From the NCBI GenBank assembly GCA_018662325.1, contig JABJGM010000001.1, forward strand, positions 1 through 56,575: a stretch of 56,575 bases of DNA. Direction: 5' to 3'. Under the pieces are notes generated by a model. It ran no database searches and had not been told where the DNA came from. It saw only the letters and a program-made list of their open reading frames with translations. Origin of the DNA: a bacterium (GTDB taxonomy: Bacteria; Patescibacteriota; Gracilibacteria; UBA1369; GCA-2718715). Position 1 is the first letter of the stretch; every line of letters starts with the position of its first letter. Positions 1 to 56,575 of the stretch are shown one piece after another. Both the position numbers and the translations under genes were made by a program.

Positions 1-36
1 AAAAGTTTCTTAGAAAAAAATCAATACAATCAATTA

Positions 37-513
37 ATGAAGAGAACATATCAATTTATAAAATCAAATAAATGGACTCACGAAAATCATTATGACTTAC
101 AATTATTAAAAGAAGTAAAAAGAAAAATCATTGATGATAAATACAAAGATAATCATAAAAAATTAAAAAAACATACAGTAATAACTCAATTCGAATTCAT
201 AAAAAAACTATATCTAATTGATGAGAGCTATCCATTTGCACAAAAGTTACTCTATAAATATCAGCAAAAATTAGCAAAATATGACAGCTACAAGAAAAAA
301 ATAATCAGAAGAGAAGCATTAATAAATTTAAGAGTAATATTCAACAGAAAAAATTATGAAACTGCAATAGAAAAAGCTTTTGAATTTTTAAAAACTCAGC
401 CAAATCAAAAAAGAGTTATAAACTTTATAAAAAAAGCAAAAAGAAAAATACAACTAAGAAATTATAAGATTTCATTCCAAAAAATCATTAAAAATCAAAA
501 ACAAAATTCTTAA
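37..513 (+). CDS. Lysine-rich hypothetical protein, possibly cut by window edge
   Basis: The product is 158 residues from the first ATG, very rich in Lys, Asn and Ile, with no signal peptide or membrane segment. I recognise no family. The same frame stays open upstream to base 1 (twelve more sense codons), so the true start may lie outside the window and this may be only a C-terminal part. The composition (many Lys/Arg runs and helical stretches) would fit a nucleic-acid-associated or ribosome-associated protein, but that is a guess. It is followed by a 130-bp gap before lipA, in which I see no gene. Confidence 0.5.
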   Translation: MKRTYQFIKSNKWTHENHYDLQLLKEVKRKIIDDKYKDNHKKLKKHTVITQFEFIKKLYLIDESYPFAQKLLYKYQQKLAKYDSYKKKIIRREALINLRVIFNRKNYETAIEKAFEFLKTQPNQKRVINFIKKAKRKIQLRNYKISFQKIIKNQKQNS

Positions 514-644
514 GTGGAAGATCGATCATAAAAAAGATCAAAACTTTGATTGAACGGTAAATCACAAAATGATATAAACAATATAAATCAAAAGAATTTT
601 CTTATTGAATATCTTAACAATAAAACTGTAGTACATTAGCGAAA

Positions 645-1514
645 ATGCAAAAACCTAAAGATTACAAAATTAGACCATCGAAAATCCCAGAAAATTTTCA
701 AAAAGTAAAAAAAGATCTAGAAAAACTAGGTCTAAATACAGTTTGCCAAGAATCTCATTGTCCAAATATTTCAGATTGTTGGTCTGATTACACTGCAACT
801 TTTTTAGCAATGGGGGACATATGCACAAGGGGATGTAATTTTTGTGCTATTAAAACAGGTATTCCTAAAAAACTGGATGAATTAGAGCCATCAAAAATAG
901 CATTTGCATGTAAAAAAATGGGACTAAAATATGTGGTAATAACATCGGTTGATAGAGACGAGTTAGAAGACCAAGGAGCAAATCATTTAGCAAAAACAAT
1001 CAAGACAATCAAAAAAATAAATCCAGAAATTAAAATAGAAATATTAATTCCAGATTTTCAAGGAAGAAAAGAATTAATAGATATAGTTTTAGAAGCAGAA
1101 CCAACAGTAATTGCTCATAACATAGAAACAATTGAAAGATTAACTCCAACAACAAGAGATATAAGAGCCTCTTATAAACAATCGTTAGAAGTATTAGATT
1201 ACATCAAATCAAAAAATCAAAAAAATATAATTAAAACAAGTTTAATGTGTGGTCTAGGTGAAAAGAAAGAAGAGATTGAAAAAACATTTGATGATTTAAA
1301 GAAAATAAATTTAGATATCTTAACCATAGGACAGTACTTAAAACCCAAAAATAAATTTATGAAAGTTCACCAATATCTAACAAAAAAGGATTATCAAAAT
1401 TTAGAAAACCTTGGCAAAGAAAAAATCCCACTAGTAATAGCAGGACCATTTATTCGAAGTTCATACAAAGCAGAACACTACTACAACAAACTTAAGAAAA
1501 TATTAAGCATTTAG
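645..1514 (+). CDS. lipA: Lipoyl synthase
   Basis: Radical-SAM enzyme that inserts two sulfurs into octanoyl groups on lipoyl domains. The 289-residue length is typical. Both iron-sulfur cluster motifs are visible: the auxiliary cluster cysteines C34, C39 and C45, and the radical-SAM CxxxCxxC at C60, C64 and C67. The C-terminal RSS motif, whose serine ligates the auxiliary cluster in known LipA, is present near residue 275. The obvious substrate in this window is the E2 subunit encoded at 5575. No lipB or lplA is seen here, so the octanoyl donor must come from elsewhere. The 3' end overlaps the convergent amidotransferase gene by 12 bp. Confidence 0.96.
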   Translation: MQKPKDYKIRPSKIPENFQKVKKDLEKLGLNTVCQESHCPNISDCWSDYTATFLAMGDICTRGCNFCAIKTGIPKKLDELEPSKIAFACKKMGLKYVVITSVDRDELEDQGANHLAKTIKTIKKINPEIKIEILIPDFQGRKELIDIVLEAEPTVIAHNIETIERLTPTTRDIRASYKQSLEVLDYIKSKNQKNIIKTSLMCGLGEKKEEIEKTFDDLKKINLDILTIGQYLKPKNKFMKVHQYLTKKDYQNLENLGKEKIPLVIAGPFIRSSYKAEHYYNKLKKILSI

Positions 1515-2165
1515 AAACCAATCCATAATCTTTTTACTAAAATCAGAATCTGAAATACATTCTGGGTGCCACTGAACACCAAGAATAGGAAGAGTTTTAT
1601 GTTCAAACATCTCAACGACACCATCTTTGGAATAAGCAGTGATATTAAGCTCGCCTGGAACATGCTGACAAGCTTGATGATGAACGGAGTTGACTTTCAC
1701 ATTAGCATCCGCGAAAATTTTTGATTTTGCAATATCAATATCATGCACAAATTCTTCTTGTTTTTCATATTGCAAATGAAGATCAGATGAATCTAAATGC
1801 TGAATGATATCTCCACCAAAGTAAACATTTATCAGCTGCATACCACGACAAATACCAAGGACAGGTTTATTTTGAAAAATAGCTTCCTTTAAGATAGCTA
1901 ACTCAAATTGATCTTGATTTATATTACAACCTTTAGATCCATTTAATTTTGCATCATACAAACTAGGATCAATATCGTTAACACCTCCAATCAACAATAC
2001 AGCATCACACATTGAAACATAGTCAGAAACTAAATCTATAATCGAAGGAGCTACAATAGGAATACCGCCGTATTGCGATACATAGCGGGTATAAAAATAA
2101 GAAACCTTATCTAGATCATCAAGATCAGATCTCATGTAAGCCGATGGAATTAGTATTTTTTTCAT
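1503..2165 (-). CDS. Class I glutamine amidotransferase-like gamma-glutamyl hydrolase (peptidase C26, PuuD type)
   Basis: The 220-residue stand-alone GATase1 domain has a nucleophile elbow GICRGMQ with Cys106 and a C-terminal QWHPE with His200 and Glu202, which completes the triad. The family includes PuuD, which hydrolyses gamma-glutamyl-GABA, and related gamma-glutamyl peptidases. It lies 11 bp downstream of a GCS2-type ligase on the same strand, so ligase and hydrolase are probably co-transcribed. That pairing suggests making and breaking a gamma-glutamyl amide, though the substrate cannot be read from the sequence. It overlaps lipA tail-to-tail. Confidence 0.85.
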   Translation of the reverse strand: MKKILIPSAYMRSDLDDLDKVSYFYTRYVSQYGGIPIVAPSIIDLVSDYVSMCDAVLLIGGVNDIDPSLYDAKLNGSKGCNINQDQFELAILKEAIFQNKPVLGICRGMQLINVYFGGDIIQHLDSSDLHLQYEKQEEFVHDIDIAKSKIFADANVKVNSVHHQACQHVPGELNITAYSKDGVVEMFEHKTLPILGVQWHPECISDSDFSKKIMDWFLNA

Positions 2166-2176
2166 AATAGATATAA

Positions 2177-3343
2177 TTAAAAAACTGAAGATCTTAGTTC
2201 TGAATAAAAGTTATTTATATAACTATACATTAAATCAGAATCTATTTTAGGATTAAAAGAAGAAACTCCTTTATTTTCTAAAAAAGATTGAGATTCTCTC
2301 CACTGTGGATATCTAGCTAAATTTAATACATCAGAATATAAAGAGTCATCAGAAAGTGTCGATAATAAAAAACGAAAATTAAAATCATCTAGAAGATTGA
2401 AATTTGAATTATTCAATGAATTAGTTAAATAATTCAAATATTGGGTCGAACTAAAATTATCATTAAAACAGATCAATTTTTGAATATAATCAGAATCAAA
2501 TGAAAGCAGGGATATCTCTCTACATAAACGAACAAATAAAAGAAAATTATCAATGTTCAGTTGAAAATCTGCAGTACAGTTTTCTATAGTTCCAAGATCA
2601 GGTCTAAAATATCTTACAAGATAATAACCAGGCGAAATAGAACTCAACTTAGAACACAAATCCATAAAATGTACTCTTGCAACATCTGGACCAGCTAATA
2701 AATGCTCAATACTTAATGACCCGGAGAAATTCATCTGCATTTTATTATACATTCTAGATGAAGGATGCTGCGTTAATTTACCATCAAAAACAATTGAATT
2801 TGCAAATAAACTAACAAGAAAAGGAGCAAAGATACTATGAGCAATATTCTGATTAACAATAGAATCATAATTTGTTTGTTCTATATGACACTGAATTGAT
2901 GAAGATCCGGTTAAAAGAGTGGTTAAACCAGAATCACGCTCCATCAATTTTTGATAGGAGGATGAAGGATGATTATCTAAATAATCTTCAACACGAACAA
3001 CATGTTCAGCATTATCAGCTAAAGGACAAATACCAAACGGTGTAATAATTGAATTTTCTGACTCTGCAAATTGAATTATTTGCTTTAAGTTTGATCGCAT
3101 ATAAGAAGATAAAGATTCAGGACTAAGATCTTTCAAAACAACTCCATTAAATTCAACAACCGATGGATCTATTTCATAATCAAATGATTCAGGAAGATCA
3201 ACATTTGAAATAATTGATCTGGAGAGTCCAGAAACAATGTTGGATTCAATCTCAACACCAATAGAAGGATTTAAAGTACAGGTTTTTGATTGTAATCTAT
3301 ACTCAGGATTTAATGGGTCGTAAATAAGGGGATTCACATTCAT
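2177..3343 (-). CDS. Glutamate-cysteine ligase family 2 (GCS2)-like carboxylate-amine ligase
   Basis: The 388-residue protein follows the GCS2/YbdK layout: an N-terminal Gly-Val-Glu-x-Glu segment (GVEIES, near residue 29), a central SSIQCHIE stretch corresponding to the family's Q-x-H-(V/I) strand, and a later arginine/glutamate-bearing segment, RYFRPDLGTIEN. The family couples ATP hydrolysis to formation of gamma-glutamyl or similar amide bonds. Whether this one makes gamma-glutamylcysteine or another product is unknown; no glutathione synthetase follows. It is the first gene of a two-gene unit with the downstream class I amidotransferase. The start is taken at the ATG that reads MNVNP. Confidence 0.75.
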   Translation of the reverse strand: MNVNPLIYDPLNPEYRLQSKTCTLNPSIGVEIESNIVSGLSRSIISNVDLPESFDYEIDPSVVEFNGVVLKDLSPESLSSYMRSNLKQIIQFAESENSIITPFGICPLADNAEHVVRVEDYLDNHPSSSYQKLMERDSGLTTLLTGSSSIQCHIEQTNYDSIVNQNIAHSIFAPFLVSLFANSIVFDGKLTQHPSSRMYNKMQMNFSGSLSIEHLLAGPDVARVHFMDLCSKLSSISPGYYLVRYFRPDLGTIENCTADFQLNIDNFLLFVRLCREISLLSFDSDYIQKLICFNDNFSSTQYLNYLTNSLNNSNFNLLDDFNFRFLLSTLSDDSLYSDVLNLARYPQWRESQSFLENKGVSSFNPKIDSDLMYSYINNFYSELRSSVF

Positions 3344-3432
3344 AATAAAAATTAAATTAATGCTTGAAACATATAGAATAAATTGAATAATAAAAAGCTA
3401 ATTAAACAAAAAAAACACATTTCCATAAATCA

Positions 3433-3507
3433 TGTTACGTTTGTAACAAATAAAAGATGATAAAGCAAATAAATTATGATATATTTTTGATGTATATAAT
3501 CACAATC
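3433..3507 (+). promoter_or_regulatory. Upstream region of the PDH operon: inverted repeat and -10 box
   Basis: A short inverted repeat (TGTTAC at 3433-3438, GTAACA at 3443-3448) lies ahead of a perfect TATAAT at 3495-3500. The E1alpha ATG follows only seven bases after the box, so a transcript from it would be leaderless or nearly so. I see no convincing -35 element. Confidence 0.35.
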
Positions 3508-4587
3508 ATGGAAAAAGTATTTTATACACATGACCCAAGAATAAATTCAGTATTTAAAGTATTGGATAAAAACGGAATTATCATAAACAATATAAATCAC
3601 GGAATAACTAATACAGAGTTATTGGAAATATATAAATGGATGATAAGAATAAATGCAGCAGATAAAAAAATTATAAACTTACAAAGACAAGGATTTATGG
3701 GAACATACCCATCAGTTCAAGGTCAAGAAGCCTGTCAAGTGGCAGCAAGTTTTGTACTAAGCAAAAAAGATTTCTTAGTACCTACATTTAGAGAAACAGG
3801 AATGATGTGGGCCAAAGGAATCCCTCTTAAAAGCTTAATGCTATATTGGATGGGTAACGAAAATGGATCAAAACACCCGCTAGACACAGAAGTTCTTCCA
3901 ATATGCATACCTGTAGGAAGTCATCTGCCACATGCACAAGGAATTGGATGGTCACAAAGACTAAAAAAACAAGAGGAAATTACACTCTGTAGCTTTAGTG
4001 ATGGAGCAACAAGTGAAGGAGATTTTCATGCAGCCTTAAATTTTGCAGCAGTTTTAAGATCAAGAACAATATTCTTTTGCCAAAACAATGGATTTGCAAT
4101 TTCAACTAAAACAGAACAACAAACAAAATCAAAAACAATCGCTGAAAAAGCGTTTGCATACGGAATGCAAGGAATAAAAGTTGATGGTAATGATGTCTTA
4201 GCTTTAATAATCGCACTTAAAGAAGCAAAAGAAATGGCAAAGAACAATACTCCAACCTTAGTAGAAGCATCAACATATAGACTTTCAGACCACACAACAA
4301 CAGACAATGCAAAACTCTACAGAGAAGACGATGAAGTAAAAGAAAAATTAAAAGAAGAACCAATTTCAAGATTTGAAAAATACTTAATCTCTCTAAAAAT
4401 ACTAGACCAAGAAAAAATCAATCAAATAAAAGAAGATGCAAAAAAAGAAGTCGAAAGCATAAGTAAAGAAGCTCTAGCAGAAAAAGATCCAGAACTTACA
4501 GAAATGTTTGATTATTTACTAGAGAAAACCTACCCAGAACTTGAATTGCAAAAAAAAGCTCTATTACAAGAATACTCTAACCAATAA
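3508..4587 (+). CDS. pdhA: Pyruvate dehydrogenase E1 component, alpha subunit
   Basis: Thiamine-diphosphate-dependent 2-oxoacid dehydrogenase subunit that decarboxylates pyruvate together with the beta subunit. The ThDP/Mg motif is visible as SDGATSEGDFHAALNFA followed by NNGFAIS, and a YPSVQGQEA segment is typical of the N-terminal part of the fold. I place the start at the ATG at 3508 (MEKVFY, 359 residues). Upstream in-frame starts add a hydrophobic tail that is not part of the family and overlap the -10 box. It is followed after 2 nt by the beta subunit, in one operon with E2. Confidence 0.93.
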   Translation: MEKVFYTHDPRINSVFKVLDKNGIIINNINHGITNTELLEIYKWMIRINAADKKIINLQRQGFMGTYPSVQGQEACQVAASFVLSKKDFLVPTFRETGMMWAKGIPLKSLMLYWMGNENGSKHPLDTEVLPICIPVGSHLPHAQGIGWSQRLKKQEEITLCSFSDGATSEGDFHAALNFAAVLRSRTIFFCQNNGFAISTKTEQQTKSKTIAEKAFAYGMQGIKVDGNDVLALIIALKEAKEMAKNNTPTLVEASTYRLSDHTTTDNAKLYREDDEVKEKLKEEPISRFEKYLISLKILDQEKINQIKEDAKKEVESISKEALAEKDPELTEMFDYLLEKTYPELELQKKALLQEYSNQ

Positions 4588-4589
4588 AA

Positions 4590-5573
4590 ATGTCAGAAAT
4601 TAAAGTTATTGATGCAATTAATAAAGCATTGGAAATCGGATTAGAGAAAAATCCAGATTTAATTCTCCTTGGAGAAGATATTGGAAAACAAGGAGGAGTA
4701 TTTAGAACTACAAGTGGATTACAAGCTAAATTTGGAGAAGAACGAGTTGTAGACACACCACTTTCAGAACAAGGAATAATGGGAGCCGCAGTTGGTCTTA
4801 GTATAAACGGACACCTTCCTGTTCCAGAATTACAATTTGACGGATTTATTTGGCCTGGGTTCGATCAAATTATAAATCATATAACAAGATTCAGAACACG
4901 AACAAGAGGACGTTACACGACACCTATGGTAATTAGAGTACCATTTGGAGGAGGAATTCACGCTCTTGAACATCATTCAGAGTCAATGGAAGCAATTTTC
5001 TCACATATTCCAGGAATAAACGTTGTGATTCCATCAGACCCATATTCAGCAAAGGGCTTACTCTTAGATTGCCTAGAATCTAAAGATCCAGTAATCTTCT
5101 TAGAACCAAAAAAAATCTACAGAGCAATCAAACAAGAAGTTCCAGATGAACATTTTAAAATAGATTCAAAAAAAGCGAGAATATTGCGCGAAGGAAATGA
5201 CCTAACAATTATAAGCTATGGAGCATGCATGTACGACACCAAAAAAGCACTTCCTGAATTTCTAAAAGAGTATCCAATCGACTTTGAACTAATAGATCTA
5301 GTATCTCTAAGTCCAATTGATTACAATACAATCCTAAAATCAGCAAAAAAAACAGGAAGAGTAGTAATTATAAATGAAGAAAATCCAAACTGTGGATTAG
5401 CAAGCGAACTTTCTGCCACAATTTCAGAAAAATGTATAAAATACCTAAAAGCTCCAGTTAAAAGAGTAACAGGATTTGATGTAATTATTCCATTATTAAA
5501 AACAGAAGATCACTATCTTCCAACTAAAACAAGAATCATAGAAGGACTTAAAGAAGTAATTAACTATAAATAA
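4590..5573 (+). CDS. pdhB: Pyruvate dehydrogenase E1 component, beta subunit
   Basis: The 327-residue protein is a standard E1beta. It has the VDTPLSEQGIMGAAVG segment, the RTRGRYTTPMVIRVPFGGG stretch and a C-terminal transketolase-C domain. It forms the alpha2beta2 E1 that feeds acetyl groups to the lipoyl domain of E2. The gene lies 2 nt after pdhA and ends 1 nt before the E2 start, so the three genes are probably translated in tandem. Confidence 0.95.
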   Translation: MSEIKVIDAINKALEIGLEKNPDLILLGEDIGKQGGVFRTTSGLQAKFGEERVVDTPLSEQGIMGAAVGLSINGHLPVPELQFDGFIWPGFDQIINHITRFRTRTRGRYTTPMVIRVPFGGGIHALEHHSESMEAIFSHIPGINVVIPSDPYSAKGLLLDCLESKDPVIFLEPKKIYRAIKQEVPDEHFKIDSKKARILREGNDLTIISYGACMYDTKKALPEFLKEYPIDFELIDLVSLSPIDYNTILKSAKKTGRVVIINEENPNCGLASELSATISEKCIKYLKAPVKRVTGFDVIIPLLKTEDHYLPTKTRIIEGLKEVINYK

Positions 5574-5574
5574 T

Positions 5575-6708
5575 ATGCAATTTAAATTTCCAGATGTAGG
5601 AGAGGGTATCCACGAAGGAACCTTAGTGAACTGGCTAGTTAAAGAAGGAGATGAAGTAGAATTAGATCAAGCAATTTGCGAAGTCGAAACAGATAAAGCA
5701 ATAGTAGAAATCCCATCTCCAGTTAAAGGTAAATTAATTAAAACTCACCATGTAGAAGGTGATGTTATTAACGTAGGGGAAATCCTAGCTGAATTTGAAA
5801 CCAAAGAAAATACAGAAAGTAAAGAAAGTAAAGAATCATCAAACAATCAAGAAGTAAAAAATGATAATGTTGTAGGTAATTTAGTAGACGCAGATAACGC
5901 GCCAAAAGATTCAAGTTTTGACTTTGAAAACTACACACCAAGCATGAAACTTTCAAACGAAACAATATTCGAAAAAGCGAATACAAAAAATGAAGTAGAA
6001 AACAATAAAGTTTCTAACAATGACAATACAAATTATATTGAATTAAATAATATAAAACTAACTACAGCTAAAAGAATGAAAGAATCACTTCATTCTACAG
6101 CTCAAGTAACTCAATTTGCAGATGTAATTGTGGATAAAATAATCAAAGAAAGAAATGAACACAAAGAAGAAGCAAAAAAAAGAGGAGTAAAACTTACATA
6201 TTTAGCATTTATAGTCAAAGCATATATAAAAACTCTAGAAGATATGCCAGAGTTTAATGCAAAACTTGACCTTGAAAACAAACGACTAGTACTAAGAGAT
6301 CACATTTCAATAGCTATAGCCGTTAATACAGAAAATGGTTTACTCGTACCAGTAATAAAAGATGCACAAAACCTAAGTATCGAAGGTATAGCAGAACAAA
6401 TTCAAATTTTAGCAGAGGAAGCTAGAAGTGGAAAATTAGATTTATCACAAATACAAGGACAAACAGCAACAGTAACAAATTACGGAAGCATCGGAAGTAA
6501 GTATTCTACTCCAGTATTAAATTCTCCCGATTTAATTAACTTAGGAATAGGAAGCTTTGAAGAAAAAGTATATCTAAACAAAGGACATGTTGAATCCCAC
6601 ACAATTGCTCCAATTTCTCTTACCTTCGACCATCAAGCAATAGACGGGGCCCAGGCTGTTGGATTTTTAAACAAACTCCAAGAGCACCTTGAAAACCTTG
6701 AATATTAA
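5575..6708 (+). CDS. pdhC: Dihydrolipoamide acetyltransferase (PDH E2)
   Basis: The order is one N-terminal lipoyl domain (residues 1-80, lipoyl-lysine K41 in EVETDKAIVEIPS), a Ser/Asn/Glu-rich linker of about 100 residues, and a C-terminal catalytic domain ending with DHQAIDG (His353, Asp357), the acetyltransferase active site. At 377 residues it is short. I could not find a convincing peripheral subunit-binding domain in the linker; only a short FDFENYTPSMKL segment stands where it would be. No E3 (lpdA) follows in the operon or anywhere in the window. Confidence 0.93.
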   Translation: MQFKFPDVGEGIHEGTLVNWLVKEGDEVELDQAICEVETDKAIVEIPSPVKGKLIKTHHVEGDVINVGEILAEFETKENTESKESKESSNNQEVKNDNVVGNLVDADNAPKDSSFDFENYTPSMKLSNETIFEKANTKNEVENNKVSNNDNTNYIELNNIKLTTAKRMKESLHSTAQVTQFADVIVDKIIKERNEHKEEAKKRGVKLTYLAFIVKAYIKTLEDMPEFNAKLDLENKRLVLRDHISIAIAVNTENGLLVPVIKDAQNLSIEGIAEQIQILAEEARSGKLDLSQIQGQTATVTNYGSIGSKYSTPVLNSPDLINLGIGSFEEKVYLNKGHVESHTIAPISLTFDHQAIDGAQAVGFLNKLQEHLENLEY

Positions 6709-6763
6709 AATCTAGACAGAAAAGATAAAAAATGTTAAAATAATTAGAATTTAACATTTAAAA

Positions 6764-7063
6764 ATGTACAAAAGAGAATTTGAAGAGCTTTTAACAAAGA
6801 AGCTAAATAAGTATCAAGATATCCTAGAAGAAATCGAAGATAGACTAGATACATTACCACCTTTTGCTCGAGATGATATGCAAATGGAACTTAATGACCT
6901 ATATAGATCTTTTGAAGATTTAGAATCAAGAATTGATGAATTTGACTCAATGACAGAAAAAGATTTCATAGAAGAAGAGGAAATAATGATAGAAAAAATT
7001 ACAAACATAGAAGATTCATTTTCTGAATTTATGCATAGTTTGCATAGAGTGGCTGTTGTATAG
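6764..7063 (+). CDS. Small acidic coiled-coil hypothetical protein
   Basis: The 99-residue protein is rich in Glu, Asp and Leu with heptad-like spacing throughout residues 1-90 and no membrane segment. It looks like an all-helical coiled coil. It starts 55 bp after the E2 gene and may be the last gene of that transcript. Its 3' end overlaps the convergent gene at 7029-7505 by 35 bp. No function is recognisable. Confidence 0.6.
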   Translation: MYKREFEELLTKKLNKYQDILEEIEDRLDTLPPFARDDMQMELNDLYRSFEDLESRIDEFDSMTEKDFIEEEEIMIEKITNIEDSFSEFMHSLHRVAVV

Positions 7064-7505
7064 AAAATGCTTTCGATACTAAATCTGAAAAGGAAGAAAA
7101 AGTAGAAAGGCAAGAGACTATATTAAAATCTTTAATAAAAGAAAACAAAGAAGAAATCTCTAATTCATCGACAGCAACAACATATGGAACACCTAAGCCA
7201 AAGAAATACTCGTCGACAATAAAAAATTTATCAATAATAAAATCCGAAGGATATAATTTTAAAATATCACTAACTCCGAAAGCTAGATTTAAGAAATTTT
7301 TAAATAAATTAAATTCATATTTATCAAATATTAAACCTGAGGAAAGTAAAGACTTAATATCAGCATGAAATTCATCAAGAACATCCAACAAGACAAGAGG
7401 ATATTCAACAAAGTCACCTAGTAGAAAATATGTATATGGTGATTTTTCACGATATTTAGACAAATGAATAAAGTCATATTTATCAATAAAATCACTAAGG
7501 TTCAT
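7029..7505 (-). CDS. Hypothetical protein downstream of typA
   Basis: From the ATG at 7505 it reads MNLSDFIDKYDFIHLSK, giving 158 residues rich in Phe, Leu, Asp and Ser. There is no signal peptide, no clear membrane helix and no family I know. An earlier in-frame ATG at 7556 would start inside the -35 box and translate through the palindrome at 7514-7540, so I prefer 7505. Without it the 500 bp after typA would be empty, and the codon choice looks like that of the neighbours, which supports a real gene. It overlaps the coiled-coil gene tail-to-tail. Confidence 0.55.
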   Translation of the reverse strand: MNLSDFIDKYDFIHLSKYREKSPYTYFLLGDFVEYPLVLLDVLDEFHADIKSLLSSGLIFDKYEFNLFKNFLNLAFGVSDILKLYPSDFIIDKFFIVDEYFFGLGVPYVVAVDELEISSLFSFIKDFNIVSCLSTFSSFSDLVSKAFSIQQPLYANYA

Positions 7506-7506
7506 A

Positions 7507-7556
7507 TAAAAAAATACTGTATACAAATTGTATACAGTATAAATAAAAGATGTCAA
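7507..7556 (-). promoter_or_regulatory. 27-bp palindrome overlapping a minus-strand promoter, or typA terminator
   Basis: A perfect inverted repeat with 13-bp arms (ATACTGTATACAA and its complement around one central base) spans 7514-7540. On the minus strand it is followed by seven T residues, which reads as an intrinsic terminator for typA. Equally, TTGACA (7556-7551), a 16-bp spacer and TATACA (7534-7529) form a promoter for the gene starting at 7505, with the palindrome covering the -10. Both readings are possible. Confidence 0.55.
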
Positions 7557-7561
7557 ATAAT

Positions 7562-9370
7562 TTATTTTGAAAGACGTTTTCTTTCATGTTCTTTTAAGAA
7601 TTTTTTTCTTAATCTAATATTACCAGGAGTAATCTCTACATATTCATCTTCTTTAATATATTCAATAGCTTTCTCTAACGTCATTGGAACTGGTGGAGTC
7701 AAACTCATAGCATCATCAGAACCAGAAGCACGTACATTAGTTAATTTTTTACCTTTACAAGGATTAACAGTTAAATCAGTACCTTGATTGTGTTCACCGA
7801 TAATCATTCCTTCATAAACTGAAGTTTGAGCAGAAATAAATAAAGGCCCACGAGCTTGTAAATTAAACAAAGAAAAAGTTAAAGCAGTACCATTCTCTTG
7901 AGAGATCAAGGATCCAACTTGACGCTTTTGAATTTTACCCATGTATGGAGCAAATTTATTAAAAGCATGAAACAAAGTACCTTCACCTTTTGTAAGAAGT
8001 AAGAATTGAGATCTAAAACCAAGTAAACCACGCGTTGGAATATCAAACTCCATCATAGTATTACCATTTTCAGATACCATATTTGTCATAATACCTTTTC
8101 TTTTCCCTAAAGCTTCTATAATAGAACCTGACATTTCATCTGGAACATTTACAACAGCATTTTCAACCGGTTCATGCTTAACACCATCAATTTCTTGCAT
8201 TATAACCTCAGGTTGCGAAATTTGAACTTCAAAACCTTCTCTTCTCATACTTTCAATAAGAACAGCAATATGCATTTCACCTCTACCAAATACTTTAATA
8301 GCATCTGAATTTTCTTTTTTTTCAATTTTAAGTCCAACATTTGTTTCAAGTTCTTTTTCAAGTCTATCTAGTATATGTCTAGATGTTACATACTTACCTT
8401 CAGTTCCTGCAAAAGGAGAATCATTAACCATGAATTCAATTGCTAGTGATGGGGGATCAATCGATATACTTGGAAGTGGTTCTGCATTTGGATCATCAGT
8501 AATGGTTTGTGATACATAAATATCGTCAATACCAGCAATAGCAACCTGATCTCCAGCTTTAGCAGAATCAACTTCTAATTTATTCATTCCAGAGAAAGTA
8601 AAAATTTTAGAAATTTTTCTTTGCCTTCTCTCTCCTTCATTAGTTATAACTGTAACATTCGAACCAACAGAAATCTGACCAGAATAAACTCTACCTACAG
8701 CAAGTCTACCAACAAAGTTATCATATGAAAGACTAGCAGGTTGCATTTTAAAAGTATCCTCTTCATTTCTTTCAGCAGGTTTTACATGTTCTTTTATAAA
8801 TTCAATTAAAGGTTGAATATCTTTCTTCTCATCATTTAAATCTCTAACTGCAACAGCATCTTTAGCAACTGCATAAAGATATGGGAAATCTAATTGTTCA
8901 TCAGTAGCACCAAGAGTTGCAAATAAATCAAAAGTTAAATCAACAACTTCATCAGGACGAGCCATTGGTTTATCGATTTTATTAATACAAACTAAAACTT
9001 TATGACCTAATTCTAAAGATTTTTTAAGTACAAATTTAGTTTGAGGCATAGGTCCTTCATAAGCATCAACTACTAAAATAACAGCGTCAACTGTTCTAAG
9101 TACACGTTCAACTTCGGAACCAAAATCGGCATGTCCAGGAGTATCAACTATATTAATTTTATCTCCATTATGGGTGATTGAAGCATTTTTAGCGTAAATT
9201 GTAATACCTCTTTCTTTTTCTTGATCATTACTATCCATTGCTCTCTCAGAAAGTTGCATATGTTCTTTAAAGTCATCTGAAGCCTTTAAAAGAGAATCCA
9301 CAAGTGTAGTTTTTCCATGATCTACATGGGCAACAATTGCTACATTGTAGATATTTTTATATTGAGTCAT
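7562..9370 (-). CDS. typA: Ribosome-associated translational GTPase TypA/BipA
   Basis: The 602-residue protein is the usual length for this EF-G-like GTPase. The G1 motif AHVDHGKT (about residues 14-21), RGIT (54-57), DTPGH (76-80) and NKID (130-133) are all present. These are followed by EF-Tu domain II, an EF-G-like alpha/beta domain and the BipA-specific C-terminal region containing RASGSDD. It binds the 70S ribosome and acts in ribosome assembly and stress adaptation. It is transcribed alone from a promoter about 25 bp upstream. Confidence 0.97.
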
Positions 9371-9394
9371 AAATTAATTTAAAAATTTGTCCAA

Positions 9395-9423
9395 ATTGTA
9401 CTGCAAGAGCTAAAAAAAAGCAA
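9395..9423 (-). promoter_or_regulatory. typA promoter
   Basis: On the minus strand TTGCTT (9423-9418), a 17-bp spacer and TACAAT (9400-9395) give a good sigma70-type promoter. The predicted start is near 9388, which leaves a leader of about 18 nt before the typA ATG. Confidence 0.6.
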
Positions 9424-9496
9424 TATCAAAGGAAAAAAAACAAAAAAATTACCCCTGTCATAAATTAGTAATGAGATGGAAGGATAAATTTCAAAC

Positions 9497-9521
9497 AAAA
9501 AAAACCTGATAAAAGGTTTTT
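9497..9521 (-). terminator. Intrinsic terminator after tRNA-Asn
   Basis: A stem of AAAACCT against AGGTTTT, with a 6-nt loop, is followed on the minus strand by eight T residues. It begins a few bases after the CCA end of the tRNA gene. Confidence 0.75.
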
Positions 9522-9524
9522 GAG

Positions 9525-9599
9525 TGGCTCCCGGGGTCGGACTCGAACCGACGACCAATTGGTTAACAGCCAACTGCTCTACCACTGAGCTACCCGGGA
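9525..9599 (-). tRNA. tRNA-Asn (GTT)
   Basis: The gene is 75 nt including an encoded CCA. The acceptor stem pairs TCCCGGG with CCCGGGA without mismatch, the D arm reads GCTCAGTGGTAGAGC, the anticodon loop CTGTTAA carries GTT, and the T arm is GTCGGTTCGAGTCCGAC. It stands alone between the typA promoter region and the methyltransferase gene, with its own terminator. Confidence 0.97.
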
Positions 9600-9665
9600 A
9601 TCTGTATGTAGATTTATTTTACCGAAACAAAAACTAAAATCAAGTCTATTTTTAAATTTTAAAAA

Positions 9666-10763
9666 TTAAACTTTGACAATCTTTACAACCTGTCTTAAAA
9701 CACGTTGGTCATCTCTAGAATATAAATATGACATATGTTTAGGGTGCAATTTAACTTGCTTAAAACCAATATCCTTAAGATTATTATAAAGAGTATCCAT
9801 GAAAACTAATCTCTTTTCAGTTTTATAAACAGGAAAAGTCATAACAATAGGAAATCCAGACTCTATCTTACCAGACAGATTTTCTAAAAAGTCTAAATAA
9901 AAATCAGCTAAATTATCAGATTCACGTACTAGATCGATTAATTCTTCATTACCAGCTTTTGGCTTACCTAAAAAACCTTCAGAACAAATACTACTAATAC
10001 CTTTTAAATCTTCACTTGAAATCTTTAAAGCATCTTTTTGAAAAACTGAATTTGAATCATAATCAACATCAAATTTATTAGATATATATTCTAAATTCTC
10101 TAAAGAACCAGGAATATTATCTTCACTAATATCAGAACCTTTGAAACTCAAGCCATTTTTAAGAGCAAGCATTAAAGTCGTACCAGTACCACAAAATGGA
10201 TCATAAACTGATTTAACATCCTTACCCAGTAAATTTAGCATAAATAAAGCAAGCTTAGGAGGCATCATTCCTTGACGCTGTTTACGGTAAGGTTTTTTAT
10301 AATCAAACATCTCTAACTGAGAAACATTATCGGCATCGATTAGTTCACAAAAATAAAATTTTCTATCAAACCTCATTAACGCTAATACAGCAACTTTTTG
10401 TTTGAAAAAACCTCTTTTAGAAAGAAGGAAAGTATTAACATCAGCATCAAAATGAAATTTAACAGATTTTTTTACGTCATACAATTGCGTAAGAATTTCC
10501 TTTTTTGATAACAAATTAGAGTTAATAAAGTATTTTTTAAAAGGATTATTTTTTATAAAGTTAACAAGTTCCGATTTGAAATCAGAATTATCAAGCTTTT
10601 TAATCACTTTATAAATACATCTAACAGATGCTGGCTTAGGTTGAACTAAAGTTTCAGATGAAAGCAATTTAAAATCCTCTTGATATACAAGATCAGTAAA
10701 ACCAAGGTTATAGGTTTCAATATCAAACTGCTTAGTGTCTCCACATGCGTCGTAAAAATACAT
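9666..10763 (-). CDS. Trm11-like SAM-dependent RNA guanine methyltransferase
   Basis: The 365-residue protein has an N-terminal region of about 180 residues that fits the THUMP-type RNA-binding part of Trm11-like proteins, then a Rossmann methyltransferase. The SAM motif is DPFCGTGTTLMLAL, followed by GSDIS, which would hold the acidic ribose-binding residue. Motif IV, normally (D/N)PPY, is not obvious; the equivalent region reads SEGFLGKP, so the catalytic residues may differ. The C-terminus SRDDQRVLRQVV is typical of this group. The expected target is a tRNA guanosine such as G10, by family only. I chose the second ATG (MYFYDACGD) because the first adds an unrelated tail. Confidence 0.75.
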   Translation of the reverse strand: MYFYDACGDTKQFDIETYNLGFTDLVYQEDFKLLSSETLVQPKPASVRCIYKVIKKLDNSDFKSELVNFIKNNPFKKYFINSNLLSKKEILTQLYDVKKSVKFHFDADVNTFLLSKRGFFKQKVAVLALMRFDRKFYFCELIDADNVSQLEMFDYKKPYRKQRQGMMPPKLALFMLNLLGKDVKSVYDPFCGTGTTLMLALKNGLSFKGSDISEDNIPGSLENLEYISNKFDVDYDSNSVFQKDALKISSEDLKGISSICSEGFLGKPKAGNEELIDLVRESDNLADFYLDFLENLSGKIESGFPIVMTFPVYKTEKRLVFMDTLYNNLKDIGFKQVKLHPKHMSYLYSRDDQRVLRQVVKIVKV

Positions 10764-10841
10764 AAAATTTATTAAGTTAATTGAATTATAAAACAAAAAT
10801 CTTTTTTTGTGAAATAAAAACTTAAAAAATTCTCAAATTCC

Positions 10842-10870
10842 TTGCGAGAGAAAAATTTTGAAGCTATAGT
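10842..10870 (+). promoter_or_regulatory. ssb promoter
   Basis: TTGCGA (10842-10847), a 17-bp spacer and TATAGT (10865-10870) lie 25 bp ahead of the ssb ATG, giving a leader of roughly 19 nt. Confidence 0.6.
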
Positions 10871-10895
10871 CAAGTAAATCTATAACAAAAAAAAG

Positions 10896-11330
10896 ATGTC
10901 TAACTCAGTAAACAAAGTAATCTTAATTGGAAATCTTACAAAAGATCCAGAACTAAGACAAACTCCATCAGGAACATCTGTTTGTTCATACACAATAGCT
11001 ACAAATCATAGCTGGAAAGATGCAAACGGAACCAAACAAGAAAAACCAGAATATCACAATATTGTAGCCTGGGGAAAACTTGCAGAAATCTGCGGTAACT
11101 ACTTAGAAAAAGGTAAAAAAGTTTACCTAGAAGGAAGACTTCAAACTAGAGACTGGGAAGGTGAAGACGGCATTAAAAGATACAGAACTGAAATTATATC
11201 AGAAAACATGGTAATGCTAAATTCAAGAGGAGAACAAACACAAAAAAATGATTACTCTAGTCAACAAAGCAATCCAACGCCAGCACTTCAAGAATCTGAA
11301 GACATATCAATAGACGATCTTCCTTTTTAG
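10896..11330 (+). CDS. ssb: Single-stranded DNA-binding protein
   Basis: The 144-residue protein has an N-terminal OB fold (residues 1-110) starting NKVILIGNLTKDPELR, with the aromatic ssDNA-contacting positions in YHNIVAWGK. A low-complexity Gln/Asn/Ser linker leads to the acidic tail DISIDDLPF, the interaction tip that recruits repair and replication proteins. It is monocistronic, with its own promoter and a terminator that overlaps the stop codon. Confidence 0.97.
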   Translation: MSNSVNKVILIGNLTKDPELRQTPSGTSVCSYTIATNHSWKDANGTKQEKPEYHNIVAWGKLAEICGNYLEKGKKVYLEGRLQTRDWEGEDGIKRYRTEIISENMVMLNSRGEQTQKNDYSSQQSNPTPALQESEDISIDDLPF

Positions 11331-11342
11331 GGAGATCTTTTT
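11316..11342 (+). terminator. ssb intrinsic terminator containing the stop codon
   Basis: GATCTTCC (11316-11323) pairs with GGGAGATC (11330-11337) through one G-U pair, followed by five T residues. The TAG stop of ssb lies at the loop, so coding sequence and terminator share bases. Confidence 0.75.
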
Positions 11343-11368
11343 AAATCAGTGTTTTAAAAAAAATAAGC

Positions 11369-11513
11369 CTTTAAAGAGTAAAGACCAAAAAGCTACTAAG
11401 TAGATACTTGACCTACTAAAGGTGTAACTATGACCGACTGTACTTGAGAGTACCTCAGTAATAAAACCGGAGTAACCAAGCCTGAAGACAGCTTCAATCC
11501 TTACTCTTTAAAG
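11369..11513 (+). ncRNA. Candidate structured RNA of about 145 nt between ssb and gmk
   Basis: Two perfectly complementary 13-nt arms (11369-11381 and 11501-11513, sequence CTTTAAAGAGTAA and its complement) enclose about 119 nt. That interior can itself fold: a hairpin GTACT-TGAG-AGTAC nested in ACTG/CAGT and GGT..ACT/AGT.ACC, plus CTAC-TAA-GTAG. There is no ORF. I compared it by eye with 5S, SRP, RNase P, tmRNA, 6S and the common riboswitches and saw no match. It could be an independent small RNA or a leader for gmk. The strand is assumed from the neighbouring genes. Confidence 0.5.
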
Positions 11514-11579
11514 ACCTATTTAATTTCAAAGAACTTAAACTCATTATAATCCAAAATATCCTTTTCGTCAAATAATTTT

Positions 11580-12149
11580 ATGAAAAAAAACAAACTTTTT
11601 GCAATAATCGGGCCCTCTGGGGCCGGTAAAGGCACTGTAATAAAGGAAATAAAGAAAATATTCCCTCAAATAAAATACCCTATCTCATATACAACACGAG
11701 AGAAAAGAGAAGGTGAAAAAGAGGGAGAAGTGTATTACTTTATCAGTCAAGAAAAATTCGAGGAAATGATTCAAAACCAAGAATTTTTAGAATATCAAAG
11801 AATACACAAAAATGCATACTACGGATCAAGCAAAAAACAAATAATTAATAAATTAGAAAAACACAATTTGTTGAGAGAATTCGATATACAAGGAGTTAAA
11901 GCAATAGAAAAGATAATACCAAAAGAAAACCTAGTGAAAATATTTATTACAGTTTCTGATTGGGAAACTCTAGAGAGAAGAATTCTAAAAAGAAGTAGCA
12001 TTAGTAAAGAAGAACTCTTAAAAAGAGAAGAAAGTTACAATAAAGAAATCAAATTCTTAAAATATTGTGATCATGTAATAGAAAGCAAAGACAATATGCA
12101 AAAAGAGCTCATTGAAGATTTTAGTCAAATAATAAAAAAATATATTTAA
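11580..12149 (+). CDS. gmk: Guanylate kinase
   Basis: Phosphorylates GMP to GDP with ATP. The 189-residue protein carries the P-loop GPSGAGKGT (residues 11-19) and the GMP-binding segment SYTTREKREGEKEG followed by YYFIS, all as in the family. A TATAAT at 11545-11550 lies 30 bp upstream, with no clear -35. It starts a run of small plus-strand genes (membrane protein, secG, binding protein, rplI, ruvX) with very short gaps. Confidence 0.95.
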   Translation: MKKNKLFAIIGPSGAGKGTVIKEIKKIFPQIKYPISYTTREKREGEKEGEVYYFISQEKFEEMIQNQEFLEYQRIHKNAYYGSSKKQIINKLEKHNLLREFDIQGVKAIEKIIPKENLVKIFITVSDWETLERRILKRSSISKEELLKREESYNKEIKFLKYCDHVIESKDNMQKELIEDFSQIIKKYI

Positions 12150-12183
12150 TGCAAATTAAAAGAAAATATGATTAAATAGATAT

Positions 12184-12549
12184 ATGATTCAAAAAATATT
12201 AATTAGCATCGCATTAAATTCGATAGTATTAAAGTTAACTACAATAATACTACCAAACACAGTGAATGTAAACGGAGGAGTAGCAACATTCATTTACTTT
12301 GGAATAGCTTTTGGTATATTAAACACAATTCTTAAGCCTATCTTAAATATTATCACATTACCTTTAAGATTTCTAACGCTAGGAGCATCAGTAATACTAG
12401 TAAATACAGTAATATTGTATGCAACTAATATTGGGCTTGAAATTTTATTTAAAAATCAATATTCTTTATCTATAGAAGGAACAAGTAACTATTTATTAGC
12501 TGGGCTAATTATAGGTACAATAAACTGGATAAAAAATTTAATAAAATAA
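12184..12549 (+). CDS. Phage holin family 4-type small membrane protein
   Basis: The 121 residues carry about four hydrophobic segments and the signature region ILKPILNIITLPLRFLTLG of the YvlD/'4 TMS phage holin, superfamily IV' family. Despite the name this family is widespread on bacterial chromosomes and its function is unknown. Nothing phage-like surrounds it. It lies 34 bp after gmk and 4 bp before secG, so it is likely part of that transcript. Confidence 0.8.
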   Translation: MIQKILISIALNSIVLKLTTIILPNTVNVNGGVATFIYFGIAFGILNTILKPILNIITLPLRFLTLGASVILVNTVILYATNIGLEILFKNQYSLSIEGTSNYLLAGLIIGTINWIKNLIK

Positions 12550-12553
12550 ACAA

Positions 12554-12769
12554 ATGGAACAGACATTGAAAATAGCACATTTAATTATTACGGGACTTTT
12601 AGTTCTAAGTATATTGTCACAAAGCAAAGGAACTGGTCTATCAGCTACATTTGGTGGAACAGGTGAATTCTACGCAACTAAAAGAGGAGCAGAAAAAGTA
12701 CTTTATTACTCAACTATTGTATTAGCAGTATTATTTGTACTTTTATCATTAAGTTATATTTACGTTTAG
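12554..12769 (+). CDS. secG: Preprotein translocase subunit SecG
   Basis: The 71-residue protein has two membrane helices flanking a loop with the family signature, here LSQSKGTGLSATFGG. It associates with SecYE in the inner membrane. The stop codon is immediately followed by the ATG of the binding-protein gene with no gap. Confidence 0.9.
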   Translation: MEQTLKIAHLIITGLLVLSILSQSKGTGLSATFGGTGEFYATKRGAEKVLYYSTIVLAVLFVLLSLSYIYV

Positions 12770-14359
12770 ATGAACTACAAACGAGTAATAAAGAATTATT
12801 CAAAAAAAGAAAAAAAACTATCAAGATACCTTGTAACAAGCTTGATAGTTCTTTTCTTTTTTCAATTCATAAATGGACAAATCAATAATTACACTGAAAA
12901 CAGGAGAAAAAATATGTATACGGAATTTATCCCTGAAAAATTCAGTGGAATAAATCCATTTTACGTTAACTATAGTAAAAGTAATGCAGACATATCAAAG
13001 TTATTATATAGAGGACTTATAAAAATAAATCCTGAGAGCAAAGAATACGAGAATGATTTGGCTACATTTATTGTAAATGAAGACTCTACTGAATTTAAAT
13101 TCGTAATAAACAGTGATGAATATTGGTCAAACGGAGAATTAATAACAAATAAAGATGTTATTACAACTTATAATGAAATAATAAAATCAAATAATTTTAA
13201 TAATCAAATACTCAAAAGTAATTTTGAGGGAGTTAAAATATATGAAAACACAAATAAGGAAATAATATTCAAGCTTGAAAGCCCAAATAACTTCTTTCTA
13301 GCCAATCTAACGCTAGCAATAGTTCCAGAAAAAACAAAAGAAAGCTTTTTAAAACAAAACTTCTTTATCAAGGAAGAAAATTGTAAGGAATGTATTTTTA
13401 GTGGATATTTTGATTTAGAAAAATCTATCAAACAAGATAATTTTCAAGAAGTAATCTTAAGCACAAAAAGTCTAGATATTAAGAATGTAAGATTTATAAT
13501 ATCAAATGAAAATCCAGAGATAAATACACAAGCAAACAGTAATTTTTATTCAAATAACGTAGAAAATTTCTACTTACTTCCAAAATACACTGCCTTGTTT
13601 ATAAATCAGGAAAACGAATTTCTAAAAAATATAAATCTAAGAAGAGCTATAAACGACTCTATCAAAAAAGAAGATCTAGGCAACAAAATCTACAATAAAA
13701 TAATGATAGACAGTCCATATTTTCAATATGAAGAAGTAAAAACTAAGATTAATGATAAGACTGTTGATGAGATCAAAGAATCATTAATCCAAAAAGGATT
13801 CGAATACAAAGAAAATATACTTTTTTATAATAAAAAACCCGTAAGAATAGGTTTAATAATACAAAATTTCGAAATTAACAAAGAAAGAAACGAAGAAAAT
13901 CAAATAATTAAAAACTACCTAGAAGAAAAACTACAAGAGATTGGAATACAAATTGTAAGTTACAAATATGACAAAGAAACATTCCAAGACCTCTTACTTG
14001 GAAAGAACTATGACCTTGCATTATTTGGACACGATTTAGGGAATAATTTAGACTCATATGGATTCTGGCATTCAAGCCAAACAACTCCTGGAAGCTTGAA
14101 TATTTCTAATTATAAAAATGCACTTAGCGATAGACTACTAGAAAAACTACGTAAGAATTCTTCAAGTAAAAATCAAATAAAACTTGTAAAAGATTTAAAC
14201 AAAGAACTAAAAACAAATATTCCAGCAATTTTTTTATTCACTGAAAAACAAGGATTTCAGGTTGACAATAAAATAAAAAACCGTAAAATCTTAGAGAGTT
14301 ATTATAAATCATCGGATAGATTTTTCGATATAAATTTATGGACAATTAACAATTATTAA
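12770..14359 (+). CDS. Peptide-type ABC transporter substrate-binding protein (family 5), membrane-anchored
   Basis: The 529-residue protein has one N-terminal hydrophobic segment (about residues 23-38) without a lipobox, so it is probably an anchored extracytoplasmic protein rather than a lipoprotein. The body matches the OppA/DppA fold: SKLLYRGLIKINPESKEY near residue 75, the segment EYWSNGELITNKDVITTYN, and a C-terminal FGHDLGNNLDSYGFWHSSQ. No permease or ATPase genes lie nearby, so its transporter is encoded elsewhere or it works as a scavenging or chaperone-like binder. It abuts secG and rplI. Confidence 0.85.
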   Translation: MNYKRVIKNYSKKEKKLSRYLVTSLIVLFFFQFINGQINNYTENRRKNMYTEFIPEKFSGINPFYVNYSKSNADISKLLYRGLIKINPESKEYENDLATFIVNEDSTEFKFVINSDEYWSNGELITNKDVITTYNEIIKSNNFNNQILKSNFEGVKIYENTNKEIIFKLESPNNFFLANLTLAIVPEKTKESFLKQNFFIKEENCKECIFSGYFDLEKSIKQDNFQEVILSTKSLDIKNVRFIISNENPEINTQANSNFYSNNVENFYLLPKYTALFINQENEFLKNINLRRAINDSIKKEDLGNKIYNKIMIDSPYFQYEEVKTKINDKTVDEIKESLIQKGFEYKENILFYNKKPVRIGLIIQNFEINKERNEENQIIKNYLEEKLQEIGIQIVSYKYDKETFQDLLLGKNYDLALFGHDLGNNLDSYGFWHSSQTTPGSLNISNYKNALSDRLLEKLRKNSSSKNQIKLVKDLNKELKTNIPAIFLFTEKQGFQVDNKIKNRKILESYYKSSDRFFDINLWTINNY

Positions 14360-14360
14360 A

Positions 14361-14813
14361 ATGAAAGTAATCTTGATGCAAGATGTCCCAAAATTAGGGA
14401 TTAAATACCAAATGATTAGCGTAAAACCTGGATTCTTTAGAAATTTCTTATTACCAAGAGGATTCGCTCAAGTAGCGACAAAAAAACTTCTTGAAAAAGG
14501 AAGAGAAATTGAAGCAATGCTAACAAAGAAAAGAGATGAAGAGAAAGCTAATGCAGTTTCAATCTTCAACATTATCAACGCTAAAAGCCTTAAAGTTTCT
14601 ATGAAACTAAATAGCAAAGGTAAACTATATTCTAAAGTTTCAAAAGAAATAGTTATCGACCAATTAAAAGCACAACATGATCAAAATGTTGCTCCTGATA
14701 AACTTAAATTCAATCAAAATATTAAAGAAACTGGAAGTTTTGATTTAATTATAAACCTAGGACACGATCAAGTTGCACAAATGAAAATAAACGTAGAAGG
14801 TATTGAAGAATAA
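14361..14813 (+). CDS. rplI: 50S ribosomal protein L9
   Basis: The 150-residue protein has an N-terminal rRNA-binding domain (MKVILMQDVPKLGIKYQ, then VKPGFFRNFLLPRGFAQ), a long central helix and a C-terminal globular domain, as usual for L9. It starts 1 nt after the preceding gene. L9 is missing from some CPR lineages, so its presence here narrows the lineage a little. Confidence 0.96.
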   Translation: MKVILMQDVPKLGIKYQMISVKPGFFRNFLLPRGFAQVATKKLLEKGREIEAMLTKKRDEEKANAVSIFNIINAKSLKVSMKLNSKGKLYSKVSKEIVIDQLKAQHDQNVAPDKLKFNQNIKETGSFDLIINLGHDQVAQMKINVEGIEE

Positions 14814-15228
14814 AATACTTGCTCTAGATATTGGTTCCAAGAATACAGGAATTGCTATAAGCGATAGAACTCAATCTATCGCTTTTTCATATACAACAGT
14901 AAAAACACTGGAACTTAAAAATCAATTAGAGTTAATAATAGAAAAAGAAAAAATTCAAAAAATAGTTATTGGGAAAAACTTATACCAGTCAAAAAACTTT
15001 CAAGTTGAAGACTATGTAATCAAATACATACCTCATAATATTGAATATACCTACTACAATGAAGACTTTTCAACTGAAAAAGCTAAGCAAATTGCAAAGT
15101 TAAAAGGTTTAACAGATAAAGAATTTAAAGAAAAAAAGGATGAGATTGCTGCAACAGTAATCCTTCAGGAATATATAGATGAAATGGTAGCAAGAGAGGG
15201 AATTGAACCCTCGACCTCGGGCTTATGA
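14803..15228 (+). CDS. ruvX: Putative pre-16S rRNA nuclease / Holliday junction resolvase RuvX (YqgF)
   Basis: RNase H-like fold protein with the catalytic first strand ALDIGSKNTGIAISD and the C-terminal DEIAATVILQEYID. The only start before the first strand is a TTG at 14803, which overlaps rplI by 11 nt and suggests coupled translation. The normal family C-terminus ends near ILQEYID. The last 14 residues (MVAREGIEPSTSGL) are translated from the antisense strand of the tRNA-Met gene, and the TGA stop falls opposite the tRNA anticodon loop. Confidence 0.88.
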   Translation: MKNKILALDIGSKNTGIAISDRTQSIAFSYTTVKTLELKNQLELIIEKEKIQKIVIGKNLYQSKNFQVEDYVIKYIPHNIEYTYYNEDFSTEKAKQIAKLKGLTDKEFKEKKDEIAATVILQEYIDEMVAREGIEPSTSGL

Positions 15229-15261
15229 GTCCCGCGCTCTAACCATCTGAGCTACCTTGCC
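15185..15261 (-). tRNA. tRNA-Met (CAT)
   Basis: The gene is 77 nt with an encoded CCA. Acceptor GGCAAGG pairs with TCTTGCT using G-U at both ends; the D arm is GCTCAGATGGTTAGAGC, the anticodon loop ACTCATAA carries CAT, and the T arm is GAGGGTTCAATTCCCTC. The body resembles elongator tRNA-Met, but a tRNA-Ile with a lysidine-modified CAT anticodon cannot be excluded. It overlaps the 3' end of ruvX on the opposite strand by 44 nt. Confidence 0.95.
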
Positions 15262-15311
15262 ACTTTTGTATGATAATTCTATGAAATTTAAAGAAAAAAA
15301 ACAAGTCAAAA

Positions 15312-16706
15312 TTAAGATTTTTTCTTAATTTCATATCCTTTTTTAATATCCTTAATATCAAAACCGAGTTCTAAAATTTTATCTCGTAAAGAATCTGCTA
15401 GAACATAATCCTTATTGATTTTTGCATTCAGTCTTTGATCAGCAAGATCAGTGACATGATCTGGAATATCTGATTTTTCAATTATTAAAAAACCAAGAAT
15501 AGCATTTAGCTCTTTAAACTTACTAATAACAACCTCAATATTAGAACTAGAGAGCTTTTCTTGATCAAGTGCACTATTTACATAAGTAACAAAATTAAAC
15601 ACATAACCAAGAGCTCCTGAGATATCAAAGTCATTATCCATATGTTTAACAAATCCATCAAATAGATTTTGGATCTGTGCATCTAACTCAGAATCATCAT
15701 TATTATCAAAACCATCTGAAGCAATAAGTCTATCGATACAATTTTGAAGTCTGGATAATGAGTTTTTTGCATTATCAATAGTCTCATCATTTAAGTCACT
15801 AGGAGAACGATAATGAGTAGAAATTAAAAAATATCTAACAACCATAGGTGAAAACTTTTTAATGGCTTCCGATAAAGTAATAAAGTTACCAAGTGACTTA
15901 CTCATTTTTTCACCAGATATATTTAAAAGTCCATTATGCATCCAAATATTTACAAATTTAAAATCAAAACAAGCTTCACTTTGAGCAATTTCACATTCAT
16001 GATGTGGAAAAGTTAAATCTTGCCCACCGGCATGAATATCAATAGTATCTGTAAATTCACTATATATCATAGCCGAACACTCCATATGCCATCCAGGTCG
16101 TCCATCTGGAATTTGTTTTAAAGGATCACGCCATCCAGGTTCTCCATCTTTATGAAATTTCCAAATAACAAAATCCTTAGGATTGATTTTTTCTTGATTA
16201 ACATCAATTCTAGAACCATCTTCTAACTCATTTAAGTTAACACCAGAAAGTTTTCCGTAATCAGGGAATTTATCGATATTAAAATAAATACCATCTGAAA
16301 GTTTATAAGCGTAACCTTTTTGCATTAAAATACGAGTCATACTAATAACTTGATCTACAAATTTTGTTGCGTATAAGGTCTTTGTAGGCTCATTAATATT
16401 TAATTTTTTTGTAGAATTATTTAAAAGAGTTATTACTTCACTAGCTAATTCTTTAATTGTAATTTCTCGCTCGTTAGCAATATTAATCATTTTATCATCA
16501 ATATCAGTAACATTGGTAACAAAATTAACTTCGTAACCTTTAAATTCAAGATATCTTCTTATCAAATCATATCTAACAACAGGAACTGCATTCCCAATAT
16601 GTGGTTCTTTATAGGGAGTGGGTCCACAAACATACATGGAAACTTTACCTTCAATCACAGGAACTAAATCCTGAACCTGTCTTGTATAAGAATTAAAAAT
16701 TTTCAT
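15312..16706 (-). CDS. cysS: Cysteinyl-tRNA synthetase
   Basis: Class I synthetase of 464 residues. It shows the zinc-site MYVCGPT (Cys27), a HIGN variant of the HIGH box (36-39), the MECSAM segment (Cys210), the FPHHECE zinc-ligand region (about 233-239) and KMSKS (267-271). The C-terminal part is the usual helical anticodon-binding domain. It is the second gene of a minus-strand pair with the FtsB-like protein 9 bp upstream. Confidence 0.97.
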   Translation of the reverse strand: MKIFNSYTRQVQDLVPVIEGKVSMYVCGPTPYKEPHIGNAVPVVRYDLIRRYLEFKGYEVNFVTNVTDIDDKMINIANEREITIKELASEVITLLNNSTKKLNINEPTKTLYATKFVDQVISMTRILMQKGYAYKLSDGIYFNIDKFPDYGKLSGVNLNELEDGSRIDVNQEKINPKDFVIWKFHKDGEPGWRDPLKQIPDGRPGWHMECSAMIYSEFTDTIDIHAGGQDLTFPHHECEIAQSEACFDFKFVNIWMHNGLLNISGEKMSKSLGNFITLSEAIKKFSPMVVRYFLISTHYRSPSDLNDETIDNAKNSLSRLQNCIDRLIASDGFDNNDDSELDAQIQNLFDGFVKHMDNDFDISGALGYVFNFVTYVNSALDQEKLSSSNIEVVISKFKELNAILGFLIIEKSDIPDHVTDLADQRLNAKINKDYVLADSLRDKILELGFDIKDIKKGYEIKKKS

Positions 16707-16715
16707 GTTTTTTTG

Positions 16716-17105
16716 TTAAGAGAATAAATAATACCACCACTTCTTGTGGTTTGGCAATGCGTTAATACGTTTTATCTCACTATTTTTCAATGAATTCTTA
16801 TAACGCTGTGATTCACTTAATGAATCTTCAACTTGGATTACTAAGACTTTCTCTCCAGCATTAACTAGACCAAGGTTTTGTTTAGCAATCTTTTCTTGAT
16901 ATTCAGGAGAATTAAAATAAGAAAGATCGTTATTAAGTAAGACATTTTCTGCGGCGATTTTTTGATTACGAAGATCAAAATCATCAATATATCTTTGTAC
17001 TTTATAATTCTTAAACTCTGAAACAAGAAGGGTAAAAAGCAGATAAATAGCTAAACCAAGCTGAATAAGTAAAATATATTTGTTTTTTTCTGTTAAAAAC
17101 CTCAT
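16716..17105 (-). CDS. FtsB/DivIC-like septum formation initiator
   Basis: The 129 residues form a short cytoplasmic N-terminus, one membrane helix (about 10-28), a coiled coil (about 33-60) and the small globular tail with YQEKIAKQNLGLVNAGEKVLV typical of the FtsB/DivIC family. These proteins join FtsL and FtsQ in the divisome and act outside the membrane. It is divergent from murC across only 30 bp, which places a division gene and a peptidoglycan-precursor gene on a shared regulatory stretch. Confidence 0.85.
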   Translation of the reverse strand: MRFLTEKNKYILLIQLGLAIYLLFTLLVSEFKNYKVQRYIDDFDLRNQKIAAENVLLNNDLSYFNSPEYQEKIAKQNLGLVNAGEKVLVIQVEDSLSESQRYKNSLKNSEIKRINALPNHKKWWYYLFS

Positions 17106-17135
17106 AATATAAAAAATTTTTCTTAATTATAACAG

Positions 17136-18395
17136 ATGTACTTTCAAAATAAAAACATATATATAATCGGAATCAGTGGAATTGGAACAAGTGGACTAGC
17201 TATGTTTTTAAATGAAAAGAATATAAAACTAGAAGGATCATCTGATATAAGAAATAAACAAGTAGAAAAACTTGAAAACAAAAATATTAAAGTGAACATT
17301 GGTCACAATAGAAAGATACAAGAAAATGTAAATATAATAATTTACACAGAAGCTATTAACAAAGAAACAAACCAGGAGTTTATTGATGCAAAAAAAAGAA
17401 ATATAGAATGCTTAACATACAGACAAGCACTTGGAAAATTAACAAAAGAATACGAATTAATATCAATAAGTGGAACTCACGGAAAAACAACAACAACATC
17501 CTTACTAATAGCAGCATTTTTAGAAAACAAGATAGATATCAATGCAATTGTAGGCACAAACATAAAAATATTAAATGATTCCAACTACAAAACTGGAACA
17601 AGTAAATATTTCATTCTTGAAACATGTGAATTAAACGAAGGGTTTTTAAGTTTAAATCCAGATATTTTAGGAATAACTAATATAGAACTAGATCACTTAG
17701 AAAGTTTTAACAATGAAGAAGAATATATAAGTTGCTTTCAAAGTTTTTGTAAGCAAGTAAAAGATCAAATATTTATAAATGCCAAAGATAAAAACTCAAA
17801 AGAATTAAAAATACCAGAAAATAAGACTAAACTATTTAACGAAGGAAAACTTCCGGATCCAAAAAATTTAATTGGAGAATTTAATAAGGAAAACGCCGAT
17901 TTGGCTTTAAAGATTGCAAATTATCTTGGATTAGCAGAAGAAAAGAGTTTAAAAGGTATTCAAGAATTTGAAGGAATTGATAAAAGAATGATGAACGTTA
18001 AAGACAATATTTATATTGATTACGCTCATCACCCAACAGCAATCAAAAAAGCATTAGAGGGTTTTAAGGATAAATTCAAGAATTCAAAAATTTGTCTAAT
18101 TTATCAACCGCATCAATACTCAAGAACTATAAAACTGATTGATCAATTTAAAGATGTATTCAATAAAGCCGATAAAGTTATTATTACAGATATTTATGAA
18201 TGTAGAGATAATAAAGAAGATGTGAAAAATATGAATGTTGAAAAATTTATATCAAAAACAAATCATCACAACATTTTAAACGGAGAAGGATTAGAGAACA
18301 CAAAAAAAATTCTTGATGATCTAAGAAAAGAATTCGATTATCTAATAATCATGGGAGCAGGAAACATAAGCAATCTATACGTAGATTTATACTAA
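17136..18395 (+). CDS. murC: UDP-N-acetylmuramate--L-alanine ligase
   Basis: Mur ligase of 419 residues, slightly short for MurC. It has the N-terminal Rossmann domain GISGIGTSGLAMFL, the ATP loop SGTHGKTTTTS (about 112-122), the central metal/ATP region with LDHLESF, and the C-terminal segment DYAHHPTAIKKAL with YQPHQYSRT. It adds the first amino acid of the peptidoglycan stem. A TATAAC box only three bases before the ATG suggests a near-leaderless transcript. The last 14 codons have a degenerate copy about 118 bp downstream. Confidence 0.93.
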   Translation: MYFQNKNIYIIGISGIGTSGLAMFLNEKNIKLEGSSDIRNKQVEKLENKNIKVNIGHNRKIQENVNIIIYTEAINKETNQEFIDAKKRNIECLTYRQALGKLTKEYELISISGTHGKTTTTSLLIAAFLENKIDINAIVGTNIKILNDSNYKTGTSKYFILETCELNEGFLSLNPDILGITNIELDHLESFNNEEEYISCFQSFCKQVKDQIFINAKDKNSKELKIPENKTKLFNEGKLPDPKNLIGEFNKENADLALKIANYLGLAEEKSLKGIQEFEGIDKRMMNVKDNIYIDYAHHPTAIKKALEGFKDKFKNSKICLIYQPHQYSRTIKLIDQFKDVFNKADKVIITDIYECRDNKEDVKNMNVEKFISKTNHHNILNGEGLENTKKILDDLRKEFDYLIIMGAGNISNLYVDLY

Positions 18396-18523
18396 GAATG
18401 ATAAATAAATCGACTGTAGTAGATATAAATTGTCTATAAGTAGATTTACAGTAGCATTGATTGAAGAATTGAATATAGGGGTAATAAGTAGTCTATACCA
18501 AGGTTTATACTAAAACTGATAAA
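18366..18523 (+). repeat. Degenerate duplication of the murC 3' end
   Basis: The 40 bases at 18366-18405 (murC tail and stop) and at 18484-18523 match at 33 positions by my count. The second copy still reads LYxxLY-stop in the murC frame. A weaker third relative lies between them (about 18424-18455). The second copy also contains the yggT stop codon on the other strand. Confidence 0.6.
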
Positions 18524-18759
18524 AGTACAGACTGCATTACATCTAGTAATAACAATGCAACTATAGGTGAAAAATCAATCATACCAACTGGTGGTATGAA
18601 CCTTTTAATGAAATTTAAATATGGATCTGTAATATCAGATATAAAATATGTAAGAGAATTAGGTCGAGGTTTAACCCATGACATTAAAACTCTAAAAAAT
18701 ATAAGAAAAGAGAAAAGTCTAAAAAAAACAGAAATAAAAGTAAGTATTGGTGAATTCAT
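18505..18759 (-). CDS. YggT family small membrane protein
   Basis: The 84 residues form two hydrophobic segments with the family motif FFRVLMSWVKPRP and the central DPYLNFIKRFIPPVGMIDFSP. YggT proteins are widespread integral membrane proteins linked to cell envelope and division, with no settled biochemical role. The C-terminus is encoded in the duplicated murC tail. Confidence 0.85.
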   Translation of the reverse strand: MNSPILTFISVFFRLFSFLIFFRVLMSWVKPRPNSLTYFISDITDPYLNFIKRFIPPVGMIDFSPIVALLLLDVMQSVLLSVLV

Positions 18760-18818
18760 TTTTAAATATTAAAACTAAACAAATTATATATATAGCAAGA
18801 TAAAAAAACAAATTAATC

Positions 18819-18847
18819 TTGATGGTGAGTGAATACTCACCTATAAT
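18819..18847 (+). promoter_or_regulatory. Promoter with a palindromic operator filling the spacer
   Basis: TTGATG (18819-18824) and TATAAT (18842-18847) are exactly 17 bp apart. The spacer carries the inverted repeat GGTGAGT-GAAT-ACTCACC (18824-18841). An operator in this position usually binds a repressor that blocks polymerase. It drives the small HhH gene, and it also lies about 65 bp upstream of the divergent yggT. Confidence 0.65.
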
Positions 18848-18877
18848 GAAAATAAGAATAATAATTAATATTTAGAT

Positions 18878-19063
18878 ATGAGCACAAACACAAATCTTTG
18901 CTTCTTACCTGGAATAGGAAGACATACTCTTAAAGCTTTAGAATTTTATGAAATCAAGACATTTGCAGATTTTATAAAATTCAACGAAGTAGAAATAAAA
19001 TTACTACTAGGAAAAAGCGGAATAAAATTATGGAAATTAGCAAAGAAACTAACTAATAAATAA
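18878..19063 (+). CDS. Small helix-hairpin-helix protein
   Basis: The 61-residue protein is essentially one HhH unit pair: FLPGIGRHTLKALEFYEIKT followed by a second helical hairpin with LLGKSGIKLWKLAKKL. The LPGIG hairpin is the sequence-independent DNA-backbone contact of HhH proteins. No catalytic domain is attached. It is probably a small DNA-binding accessory protein; which process it serves cannot be told. It sits behind a promoter with a palindromic spacer, so it may be conditionally expressed. Confidence 0.6.
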   Translation: MSTNTNLCFLPGIGRHTLKALEFYEIKTFADFIKFNEVEIKLLLGKSGIKLWKLAKKLTNK

Positions 19064-19123
19064 ATTAACCAAAATCAAGATGAAAGAACACTTTCTATAA
19101 GTTCTCTTACGAGAACTAAAATA

Positions 19124-21100
19124 TTAAAACCAAAGCCAACCTTTTCTTCTAACAATAACACCTAAAACAAAACTAAGCATCAAACATAAAAGAGCAATAT
19201 TCTCAGAAGGACCAACATTAGAAGTTTCTAAACTCTGTAAGTCTTGAGAAGAATCCAATCCATTATTTTGAATAAAATCAGAATCTAGAATTTGATTAGA
19301 ATCCAATCCATAACTATCTACATTTAAACCAAAAGAACTAGTTACGGATCTTGAAGTAACAGCCGATACTAAATTAGAGCCTTGCCTTGATAAATTACCA
19401 TCTAAATCAACGGCAAAAATTGTAAAATAATACTGTAGATCATTCTGAAGTTGCTCAATAGTGAAAGCATTTGTAGAGTCAAAAGTTCTAATTTCAGAAT
19501 TTAGATTTGCAGGATCCAAACCAAATCTTATTAAATAAAAAGAAACACCAGTATTATCATTTGCAGGCAACCAATTTAGTTGAACCTTACTAGAATCAGA
19601 AACAGTTGAAACACCAGCAACATTAGAAGGTGGAATGAAAATAGCATCAGAAACAAAATTATTATTAGAAGAGTTCGAATTTTCTACTTGTAAATCTAAA
19701 TCAGAATCTAGTGAATTGGGATTTACATTAAAATCAATCTCTTCTGTTTCATTTGTATTTGGTAACTCTGGTGGTAAAACAAATAACTTCTCTGGGATCA
19801 AAAAAGTATTTGACGCACCTTGAAAATCAACATAAATAACACTAATGTTATATTCACCTGACAAAACAGGGCTTACTAGTTCACCAAAAAATTTACTACT
19901 AGCATCATCAACATTCTCTAAGTCAAATTTCTTTCCATCAATAATAACTGAAGCATTAGAAACTCTATCAGAGAAAGTTAACTCTAAATTGAATTTCTTT
20001 AAAGGTCTTACAGATTCTGGAGCAATAACGAAATCATTTAGTATTGCAGATTCAGTTATAATTTCTAATTCAACAATATTGGATTTAACTCCATCTATTT
20101 CAGCATAAAATTCGTAATCTCCGTCAGCAAAAGGGGGAGAAATAAATTGAAAATTTCCTTCACCATCTGAACCAAGAGAGATTAACAAACTGTCGTTTTC
20201 AAATAGCTTCACTTCTTTTCCAGGAGAGGTTTTTCCAATGAACTCAATAGTATTTATATTGCTAATACCGGAACTTGGAGAATCTAAAGAAATATTAATA
20301 TTTGCATTCGAGTCTTGATTTTCTTGATTTGAAGCCGAAGGCTTAACATTTATTTCAAAAGCAGCTTCTAGTGAAGAATCTTGGGAGTCAAATAGTCTTA
20401 TGATTTTATCTCCAGGTGTTGAAAATGAAATACTAGATGAAAAAGTATGTCTACCAGCATCATCAATTTCAAACTCATAAGGATCAGGTAAGGTTACATT
20501 TTCATCATCAATAACTTCAAAATTTAAAGTACCTACATATTCCTGATTATTATTAGAATCAGAATCTAAAGCTTGCACCGTAAAAGTAAGAAATTCATCA
20601 ACATTGATTAATTCTTCAAAATCTGAAATTTCAAATCGTGGATTTTCTATGCCAAGCAAAGGTTCATCCTCGTCAACAACCTGGGAATTATTCGCGATTA
20701 AATTAGCAGTCTCCTGAGTATCATCTCCACCAATTGCCTTTGAATTAAAAGGATTGTAAATAGATACATTAAAAGTATCAGAGGCTATAATAGAATCATT
20801 TTGATATGCAGATAATTTATATTTACCAGCTTTATTAAAATAAATTTGAGACATATAGGCTTCATAACTAGAGTTTTGTAAATTAATCGAATTTACATTA
20901 GAAATTAAATAGTCTGTACCCTTAGCGTCAGTTAATACAAGATTAATATCATTAAGAGCTTTATCGTTAGAAAGTGTGTATTTAACTTTAGAGGAAACAT
21001 AGGAATCTTTAACAAATAAATCTAATGCCAAAGATTGGTTTAAATTTAAGAGGGCAAAGAAAGAAAAAATAAATATAAAATGTGTAAGCTTAAAATTCAT
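19124..21100 (-). CDS. Large Ig/FN3 cell-surface protein with C-terminal membrane anchor
   Basis: The 658-residue protein has an N-terminal signal peptide (about residues 1-25, ending near SLALDLF), several beta-sandwich-like modules rich in Asp, Ser and Asn, a fibronectin type III-like domain near 490-585, an Asp/Ser/Gln linker, and a C-terminal hydrophobic helix followed by RRKGWLWF. Helix plus basic tail resembles a sorting or stop-transfer signal, with VGPSEN just before it, but there is no LPxTG. It is probably displayed on the cell surface. It is transcribed alone. Confidence 0.75.
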   Translation of the reverse strand: MNFKLTHFIFIFSFFALLNLNQSLALDLFVKDSYVSSKVKYTLSNDKALNDINLVLTDAKGTDYLISNVNSINLQNSSYEAYMSQIYFNKAGKYKLSAYQNDSIIASDTFNVSIYNPFNSKAIGGDDTQETANLIANNSQVVDEDEPLLGIENPRFEISDFEELINVDEFLTFTVQALDSDSNNNQEYVGTLNFEVIDDENVTLPDPYEFEIDDAGRHTFSSSISFSTPGDKIIRLFDSQDSSLEAAFEINVKPSASNQENQDSNANINISLDSPSSGISNINTIEFIGKTSPGKEVKLFENDSLLISLGSDGEGNFQFISPPFADGDYEFYAEIDGVKSNIVELEIITESAILNDFVIAPESVRPLKKFNLELTFSDRVSNASVIIDGKKFDLENVDDASSKFFGELVSPVLSGEYNISVIYVDFQGASNTFLIPEKLFVLPPELPNTNETEEIDFNVNPNSLDSDLDLQVENSNSSNNNFVSDAIFIPPSNVAGVSTVSDSSKVQLNWLPANDNTGVSFYLIRFGLDPANLNSEIRTFDSTNAFTIEQLQNDLQYYFTIFAVDLDGNLSRQGSNLVSAVTSRSVTSSFGLNVDSYGLDSNQILDSDFIQNNGLDSSQDLQSLETSNVGPSENIALLCLMLSFVLGVIVRRKGWLWF

Positions 21101-21186
21101 AAATAAATAAGGAAATTAATTAATTCTATTGTAGAATAAAAACAAAAGATTTGCATTGAATTAAGGGAGTTTTTACAAGAAAAAAC

Positions 21187-21215
21187 TTGTAAAAAAAGTA
21201 AATTTATGTTAATAT
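21187..21215 (+). promoter_or_regulatory. Promoter of the rsbW-like operon
   Basis: TTGTAA (21187-21192), a 17-bp spacer and TAATAT (21210-21215), preceded by an extended -10 TG. The first ATG is 21 bp downstream. Confidence 0.5.
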
Positions 21216-21235
21216 TTAATGATTAAATAAAATCA

Positions 21236-21787
21236 ATGAAAGAAATACAAGGCGTAATCAAAGGATCAAATCCCGTAAAGATAAATAGCGACAAAGATAT
21301 TGAAATCAAAATCGAAATTCCAACAAAGGCTTATTTTATGTCTGGGATTAGGGATTTTACTCTTCAAATGATTAAAAATATGACTGATTTTTCTGAAAAC
21401 TGGGCATATAGATTTCAGTCTGTAGTTGATGAATTATGTAATAACGCAATTGAACATGGATCAGATCCCGATAGTTTTATCAAAATCAAATTTATCGCAG
21501 TTCCAGATAAACATATAAAAATTCAAGTAGAAGACTTTGGAAAAAAAGAAAATCCAATCACAGCTCAAGAAATACTTGAAAAAATCAATAAAACACAACA
21601 AACAGACATTAAAGACTTAGGACTAAGAGGCAGAGGTTTGGCATTTATAGTATCTAAATGGACAGATAAACTAGAGATCAAAGATACACAAAACGGAGGG
21701 CATATCGTAGAAATAACGAAAAATCTAAATGATCAAACATTTAAAACCCTTGAAAGGAGTCTAGAACCAAATCAAATTATAATTTAA
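21236..21787 (+). CDS. RsbW/SpoIIAB-like anti-sigma or serine kinase ATPase
   Basis: The 183-residue HATPase_c_2 protein has N-box DELCNNAIEHGS (65-76), G1 EDFG (99-102) and G2 GLRGRGLA (129-136), all intact. Members bind a sigma factor or another target and phosphorylate a STAS antagonist on serine. The STAS gene follows 12 bp later, so the partner-switch pair is complete. No sigma factor gene and no PP2C phosphatase lie in this window, so the output is unknown. The N-terminal 25 residues precede the ATPase fold. Confidence 0.85.
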   Translation: MKEIQGVIKGSNPVKINSDKDIEIKIEIPTKAYFMSGIRDFTLQMIKNMTDFSENWAYRFQSVVDELCNNAIEHGSDPDSFIKIKFIAVPDKHIKIQVEDFGKKENPITAQEILEKINKTQQTDIKDLGLRGRGLAFIVSKWTDKLEIKDTQNGGHIVEITKNLNDQTFKTLERSLEPNQIII

Positions 21788-21799
21788 ATTTTTAAAATC

Positions 21800-22165
21800 A
21801 TGGCTGAAATAAAATATACATTTTCTGAACTACTAGTAACAGGAAAAACAAATCCAATAAAATTAATAGCACTAGAAGGAATTCTTGATGAATCTAACGC
21901 GGATGATTTTGCACCCAAAGTTTACGAAGTAATAGAACAAATGCCAGAACAAACTTCCGTAATCTTAGACTTAGAAAAACTAAGTTATATGAATTCAAAA
22001 TCAATTGGATACATTGCAGATTACTTCAATAAAGTTACAGCAAAAGGGGGGAAGATTGTAATTGCTAAACCAGCAAGGAACGTTAAAGAAACACTTTGCG
22101 TTGTTGGACTTGATCAAATGATACCATTTACGCAAACTTTAGAGGAAGCTAAACTTCAAGCATAA
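21800..22165 (+). CDS. STAS-domain anti-anti-sigma factor (RsbV/SpoIIAA-like)
   Basis: The 121-residue STAS domain has a VILDLEKLSYMNSKSIGYI core. The segment that normally carries the phosphorylated serine in DSSG reads NSKS (residues 65-68) here, so it is unclear which serine is modified. It should bind the preceding RsbW-like protein when unphosphorylated. Its stop overlaps the next start by 1 nt (TAATG), which couples it to the PrsW-type protease gene. Confidence 0.85.
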   Translation: MAEIKYTFSELLVTGKTNPIKLIALEGILDESNADDFAPKVYEVIEQMPEQTSVILDLEKLSYMNSKSIGYIADYFNKVTAKGGKIVIAKPARNVKETLCVVGLDQMIPFTQTLEEAKLQA

Positions 22166-22782
22166 TGGATTTAAAAACTCTCATCTGTATAGTTCTAGCA
22201 TGTTTACCTGCAATTATTTGGAGTTATGTATTTTTGAACAGAAGAGATAAGAATTTTAAAACATATCTATGGATATTCTTAGGAGGTACTTTAACTGTAT
22301 TTCCAATCTTAGGATATCAACTTTTATATTCTAATACAGTTGGACAAACCAGCTATGACTTTGTTGGGCCATTAAGAGAGGTACTAAGTCCCAATATGTG
22401 GTACGTAGTATTGTATTCTTTTGTTGGGATAACAGAAGAGTTTATTAAATTTATGATTGTAAAAATTACAGACAAAAAAAATCCAGAAATTATTACAACC
22501 TTAGCAGACTCACTTAAACTAGGGATACTAGCAGCTTTAGGTTTTGCATTTTCGGAAAATATAATTTATTTCGTAAGAATCTGGAGTCGACATGGATTTG
22601 ATGGATTAGTAGGTCCATTTATATTTAGATCAATCTTTACAGTGTGTGCGCATTTAATATTCTCTGGAATATTTGCCTATTATTATGGAATTTCTAAATT
22701 TGCTCGAGACTTTATTGATTTTGAAAAATGGAAAGGAGAAAAAGTTACAATTGTAGATTATTATAAATTCAGAAGAAAATAA
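22165..22782 (+). CDS. PrsW-type intramembrane protease, N-terminal part (stopped by in-frame TAA)
   Basis: The 205-residue multi-span membrane protein carries two PrsW motifs: TEEFIK and GFAFSENIIYF, then RSIFTVCAHLIFSGIFAYYYG. PrsW in Bacillus cuts an anti-sigma factor at the membrane. The reading frame stops at TAA (22780-22782), but the same frame continues with the missing family end (KGLFLSMILHAIFN). The intact gene was therefore one frame, and a single base change explains the stop. Co-transcribed with rsbW/rsbV-like genes, it fits a stress-signalling cassette. As it stands it is either split in two or a pseudogene. Confidence 0.75.
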   Translation: MDLKTLICIVLACLPAIIWSYVFLNRRDKNFKTYLWIFLGGTLTVFPILGYQLLYSNTVGQTSYDFVGPLREVLSPNMWYVVLYSFVGITEEFIKFMIVKITDKKNPEIITTLADSLKLGILAALGFAFSENIIYFVRIWSRHGFDGLVGPFIFRSIFTVCAHLIFSGIFAYYYGISKFARDFIDFEKWKGEKVTIVDYYKFRRK

Positions 22783-23157
22783 GTTTATAAAGGTCTATTT
22801 TTATCAATGATTCTGCATGCTATCTTCAACACAATGCTGTCTATAAAGATGCCAAACAATATAAATATTTTATTTGTAATCTTACAAGTAGCAGCAATGT
22901 TTATGTTCCTACAATACTTACTTAATCAAAAAACAGGAAATCTAACCTTTATTTTAGGTGAGAAATACAACTCAACAATGTCAGTAGAAAACGAAGAAGT
23001 AGTACTAGAATTAATAGGACAATGGTACAACGAGAAAAAATACAAAGAGGTAGTTGGAGTTTGTGAAAGATTACTAAAAAGAGATCCAGACAACAACGTT
23101 GTAAAGATCTTTATGAATAAATCGAAAGACGAGTTAGAAAAACAAGAAGATCAATAA
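22783..23157 (+). pseudogene. PrsW C-terminal part, same frame, after the in-frame stop
   Basis: Directly after the TAA the frame reads VYKGLFLSM and then ILHAIFNTML, the third conserved PrsW segment, followed by one more membrane helix and a soluble helical tail of about 60 residues ending in KQEDQ. The first possible restart is the ATG at 22807, which would give a 116-residue protein. If both pieces are made they could assemble; otherwise the protease is inactive. Sequence beyond the stop shows no further damage, so the lesion is recent, a sequencing error, or functional. Confidence 0.65.
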
Positions 23158-24095
23158 AAATTTAAGATAAAATACAATAGGTAGAAAAACAAAAACATAA
23201 AACCTAAGGACTTAGTTAGCTTTTTATCTTTTCTAAAGAATAAAAAAACAAAAAGTAAAACTTGTACTAAAACCATAGCATAAAAATGAAAAGTCACAGA
23301 AGGCAAATACTCAATCGGTTTAAGAGTAGAAGATATTCCTAAAACCAATAACAAATTAAAAATATTAGAACCAACTATGTTCCCAATCATTAATTCATGA
23401 TTATTTTTTTTAAATGCCGTAAAACTTGTAACAATTTCTGGAAGTGAAGTCCCAAGACTAATTAACAAAGCTCCAATCAAAGTTTGATTTAAACCAAAAA
23501 CACGAGAAATCTCAAGTCCATTACTCACAACCTGATGAGAACCAAAAATCAAAAACAAAAAACCAAACAAAATATATAGAAATGTTTTTAATTTACTTAA
23601 CAAAATAAACTCAGGTTTTTCTTCAAAAAGCCCTTCTTTGTAATTAAATAAAGTCCAAACAAAGAAAGCAAACAAACTCAGAAGTATTAAGCCATCAAAT
23701 TTATCTAATTGATTAACAAGATTAGAACCAAAAAAAGAATCATTTAAAGCTAAAAAAAGAAAAAAACTTAGCAGCAAAGTAAAAGGCAACTCAAGCTTAA
23801 CTAATCTTTTATGAACATCAACAATACCAAATATAGAAGCGAGTCCAAGTACCAATGAAATATTGATAATCACTGATCCAAAAATATTTCCAAATAAAAT
23901 TCCTGAAGAATTATTTAAAACTGAAGTAATAGAAACAAACAACTCAGGTGCGGATGTTCCAAAAGCGATTACCGTTAAACCAATAATAACTTGATTTAAA
24001 TTAAAACGCCCAGCAAGTGAAGCAGCTCCATCTGTTAAAAGATCTGCTCCTTTAATTAAAAAGTAAAGACCAACTAAAAAATATACAAAAATCAT
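23151..24095 (-). CDS. CaCA-family cation antiporter (YrbG-like Na+/Ca2+ exchanger)
   Basis: The 314-residue protein has about ten membrane helices and the two inverted alpha repeats of the family: GTSAPELFVS with GNIFGSVIIN in the first half, and GTSLPEIVTS with GNIVGSNIFN in the second. These acidic and asparagine residues line the ion path. It exchanges Ca2+ or another cation for Na+ or H+ across the inner membrane. It is convergent with the PrsW-like fragment, overlapping by 7 bp. Confidence 0.92.
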   Translation of the reverse strand: MIFVYFLVGLYFLIKGADLLTDGAASLAGRFNLNQVIIGLTVIAFGTSAPELFVSITSVLNNSSGILFGNIFGSVIINISLVLGLASIFGIVDVHKRLVKLELPFTLLLSFFLFLALNDSFFGSNLVNQLDKFDGLILLSLFAFFVWTLFNYKEGLFEEKPEFILLSKLKTFLYILFGFLFLIFGSHQVVSNGLEISRVFGLNQTLIGALLISLGTSLPEIVTSFTAFKKNNHELMIGNIVGSNIFNLLLVLGISSTLKPIEYLPSVTFHFYAMVLVQVLLFVFLFFRKDKKLTKSLGFMFLFFYLLYFILNFY

Positions 24096-24148
24096 AAAAA
24101 ATGTATTAACAAATATAGATTAGCATATAAAATAAGAGTAAGAAAACC

Positions 24149-24177
24149 TTGACGTTTCAAGAAAAAAACTATATAAT
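24149..24177 (+). promoter_or_regulatory. Strong sigma70-type promoter
   Basis: TTGACG (24149-24154), a 17-bp spacer and a perfect TATAAT (24172-24177). A small hairpin ATCCA-CTT-TGGAT follows in the leader of the next gene. Confidence 0.75.
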
Positions 24178-24215
24178 TAAATATCCACTTTGGATAAAAA
24201 AATTAACCATAAAAA

Positions 24216-24875
24216 ATGACAATTGAGACCAATTCAAATAATAAGTTTGAAACAATAACAAATAATGGTGTTGAATTCTTAAACGTAGGAAATAAACTAA
24301 GAGCATATTACGATGCAAACCCACAAGCCGAAGTTTACCTTGTGAAAAAAGAAGAAACAAAAGGTAGAATTGCTAAAGCAGGTGAAATAGTAAACTGTAT
24401 TGAAGATGGTCAAGATGCAGTACAAATTGCAGAAGAAGGAGATATCATTCTTCAAAACAAGTCGGATCAAGGAGAATATATATATAGAAACGGCAAAGGA
24501 ACTGTAGAACAAAGAATAGAAAAATTCAATGAAGCCTACGAAGCACATCCAAATAAAGATGATTTATATGTAGACAAAGGATGTCGACCAGCAAAATTAG
24601 CAACAGAAAATATTTCAGGGTTAGCATCTTGGGGATCAACAACAGAAACCAAAGCAGGAGGTTATATAATTAGAGATGGCGATGGAGCTTATACAATTGC
24701 AGCAGAATCAATTCAAGATTATAGATTTGCTACAAAAGAAGAAATAATTGCAAGAGTACCAGGAGCGAAAATAGAAGAGGTTACAGAAGGTGTATATGGT
24801 ACAATAATAGAAAACCTAGAAAACTATAAGGACGAGGAAGGATGGTATCATGATTACTATCACGGGTTAGAATAA
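24216..24875 (+). CDS. Hypothetical protein with two G-[DY]-x-I-type modules
   Basis: The 219-residue acidic soluble protein matches no family I can name with confidence. Two stretches share a pattern: EEGDIILQN...GEYIYRNG...KFNEAYE (about residues 73-110) and KAGGYIIRDGDGAYTIAAESIQDYRF (about 144-172). This resembles the G-D-Y-I-V...G...F...Y pattern of small domains found in phage and actinobacterial proteins. The N-terminal region of the neighbouring adenosine deaminase shows the same pattern, hinting that the two proteins are related in function. The gene has its own strong promoter and terminator. Confidence 0.6.
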   Translation: MTIETNSNNKFETITNNGVEFLNVGNKLRAYYDANPQAEVYLVKKEETKGRIAKAGEIVNCIEDGQDAVQIAEEGDIILQNKSDQGEYIYRNGKGTVEQRIEKFNEAYEAHPNKDDLYVDKGCRPAKLATENISGLASWGSTTETKAGGYIIRDGDGAYTIAAESIQDYRFATKEEIIARVPGAKIEEVTEGVYGTIIENLENYKDEEGWYHDYYHGLE

Positions 24876-24896
24876 GTATCTAGATACCAAAAAAAT

Positions 24897-24928
24897 AAAA
24901 AAAGCTTCACATAATGTGAGGCTTTTTT
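24897..24928 (+). terminator. Intrinsic terminator
   Basis: AAAAAAGC-T-TCACA-TAA-TGTGA-G-GCTTTTTT forms a long stem with a T-run. The A-run on the other side makes it potentially bidirectional. Confidence 0.8.
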
Positions 24929-24952
24929 AATATAAGTATCTAAGTACTAACC

Positions 24953-24981
24953 TTTACAAGATTGATTCAATATAGTATAAT
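24953..24981 (+). promoter_or_regulatory. Promoter of the adenosine deaminase gene
   Basis: TTTACA (24953-24958), a 17-bp spacer and TATAAT (24976-24981), 28 bp ahead of the ATG. Confidence 0.7.
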
Positions 24982-25008
24982 TTAATAATTATAAAAATAA
25001 AAATAAGA

Positions 25009-27123
25009 ATGAATATTAATGAAATTTCATCTAGAGAAAAAACAAGAAATGAAACAGAAGTACAAAAACTAGTAGATAGCAAAATTTCTTTCATATCTAA
25101 ACCAATCGAAGTGCAAGCATGTAAAATAAACCTGGATGATACAGAAGAAAACTTAAAAGAACTAGGACTTATAAAAGAAAATGGGAATTGGTATGTGAAA
25201 AACAGAAAATATTTTCCAAATCCAGTTAACAAGAATTCAATACTTATAAAATATAATGAAAATGATATTGGACACTGTAGTACTAAGGATTTTTTAGCAA
25301 AATATGTAAACTATGAAGAATTCAAACAAAAAAATATAAAAGATATTAGAAAAGAAGACTTAGAAAGTAACAAATTTGCAAAACAATACACTAAATACAA
25401 TAATATATATATTTCATTAGCCGAATCAGGAACAACATTAAAATCAAAAGAAGGAAATTTTTCAACACAATATGGTGTAATTGCAGTTGAAAATCATGAG
25501 GATAATTACCGGTTTTACGAAATGGAAACAGAAACTTTTTTAGAAAAGTATATGCCTGACCCTATGAATCCAATAAGCACTCTAGCATATTCAATAATAA
25601 AAGAGTTACAAGAAAACAACTTAGATGAATCAAAAGCAACATTTGAAATTTACCTTAATAAATTCAGACATATTGACAGAGATATAAGAAGCTATCAAGA
25701 ATATTTTAGTGAATATGAAAATACATTAGATTTGAGAGAAAAATACAAACATGCAAACATGCTAGTAAGAGAACTACAAACAATGTATGAAGGAAAAATG
25801 AAAAACCTAACATATAAAGAGAAATTGAGAATGGCAGAAAATTTATTAATAGGCCTAAACGAAAAATCAGATATAAATGATTTTGAAAGACAATTAAGAA
25901 TTAAATACATACTACTATACCTATTACCAAAAACAAACAACCATCAACACTTAAAGGGATCAGTACCAAAAGATACAGTTATTGAATTAGCGAAAGAAAA
26001 AGGATTAAATATAGATAAAATAGAAAAAGCATATAAAAAAGCTGCAAACGGATTTGAATCACTAGATGAATTCAGCAATACATACGCAACAATTGCAAGA
26101 AGTATTAGACATATGGAGGATTATAAAGTTGCAATAAATTCCATTGTAGAAGAGGCCATTAAAAATGAACAATTAACAGTAGAAATAAGGTGTTCAATTC
26201 TTGGACTCAAAGACAAAGAAGGTAACGAAATAACAGGTTGGGATGCCGGAGAATATATAGTTAATGCAATAGAAGAAATAAAAGTAAAAAAGGAAAATTG
26301 CCCTAAAATCGGATTCACAATCCTTGGATACAGAGGACGAGATTGGAAACCAGAAGAAGTAGATGAACACAGTAGACTAACAATAGAACTTGCAAAAAAA
26401 TATCCAGATAAAAAATTTAGTTTTGACTTAGCAGGACCAGAAGACACGGGTTATCCAGCAATTTTCTTTAAAGATGCATTTGAAGCTATATATAAATACA
26501 ATGAAACAACAACAGGTGAAAAAATTGGAATTACTGTGCATGCAGGAGAAACTCCAACCTACGATGAAGGAAAAAAGGGACACTATTCAGTAAGAGAAGG
26601 TCTTCAAATAAATTCAGATAGAATTGGACATGCAGTTAGGGCAGTAGATGATTTAGAAACATTAAATCTACTAAAAGCAGACGGAGCAACTGTAGAAATA
26701 TGTGGAGTATGTAATGTATTATCAATACCAATAAACACAGAAAATCACACACATCATCCAATAGATGAACTAATAAAAAGAGAGATACCAATTACAATCT
26801 GCACAGACAATGATTCAATATGCGGTACAAATATTATTAACGAATATGCATTATTATTAATCTCTGGACATAAAGAAGTAGCAAGTTGGGATACAATAAT
26901 AAAAATTGCAAGACACGGAATAGAATGTAGTTTTATAACAGATAACGATAAAAAAGAAGCATTAGAAACATTTGAAGAAAGAGTAAAAAACATAAACCAC
27001 TTACTAAAAACATATACAACTATAGTTGAGGACACTATTGAAGACATAATCATAAAAATAGAAAGCATATTTAATGAAAATCAGGATGAAGACGAAGAAA
27101 ATGGAAACTCATTATATTTATAA
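25009..27123 (+). CDS. Adenosine deaminase-like protein with ~300-residue N-terminal extension
   Basis: The C-terminal half (about 300-690) is an adenosine/AMP deaminase TIM barrel with all metal and catalytic positions: HxH at His312 and His314, DLAGPE, HAGE (His511), RIGH, and TDND with Asp600 in place of the usual TDDP. Residues 1-190 contain two modules of the pattern seen in the upstream 219-residue protein (KPIEVQACKI...F..KY and YGVIAVENHEDNYRFYEMETETFLEKY). Residues 190-300 are a helical linker. At 704 residues it is twice the size of a housekeeping Ada, so purine salvage is not its only possible role. A sensing or nucleotide-depletion function is conceivable, but that is inference. 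Confidence 0.85.
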   Translation: MNINEISSREKTRNETEVQKLVDSKISFISKPIEVQACKINLDDTEENLKELGLIKENGNWYVKNRKYFPNPVNKNSILIKYNENDIGHCSTKDFLAKYVNYEEFKQKNIKDIRKEDLESNKFAKQYTKYNNIYISLAESGTTLKSKEGNFSTQYGVIAVENHEDNYRFYEMETETFLEKYMPDPMNPISTLAYSIIKELQENNLDESKATFEIYLNKFRHIDRDIRSYQEYFSEYENTLDLREKYKHANMLVRELQTMYEGKMKNLTYKEKLRMAENLLIGLNEKSDINDFERQLRIKYILLYLLPKTNNHQHLKGSVPKDTVIELAKEKGLNIDKIEKAYKKAANGFESLDEFSNTYATIARSIRHMEDYKVAINSIVEEAIKNEQLTVEIRCSILGLKDKEGNEITGWDAGEYIVNAIEEIKVKKENCPKIGFTILGYRGRDWKPEEVDEHSRLTIELAKKYPDKKFSFDLAGPEDTGYPAIFFKDAFEAIYKYNETTTGEKIGITVHAGETPTYDEGKKGHYSVREGLQINSDRIGHAVRAVDDLETLNLLKADGATVEICGVCNVLSIPINTENHTHHPIDELIKREIPITICTDNDSICGTNIINEYALLLISGHKEVASWDTIIKIARHGIECSFITDNDKKEALETFEERVKNINHLLKTYTTIVEDTIEDIIIKIESIFNENQDEDEENGNSLYL

Positions 27124-27206
27124 AATAAAAATCTTATTTATATAGTATATTTGATTTAATTAAAAATTAAGTTAAAATTTTGCTAAAGATAATAAATAAC
27201 AGCAAA

Positions 27207-28298
27207 ATGAAAATTGCAATTGTTACAGATTGGCTTAATTCAAAAGGTGGAGCTGAGAAAGTCACCCAACATATAGCTGAAATTTACCCAGAAGCTGATA
27301 TATATACATCTATTTATAAAGCAGAAAATTTTCCAGCATTTAAAAATCGTAAAGTATACACAAGCTTTATCAACAAATTACCTTTTGCTCATAAATTGCA
27401 TTTCTTATATTTATTTATAATGCCCTACGCATTCGAGAATATGAATTTTGATGATTATGATTTAGTAATTAACTCTAATTGGGCATGCTCGAAAGGCATT
27501 ATTACCAACGTGAATACAAAACATATTATATACATGCACAATCCAACTCGATACATTTGGGATGATTGTCATAAATATCTAGCACAATACAATGTGCCAA
27601 AGTTTATAAAATTTTTAGCTAAACCTTTCTTAAGTAAGTTAAGAAACTGGGACTTTGTTGCAAGTCAAAGAAACGATGGAATAATTTGCAACTCAAGTGC
27701 AGTCCAAAAAAGAATCAAGAAATATTATCATTTAGAGGCAAAAGTTATCAATCCAGCCTTTGAAGACAGAAAGATAAAAATTAAAGAAAAAAAAGAAAAC
27801 TATTATTTAGCAGGTGGCAGGTTGATTCCGTATAAGCAATTTGAATTAATTGTAAGAGCTTTTAATCAAAATCAAAAAAATCTTAAAATTTATGGAAAAG
27901 GAAGATTGCTAGAGAAACTTAAAAAAATTAATACAAATCCAAATACAGAATTCCTAGGATACGTTGATAATAAAACTCACCAAAGTTTACTTGAAAATGC
28001 TAAAGGATTTTTATTTCCACAAAAAGATGATTTTGGAATTGTGGCAGCCGAAAGTATTCAACACGGTTGCCCTGTAATTGCTTATAAAAAAGGGGGGGTA
28101 GTAGATATAATAAAAGATAAAGAAAATGGAATCTTTTTTGATGAACAAAATGTAGAAAGCTTAAATAGAGCTATTGGAAAATTTGAAAAAATGAAATTTT
28201 CTAGTAAAGAAATTGCTAAAAGTAGCCAACAATTTACAAAACAAGAATTTCAATCTAAAATAAAGGCATATATAGATAATCTTTTGGATGAAGCCTAA
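27207..28298 (+). CDS. GT4-type glycosyltransferase
   Basis: The 363-residue protein from the ATG at 27207 (MKIAIVTDWLNSKGGAEKV) is a GT-B enzyme with the N-terminal GGAEKV loop and the C-terminal nucleotide-sugar site DDFGIVAAESIQHGCPVIAYKKGG, which carries the E-x7-E-like motif. An upstream TTG adds ten residues that do not belong. It overlaps the next glycosyltransferase by 11 bp. The pair probably builds a surface polysaccharide or glycosylates the SLH proteins encoded downstream; the acceptor is unknown. Confidence 0.88.
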   Translation: MKIAIVTDWLNSKGGAEKVTQHIAEIYPEADIYTSIYKAENFPAFKNRKVYTSFINKLPFAHKLHFLYLFIMPYAFENMNFDDYDLVINSNWACSKGIITNVNTKHIIYMHNPTRYIWDDCHKYLAQYNVPKFIKFLAKPFLSKLRNWDFVASQRNDGIICNSSAVQKRIKKYYHLEAKVINPAFEDRKIKIKEKKENYYLAGGRLIPYKQFELIVRAFNQNQKNLKIYGKGRLLEKLKKINTNPNTEFLGYVDNKTHQSLLENAKGFLFPQKDDFGIVAAESIQHGCPVIAYKKGGVVDIIKDKENGIFFDEQNVESLNRAIGKFEKMKFSSKEIAKSSQQFTKQEFQSKIKAYIDNLLDEA

Positions 28299-29355
28299 AC
28301 TAATAATTCTAGATTGCCGAAGTATTCAAGACCCAGCCATTAATGGAGTTATTAAAGTTGGAAGAAATTTTTTAAGAGATTTTCGCAAACATGCTAATTC
28401 TCAAAAAAGATTATTAATCTGGACAAACTCACTTAAAAAAAGAGAGTTAGACTTTATCAAAGCAAAAAAATATATAGTTCATATTCATACCAGGATACCA
28501 AATATAGTGTTGCATTTAATCTTTAAATTTTTACCTTTTATTAAGATTGATGGATTACTATACAAACTGGCAAACTTCAAATCAAAAGATTATTGCAAGA
28601 ATACTCAAAAGTTTTACTTTGGATTTGACCTTAGAAGCATAAATTTGAGTTCTAAAGTACAAAAGAAGAGTCAGTACATTCACGATGTGGCTTTTGAAGT
28701 TCTGAAGGAGAATTTAAGCTTGAAAGCAAAGATGTTTTACTACTTAATTAATCCGAAAAAGACAATTCAAAAGATGGATCAAATTATTACAAATTCTGAA
28801 TTTTCAAAAAAAGAAATCTATAAAGTTTTTGGTCATAAAAATATAAAAGTAATCGAACCGGGTTTACAAAGAAGTTTGCCTGAATATAAACTAGCAAAAA
28901 TCCAAAAAGAGGACTATATACTATGTATTTCCTCAAAAGATCCAAGAAAAAACTTAAAACAATTACTTGAAATTTCTAAAAATCATCCACAAGAAAAATT
29001 TATTTTAGTGTGTAATGATTTTGATTACTATCAGAAAGAAAATTTAAATTTGAATTTTAAAGTTTTAGAAAATCAAAAAGAAGAAAAAATTCAAGAATTA
29101 ATAAAAAAGGCTAAAGCTTGTATTTATTTATCTAACTACGAAGGCTTTGGGATGCCAATTTATGAAAGTATTCAAAACTACACTCCTATTATAGTCAATA
29201 AAGGAAAACATTATATAAAAACTTTTAAAATAGAGAATTTAAGCTTTATAGAAAATAATCATTTACCAGAAAAATTTAATAAAATAACTAAGACTAACCT
29301 TTATGTGGCTAAGCATCAAGCAAGAAAACTTATTAAATCGATTGTTAAACTTTGA
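28288..29355 (+). CDS. Second GT-B glycosyltransferase
   Basis: The 355-residue protein has a divergent N-terminal half and a recognisable GT4 C-terminal half: ILCISSKDPRKNLKQLLE, then ACIYLSNYEGFGMPIYESIQ, where the usual (E/D)GFGxPxxE motif holds the catalytic glutamates. The gene starts inside the 3' end of the preceding glycosyltransferase (ATG at 28288) and ends with TGA, evidence for the standard code. The promoter of the first SLH protein follows with almost no gap. Confidence 0.85.
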   Translation: MKPKLIILDCRSIQDPAINGVIKVGRNFLRDFRKHANSQKRLLIWTNSLKKRELDFIKAKKYIVHIHTRIPNIVLHLIFKFLPFIKIDGLLYKLANFKSKDYCKNTQKFYFGFDLRSINLSSKVQKKSQYIHDVAFEVLKENLSLKAKMFYYLINPKKTIQKMDQIITNSEFSKKEIYKVFGHKNIKVIEPGLQRSLPEYKLAKIQKEDYILCISSKDPRKNLKQLLEISKNHPQEKFILVCNDFDYYQKENLNLNFKVLENQKEEKIQELIKKAKACIYLSNYEGFGMPIYESIQNYTPIIVNKGKHYIKTFKIENLSFIENNHLPEKFNKITKTNLYVAKHQARKLIKSIVKL

Positions 29356-29379
29356 TATTTTTGAAAAATCTGCTATAAT
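29352..29379 (+). promoter_or_regulatory. Promoter of the first SLH protein gene
   Basis: TTGATA (29352-29357), a 16-bp spacer and TATAAT (29374-29379) with an extended TGC. An AAGGAG follows at about 29380. The promoter begins at the stop codon of the glycosyltransferase. Confidence 0.65.
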
Positions 29380-29401
29380 AAGGAGATTTAATCAAATTTC
29401 A

Positions 29402-30571
29402 ATGAAAAATTTTCCTAAAAAAGTTTTAAGTTTATTTGTTATAGTTGGACTTCTATTATTTTTTGGAGTCTATTCTGTAATGCAATATCAAACAAATTAT
29501 TTAACAGGTTACACTGGAATAAATTTTGACACAGTGGAAACTCAAAATACAAACGATACATCAACTGCCTCAGACGATAATAACGATGACGAACAGGAAG
29601 ATGAAGAGTTAGAATTAAGCAGTGAAGACAGAGAGTTTTTTGAAGATAACAAAATTCAATGTTTAGACACTACTCCTTCAAGCTTTACGGTTTGTAAATT
29701 CTTTATGCCAGTAGGTAAAAGATTAACTAATAATACAATGGAGATTAAAATCGGAGCCAACAAGAATCCGAATCCATCAAGTTATTGTCAACAAGATGCT
29801 TATCAAACTGTAATGTGTGGATATGTTCAAACTCCACCAAAGAAAGGAAGATTTGCAATCGAACTTAAAATAGGAGATGAATACATTGATACTAATTCAA
29901 CAATGGATATTTTACTTCCAAGTGATTTCCAAAATAAATATAGAACTGCACAAGGTCCGCAATTTACAATTCAATACGGTGGAGGATACATGGATAATTT
30001 AAACGATGTAACTAATGCAAGATGTGAAAATTATTTTGAAGACATGAGATCAACTAATCCAATGTGTTTTAAATTAACAGTACTTAGAGAACTTAATATC
30101 TTTAACGGACAAAAAAACACAAGAGAAAACAGAAAACCATTAGCAAACCTGAATGGATCACTAACAAGAAGTCAATTTTTTACACTTGCCTATAGATTCC
30201 TAAAACAAACAGAATTCATTTCAGAAACAGGAAACTCAAGATCATTAGCAAAATTTGACGATATAGAAGTAAAAGATACCGCAAACACTGTAAATCAATG
30301 GTGGATGAAACCAACTAGTTACTTACTAGAAAGAGGAATCATTAACGGTTATGCAGACAACACCCTAAAACCAAATGAAAAAGTTTCAGAAAGTGAAATT
30401 GCTAAAGTATTAGCTGAAATCAAAGGTTATACATATGAAGGCATTGAAGGACAACCTTGGTATACAGAAGTTGTAGATTTATATAGATATCGAGGCTACA
30501 GAATAAATCCAACTAAAAAAGCAAACAGAAAAATGGCTGCAGACTTACTACATTTTAGTTTAGGTCTATAA
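29402..30571 (+). CDS. Exported protein with C-terminal SLH-type domains
   Basis: The 389-residue protein starts at the ATG at 29402 (MKNFPKKVLSLFVIVG), just after a promoter; the longer frame would start inside the preceding gene and run through that promoter. An N-terminal hydrophobic anchor is followed by YLTGYTG, an acidic Asp/Glu linker, a Cys-containing beta domain, and from about residue 190 an SLH-like region: FEDM, LTRSQFF, NQWWMKP, GIINGYADNTLKP. SLH domains bind secondary cell-wall polymers, so this is probably an S-layer-associated protein. Its C-terminal region is clearly homologous to that of the next gene. Confidence 0.82.
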   Translation: MKNFPKKVLSLFVIVGLLLFFGVYSVMQYQTNYLTGYTGINFDTVETQNTNDTSTASDDNNDDEQEDEELELSSEDREFFEDNKIQCLDTTPSSFTVCKFFMPVGKRLTNNTMEIKIGANKNPNPSSYCQQDAYQTVMCGYVQTPPKKGRFAIELKIGDEYIDTNSTMDILLPSDFQNKYRTAQGPQFTIQYGGGYMDNLNDVTNARCENYFEDMRSTNPMCFKLTVLRELNIFNGQKNTRENRKPLANLNGSLTRSQFFTLAYRFLKQTEFISETGNSRSLAKFDDIEVKDTANTVNQWWMKPTSYLLERGIINGYADNTLKPNEKVSESEIAKVLAEIKGYTYEGIEGQPWYTEVVDLYRYRGYRINPTKKANRKMAADLLHFSLGL

Positions 30572-30597
30572 ATTTAATAAAAACAGGAAAATTTTAA

Positions 30598-30622
30598 ACT
30601 CCCAACTCCAGGGAGTTTTTTT
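30598..30622 (+). terminator. Intrinsic terminator
   Basis: ACTCCC-AACTCCA-GGGAGT followed by a run of T residues, 27 bp after the stop codon. Confidence 0.85.
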
Positions 30623-30734
30623 AAAACCAAACTTAAAGAACACTTTTTTTATACAATGAGAGATCCAAACTTGCCATTTTGTAAACAAAAAATTGTAACA
30701 AGCCCTTTTTGAATCACAATTAAAAAGTTAAAAT

Positions 30735-30763
30735 TTGTAAAGTAGCAATAAATTTGCTATAAT
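30735..30763 (+). promoter_or_regulatory. Promoter of the large SLH protein gene
   Basis: TTGTAA (30735-30740), a 17-bp spacer and TATAAT (30758-30763) with extended TGC. It resembles the promoter at 29352 in the TTTGCTATAAT segment, so the two surface genes may be co-regulated. Confidence 0.65.
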
Positions 30764-30789
30764 TAAGAGATTATTTAATCAAAAATGGT

Positions 30790-33700
30790 ATGCGCCAAAA
30801 TAATAAAAAATTAATAACAGGACTAATTGCAGTGCTGTTAGCCACGGGCCTATATATGGGCTTTAACACAGACTCCACGCTGTTCACCGGTTACCTGGCC
30901 GTCGAGGACCGAACAATAGATGGAGAAGAAAAATCAATCCGAACCTACCTGGATTCAATCACAAACGCCGACACCTACGGTGAAGTTAGAGATGAAATAG
31001 CAAACATCTATAATTTAGAAGGAGACAATGTAGAAGGAATCAAATTTCCAATAGCTTACACAGATTCAAATACAGATAATAATAATAATAATCTAATTCC
31101 AACTCATGAGAGTGTTACCGAATTTATAGAAGAGAACGAAAGATCTATTGCAAGAGGATTTACAACTAACGAAACAACTAAACTTAAAGCTAAAATAAAC
31201 AACATAATAGAAGTAATCCCGACAACAGGTTTAAATAACGCACCTTTCGGTGCAAAAGGTTTTATAATGCCAATTACATCTGGAGGATTCGCAAATTACT
31301 TTGGAACAGAATATAACGACCAAAATATAAAATGCTCAAATCCTGCTAGAGGTATAATATCGTTGAGAGAAGTAAAAGAGTCATTATTAAATTTAATTGA
31401 TAATAGATACAGTGAAACAGAAAACGAAGTTGCAAACGAATATTTAAGTCGATTAAAAGAATTAACAGCTTCAAGACAAAATCCAAATTATCCTTTTTCA
31501 ACAAGTGATTTTGATTTAGACAAAGAAAAGGATGAAAATCAAATTTCATATTATACATACGAAGATTTACAAAAATTATTTTTTATTACAGGTCAAATCT
31601 CAACAACAATTAAAGAGAATAATCCTCAAGAAGGATGTCCTTTATTTGAGATAAATTATTTCCAAGACATGTCAAAATTAGATCAAAGTCAAAGTTATTT
31701 CAAATACATCTCAAACGACCCAACTCCACAAGCAATAGACTTTATTTTAAACCAAAATACATCAACAAAACCTGAATACACATTCATCAAATTCCAAGAT
31801 GAAACTATTCCGGGTGTTGATATTACAAATTTAAACAGAGAATCAGATATAACTGATGAATTAGCAAATCCAGATAGCAGATCTCTTAAAGTCGTAAATC
31901 TAAATACTGACTATAATAGTGATACCAATGTAGAATTGTATTTCACAACTGATCAAAATAAAATTTCATATTCTACTTTTATTCTTCAATTAGATAACGA
32001 AGATGATGTAGAATTAGATGAGACACTAAAGACAAGCCTTCAAGAAAAACATCAAGTTGAAACAAACGACATTCAAGCAATTGAAGCTGGAGTAATGCTA
32101 GTAAAACAAATTAACCAACCCCAAACACCAGGACTTCAAACTCAAACCATTTCATGGGATAAAACATGTTTAGGACAAGCTGGAAGTCAAAGATGTGATA
32201 CAAGTAAAAAATTGAATATTATTGTTCAAATCAAATCAGAAGTAGAAGAATTAGACTCAAACTTTGAAAGAGATGATCAAAATCGAGAAATTGAAGAAAC
32301 AAGATACAGCTATCTTCAACTTTCAATAGAACATGGAGCAGTTGACACTGATGAACTAGCAAATTTACTAGAATTTGGAAACTTAGTATTCAATCCAGAT
32401 CAAGGTACAACAGGTGAAGCTATGCAAATAATCTATCAAGGACTACCAGATACAACTCAATTACCAGAAGATAGAACAACTATTCAATTTGAACTAAGAG
32501 AAGATCAAGGAAGTGAAGCTGCAAGTACGTTAACATGTCAAAATTCAGAAAACAGTAGAAGATTAGACTGTGCAGGAACAGCTCCATTAACAGCTGGAGA
32601 GTATCAAGTTTACCTAAAAATTGGTGATAGTTCAGCCGTAAGAATTGGAAGAGGATTCGAAACTTACACAGTAACAGGAGAAGACCGTACAGGAGACACA
32701 GGAGCTGGAGACGGTGATGGTGGAACTCAAGCAGGTGAAACCGAAGGAAATGCAGTAACTGCAAGTCCAATCCAAGAAGGTGAAGTTACAAGTGGAAGCA
32801 ATATGACACTAGAAGTTCCATTAACAGATGCTCAAAGTACAGATCTTGGGATCGAAGTAAACTCAACAGTTCAAGTAAGACTAGTTGACTCTAACGATAA
32901 CAATCAATCAACCTTAACATGTTCTCAAACAGATTCTGGATTAAACTGTGAAGGACAAGCACCAGAACAAGGAGAATACACTGTAGTAGTAGTTGTAGTT
33001 AATAACGATGGAACTATTACAACTCACAACTTACAAGAAACTGAAAATGGACAAACTAGTGATCAAAGTGTGGAAATCCAAGCTGCAGAACTAGAAATTG
33101 ATGAACAAAATTCACAAGAAGTAGAATTACATAATGCAGAAATTACCTTAAGAGGTTCACAACTAGATAACTTAGAGGAAGTAAATTTAAGCTTAGTACC
33201 AACCAACGATACTCTTACAAGATCTGATAATAATGCCGAAACTCTAAATCCAACAAACATCACAGCTAACAACCAAGGAACAGAGGCTACTTTATTCTTT
33301 GGAGATGTTTTCCCTGGAAACTATCAATTAATACATAACGATACTGATACAATTATCAATAATGTTGTAGTGATAAATCCATCTATTGCAAGTCCTTCGC
33401 GAGATGATTCAGAAGTAGCTCTTAAACCAGAAATAGCATTTGGAAGTCTATACACATTAACAAATAGCTATAGAATTGAAATTTCAACTGCAAATCAAAA
33501 TATTTACACTAAATCAATTACAGCAAATAGCCAAACTGATGTAATTACACACGTAGTTGAAAGCGATTTAAATCCAGGAAGCATTTATACCCTAAAAGTC
33601 TTGCCATTATTTAATGCAAGTCCAGTAGCAAACGTATACAATACAACTCAATTCACAACTACTTCACAAGCTCCAGTAACAAATGAACAATTAAGAAACG

Positions 33701-35310
33701 TTGTACTTACATGTAATAACAATGATGATCTATATACAGACAGCACTGCAAACTGTAGTTTCAACTTGCCACCCAATGCAACTCTAGCAGCAGGTGCAAA
33801 AATGAGATTCCAAGGATCAGCAGACTCAGCAGTAGTACAAATTACAGGAAGTCAAGTTGTGGCAGCTATCCCAACTCCAGCAACAGCAGGAAACTACTAT
33901 ATTGAAGTTCTAAGTGCAGATGAAAGCAACTCAACTGTAATCAATCAACAGTTCACAATTACAGTATTTGGTGATCAACCAGTTGACACAACAGATCCTA
34001 ATGACCCTGTAGACCCAGCAAATCCAGATGAACCACAAGAACCAGGAGATACTCCAGTTGTGCAAGCTGAAGACTTAATCAACGTATCAAGAGATAAAAG
34101 AATTGATGCGGGTGAATCAATGGACTTAAAAGTAAAACTAGCTAAAGATTCAGATTTCAACTTGGCAGTAGTAACTCTTTATAAAATTGAAGAATTAGAT
34201 GAAGATGCTGACGAAGATGAAGAAGCAGATGTAGAACAAGTAGCAACTCTTTACTACCATTGTTCAGAATCAATTGAAGACGATATTGATTGTCCTGAAT
34301 ATGAAGAAGAAAACTTATCAGGAAAGAAAACTTTAAGAATAAATTACGATACTTCAAATCTTGAAGCTGGTAATTATATAATTCAAGTATTTACTCAAGA
34401 CAACGATTCAAACACTTACGTAGTAGAAAAAGACCTAAAAGTAAGATCTAATCAAGTAGTACCAGGATTACCAACTCCTCCAGGACAAGTATCTCAATGT
34501 AATCAATTCTTTGCTGATATGGCTCCAAATGATCCTCAATGTTACGATGTAATTTTCTTAAGACAGTACGGATTGTTTAACGGTCAAAACATAAACGGAA
34601 TGACTGTTGCACAATTACAACAAACAATCTCTAGAGCAGAAATGTTTGCAATCCTTGGAAAATTATATGGATTCAGCCAAAACTATGTAAACTTACAAGA
34701 ATTAGCAGCATACTACACTGATATTTCAGAACAAGATGCAGCTAATCAAATCAACCAATGGTGGATGGTTCCACTATATCACCTAACTGCAAACCAAATT
34801 ATTACTGGTTACGGTGACGGAACAATCAAAGCAGCTCAAGCTCCAACCATGGCAGAATTTGCTAAATCAATCGGACAAGCTGTAGGATTTACAACATACC
34901 TAGATACAAATAAAAACCCATGGTATACAGACTTAGTTAATATGTACTATGGATACGGAGTAAGATTCCAACCAGAAATGGCTACTAACAGAAGAGGAGC
35001 AGTACACTTACTATCTAGAACAATGCAAATCATCCAAAACCCAAGCTTAAATGCAAGTCATAATCCATACCAATCTAATGGACTTGGGTACTCTGCTGGA
35101 TACCAAGCAGTTCCAGGAGGATACAACAATGCAGGTTACGCTTCAAATGGTTATGGAGTAGGAAACTTCAACAACCAAAGCCAAACTAGCTACAACCAGT
35201 ACGGTTACCAAGGAATGAATGCAGCTGGGAGTAATGGTAACATGCAACAATTGGGATACGGAGCATATGGATACGAACCATACTCTCAATACCAAATGAC
35301 AGGATTCTAA
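30790..35310 (+). CDS. Giant SLH surface protein, likely S-layer protein
   Basis: The 1506-residue protein has an N-terminal signal anchor (about 6-25) followed by LFTGYLAVED, a large soluble region with several cysteines, repeated Ig/FN3-like beta modules (about 540-1120), an acidic Asp/Glu stretch near 1137, and an SLH region from about 1235 (FFADM, ISRAEMFAI, NQWWMVP, ITGYGDGTIKA). It ends with a Gly/Tyr/Asn/Gln-rich tail from about 1420. Size, own promoter and strong terminator suit an abundant S-layer protein. The first 50 or so codons are unusually GC-rich, with C-ending codons unlike the rest of the gene. Confidence 0.85.
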   Translation: MRQNNKKLITGLIAVLLATGLYMGFNTDSTLFTGYLAVEDRTIDGEEKSIRTYLDSITNADTYGEVRDEIANIYNLEGDNVEGIKFPIAYTDSNTDNNNNNLIPTHESVTEFIEENERSIARGFTTNETTKLKAKINNIIEVIPTTGLNNAPFGAKGFIMPITSGGFANYFGTEYNDQNIKCSNPARGIISLREVKESLLNLIDNRYSETENEVANEYLSRLKELTASRQNPNYPFSTSDFDLDKEKDENQISYYTYEDLQKLFFITGQISTTIKENNPQEGCPLFEINYFQDMSKLDQSQSYFKYISNDPTPQAIDFILNQNTSTKPEYTFIKFQDETIPGVDITNLNRESDITDELANPDSRSLKVVNLNTDYNSDTNVELYFTTDQNKISYSTFILQLDNEDDVELDETLKTSLQEKHQVETNDIQAIEAGVMLVKQINQPQTPGLQTQTISWDKTCLGQAGSQRCDTSKKLNIIVQIKSEVEELDSNFERDDQNREIEETRYSYLQLSIEHGAVDTDELANLLEFGNLVFNPDQGTTGEAMQIIYQGLPDTTQLPEDRTTIQFELREDQGSEAASTLTCQNSENSRRLDCAGTAPLTAGEYQVYLKIGDSSAVRIGRGFETYTVTGEDRTGDTGAGDGDGGTQAGETEGNAVTASPIQEGEVTSGSNMTLEVPLTDAQSTDLGIEVNSTVQVRLVDSNDNNQSTLTCSQTDSGLNCEGQAPEQGEYTVVVVVVNNDGTITTHNLQETENGQTSDQSVEIQAAELEIDEQNSQEVELHNAEITLRGSQLDNLEEVNLSLVPTNDTLTRSDNNAETLNPTNITANNQGTEATLFFGDVFPGNYQLIHNDTDTIINNVVVINPSIASPSRDDSEVALKPEIAFGSLYTLTNSYRIEISTANQNIYTKSITANSQTDVITHVVESDLNPGSIYTLKVLPLFNASPVANVYNTTQFTTTSQAPVTNEQLRNVVLTCNNNDDLYTDSTANCSFNLPPNATLAAGAKMRFQGSADSAVVQITGSQVVAAIPTPATAGNYYIEVLSADESNSTVINQQFTITVFGDQPVDTTDPNDPVDPANPDEPQEPGDTPVVQAEDLINVSRDKRIDAGESMDLKVKLAKDSDFNLAVVTLYKIEELDEDADEDEEADVEQVATLYYHCSESIEDDIDCPEYEEENLSGKKTLRINYDTSNLEAGNYIIQVFTQDNDSNTYVVEKDLKVRSNQVVPGLPTPPGQVSQCNQFFADMAPNDPQCYDVIFLRQYGLFNGQNINGMTVAQLQQTISRAEMFAILGKLYGFSQNYVNLQELAAYYTDISEQDAANQINQWWMVPLYHLTANQIITGYGDGTIKAAQAPTMAEFAKSIGQAVGFTTYLDTNKNPWYTDLVNMYYGYGVRFQPEMATNRRGAVHLLSRTMQIIQNPSLNASHNPYQSNGLGYSAGYQAVPGGYNNAGYASNGYGVGNFNNQSQTSYNQYGYQGMNAAGSNGNMQQLGYGAYGYEPYSQYQMTGF

Positions 35311-35350
35311 TTGAATTCAAAAAATAAATAATCGCATACCATTTATTTTA

Positions 35351-35380
35351 AAAAACCCCTCCCTAAAAAGAGGGGTTTTT
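35351..35380 (+). terminator. Strong intrinsic terminator
   Basis: AAAAACCCCT (35351-35360) pairs perfectly with AGGGGTTTTT (35371-35380); works in both directions. Confidence 0.88.
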
Positions 35381-35442
35381 AAGTTTGACTTTAAAGCAAA
35401 TTTTTGGGAATATATGCTCTTAATACTAAGCAAAAAATTTCA

Positions 35443-36927
35443 ATGAAAAAATTTATACTTTGTTTACTTTCAATCTTTACAATAAGTTTGACTGCAGTTA
35501 GTTTAAATAATTTTGATCAAAAGATTGAAATCTTAAATCTTAATCAAAAGCAAAATATTGAAAACAATCAAAAACATAGTTTTGAAATTCAAAATAATTC
35601 CAGAACAAATAAATTAGTTCAATTTGAAATAAGCAACCAAAATTTTATTTTAAATACTCCATACAATATTCAGGTCAAAGCAGAATCTAGTAGAAAAATA
35701 CAGATTGAAAATTTAGTTCCATACTCAAATGCGAATCTTGAAATTATAATTGATAACATTCAAAAAGAATATTTACTTAACAGCAATAATTCTGCAATAA
35801 AAATCAATAAAGATTTTTTAAATTTTGAAGATCAAATTCTAAAGTCAAATAAAGATTTAAGTTTTGAGATTGAAAATCTTAATAAAGAAAATATTGCAAT
35901 TGAGTTAAAACTTTCAAATAAACAATTTATAATCAATGGAAGAAAGAATTTTGCAATAGATGGAAAATCTAAAAAAGAAATTAAAATTAACTCTAACTGC
36001 GGTTTAATTGGAAGAAAAAATGCAAATTTAGAAATAATCAAAGGTAATCAAGTAATTAAAAGAATTACCCTACAAGCTAATTGCACTCCGGACTTTGAAA
36101 ACATTTCTTTTATAACCAACCCTCCTAAAAAAATAGATCTTGGATTTGTTTCCAATCAAAGTCAAAAAATTCAAAATTATTCACTTATTAATAAAGGTCA
36201 AAAAAAATTAGAAATTCAAAAACTTAAAAATTTAGAATTTTTCGAATTTAAATACTTTAATAATAAATTACAAATAGAATTAAATACAAAAGCAATAAAA
36301 TGTAGTAATTGTTTGGTGAAAGAAACCTTAATTTTAAAAACAAACGATCCTTATAAACCATATTTATTAATTCCAATTCAAGCCTATATATATGATACCA
36401 ATTCATTATCAAGTTTTAATTTAAACTACTCGCTAATTAATCCGTGTTTAGACACTCCAAAGATTAAATTAAGTTCTAATCTGCCATTTAACTTTGAAAT
36501 CTATAACAACAGCAAATTAGAGCTTAAAAGTGATATGTACTTAAAAGAATATATTCTAAATATTCCTTGTAATGTAGAATCAAACTATACGATTAAATAC
36601 GAAACAATAAATTCAAAAGGGGAGGCTAAACTACACACTCAAAACGTTGGAGTGATTTCAATTTCAAAAAATCAAATTAATATTGAAAACAAGGAAGATA
36701 AAATTTTTATAATTTCTAGAAAAGAATATGATTTACCATTAAATCTTGAAATATTTAATAGTCAAAATAAGATTGTATTTAGTAGAAAGCTAAATCAACT
36801 TAAAAATGAACTTAGATCTTCTGAATTATTGAATTTAGATGAAGGGGAATACACACTTGAAATTTATAACTCCGAAATTAAATCAACTAAGAAAATACAA
36901 ATTCTAAAAAAAAAATCTCTAAGATAG
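35443..36927 (+). CDS. Exported Ig-like (ASPM/HYDIN-type) surface protein, stopped early at an A10 tract
   Basis: The 494-residue product starts at the ATG at 35443 (MKKFILCLLSIFTIS), giving a clean signal peptide, with repeated beta-sandwich modules after it. One module has the pattern IDLGFVSNQSQKIQNYSLINKG...LILKTNDPY seen in ASPM/HYDIN or DUF1573-like domains. The frame ends nine codons after entering a run of ten A residues (36906-36915). Shifting by -1 in that run continues without a stop to 37508 and adds a Lys/Glu linker and an SLH-like end, giving about 688 residues. The intact protein is therefore probably a third SLH-anchored surface protein. Confidence 0.75.
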   Translation: MKKFILCLLSIFTISLTAVSLNNFDQKIEILNLNQKQNIENNQKHSFEIQNNSRTNKLVQFEISNQNFILNTPYNIQVKAESSRKIQIENLVPYSNANLEIIIDNIQKEYLLNSNNSAIKINKDFLNFEDQILKSNKDLSFEIENLNKENIAIELKLSNKQFIINGRKNFAIDGKSKKEIKINSNCGLIGRKNANLEIIKGNQVIKRITLQANCTPDFENISFITNPPKKIDLGFVSNQSQKIQNYSLINKGQKKLEIQKLKNLEFFEFKYFNNKLQIELNTKAIKCSNCLVKETLILKTNDPYKPYLLIPIQAYIYDTNSLSSFNLNYSLINPCLDTPKIKLSSNLPFNFEIYNNSKLELKSDMYLKEYILNIPCNVESNYTIKYETINSKGEAKLHTQNVGVISISKNQINIENKEDKIFIISRKEYDLPLNLEIFNSQNKIVFSRKLNQLKNELRSSELLNLDEGEYTLEIYNSEIKSTKKIQILKKKSLR

Positions 36928-36998
36928 GTAAAGTTAAGAAAATAAATGAGAATCAAGATATAAAGAAAGAAGAAGAAAAAGAAAGTCTTTCAAATAAA

Positions 36999-37508
36999 GT
37001 GAGCCTTATTTGTAATTACTGTGAAACATTGCAAAAAAAAGGTGTTTTTGTGCGAAACCAAAATCCAATAGAAAAATTTAAAAATATTCAATTAAAAGAA
37101 TTTGAATTCATAATCCAAAAAAAGGAATTAGATATGTATAACAATAAAAAAAATAATGTACCCGATTATATTCCAAAAAACTATGAGCCAGTTTATCTTA
37201 GTACTAAAGAAAAATTAAATAAGCAAGAAACACTTAAGAACCTAACAAGAAGTGAATTTTATCAAAAAACAATAGAAGCATTAATCACTTATAAAAACAT
37301 CGACTTTGACTATGTAATAGATTACATTTCGTTTCAGGATTTAGATAAAGAAAATCCATATGCGGAATACCTAACAAAAGAATTTTTTGGAAGTCAGTAT
37401 TTTAAAGAAAATTTTAAGAATCTAATCTTCAATCCTAATAAACATGTTATAAACGAAGAAGCTTACGATTTCTTAATTAGCATAGATAATAAAATATCTA
37501 TTTTTTAG
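36999..37508 (+). pseudogene. SLH-like C-terminal part of the preceding surface protein, out of frame
   Basis: The region is open from inside the A10 tract; the first usable start is a GTG at 36999, which would give 169 residues with no signal peptide. It reads LICNYCETLQKKGVF, LTRSEFYQKTIEALI and a Tyr/Phe-rich end. These align by eye with the LRQYGLFNGQ and LTRSQFFTLAYRF segments of the two SLH proteins upstream. On its own it would be a cytoplasmic fragment, so I read it as the displaced C-terminus of the 35443 gene. It overlaps der tail-to-tail by 11 bp. Confidence 0.65.
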
Positions 37509-38895
37509 GCTTTTTCTTTAATTTTTTGGGAGCAAATTTACCTTTTTTACCACGAGTAAGAGTTTTAAACTTAGGTGGTTTTGCTTTGGAATCTCTAAAA
37601 TTAATGTCTATTGCAGTTCCAGTAAAACCATACTTATCACGTAGTTTGTTGTCTAAGTAACGTTTATAAGAGAAGTGTACTAAAGATTTATCATTTACAA
37701 AGAAAACAAAAGTAGGAGGGTTGGTAGCAACTTGTTTAACTACTTTAAATTTTAAACCAGGTTTTGGTTGGTGTTTATCTAAACATACATCAATATAGTA
37801 ATTTAATTCACGAGTATTAATCTCTTTTTTTCTTACTATAAAAATATCATCTATAATAGGAAACAACTGCATAACATTAGTACCAGTTCTTGCAGAAGTA
37901 AAAATTAAGGGTGCATAATGCAAAAATGGCATTTTATAATGAATCTCATTTACTTTTGCATTTTTTTCTGCTGGACTTATAAGATCTGCTTTGTTTAAAA
38001 CAATTACAACTCCAGTTTTGGCTTCAGATATAAACTCAGCAACACGCATATCTTGTTTACTAAGTTTTTCAGTAGCATCCATCACTAAAAGTGCAACATC
38101 AGATGACTCTAAAGATTGCAATGACCTCATTACTGAATATTTTTCAAGTTTATCAAATCTGAGCTTACCTGATCTTCTAATACCAGCCGTATCTGTTAAA
38201 ACATACTGATTGTCATTATATTCAAAAGGAAGGCTCACGGAGTCTCTTGTAGTACCAGGAGTAGAAGAAACCATAACTTTCTCATCATTAAAAACAGAAT
38301 TTAACAAAGAAGATTTACCAACATTAGGCTTTCCTAAGAAACTTACTTTTACTCTATCATCATCTTCTTCACGTTTCGAAGTGAACTTAAAATTGGAATC
38401 AACTAAAGTTTCTAAAACTTTAGTTTTTAAATTATCAATACCGATATTTAAAATACCAGAAACTTTTACTGGTTCACCTAAACCTAATTCGTAAAAAATA
38501 TGAAGATTACTATCAATACTTGATCGATCAGCTTTGTTAGCAACAATCAAAACAGGTTTTTGAGATTTTCTTATTAATTCACAAGCTTTATAGTCATCAG
38601 AAGTTAGATCACATGTACCATCAACTAAAAATATAATAACATCAGCTTCATCTACAGCTGTTTGAGATTGTTTAATAATATTATCTTCCATTGATTCTAA
38701 GTCGTATCCAAAATCTAAACCACCAGTATCAACAAGCATAACTTGTCTTTCATGAAAATCTGCAAGAGCAAAAATTCTGTCTCTAGTAGTACCAGCTAAC
38801 TCAGAAGTAATAGCTAATCTTTTTCGAACTAAACGGTTAAACAAAGTTGATTTTCCTGTGTTGGGCCTACCAACAATTGCACAAATTGGATACAT
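37498..38895 (-). CDS. der: Ribosome assembly GTPase Der (EngA)
   Basis: The 465-residue protein has two tandem G domains: GRPNTGKST (9-17) with NKAD (120-123), and GKPNVGKSS (188-196) with a second NKAD, then the KH-like C-terminal domain and a Lys-rich tail. It acts in 50S subunit assembly. It is transcribed alone and divergent from the pilin-like gene. Confidence 0.97.
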   Translation of the reverse strand: MYPICAIVGRPNTGKSTLFNRLVRKRLAITSELAGTTRDRIFALADFHERQVMLVDTGGLDFGYDLESMEDNIIKQSQTAVDEADVIIFLVDGTCDLTSDDYKACELIRKSQKPVLIVANKADRSSIDSNLHIFYELGLGEPVKVSGILNIGIDNLKTKVLETLVDSNFKFTSKREEDDDRVKVSFLGKPNVGKSSLLNSVFNDEKVMVSSTPGTTRDSVSLPFEYNDNQYVLTDTAGIRRSGKLRFDKLEKYSVMRSLQSLESSDVALLVMDATEKLSKQDMRVAEFISEAKTGVVIVLNKADLISPAEKNAKVNEIHYKMPFLHYAPLIFTSARTGTNVMQLFPIIDDIFIVRKKEINTRELNYYIDVCLDKHQPKPGLKFKVVKQVATNPPTFVFFVNDKSLVHFSYKRYLDNKLRDKYGFTGTAIDINFRDSKAKPPKFKTLTRGKKGKFAPKKLKKKPKK

Positions 38896-38949
38896 ATATA
38901 TATTTTTTATAAAATCTACTACTTTTTTATCAATTTTGCAACTAAAAGC

Positions 38950-38978
38950 TTTAAAAAAAGCTAAAATTTTGATATAAT
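38950..38978 (+). promoter_or_regulatory. Promoter of the pilin-like gene
   Basis: TTTAAA (38950-38955), a 17-bp spacer and TATAAT (38973-38978). An AGCTTT/AAAGCT inverted repeat overlaps the -35. Confidence 0.55.
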
Positions 38979-38994
38979 AAAGAAAAAAAGATAT

Positions 38995-39612
38995 ATGAAA
39001 AAAATTTTTAAAGTAATTATTTCAGTTTATTTATTAACAATTCCATTTTTGAGCTTTGCTCAAGGATATACCTTAATACCATCGGGGACTTCAGAATTTA
39101 TAAAAACACCGGTATTTTGTAGAAGTTTAATGGAAGCGTACTATCAAGTATATTTTACTGCAGGAGAAGATATTGGGAAATACAATAGTCTAAAAAGATT
39201 TTCAGGAGCAACAAATTGTACATTACAAAATTTAGATTCAAATATAGCTGCAAACCAGATAATTAACCTTAATCCAACTGTAAACTGCACCGGAAGAGAA
39301 GAAGCCAATCAAAATACAGGGAAAATGAATCAAGATGATATCTTAGCTTGTGCTTTTATAAGCGGTAGATTTGATATAATTCTAGTAAAACCTTTTTTAC
39401 AATATACTCTTAAATTACTATCTGTATTAGCTGGAACAGTTTCAATGTTGTTCATAATATTAGGTGGATATAAATATTTTGCAGGAGTAATAACAGGAGA
39501 CGTAACAGATGCCAAAGGAACCGTTAAAAATGCAATCTTAGGTTTAGTTGTTGCAACATGTTCATGGATCATTGTAGATTTAATAGTAACTCTTTTAATC
39601 AGAGGAGAATAA
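38995..39612 (+). CDS. Exported T4SS-pilin-like membrane protein
   Basis: The 205-residue protein has a signal peptide (about 1-22, ending LSFAQG), an extracytoplasmic region with several cysteines, and two C-terminal hydrophobic helices separated by GGYKYFAGVITGDVTDAKGTV. The pattern GGYKY..G...DAKG..KNAILGL is that of the TrbC/VirB2-like 'T4SS pilin' proteins common in Patescibacteria. There are no other conjugation or secretion genes around it, so a role in a pilus is inferred from family only. It is followed after 10 bp by the AI-2E-type permease. Confidence 0.65.
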   Translation: MKKIFKVIISVYLLTIPFLSFAQGYTLIPSGTSEFIKTPVFCRSLMEAYYQVYFTAGEDIGKYNSLKRFSGATNCTLQNLDSNIAANQIINLNPTVNCTGREEANQNTGKMNQDDILACAFISGRFDIILVKPFLQYTLKLLSVLAGTVSMLFIILGGYKYFAGVITGDVTDAKGTVKNAILGLVVATCSWIIVDLIVTLLIRGE

Positions 39613-39622
39613 CCCAATACAA

Positions 39623-40825
39623 ATGCTAAAAAAAACCAAAACTATAGTAAAAATACTTCACAAAAAATTTAAAGAAATTCAAAATCAACCTGAAGTAATA
39701 GAAGAACATCCAGAAATAGAAGTAAAACAAGAGAATCTAGAAAAAAGATTTATACATCTATCTTTACCTGATTTCACTAAAGCAATTGTGATCTTAATTG
39801 GATTAGCATTATCAGCATTTGTTCTTTTTGAAATTAAAGGATTATTATTTTTACTTTTCTTCTCATACCTTTTTTCTCAAGCATTAGTACCATTTGTTGA
39901 AAAACTTTCTAAGTTTAAAATACCAAAAGGACTTTCTATTACATTTGTATTTATATTTGTAATCGGGATGATATCGATTTTCTTAGGAAACTTTATACCA
40001 ATTCTATCAAATGAACTTTTAGCACTAGGAGTTCAAGCTCAAAATTTAATTGAAGCAGTAATAAACGGAGAAACCAAACTTCCAAGAATGTTAGAATGGA
40101 TAAATCCAATACTAGAAAGTTCATTTGCAGGATTAGAGACAAATCAGCTAACACAAGATCTAGAAAAAAATCTAGTAGATATAGGTCAGAACCTTAGAGG
40201 TGTAGCTCAAAATGCAGTAGGATTATTTGTAAGTATTTCAAATGGGTTTGCAAATGCAATCTTAGTATTATTCTTAACTTACTTCATGACTGTTGACCAC
40301 AAAATGGTTGATAAATTTATCATTTCTTTCTTCAAGGATGAGTACCAAGACTATATTGAATCAAAAAGTAAAAGTATTAAAAATAAAGTTGGACAGTGGT
40401 TACAAGGTCAAATTTTATTAATGCTAGCAGTTGGACTATGTACATATATTGGCTTGGAAATAATTGGAATGGAATACAGCTTCACTCTTGCAGTACTAGC
40501 AGGTCTAACTGAATTAATTCCAGTTGTTGGACCATTAATTGCATGGGTTGCCGCAATACCAATCGCAGGGAACGAATCTTCAACAATGATATTATCAGTG
40601 ACAATTTTGTATTTTATTATTCAAAGAATAGAAAACAATTTCTTAGTTCCATTCATCATGAATAAAGCAACTGGATTGCACCCAATAATAGTATTGATCT
40701 CAATGTTAGTTGGTTACCAGTTCAAAGGAATATTAGGTGTGATAATTTCAATACCTATAGCAGGAATAATATCAATTTTTTACCAAGATTTTATTGTTAA
40801 AATACACCCTAGTCAAAAAAAATAG
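39623..40825 (+). CDS. AI-2E family (PerM-type) membrane transporter
   Basis: The 400-residue protein has about eight membrane helices and the family signature GLTELIPVVGPLIAWVAAIPIA near residue 300. An acidic cytoplasmic N-terminus of about 45 residues (EEHPEIEVKQE) precedes the first helix. Family members move small molecules or ions; the substrate is not known for this one. It probably shares the transcript of the pilin-like gene. Confidence 0.9.
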   Translation: MLKKTKTIVKILHKKFKEIQNQPEVIEEHPEIEVKQENLEKRFIHLSLPDFTKAIVILIGLALSAFVLFEIKGLLFLLFFSYLFSQALVPFVEKLSKFKIPKGLSITFVFIFVIGMISIFLGNFIPILSNELLALGVQAQNLIEAVINGETKLPRMLEWINPILESSFAGLETNQLTQDLEKNLVDIGQNLRGVAQNAVGLFVSISNGFANAILVLFLTYFMTVDHKMVDKFIISFFKDEYQDYIESKSKSIKNKVGQWLQGQILLMLAVGLCTYIGLEIIGMEYSFTLAVLAGLTELIPVVGPLIAWVAAIPIAGNESSTMILSVTILYFIIQRIENNFLVPFIMNKATGLHPIIVLISMLVGYQFKGILGVIISIPIAGIISIFYQDFIVKIHPSQKK

Positions 40826-41651
40826 AGCTTAAATATTTTTTAAACTTTTTATTAAATTCCACACGAATATCTTTGTTGTGGAATTTTAAAAATCCATCTC
40901 GAATATAAATACCCGAAGGTTTATTTAAAATCTGATACTTAACTCTAGCTCTTTTTAATTGATAAAGTTTATTAAATTTCTCAAATAAATTAAGCAAAAA
41001 AGAAAACTTAGTAGTGAAATTTAAAGTTTTATAACTTAAAGGTAATTTATTTAAATTAATAAAAAAATTAGAATTAAATTCAAGAGCATGATTAACATTT
41101 AAGAATTTATTCTTTAATTGATTATTATCTCCAAGAAAAACTAAATTATCTAACCAAAATTTAAAATAAAAATCTTTTTGAAACCTTACTCTAGATAAAT
41201 TTAAATTTTTATCTGAAATTATAAATGATAGGCAAACTTTATTAATATACTTTTTGGAAGTTCTTTTAAGGTTGAAAACTGTTAAAAGAAGGATCATTAA
41301 AAATCTTGTAGTATAAAAAAAACGATGATCTAAGATTAAAAATAAATCTAGATCAGAATTCAAATGCTGAGTACGAAAAGCAAAACTATTACAAATAGCA
41401 ATCTGTTTAACACCAGGAACAAAAGATAAAATCTTTAAAGTTCTTTTTAAAGTGCAATACAATCTATCTTCAGAATAGGTATTAATCATTTTTAAATCAG
41501 TAAATGTGTCTAAATACAAAATCTGATCTTTAAAAACAATATTTTTAATAGTTCTAAAGAAATCAAGTTCACTTTGACTAAAATCAGACTGATAGGCATA
41601 TCTACCTGATAAATTTAAAAACAGTAAGTAATTCAATAAATAATTTTTCAT
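40809..41651 (-). CDS. Nucleotidyltransferase-fold (MNT-like) protein
   Basis: The 280-residue basic protein has a polymerase-beta-type NTase core near residues 84-106: IAICNSFAFRTQ followed by NSDLDLFLIL with Asp100 and Asp102 as the metal pair. The usual GS of the motif is NS here (88-89). A second strand with LDNLVFLGDNN may supply the third carboxylate. Stand-alone NTases modify tRNA, antibiotics or toxins; no partner HEPN gene is adjacent, so no toxin-antitoxin claim is made. It is convergent with the permease gene, overlapping by 17 bp. Confidence 0.65.
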   Translation of the reverse strand: MKNYLLNYLLFLNLSGRYAYQSDFSQSELDFFRTIKNIVFKDQILYLDTFTDLKMINTYSEDRLYCTLKRTLKILSFVPGVKQIAICNSFAFRTQHLNSDLDLFLILDHRFFYTTRFLMILLLTVFNLKRTSKKYINKVCLSFIISDKNLNLSRVRFQKDFYFKFWLDNLVFLGDNNQLKNKFLNVNHALEFNSNFFINLNKLPLSYKTLNFTTKFSFLLNLFEKFNKLYQLKRARVKYQILNKPSGIYIRDGFLKFHNKDIRVEFNKKFKKYLSSIFFD

Positions 41652-41691
41652 ATTAGTATATTAACAAATCTTGAATCGAAACTAAATAAAG

Positions 41692-41720
41692 ATGACATTT
41701 TTTTAAAAAAAATTTATAAT
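41692..41720 (+). promoter_or_regulatory. uvrC promoter
   Basis: ATGACA (41692-41697), a 17-bp spacer of almost pure T and A tracts, and TATAAT (41715-41720). The ATG is 15 bp later. Confidence 0.55.
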
Positions 41721-41735
41721 TTAAAAAAAAGAGAA

Positions 41736-43700
41736 ATGCAAGATATATTAAAAAACCTTCCAAACAGCCCAGGAGTATATAGATTTATTGATAAAAACAA
41801 TGAAATAATATACATAGGAAAAGCTAAAAACCTTAAAAAAAGAGTTAAAAGCTATTTTAACCCAAAAGTGAAGCAGAGCAGGAAAAATCAAGTAATGATA
41901 AAAAAAATTGTAGATATTAAATATTCAGTAGTATCAAGCGATCTTGAAAGTTATTTATTAGAAACAAACTTAATAAAAGAACACAAACCACGCTATAACA
42001 TCTTAATGAAAGATGATAAAAACTTTGCGTACTTACGAATAACTAGCAATCAAGATTATCCGAAATTATTTTTGGAAAGAAAAATTACGGATAAAAAATC
42101 TAAATACATTGGTCCAAAAACAACAACTCAGAGTTTTAAAAAGGCTTTTGAAATTTTAAACAAAATATTTTTTAAGTACGATTGCCAAATAGGATATGAA
42201 ACAATCAAACAGGGGAAAATAAGTAATAACCAAAAAATCAAACCAATATGCGTAATAAAGCAACTTGATAAAAGCCATACCCCATGTATTTGCGATTTAA
42301 ATAAAGAAGATTATCGAAAAATGATTCAAATTATAATCGACTTTTTTAATGGTAAAAACTTACAAATAAAGAAAATACTAGAGGAACAAATGTTTGAATA
42401 TGCTAAAAATAAAAATTTTGAACTAGCAGCAAATTATAGAGATAAAATGCTTACTTTAGAGAAAATAATTGAAAGACAAAAAATTATATCGACAAAAACT
42501 AATGAAAATTTGGACATTTTAAATTTTTATTCAATAAGTGAAGAATTTTATTTTTCAATCCTGCAAATAAGAGAAGGAAAAATAGTTGAAATAAAAAATA
42601 TATTAGTAACCAACAATCTTGAAGAAGAGGATTCAAAAATTCTGGAACAATTTTTAATTCAATACTATACACAAACCTCAGATTACCCAAAGTATATAAT
42701 CACACCAATTGAAGTAGCAAAAAATTTCATTTTAAACTTTAATGAAATATGTAAATCAAATATAAAATTTGAAACTGCGAAAATAGGTGATAAGGCTAAA
42801 TTAACTGATTTAGCTTTAAAAAATGCTAAAGTATATGCACAAAAAAATTCAATTAAATGGATGCAAAAAGAAAAAGGGAATGTATTAGAAGAAATGAAAA
42901 AACTTTTAAATATAAATAAGATTCCAAGAAGAATAGAATGTTTTGATATATCTCATTTATCAGGTACACACACAAAAGCATCAATGGTTGTGTTTGAGAA
43001 CGCTATGCCAATCAAAAATGATTACCGATACTTTAACATAAAGACCTTAGAAAAAGGTCAAATAGATGACTTTAAATCACTCTACGAAGCTTTAAAAAGA
43101 AGACTAAAATACATAAGTCAGTTAAAAAAAGATCACAAGCTAATTAAAAACAAAAACATAGTAAAACTAAAGAAGAACAAAGAGTTCTTAGCAGAATTCG
43201 AATTTGTAGAATTAGAAAAATATATAGAGTTAAAAAATATTAAAAATTCCGAAAAATACATTCTAGATAGCATTACATTAAAAAAAGCCTGCGAAAAATA
43301 TAAAAAATTTCAAAAAATTTATCTTAATCAAGATATAAATATCAGCAAACAAATTCTTGATGAGACTGGATTTAAAGAAATTAAAAACTCAGATTATAAA
43401 TATGCATTAAATCTAAAATATAAAAATGATGAATCATTTTACAAAAAGCCAGATCTTATAATAATAGATGGTGGGAAAGGTCAGTTATCCAGTAGTCAAA
43501 AAGCATTAAAAGAATGTAATTTAAACATAGACATGATTAGTATAGCTAAAAAATTCGAAACTATTCATCTAACAAATAAAGAAAAATTTAATTTACAAAG
43601 TAATGATCAAATTTTGAAGCTTATTCAACAATTAAGAGACGAAGCACATAGATTTGCAATCACTCAAAACAGAAAAGCCAGACTAAAAGAAATAAAATAA
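41736..43700 (+). CDS. uvrC: Excinuclease ABC subunit C
   Basis: The 654-residue protein contains the GIY-YIG nuclease domain (GVYRFIDKNNEIIYIGKAKNLKKR, about 12-35), a UVR motif region (LAANYRDKMLTLEKI), and the C-terminal RNase H-like endonuclease domain with ECFDISHLSGTHT and IIDGGKGQLS. A C-terminal HhH tail, usual in UvrC, is missing or very short, since the protein ends soon after RDEAHRFAITQNRKAR. It performs both incisions in nucleotide excision repair. Confidence 0.96.
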   Translation: MQDILKNLPNSPGVYRFIDKNNEIIYIGKAKNLKKRVKSYFNPKVKQSRKNQVMIKKIVDIKYSVVSSDLESYLLETNLIKEHKPRYNILMKDDKNFAYLRITSNQDYPKLFLERKITDKKSKYIGPKTTTQSFKKAFEILNKIFFKYDCQIGYETIKQGKISNNQKIKPICVIKQLDKSHTPCICDLNKEDYRKMIQIIIDFFNGKNLQIKKILEEQMFEYAKNKNFELAANYRDKMLTLEKIIERQKIISTKTNENLDILNFYSISEEFYFSILQIREGKIVEIKNILVTNNLEEEDSKILEQFLIQYYTQTSDYPKYIITPIEVAKNFILNFNEICKSNIKFETAKIGDKAKLTDLALKNAKVYAQKNSIKWMQKEKGNVLEEMKKLLNINKIPRRIECFDISHLSGTHTKASMVVFENAMPIKNDYRYFNIKTLEKGQIDDFKSLYEALKRRLKYISQLKKDHKLIKNKNIVKLKKNKEFLAEFEFVELEKYIELKNIKNSEKYILDSITLKKACEKYKKFQKIYLNQDINISKQILDETGFKEIKNSDYKYALNLKYKNDESFYKKPDLIIIDGGKGQLSSSQKALKECNLNIDMISIAKKFETIHLTNKEKFNLQSNDQILKLIQQLRDEAHRFAITQNRKARLKEIK

Positions 43701-43709
43701 TTAATAAAA

Positions 43710-43732
43710 AAAAAGAGCCAAAAGCTCTTTTT
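43710..43732 (+). terminator. Bidirectional terminator between uvrC and the Tyr-rich protein gene
   Basis: AAAGAGC (43712-43718) pairs with GCTCTTT (43724-43730) with an A-run before and T residues after. The two genes are convergent and both can use it. Confidence 0.8.
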
Positions 43733-43736
43733 ACAA

Positions 43737-44132
43737 TTACATAGAGTAGTATCCATAACTACCATAAGTATTACCATAGTAAGGTGCGTGGTATTTTACT
43801 TTTTTATACTCTTTAATTCGAGTTTGATTTACAACTTGATAAAAACAATTATCATCAGATTGTTCTTCAGTATATTCATAGTAAAATCCATTACTCATAC
43901 AAAAATATCTAGTATAAGGTACTTGTTCATAAACAGGTACATATCTTTCGTATTGTCTAGTTTGCATAGCTCTATTGTAATAATTCTGATTATAAACATT
44001 GCTATAACCATGATTATATACAGGTGATAAATAAGTACCAGCTGTATTATGATTAGTATTTTGCACAACAGGCAAAGCATAACTTACTGGAACTACCAGC
44101 AACAAAGCTAAACTTATTAGTAATTTTTTCAT
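43737..44132 (-). CDS. Small exported Tyr-rich protein
   Basis: The 131-residue protein has a clear signal peptide (about 1-19, LLVVPVSYA) and a mature part extremely rich in Tyr and Asn (YNHGYSNVYNQNYYNRAM; ending YGNTYGSYGYYSM). Two cysteines flank the sequence MSNGFYYEYTEEQSDDN and could form a disulfide. I know no family. Composition recalls the Tyr/Gly/Asn-rich tail of the giant SLH protein, so a surface location is reasonable. Confidence 0.65.
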   Translation of the reverse strand: MKKLLISLALLLVVPVSYALPVVQNTNHNTAGTYLSPVYNHGYSNVYNQNYYNRAMQTRQYERYVPVYEQVPYTRYFCMSNGFYYEYTEEQSDDNCFYQVVNQTRIKEYKKVKYHAPYYGNTYGSYGYYSM

Positions 44133-44188
44133 AATTTTTTATTATTGGACTGCAAAATAACATACTTTTTAAGTGGTGTCAAGTAAGA

Positions 44189-44273
44189 TGGTACCGAAGG
44201 AGGGACTCGAACCCTCACCTAGCAACTAGACGGGTTTTTGAAACCCGCGCGTCTACCATTCCGCCACTCCGGC
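44189..44273 (-). tRNA. tRNA-Leu (CAA)
   Basis: The gene is 85 nt with an encoded CCA and the long variable arm of class II tRNAs (TCTAGTTGCTAGGT region). Acceptor GCCGGAG pairs with CTTCGGT using wobbles, the anticodon loop in GGGTTTCAAAAACCC carries CAA, and the T arm is GAGGGTTCGAGTCCCTC. Confidence 0.96.
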
Positions 44274-44283
44274 ATAAGTACTC

Positions 44284-44312
44284 TTCAAATTTACATTTTT
44301 TTTTACTATAAT
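44284..44312 (+). promoter_or_regulatory. Promoter of the first O-antigen-ligase-like gene
   Basis: TTCAAA (44284-44289), a 17-bp spacer and TATAAT (44307-44312), 22 bp ahead of the ATG. Confidence 0.5.
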
Positions 44313-44334
44313 TCAAGTAGTTTTAATGTAAAGA

Positions 44335-46014
44335 ATGATAAATAAATTAAGTAAATTAATCTTAACTGGGAGCTTATTAGGCTTAAGCATACTAAACGGC
44401 ATATATAATCCAAAGGGAATATTAATATTAAGTTCATTGATTGGAATCTTAATAATTAAAAAGATTTTCGATAAAAAAATCAAAAACCCCGAAATATTAA
44501 TAATAAATATATATCTATTAGCGAGTTTGTATCTAAGCACCTATGCAAACTTAGGGCATAGAGAAATAATAGTATTGATCACAGCATTTTCAATCATCAG
44601 CTTAAAAGATTTCTTTCTGAAACATAAAAAATTTATAGCTAAACTACTGGTGTTTCTATGTGGAATTCAGTTAATACTGAGTTTACATCAAGTTTTTAAT
44701 TTAGATATAAATAGAGCTTATGGATTCTTTATTGATAGCTTTAATACGAAAATATTTTTTCCAAATGCCTTTGCATTATTTAATATAATTAGTTTAGGTT
44801 TTATAAGTAATTTAAATAATAAAACTCAAAAACTTTTATTAATACTAAGCTTTGTAAATATTTATCTATCACAGTCCAGAGGGGGATTAATAGCATATTT
44901 TATAATCCTATTTGCTTATTTAATACATGAGTTTAAAAACAAATTAAACAAAAAGAATATCCTAGAAAATATAATATTAATAATTCTTGTATGTATATCA
45001 GTATTTGGAATCAACAAGTACTTGAATAAAGATAAAATAAATATAAATTTTCATGGAACAAGTAAACTTACCAGCATAGATGGAAGAATTGATAGCTTTC
45101 AATATGGATTAAAACAGATAATAGAAAATCCATTTGTAATCAATGGGAGTAACTCATTTCAAGAATTTTCAAAAAAACATCAAGAAAAATGGCTATCAAA
45201 TGCTCCACATCCGCATAATTTTTTAATTAAATACTGGTCTGAACTAGGGATTGGATTTATTATTTTATTCTCAATTTTTGCTATAAATGTAATAAAAAAC
45301 CTTAATTTAAAACCAGGTAATCCTAAGTTTTTAGAGTCAGTAGGTATCATAAGTATTATTTTCCATAACAGTATAGATTATAATTTAAATTTTCCGATTA
45401 ATATCGCCTTATTTTTTATTCTTTTAAGTTTCAATTACAAAAGTATCAATCTTAAATTTTTAAAAAAATACAAGACACAAATATTAAGTATAAATGCAAT
45501 TCTAATAATTATAGTATCAACAAGTTTTTTATATAAATATCAAAAATATAGAAATCTAAGAGATAACATGAATACCAACTTTGAATATCAAAATTTTAAC
45601 TTTGAAAATTCAATACTTTTACAACTACAGAAGGCAAATAACTATAAACAAACTATAGCAGAGGAAAATTTAAATTATTTCATAGAAAATAGTTACAATT
45701 TAAGTTTAAATAACTTTGAATTAGCTAAGTATTATAAAGATAAAGATACAAACAAAAGTAAAAGATTTATATTAGAAGCTATTAGATTAAATCCAAGAAA
45801 CAATTGGGACTTTTATAAATTCGCGGTTGAAAACAAGATAGAAACATTTAGAGATATACCTAAAGAACTAGATCAATATTTGTACTTAGCGGAAAACAAC
45901 ATTCACTACACAAGCAATTCTAACAATATGAAAACAGCTATAGAGGTATGTAAACTAAGCAAACATAATATCTGCAATAAATTAGAAGCTGCTCAAGAAA
46001 AGTTTAAGAAGTAA
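44335..46014 (+). CDS. O-antigen ligase/polymerase (Wzy/WaaL)-like membrane protein
   Basis: The 559-residue protein has about a dozen hydrophobic helices in residues 1-385, the YLSQSRGGLIAYF loop and the large outer loop with APHPHNFLIKYWSELGIG, where the His is typical of the O-antigen ligase superfamily. A soluble C-terminal part of about 170 residues contains TPR-like helical pairs. It would polymerise or transfer a glycan on the outer face of the membrane, fitting the two glycosyltransferases at 27-29 kb. Confidence 0.82.
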   Translation: MINKLSKLILTGSLLGLSILNGIYNPKGILILSSLIGILIIKKIFDKKIKNPEILIINIYLLASLYLSTYANLGHREIIVLITAFSIISLKDFFLKHKKFIAKLLVFLCGIQLILSLHQVFNLDINRAYGFFIDSFNTKIFFPNAFALFNIISLGFISNLNNKTQKLLLILSFVNIYLSQSRGGLIAYFIILFAYLIHEFKNKLNKKNILENIILIILVCISVFGINKYLNKDKININFHGTSKLTSIDGRIDSFQYGLKQIIENPFVINGSNSFQEFSKKHQEKWLSNAPHPHNFLIKYWSELGIGFIILFSIFAINVIKNLNLKPGNPKFLESVGIISIIFHNSIDYNLNFPINIALFFILLSFNYKSINLKFLKKYKTQILSINAILIIIVSTSFLYKYQKYRNLRDNMNTNFEYQNFNFENSILLQLQKANNYKQTIAEENLNYFIENSYNLSLNNFELAKYYKDKDTNKSKRFILEAIRLNPRNNWDFYKFAVENKIETFRDIPKELDQYLYLAENNIHYTSNSNNMKTAIEVCKLSKHNICNKLEAAQEKFKK

Positions 46015-46423
46015 AGTCTAAAAAATAATAAGCAGAAGTTAACGCAGTTTTAGAATTATCAAATTCTAAAAGATTTAAAGCTGTTTCAAAATCACACCAT
46101 TTAAAGTCTACATGTTCTTGAGATAAAATAATCTCTCCAGATAAATATTCAGCCAAAAAAAGTTCAACGAATTTATGAGTGTTGAATTTAGGAATAACAT
46201 AATCAATTGCAACCGAAAAATTATCAGAAATTTTCAAATCAGATAAACCGGACTCTTCAAAAGTTTCACGCTTAGCAGTATCTAACTTTGTTTTATCTTC
46301 TTTATCTTTGTGTCCTTTTGGGAAGTCATGATGATCTTGAGAACTTTTTAAAATTAAGAACTCGAATTTTTTATCTTGATTAACTCGATAGACTATAAAA
46401 CCGTAACAAAAAGTATTCTTCAT
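46004..46423 (-). CDS. Nudix hydrolase
   Basis: The 139-residue protein has the Nudix box from Gly37 to Leu60: FPKGHKDKED, then RETFEESGL with the metal-binding glutamates 53, 56 and 57. The box's first acidic residue is Asp43 instead of Glu. The FPKGH start is that of diadenosine-tetraphosphate-type hydrolases, so Ap4A or a similar nucleotide is the likely substrate. Its start overlaps the stop of the response regulator gene (TAATG). Confidence 0.88.
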   Translation of the reverse strand: MKNTFCYGFIVYRVNQDKKFEFLILKSSQDHHDFPKGHKDKEDKTKLDTAKRETFEESGLSDLKISDNFSVAIDYVIPKFNTHKFVELFLAEYLSGEIILSQEHVDFKWCDFETALNLLEFDNSKTALTSAYYFLDFTS

Positions 46424-47070
46424 TAAATTAATTTATATCCAATACAGTTTACTGTTTTAATATAGGAATGGTCAAATCCTTGATTTATCTTTTTTCTCAT
46501 AGAGGATATATGGACTTCTAAGGTATTAGTTTTAGCTGAGTAATTAATATCCCAAAGTGCTTTGTAAATAAATTCCTTAGTCAAAACCTTATTTGGAAAT
46601 CTTAACAATAAAGTTAATATATCAAATTCTTTTTTACGAAGCTTTAAAATTTTATTAGCACGGGTTACCAGGCGATTCTTGGTATTAACTCTTAAATCCA
46701 TATAAATCAAGGACTCCAAAGAAGCTAAAATTTTTAATATAGTTTTATCAATTAAATCAATAGAAACAGGATAAGAAAAATAAGCAACAGCACCAGAATT
46801 CTCAGAAACCTTCTTAGAATTAGGATTTTTTAAAGGATCCAGAACCAAAACAGGCTTTGAACATATCAAAAGAGCAATTAAGACTGGTACAAAATCAATA
46901 TTTGAATGCTTTGGTAGAAACAACAAAGCTAAATCAAACTTAATATTTGAAAAATTTAAAACATCAAGGGATAATAATTGATTTACAAAAAATGAATACT
47001 TAGATGAAACCAAAAAATTAATAAGATTAGATGAGACAAAATCAAAATATAAAACTAAGACATTAATCAT
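46423..47070 (-). CDS. Atypical OmpR-type response regulator
   Basis: The C-terminal domain (about 128-215) is a clear winged helix: LRKKEFDILTLLLRFPNKVLTKE, then NTLEVHISSMRKKI and a final IGYKLI. The N-terminal 120 residues have a receiver-like outline ending GAVAYFSYPVS, but the phosphoacceptor Asp is not recognisable (FDLALLFLP where xDLxxxDxxLP is usual) and the conserved Lys is Tyr. It is probably not phosphorylated. No histidine kinase is nearby. It is coupled to the Nudix gene. Confidence 0.8.
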   Translation of the reverse strand: MINVLVLYFDFVSSNLINFLVSSKYSFFVNQLLSLDVLNFSNIKFDLALLFLPKHSNIDFVPVLIALLICSKPVLVLDPLKNPNSKKVSENSGAVAYFSYPVSIDLIDKTILKILASLESLIYMDLRVNTKNRLVTRANKILKLRKKEFDILTLLLRFPNKVLTKEFIYKALWDINYSAKTNTLEVHISSMRKKINQGFDHSYIKTVNCIGYKLI

Positions 47071-47181
47071 AAAATTTTTTTATACAAAGAAAATTTAAAC
47101 ATGATAAATTTCCAATGTCAAAAAATGAAAGTGTATAAAAAAGAGAAACGGCTAATTAAAGTCATAAAACCCGTATAAGAA

Positions 47182-47206
47182 AGTGTTGGCAATAAATATC
47201 AACACT
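47182..47206 (-). terminator. Hairpin after ribH, possible terminator
   Basis: AGTGTTG (47182-47188) pairs with CAACACT (47200-47206). On the minus strand it is followed by TTTCTT, a weak T-tract. Confidence 0.45.
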
Positions 47207-47210
47207 AAAG

Positions 47211-47612
47211 CTAAGCAGTCAAGAGATCATAAACAGCTTTTATTGCGTGGCGAGCATAAGGTTTTTTTTCGGAAGAACGATATAAGGCTTGATCGTAACT
47301 TTTTACAGTTAAAATTCCAATACCCATAGGCATTAAATTATCAACAGACAAGCGAATTAAATGATCATGAGCACAATTCTGAATAATATGATTATGATAA
47401 GTTTCACCCTCAACAACACAGCCAAGAACAACAATCCCATCAAAACTACCTTCTTTTATAACTTTAGCAGACATATAAGGAGCTTCCATGGACCCAGGAA
47501 TCTCAAAATAGTCTAAATCCATGCTTTTTTCAGCAGCAAATTCTTCAATTTGTTTTTTTTGTCCATTCCAAACTTCTTGATAGTATTGAGAATATATAAC
47601 GGCTATTTTCAT
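47211..47612 (-). CDS. ribH: 6,7-dimethyl-8-ribityllumazine synthase
   Basis: The 133-residue protein shows the lumazine synthase core: FEIPGSMEAP, then VVLGCVVEGETYHNHII, where the His is the catalytic one, and GILTVKSYDQAL. It condenses the pyrimidinedione and the butanone phosphate before riboflavin synthase. It starts 1 nt after ribE ends, and no other riboflavin genes are present. Confidence 0.94.
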   Translation of the reverse strand: MKIAVIYSQYYQEVWNGQKKQIEEFAAEKSMDLDYFEIPGSMEAPYMSAKVIKEGSFDGIVVLGCVVEGETYHNHIIQNCAHDHLIRLSVDNLMPMGIGILTVKSYDQALYRSSEKKPYARHAIKAVYDLLTA

Positions 47613-47613
47613 A

Positions 47614-48204
47614 TTAATTTTTATTTAAATATTTTTTTAAGAAACCAACTATAATTCTAGCTGTTTTATCGAATTCAAGATTTACTCCATCACCAATATT
47701 AAGAAGAGAAAGATTAGTCAAATTAAGAGTTTCAGGTATAAGACAAACTGAAAACTTATCTTTTGAAACATCAACAATAGTTAAGCAAACACCATTTAGA
47801 ACTACATAGTTTTTTTCTTGCAAATATGGTTCCACGGAGGAATTATTTTCAAAAAAGTATTTTTCACCTTGATTCCCAAGGAACTTCACAACAGTATCAA
47901 CGTGACCTGTAACTTCAGAACCATGATTCTCATCTCCAAATTTTAAACTTGTTTCTAAATTCAAAGGAACTTTTTTTTGGAAACAGTCGGATAAATTAGT
48001 AATATCAATTGTCTCTTTTAATAAATCAAATTTGATAAAATCATTTGTAAAAGAAACAACAGTTAAACAAACTCCATTTATCAAAATTGAGTCTCCATTA
48101 TTTATATTATGTAAACTAGGGTTAGCGATTTCGAGTTCAAAATAATCACCATTAGATTTTAGGTTTCTAATTTCTACTAAATTTCGTATAATACCAGAGA
48201 ACAT
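47614..48204 (-). CDS. ribE: Riboflavin synthase alpha chain
   Basis: The 196-residue protein contains the two tandem lumazine-binding repeats, each with an (N)GVCLTVV motif (INGVCLTVVSF and LNGVCLTIVDV) and the HGSEVTGHVDTV segment. It dismutates two lumazines to riboflavin. I see no FMN riboswitch in the 36 bp upstream. It is divergent from the binding-lipoprotein gene. Confidence 0.95.
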   Translation of the reverse strand: MFSGIIRNLVEIRNLKSNGDYFELEIANPSLHNINNGDSILINGVCLTVVSFTNDFIKFDLLKETIDITNLSDCFQKKVPLNLETSLKFGDENHGSEVTGHVDTVVKFLGNQGEKYFFENNSSVEPYLQEKNYVVLNGVCLTIVDVSKDKFSVCLIPETLNLTNLSLLNIGDGVNLEFDKTARIIVGFLKKYLNKN

Positions 48205-48240
48205 AAATAATTTTTATAATTTATATTTGTAACTTATCCT

Positions 48241-49614
48241 ATGAATCGATTTAAAGCAATTTTTTTAATATCAATTTTAACTTTAACCTTAACTGGATGC
48301 AGAAAAAAACCTCTACAACCAGTAGATAACACACCAGTGACGCTTAATTATTATAAATTATACGAGCCTGAGGAAAACATTAGACCAAGCTTAATGGCTT
48401 TTCAAAAAAAATTCCCTAATGTAACCATAAACTATAAAACTTTTAATGATTTTGATCAATACATGGAAACCATTTTAAATGAAATGTCAGAAGGTGGTGG
48501 TCCAGATATTTTTTCGGTACCAAACAGTTGGGTTGCACAAAATTATAAAAAACTAAAACCTGCACCAGTTGCAGATTTTAAAGCAGAAGACTTTGAAAAT
48601 ATCTTTGTAGGATTCACCTTTAATGACAACGTATTAAAAGATAAAGAAGAAAATGAATATATATACGGAGTACCACTAAGTACAGACGTGCTAGGCTTAA
48701 TATACAACAAAGAGCATTTTGAAACATCGATTCCACAAAGAGGTAAACCCGCAAATAACTGGCAACAATTACAAACCGACAACAGAATACTAACATTCAA
48801 GGATAACAACGGTGATTTTCTAAGAACAGGAATCCAATTAGGAAATCCAAATTATACAAGCTTAGATTCAGATCTATTTTACCTAAAGTTACTACAAAAC
48901 GACGTTAGTTTTTATAAAAATAACTTACAAGTAAATTTTCAAGGAAACGTAAAGAGCTCTAATATACTTACATACATCACAAGTTTTGCTGATAGCAAAA
49001 GTATAAACTATTCAACGCCAGTGTATAAACAAGCTGATACACCAGAATTAAAGGAGATAGAAAGTTTTTTAAGAGGAAAAACCTCTATGATACTTGGATA
49101 CAACTACACTTATCAAAATCTTTTTAAACAAATTCAACTATTGAAAAGAAATGGAATTGATACAATTGATTCATCAAACATAAGAATACAAGCAATTCCA
49201 CAAGAAACAATTTCAGAAAACAAAAAAGCATTTGCAAATTACTTCACAGAAGTAGTAAATCATAATACGAAACAAGAAAATTACTCATGGAGACTATTAG
49301 CAGAAATGATTCAAGCACCAAATCTTAGGAATTACTATGAAAAGAGCTTTAAGCCTAGTTCTAGAAGAGATCTTTTAGCAGAGCAATTAAACAACAGAGT
49401 ATTTAAAGATTACATTTCTCAATTGGGATACGCAGAAACTTTTAAATTCTCAGATAAAACAAAGGTAGATCAGATAATCAATGATATGATCCTTGATTCA
49501 ATTGAAAAAACTAATAACAGACCTAATATAACAAAAGCTGCTAGTCAAATTAATCAATTAATCCCTCAAGGTGGAATTACACCAAAAGTTCCAAACATTA
49601 TGCCAAAGGACTAA
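48241..49614 (+). CDS. Extracellular solute-binding lipoprotein (family 1, sugar type)
   Basis: The 457-residue protein has a lipoprotein signal ending LTLTGC (Cys20). The body matches sugar-binding proteins: FQKKFPNVTINYKTF, GGGPDIFSVPNSW, then YGVPLSTDVLGLIYNKEHF. No permease or ATPase genes follow; the next genes encode membrane proteins of other kinds. A TATAAT at 48215-48220 is the probable -10. Confidence 0.9.
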   Translation: MNRFKAIFLISILTLTLTGCRKKPLQPVDNTPVTLNYYKLYEPEENIRPSLMAFQKKFPNVTINYKTFNDFDQYMETILNEMSEGGGPDIFSVPNSWVAQNYKKLKPAPVADFKAEDFENIFVGFTFNDNVLKDKEENEYIYGVPLSTDVLGLIYNKEHFETSIPQRGKPANNWQQLQTDNRILTFKDNNGDFLRTGIQLGNPNYTSLDSDLFYLKLLQNDVSFYKNNLQVNFQGNVKSSNILTYITSFADSKSINYSTPVYKQADTPELKEIESFLRGKTSMILGYNYTYQNLFKQIQLLKRNGIDTIDSSNIRIQAIPQETISENKKAFANYFTEVVNHNTKQENYSWRLLAEMIQAPNLRNYYEKSFKPSSRRDLLAEQLNNRVFKDYISQLGYAETFKFSDKTKVDQIINDMILDSIEKTNNRPNITKAASQINQLIPQGGITPKVPNIMPKD

Positions 49615-50575
49615 AAACCTAAGCTTTTACATAACTGGAGTTTTAATATGCATGAATATATTTGCAATAAGTAAAACTCCAGATTTTTTTATTGCCAAAT
49701 TTAACTCATACGAGAGCCAAAAAATTTACCTATTTGAATTAAGTCTTCTTTTTGGATTATGTCTAAATATAGCTTACAACTATAAAAATGAATTTAAAAT
49801 TAAAGATCATTATCTCTATATTTTAATAATATTTAATCCATATTTAACATTACTACAAAAAACAATAACAGCAGGAGTAATCATGTTTTTAAATCAAAAA
49901 AACATAGATCTTATATTCAGAGGAATCAAACATGGAATTACATTTAATATTATCCCTGCAATCTATCAGTTAATCTTTCAAAAAAGCATAGGTCTATCTA
50001 AAATAGGGGAATCTTTATTATCTACAGATTTATCACAAATAGCTAAAATAGAAATAAGTAATCATAAATTTATAAGGTCATACGGATTACTAGCACATCC
50101 AAATATACTAGCTTTTATAAGTCTAATGAATCCAAAAATTAATAATAAACTCAAAGATTTTATAAATTTAATAACATTATCAGGATCAAATACATTAGCT
50201 TTATACTTAAAAAAATTAAAAAATAAAAAATATCTTAATATAAGTTTAATAATTTTGATATTAATACTATTAATAAAAGGACAAAATTCATTAAGCGAAA
50301 GATTTAATCAAATAATTATAAATAATAGCCACCACAATTTTCAACCAATACATAATCTAATATTAGAACCTATAAACAGTAAAAACTGGGGACTATTATA
50401 TGGCTTAATTATGTTAACAATAAGCAATATAAACAAAACATACTTTTTAATACCAATCCTATTATTAGACCATTTCATAATATCTAGCTTCGCATGTTTT
50501 ACAGTATTAATACTGTATTTAAAAAGTATGGACATAAAAACAAACACTGTTAAACTAAAGAAAATAATAATTTAA
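49571..50575 (+). CDS. O-antigen-ligase-like multispan membrane protein
   Basis: The 334-residue hydrophobic protein has about nine helices and the segment FIRSYGLLAHPNILAFIS, which resembles the pattern of O-antigen ligase/polymerase proteins. The GTG at 49571 overlaps the lipoprotein gene by 44 bp. I keep it because the later ATG at 49652 would cut the first membrane helix in half. Its short His-containing outer loop (NNSHHNFQPIHN) may be the catalytic one. Weaker match than the protein at 44335. Confidence 0.6.
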   Translation: MELHQKFQTLCQRTKNLSFYITGVLICMNIFAISKTPDFFIAKFNSYESQKIYLFELSLLFGLCLNIAYNYKNEFKIKDHYLYILIIFNPYLTLLQKTITAGVIMFLNQKNIDLIFRGIKHGITFNIIPAIYQLIFQKSIGLSKIGESLLSTDLSQIAKIEISNHKFIRSYGLLAHPNILAFISLMNPKINNKLKDFINLITLSGSNTLALYLKKLKNKKYLNISLIILILILLIKGQNSLSERFNQIIINNSHHNFQPIHNLILEPINSKNWGLLYGLIMLTISNINKTYFLIPILLLDHFIISSFACFTVLILYLKSMDIKTNTVKLKKIII

Positions 50576-50576
50576 A

Positions 50577-51449
50577 ATGAATAGAAGAGAATTTCTAACA
50601 GGTGCTGCAGTATTAGCAGGACTAGGTATAACACATAAACTAAATACAACAGACGAAGAAAAAATATACGAAGTAGAACAAATAGCCCAAACGGGTAAAT
50701 TCGTATGGCTCTCAGTTAGCTCAGGAATTGGTATTGCAATTGATGTAGCAATTGCAACTCTTGCTATGTGGAAAGATTTAGACACACGTGAAAAAAAATT
50801 AATTTGGACTGGGGGAGTTGGACTTAGTCATATATTCTTACCAATTTTATCTGGAAGCTTAACCTACGGAGCAGATAAAACTGGAGAATCATTCAGTCAA
50901 AATCCCGAAAACATAACTAGAGGAATCTCAAGCTTAGCAGCGGCGGCAGTATATAATCATACGATAAATGTAATTAAAGATGAAGAATCTGAGGAAGAAT
51001 TTGATTTCAACTACAAAAACATTGCTGACTTAATGTTAAAAATTTGGGCTGTTTCTGCAGACGCATTCGCAACTGGGCCTGCAAAATATAAACAAACCCA
51101 AACAGAAAATTGGTCAGCAAACAAAACTCTCTCAAGTGTGTGCATTGGTGGAATGACAGTAATGTCTATAGCCTTAATGTGCTTAAAATTATCAGATAAC
51201 TTCAGAGAAAAAGTAAATCAAAACCCAAATTTATTAAATGAGAAAGATGAAATCTTAACTGGAAAATTTATAAATGAAGAAAACCTTACTAAGCTAGAAG
51301 TAATCATTCTAAACTACTTTGGTGCTAACGCATTAATCAATGGAACATTTAAAATGAATGCAAATTTTTGGACTGTAAATGGAATTAATTTGCTATCAAC
51401 CTTTGGCTTATATAAAATTTTTAATAAAGAAGAAAACACAGAAAATTAA
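50577..51449 (+). CDS. Membrane protein with twin-arginine (Tat) motif
   Basis: The 290-residue protein begins MNRREFLTGAAVLAGLG, a good Tat-type signal with RREFL. After it come a hydrophobic segment (VWLSVSSGIGIAIDVAIATLAMW), a GGVGLSHIFLPILSG segment, and further helices, with an acidic insert near 135-145. I recognise no family. Tat signals usually mark cofactor-bearing soluble proteins, so a multi-helix protein with one is unusual. It lies 1 nt after the membrane protein gene and overlaps the HAD-like gene by 1 nt. Confidence 0.6.
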   Translation: MNRREFLTGAAVLAGLGITHKLNTTDEEKIYEVEQIAQTGKFVWLSVSSGIGIAIDVAIATLAMWKDLDTREKKLIWTGGVGLSHIFLPILSGSLTYGADKTGESFSQNPENITRGISSLAAAAVYNHTINVIKDEESEEEFDFNYKNIADLMLKIWAVSADAFATGPAKYKQTQTENWSANKTLSSVCIGGMTVMSIALMCLKLSDNFREKVNQNPNLLNEKDEILTGKFINEENLTKLEVIILNYFGANALINGTFKMNANFWTVNGINLLSTFGLYKIFNKEENTEN

Positions 51450-51820
51450 TGAAAACATTATTAATAGATGCAATTAATTGCTTATTACAAAAAAACAAAG
51501 GAATCAATCAAGATTTACTAAATGAACTAGAAAAGCTTAAAAATCCAAAAATCATAGTAACAAACGCAAGCCAAGAGAAATTAGAGAATATGGGATTTAA
51601 AGAATTACCGTACGAAATATTCACTTGCAACGGGAAACCAAATAAATTAGTACCTGAATATTTTAAAAATTTACTAAATTCAAAAAATATAAAACCTGAA
51701 GATTGTTACTATTTAGATCACAAACAAGAAAATCTAGATAGTGCAAAAAAAGTTGGAATTAGAGGATATTTATATAAAAAAAACTCATTTTCTATTAAGA
51801 AATTTATCAAAAACATATAA
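51449..51820 (+). CDS. Divergent HAD-like protein
   Basis: The 123-residue protein looks like a cap-less HAD fold: first strand LLIDAINCLL (Asp6; the second Asp of DxD is replaced), motif II IIVTNAS, a Lys in the GKPNK region, and YYLDHKQENLDSAKKVGIRGYLY, where the usual DD is Asp-His. With two catalytic positions changed, it may bind rather than hydrolyse phosphate esters. It is the last gene before the shared terminator cassette. Confidence 0.6.
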   Translation: MKTLLIDAINCLLQKNKGINQDLLNELEKLKNPKIIVTNASQEKLENMGFKELPYEIFTCNGKPNKLVPEYFKNLLNSKNIKPEDCYYLDHKQENLDSAKKVGIRGYLYKKNSFSIKKFIKNI

Positions 51821-51825
51821 ATTTT

Positions 51826-51852
51826 AACTCCCCAATCACAGGGGAGTTTTTT
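51826..51852 (+). terminator. Intrinsic terminator, copy 1 of the duplicated cassette
   Basis: AACTCCCC pairs with GGGGAGTT around a 7-nt loop, followed by T residues. Confidence 0.88.
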
Positions 51853-51871
51853 AAAACAAAGTAAATGCTAA

Positions 51872-51899
51872 TTGACAATATTACAAATTTATACATAAT
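51872..51899 (+). promoter_or_regulatory. Promoter of the first repeat-protein gene, copy 1
   Basis: TTGACA (51872-51877), a 16-bp spacer and CATAAT (51894-51899), 22 bp ahead of the ATG at 51922. The same elements are conserved in copy 2. Confidence 0.7.
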
Positions 51900-51921
51900 A
51901 ACATCTTATGTAAAAAAATTT

Positions 51922-54774
51922 ATGATTCAAAAAAAGAAATTTCAACTATCATTTAAGGATATATTAAAAGAAGAGCAAAAGAGCAGTCTTGAACAAATAG
52001 TAAAGTTGACTGAAAAACTTAAAAGTCAACAAACAAAAGAAGAAAAGATAAAAACAGAACAAGAAATTAAAGATTTAATAATAAAACCTGAAAGCACAGA
52101 AAAAAAAGTACTTAGGATAAGTGAAATAGTAGCAACAGAAATAGAGAGCATTACCTTAACAGGATACAATTATCAAAGAATCCAAAGTACAGAATCCAGT
52201 ATAGAAGGAGATCTAAGCATAATACAAAACAATAAGGAATCAACTGAAAAGCAAGAAGCAATTCAAAACGTACTTCTAAATCATTTCAAAGTAGAACAGA
52301 GTCAATCAATAGTGCTAACAGAAAGAATCGAGCAGAAACATTTAAATCATAAATATTTTGCTTATTATTCTGTAGTAAAAGAAACAGGAATATTGATAGT
52401 TTTAAATGATCAATATGGACAAGCAGCAAGAATAAAAAAAGTAAAATCACAAGAACAAGCAGAAACTCAGTTAGCATTACTAATAGCAATGCTAGAAAAC
52501 TCAAACAAGAAAACAATGGACGAAGTCCAAGAATTTGAAGCATTTGCAAATATATATACATCCAAAGAAGATCTAGAGCAGCTTTACATAAAGAAAATAA
52601 ATGAACACCTAAAAACATCAATTTCAAAAATTGACTTAACAAAAAGCGCAAAGGAAATCTGGGAAAGTATTCAAGGAAAAACAATAACCACACCGGGAAA
52701 GAAAAGCAGAAAAATAAATACAATCCAAGATTTTATAAAATTATCAATTACAGTAATAACTAGAGGAAAAATAGGAAAAACATCAGTACGAGATATATTA
52801 AATGCAATACTAGGATTAAATAACGAAAAGAAAATCTTAACAAAATGTAGTTCAATAAATGAAAAAAATGAAAGAGTTAAATATGCAAGGGAAAAATTGA
52901 AGAACCTAGTAATAGAAGAAGGGTTAGGAAAAAAAGCAAGAAATCAATACAAAGCTTATTTAGAAATAAAACAAGAAGCTATAGAAGAAAAAATTGACTT
53001 AACAAAAAGCGCAAAGGAAATCTGGAAAAGTATTCAAAGAAAAACAATAACCATATCAGGACAAAGAAATAAAGAAATAGAAACCATCCAAAATTTCTTA
53101 AAATTATCATTTTCAGTAATAGTTAAAGGAAGAATCGGAACCACGCCTATGAGAGAAATAATAAATGCAATGTTGGAATTAGAAGAGGATAAAAAAATAA
53201 CATCGTACGAGTCAGATCAAAAAGGAAAAAAAAATCAAGAAAGAGTCGAAACTGCAAGAGCAAAAATGAAGAAACTAGTAATAGAAGGATGGTTAGGTAA
53301 GGATACAAAAGCAGACTACGAAGCTTACTTAAAAAAAACACATGATAAAAAAATTGATTTAAGGGGAACTGCTAAAGAAATCTGGAAACAAGTAAAAGGA
53401 CAAACAATTATCACAACTGGGTACAAAGATAAAAAAATAAATACAATCCAAGATTTTTTAGGATTATCATCTACAACAATAATACACGGAAAAATAGAAA
53501 GTATTTTAGTAAGAGAAATAATAAATGCAATATTGGGATTAGAAGGGAAGGACAAAATTTTATCTTATCATAGGAAGGATAAAGGTATAGAAAACAAAAA
53601 AAGAGTCGAAACTGCAAAAGAAAAATTGAAGAACCTAGTAACAGAAAGAGACTTGGGAGAAGAAGCACAAAGAGAAATGCAAACATTAATACTAGAAAAA
53701 ACAAATTCAATTACAGAAAAACCAACAAATACAAATGGAATAGAATTCGATTCAATGGATGAATATGTAATAGGAAAAATATTAGAAGAATATGTAACAA
53801 ACAAAGACGGAGCAAATTTTAGATTAGAAACAGGTACAAACTTTCAAGTAGGGGTAGAAAAAAATAACAACTCGAAAAATCCAAGATTAGACTTTATAAT
53901 CAGTACAGAATTCACAAAAGATAGCTGGGAGAGCATTGTAATCGAATGGCATCCATTTAGATTAGATTTAGTAAAGAGTAAATTGGAACTAGAAATTAAA
54001 AATGCAGAAAATAAAGGAAAAGAAGAAGAACTGGAAAAAAAATTAGAAAAACTAAAGACGAAAGATCCGGAAACTATAAAAAAAATAAAAAAAAATTATG
54101 AAAATGAAAGAGAAAAATTAGCAAAAAAATTACTTAATAACGAAACAGCAATAGTCATAACATTTCAAGACCAAAAAGAAATAGAACCCTTATATGAATT
54201 CTTAACTACCTTTACAATCACAAATTCAAAATTTCCAAATACCAAAGAAGAATTCACAACAAAATTCCATAGAATATATAAGCAAATATCATACATCCAA
54301 GAAAAGAAAAAACAAAGAAAAGGAAGAGTTATAATAGAAGAATACTTAGAAACAAATAATATACATTCAATTGAAGGATTAACAAATAAACAAATAACAA
54401 CATTATGGAATGAAAGTTTTACTTTTGATGTAAACAGAAACAAAATTTCACAAAGAATAAGAAACTCAGTAACACACACAAGAAAAACAAAGAAAGAAAA
54501 TGAAATTGATTATCGAAGAAGAAACCTAATAGCATTCTACAATTGCGATGAATATAAATTAAAAGACGCAGAATTAGAAGAGAATATTAATCAAAAAATT
54601 GAAGCAAAAAGGCACGAAATCACAGATTTAGAAGCCATTTTAAAACCAGAGCATGAAACAGCAGAAACAATAGAAACTAAAACAATTGAAGAACAGGTAA
54701 CTGTAGATATGCAAAAAAAAGAATTACTAGAACCAATTGAAGTCTATCAAGAATTTCAATTAACATCATACTAA
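51922..54774 (+). CDS. Modular repeat protein with putative PD-(D/E)XK-like nuclease domain
   Basis: The 950-residue protein starts at 51922; the upstream ATG at 51865 lies before the -35 box and is absent in the paralog. An N-terminal domain (1-236) contains LTERIEQKHLN and ILIVLNDQYGQAARIKKV. Three repeats start at residues 237, 358 and 478. Each opens with TAKEIWK-type helices, then TIQDFIKLSITVIT-x-GKIG, then VREIINAILGL, then a Lys-rich helix. Residues 608-800 look like a nuclease fold: FDSMDEYVIGKILEEY, RLDF (Asp657) and VIEWH (Glu675, His677). A basic helical tail closes it. The repeats resemble helix-turn-helix units. I know no described family; nuclease activity is inference. Confidence 0.7.
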   Translation: MIQKKKFQLSFKDILKEEQKSSLEQIVKLTEKLKSQQTKEEKIKTEQEIKDLIIKPESTEKKVLRISEIVATEIESITLTGYNYQRIQSTESSIEGDLSIIQNNKESTEKQEAIQNVLLNHFKVEQSQSIVLTERIEQKHLNHKYFAYYSVVKETGILIVLNDQYGQAARIKKVKSQEQAETQLALLIAMLENSNKKTMDEVQEFEAFANIYTSKEDLEQLYIKKINEHLKTSISKIDLTKSAKEIWESIQGKTITTPGKKSRKINTIQDFIKLSITVITRGKIGKTSVRDILNAILGLNNEKKILTKCSSINEKNERVKYAREKLKNLVIEEGLGKKARNQYKAYLEIKQEAIEEKIDLTKSAKEIWKSIQRKTITISGQRNKEIETIQNFLKLSFSVIVKGRIGTTPMREIINAMLELEEDKKITSYESDQKGKKNQERVETARAKMKKLVIEGWLGKDTKADYEAYLKKTHDKKIDLRGTAKEIWKQVKGQTIITTGYKDKKINTIQDFLGLSSTTIIHGKIESILVREIINAILGLEGKDKILSYHRKDKGIENKKRVETAKEKLKNLVTERDLGEEAQREMQTLILEKTNSITEKPTNTNGIEFDSMDEYVIGKILEEYVTNKDGANFRLETGTNFQVGVEKNNNSKNPRLDFIISTEFTKDSWESIVIEWHPFRLDLVKSKLELEIKNAENKGKEEELEKKLEKLKTKDPETIKKIKKNYENEREKLAKKLLNNETAIVITFQDQKEIEPLYEFLTTFTITNSKFPNTKEEFTTKFHRIYKQISYIQEKKKQRKGRVIIEEYLETNNIHSIEGLTNKQITTLWNESFTFDVNRNKISQRIRNSVTHTRKTKKENEIDYRRRNLIAFYNCDEYKLKDAELEENINQKIEAKRHEITDLEAILKPEHETAETIETKTIEEQVTVDMQKKELLEPIEVYQEFQLTSY
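52630..53709 (+). repeat. Three tandem 120-residue coding repeats
   Basis: Repeat starts lie at 52630, 52993 and 53353 (periods 363 and 360 bp). The first 45 positions align without gaps. Position 45, immediately before G-(K/R)-I, is Arg, Lys and His in turn. The three copies are clearly diverged from each other. Confidence 0.85.
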
Positions 54775-54826
54775 GAAAATACTTTAAACAAACCTATATA
54801 TCCAGCCAGAAATGATATTTAAGTAT

Positions 54827-54852
54827 AACTCCCCAATCACAGGGGAGTTTTT
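54827..54852 (+). terminator. Intrinsic terminator, copy 2 of the duplicated cassette
   Basis: Same AACTCCCC/GGGGAGTT stem and 7-nt loop as at 51826, followed by T residues; it ends the first repeat-protein gene. Confidence 0.85.
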
Positions 54853-54872
54853 CAAAGTAAAGTAAATACTGA

Positions 54873-54900
54873 TTGACAATATCACAAATTTATGCATAAT
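54873..54900 (+). promoter_or_regulatory. Promoter of the second repeat-protein gene, copy 2
   Basis: TTGACA (54873-54878), a 16-bp spacer and CATAAT (54895-54900), with the same distance to the ATG as in copy 1. Confidence 0.7.
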
Positions 54901-54922
54901 AACATCTTATGTAAAAAATATT

Positions 54923-56575
54923 ATGGTTCAAACAAAGAAATTTCAACTATCATTTAAGGATATATTAAAAGAAGAGCAAAAGAGCAGTCTTGAACAAATA
55001 GTACAGTTAGCTGAAAAACTTAAAAAACAGCAAACTCAAGAAGAAAGAAAGAAAACAGAAGAAGAGATACGGAAATTAATAATAAAACCTGAAACCTCAG
55101 AACAAATAGTAGGTAGCATTAGCCAGCTAGTGAAAACAGAAGTAGAACATATTGCTTTACCAGGATACAATTATAAAAGAGAAGAAAACACAGAACAGCA
55201 GAAAGAAACAGAAGAAACAAAAACACCAAAGATTCGAAAATCAATTGAAAAGCAAGAAGTAATCCAGAATATACTATTAAACCATTATGAATTAGAAGAA
55301 AGTCAAATCATAGTGTTAACAGAACGAATTAAACAAAAACATTTAAACAAGAAATATTTAGCATATCATGCAAAAATTAATGGAATAGGAATATTAATAG
55401 TCTTAAATGATGAATACGGACAAGCAGCCAGAATCAAAAAAGTAGAATCTACTCAAGATGCAGAAACACAGTTAGCACTATTAATAGCAATGTTAGAAAA
55501 CATAGATAAAAAAACAATGGATGAAGTTGAAGGCTTTGAAGCTTTTGATAATACATATACATCTAAAGAAGATCTAAGAGAATTGTATATAAAAAAAATC
55601 AACGAATACTTAAAAACGTCAATAGCAGAAATAGAATTAAGCGGAAGTGCAGAAGATATCTGGAAAAGAATAAATTTACCAGCAACAATTGTATATAAGG
55701 GAAAAGAAAAAATAGTCTACACAATCCAAGATTTTATAAAATTACCAATTACAGCAATAATACATGGAAAAATAGGAAAAACACCTATGAGAGAAATAAT
55801 AAAATCAATGTTAGAACTAGATGGGGATAAAAAAATCACATCGCACACTTCAAGAGAAAAGCGAGAAATAAACAAAAAAAGAGTTGAATCTGCAAGAGCA
55901 AAACTAAAGAAACTAGTCTTAACAGGAGACTTAGGAGAAGAAGTGCAAACAGAATATGTAAAATATTTAGAAGAATTAGAAGAAACAGAAAAAGAATTAA
56001 ACGGAACTGCGAAAGAAATCTGGAAAAGAATAAACTTACCAGCAACAATTCCATATAAGGGAAAAGAAAAAATAGTCTACACAATCCAAGATTTTATAAA
56101 ATTACCAATTACAGTAATAACAGATGGAAAAATAGGAAAAACACCTATGAGAGAAATAATAAATGCAATGTTAGGACTAAAAGGGGAGGATAAAATCACA
56201 TGGGAAGATTTTAGAGAAAAAGGAGAAATAAACAAAAAAAGAGAAAAGCTGAAGAAACTAGTCTTAACAGGAGACTTAGGTACGGATACAAAAGAAAAAT
56301 ATGAAGCTTATTTAGAAGAAAATCCAGAAGTTGAAGAAGAAGAAATCGATTTAAGCGGAACTGCAGAAGATATCTGGAAAAGAATTAACTTACCAGCAAC
56401 TATTGTCTATCAGGGAAAAGAAAAAATAGTCTACACAATCCAAGATTTTATAAAATTACCAATTACAGTAATAACAGAAGGAAAAATCGGAATTACTCCT
56501 GTTAGAGAAATAATAAATGTAATGTTGGGATTAAAACAGGATGAAAAAATCAAAAGTAATAGTAAATATCAACAA
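54923..56575 (+). CDS. Second modular repeat protein, paralog, cut by window end
   Basis: An ATG at 54923 opens a frame with no stop to the last base, at least 551 residues. The N-terminus (VQTKKFQLSFKDILKEEQKS) is nearly identical to the first gene's, and the first repeat begins at the same residue, 237. Further repeats start at 357 and 475; the last is incomplete. These three repeats are much closer to each other than those of the first gene (shared RINLPATI-YKGKEKIVYTIQDFIKLPIT). Position 45 reads His, Asp and Glu. Whether a nuclease-like domain follows cannot be seen. Confidence 0.75.
   Translation, partial: MVQTKKFQLSFKDILKEEQKSSLEQIVQLAEKLKKQQTQEERKKTEEEIRKLIIKPETSEQIVGSISQLVKTEVEHIALPGYNYKREENTEQQKETEETKTPKIRKSIEKQEVIQNILLNHYELEESQIIVLTERIKQKHLNKKYLAYHAKINGIGILIVLNDEYGQAARIKKVESTQDAETQLALLIAMLENIDKKTMDEVEGFEAFDNTYTSKEDLRELYIKKINEYLKTSIAEIELSGSAEDIWKRINLPATIVYKGKEKIVYTIQDFIKLPITAIIHGKIGKTPMREIIKSMLELDGDKKITSHTSREKREINKKRVESARAKLKKLVLTGDLGEEVQTEYVKYLEELEETEKELNGTAKEIWKRINLPATIPYKGKEKIVYTIQDFIKLPITVITDGKIGKTPMREIINAMLGLKGEDKITWEDFREKGEINKKREKLKKLVLTGDLGTDTKEKYEAYLEENPEVEEEEIDLSGTAEDIWKRINLPATIVYQGKEKIVYTIQDFIKLPITVITEGKIGITPVREIINVMLGLKQDEKIKSNSKYQQ
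55631..56575 (+). repeat. Three near-identical tandem coding repeats (third incomplete)
   Basis: Repeat starts lie at 55631, 55991 and 56345 (periods 360 and 354 bp). Long stretches match at the DNA level, for example the segment encoding KGKEKIVYTIQDFIKLPIT, which points to recent internal duplication or gene conversion. Confidence 0.85.

Follow-up and report, generated by a model that had tools for sequence, protein, structure and literature searches.

On the evidence of sequence, the repeats carried by three side-by-side genes, called A, B and C below, are a new, orphan, lineage-specific repeat-protein family, whose function we infer. The three genes form an array which starts near the end of the window (the whole stretch of DNA analysed, 56,575 nucleotides, which is contig C6 of a genome of 980 kb in 14 contigs) and continues on another contig. 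Their 14 repeat units can be aligned and have five invariant residues (W6, I27, L33, G41, I43), and a profile built from these same units recovers them at E values of 1e-26 to 1e-43. This means that the repeats of about 120 residues reported by an earlier note on this DNA are real.

That note also knew of no described family with this layout, and our family, PDB, genome, viral, phage and plasmid searches agree with it. We found no credible relative in Pfam, NCBIfam, PADLOC (gene A and the window part of gene B), PHROGs, the PDB, phages, plasmids, IMG/VR and GTDB contigs, the contig scans being made with short exact peptide patterns, which would miss distant relatives. Nor was there any in 89 genomes of the order, all of them searched with the N-terminal domain as the earlier note had proposed, or in samples taken from the class (288 genomes) and the phylum (380). 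The N-terminal domain has no family match in the libraries searched, and these libraries gave no adhesin or toxin family for the array. Four sets of weak matches were rejected. The match in genome G031 falls in another protein, a TPR-like one, and the match in G212 in an AcrB-like pump whose frame has TGA as a sense codon. A match in G027 (E 7e-4) covers residues 24-85 only; we regard it as spurious, given its low score and a short span which resembles a coiled coil. When IMG/VR was scanned with a DNA pattern encoding IEWHPFR, the nine matches obtained were due to chance, in frames that are short or unrelated. Concerning the second of these, TGA is apparently sense in that genome, which is of the same class, the AcrB-like gene (locus L028, contig C18) being open only when it is read so; the class appears to mix two genetic codes. 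A small genome and a class with TGA-recoded members suggest that the bacterium which carries the array probably belongs to the Gracilibacteria-like part of the Candidate Phyla Radiation.

Architecture and surroundings of the array

The two adjacent genes of the earlier note are where it placed them, in a frame open from 51865 to 54774 and in another running from 54923 to the end of the window (Table 1). Gene A would have 969 residues if counted from the upstream ATG, but we set its true start at 51922 and not at 51865, because the 19 preceding codons are promoter DNA which is also present upstream of gene B. The N-terminal domain common to A and B is confirmed, with 68% identity over the first 236 residues (67% in the domain alignment). 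Gene B consists of this domain and five repeats, without the C-terminal domain, while the C-terminal domain of gene C is 67% identical to that of gene A over the last 365 residues or so. Gene A, which has its first 236 residues in common with B and its last 365 or so with C, is thus the only copy having both ends. Over their last 83 residues A and C are 88% identical; in DNA this stretch is 93% identical, more than the rest, which suggests a recent exchange between the two genes. Inspection of the gene start (MIQKKKFQLSF) reveals no signal peptide, and neither a signal peptide nor a transmembrane start is visible in A, B or C.

Gene B is cut at position 56575 because contig C6 stops there. The last 123 bases of C6 are exactly the first 123 bases of contig C12 (18,086 bp), and nothing else in the joined array repeats this overlap, the next-best match there being of 76%. 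Moreover, the upstream gene for a solute-binding protein, on C6, and the downstream fmt gene, on C12, are neighbours in 12/12 relatives searched, where one membrane-protein gene lies between them, with an extra small gene in one relative. The unique overlap and the synteny in 12 relatives together support the join of C6 to C12. Extending the contig past 56575, as had been advised, does bring a further copy, gene C, after the rest of gene B. As the break falls inside the third repeat of gene B, the number of repeats in this gene may be an undercount.

The array belongs to an island of about 10.1 kb comprising five genes (a TAT-signal protein, a short HAD-like protein, A, B and C), which is absent from the conserved block in 12/12 relatives. 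The block itself, made of the solute-binding-protein gene, the membrane-protein gene and fmt (window 48241-50575; L008:4248-5165), is conserved across the order. Three further genomes of the order (G003, G041 and G013) encode homologs of the TAT-signal membrane protein (window 50577-51449). A functional link between this protein and the array was considered and rejected, since the homologs are not accompanied by the array; they stand in unrelated places, next to translation or other housekeeping genes. Among the open frames of the island we recognised no defence, integrase or transposase gene, and we saw no operon partner pointing to defence or to RNA processing.

One terminator-like inverted repeat precedes A and others lie in the A/B and B/C intervals, and an exact repeat occurs at 51825 and 54826, upstream of A and B. 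The terminator scan left the plus-strand copies of both inverted repeats unflagged. The strong promoter-like site of A recurs at B (Table 1). Upstream of gene C, a TTGACA box and a AACATCTTA motif can be seen in the sequence, where the scan gave a weak site only. Shuffled sequence gives promoter and terminator counts at least as high in these scans, and the transcription units are therefore deduced from the duplicated sequence and not from the scans. With this reading A, B and C appear to have separate promoters and not to be one operon.

Table 1. Coordinates of the features of the array (window positions unless a contig or locus is named)
Feature	Position	Strand	Remarks
Terminator-like inverted repeat	51826..51852	+	CTCCCC..GGGGAG and T run; after upstream HAD-like gene; near-copy before gene B
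Gene A promoter-like site	51872..51899	+	TTGACA-16-CATAAT, 11/12
Gene A	51922..54774	+	950 aa: N-domain, 3 repeats, nuclease-like C-domain, tail
Gene A N-domain	51922..52629	+	aa 1-236; 68% identical with gene B; no family match
Gene A repeat 1	52645..53007	+	repeat alignment, profile
Gene A repeat 2	53008..53367	+	repeat alignment, profile
Gene A repeat 3	53368..53700	+	repeat alignment, profile
Gene A C-domain core	53692..54303	+	aa 591-794; PD-(D/E)XK-like element order, putative; 61% identical with gene C
Putative active-site residues E614, D657, E675-x-H677 (gene A aa)	53761..53952	+	conserved stretch LDF..WESIVIEWHPFRLD
Gene A C-terminal tail	54304..54771	+	aa 795-950; helical
Terminator-like inverted repeat, A/B interval	54827..54852	+	CTCCCCAATCACAGGGGAG and TTTTT
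Gene B promoter-like site	54873..54900	+	TTGACA-16-CATAAT, 11/12; hexamers identical to those of gene A
Gene B	54923..56575 in window, then C12 (L008:1-993)	+	first 551 of 840 aa in window
Gene B N-domain	54923..55630	+	domain alignment with gene A
Gene B repeat 1	55646..56005	+	repeat alignment, profile
Gene B repeat 2	56006..56359	+	repeat alignment, profile
Gene B repeat 3 (cut by contig end)	56360..56575	+	final 123 bases identical to the start of C12
Gene C	L008:1101-4238, outside window		1045 aa: 6 divergent 103-aa repeats and C-domain

The repeats and the C-terminal domain

The repeats fall into two classes, the units of A and B having about 108-124 residues and those of C about 103. 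In the repeat tree, B1-3, B4-5 and C1-6 form groups, which shows that copies multiplied within each gene. The units C1 and C2 have more than 100 identical bases in common and are, as far as their sequences tell, a recent tandem duplication. The dN/dS ratio is 0.4-1.2 between repeats and about 0.14-0.26 for the N-domain; the end domains are under purifying selection. The first 58 residues or so of each unit, which we call the repeat core, have a net charge of +1 to +7 in 13/14 units. The rest of the unit, the linker, is for the most part acidic in B and C. Taken as a whole, the units of gene C range from nearly neutral to acidic, and only gene A is clearly basic. The basic cores are compatible with binding to nucleic acid, but they are not a proof of it.

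The AlphaFold2 model of the whole of gene A has a low global confidence (mean pLDDT 58.7, pTM 0.25), but its repeat region, mostly at a pLDDT of about 70-90, is predicted with fair confidence to run three times through one succession of elements: a helix, a hairpin, a pair of short helices, a second, short hairpin, a helix and a helical hairpin. The earlier note had likened the repeat to a helix-turn-helix, and this likeness found no support: the models have a helix-hairpin-helix-helix-hairpin-helix arrangement and not the tri-helical fold, the profile search gave no significant helix-turn-helix family match, and Foldseek found no significant match for the repeat model in the PDB or among viral models.

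The motifs DEY, RLDF and VIEWH pointed out in gene A, which had been likened to those of PD-(D/E)XK nucleases, are present and place E614, D657 and E675-W-H677. Along residues 591-794 the predicted order is a helix with E614, the strand FQVGVEK, the strand LDFII with D657, the segment SIVIEWHP with E675-x-H677, a helical insert, the strand AIVIT and a helix. When A and C are compared, conservation in the core is highest around D657 and E675 (LDF..IVIEWHPFRLD). D657 and E675-x-H677 are present and conserved in gene C, with a histidine in place of the lysine of the usual E-x-K. The order of the elements and the acidic motifs thus fit the proposed likeness; the fold does not come out in the models or profiles. 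The separate model of the domain has a mean pLDDT of 48.9 and no Foldseek match, neither the full-length nor the separate model shows SIVIEWHP as a properly formed strand, and there is no match in Pfam, NCBIfam or the PDB and no profile link to member families of PD-(D/E)XK. Homology with DUF559 and RAP was rejected, as the hhalign scores against DUF559 and RAP-like members are within the range of shuffled controls. That the C-terminal domain is a nuclease is a reasonable reading and not a result, the balance being nearly even with a slight lean in its favour.

Possible activity of the proteins

We tentatively favour, as a possibility, a lineage-specific cytoplasmic family in which repeats direct binding to nucleic acid and a PD-(D/E)XK-like end acts on it. 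Three to six copies of a mostly basic helix and hairpin module of about 58 residues, with a helical linker, would bind nucleic acid, and the target would more likely be RNA or structured DNA than a long duplex DNA read base by base. The repeats of A and C would deliver the putative phosphodiesterase (E614, D657, E675-x-H677) to this target, and gene B could be a binding-only partner, a competitor or a regulator; a role for the N-domain, too, would have to be inferred. We counted in favour of this scheme the order of the C-domain elements, the basic cores, the divergence of the repeats against a constrained N-domain, the missing signal peptide, a layout parallel to that of OPR-RAP proteins and the existence in the same order of a helical protein with a RAP-like end. 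Against it, we counted the want of any match to a part of the proteins, whether by sequence, by profile or by fold, the poor C-domain model, E-x-H for E-x-K, a clear basic character in A only, and the failure to see a recognition-code pair or an operon partner. Of the modular targeting nuclease of the earlier note, the modular repeat family and the motif order are supported, the helix-turn-helix repeat is not, and no TALE-like specificity pair was seen. None of the contrary outcomes which the note had listed (repeats predicted not to bind nucleic acid, a non-nuclease fold, a full-length match to a characterised family) was obtained. A bolder version, where a basic module of new fold and of about 58 residues, used in tandem, aims an unrelated restriction-like nuclease at chosen nucleic-acid targets, with nuclease-free paralogs, in a single lineage and independently of TALE, PPR/OPR and CRISPR, seems to us quite improbable.

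The repeats may instead be a scaffold for contacts between proteins and the C-domain a dead restriction-like or another alpha/beta fold, A, B and C forming a structural or regulatory assembly in which A and B would meet through the common N-domain and A and C through the common tail. This would agree with repeats which are charged yet roughly neutral overall in B and C, with variable positions which are mostly surface loops, with the lack of a fold match to a nucleic-acid-binding domain, with an A/C tail more conserved than the nuclease-like core, and with the deviation of E-x-H from the usual active site. It explains less well why the stretch around D657 and E675 is the part of the core which varies least and why 13/14 cores are basic, and we hold it to be somewhat doubtful. 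A defence or mobile-element-control locus, whose repeats recognise foreign nucleic acid, which A and C cut while B modulates, takes up the defence option of the earlier note and is suggested by an insertion of about 10 kb between genes otherwise adjacent in all 12 relatives, and by an orphan, fast-diverging and amplified family, as is typical of arms-race genes; the absence of any PADLOC match for A and the window part of B, of recognisable defence or mobility genes in the island and of an operon, the genes apparently having separate promoters, makes it improbable. Amplified repeat proteins are common in host-directed adhesin or toxin roles, and the small genome probably reflects a host-associated life, so A, B and C might be adhesins or delivered toxins which act outside the cell, for instance on the host, the bacterium being presumably epibiotic. 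With no visible export signal or membrane start, no adhesin or toxin family match and a conserved housekeeping block as neighbours, this is very improbable.

If the C-domain is active and the repeats bind nucleic acid, as in the reading we favour, the array would represent a new means, evolved independently, by which repeats aim a nuclease, and this in bacteria whose genomes are very small. If not, it is still an orphan and expanding repeat family with a predicted repeat fold without significant PDB match, and a structure would be informative.

Comparison with known systems

Like TALE proteins, A, B and C have tandem degenerate repeats which differ inside one protein. TALE repeats have about 33-35 residues and a two-residue code, whereas the present ones are three to four times longer (103-124) and lack such a pair: a TALE-like code was sought and not seen, as the entropy per position reveals no hypervariable pair of residues and the most variable positions are mainly in surface loops. 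The C-terminal domain resembles DUF559 and Vsr-like nucleases, by eye, in the order of helices and strands and in the spacing of D and then E-x-H/K, but differs from them in having no Pfam match, in its hhalign scores and, in gene A, in a long helical insert from the motif strand to the last strand. Elsewhere, a DUF559 nuclease-like domain stands in frame inside an apparent aroA (EPSP synthase) gene (L069, G018:C16 around 3376-3699), with repeat-like residues at its borders; it may be a mobile DUF559 insertion.

A close parallel is given by OPR-RAP proteins, in which an array of RNA-binding repeats is followed by a C-terminal PD-(D/E)XK-like domain (PMC8190603). This layout, also of FASTK type, of repeats and then a restriction-like end is that of A and C, but OPR-RAP repeats are helical pairs of about 34-40 residues while ours have about 103-124 residues with beta-hairpins, and A, B and C have no Pfam match to the RAP domain (PF08373). 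In the same order, a helical protein with an open frame of 467 aa (L073, G009:C2 around 1617-1838) has a DUF559/RAP-like C-terminal end (INIELDGPHH); Pfam gives it DUF559 alone, at E 0.0018, below the cut-off, and its end has no profile similarity to the C-domain of A and C. By its sequence, this would seem to be a bacterial protein of the OPR/FASTK-RAP type. Our best guess for A, B and C is a repeat-guided, nucleic-acid-binding nuclease or RNA-processing factor, comparable to OPR-RAP.
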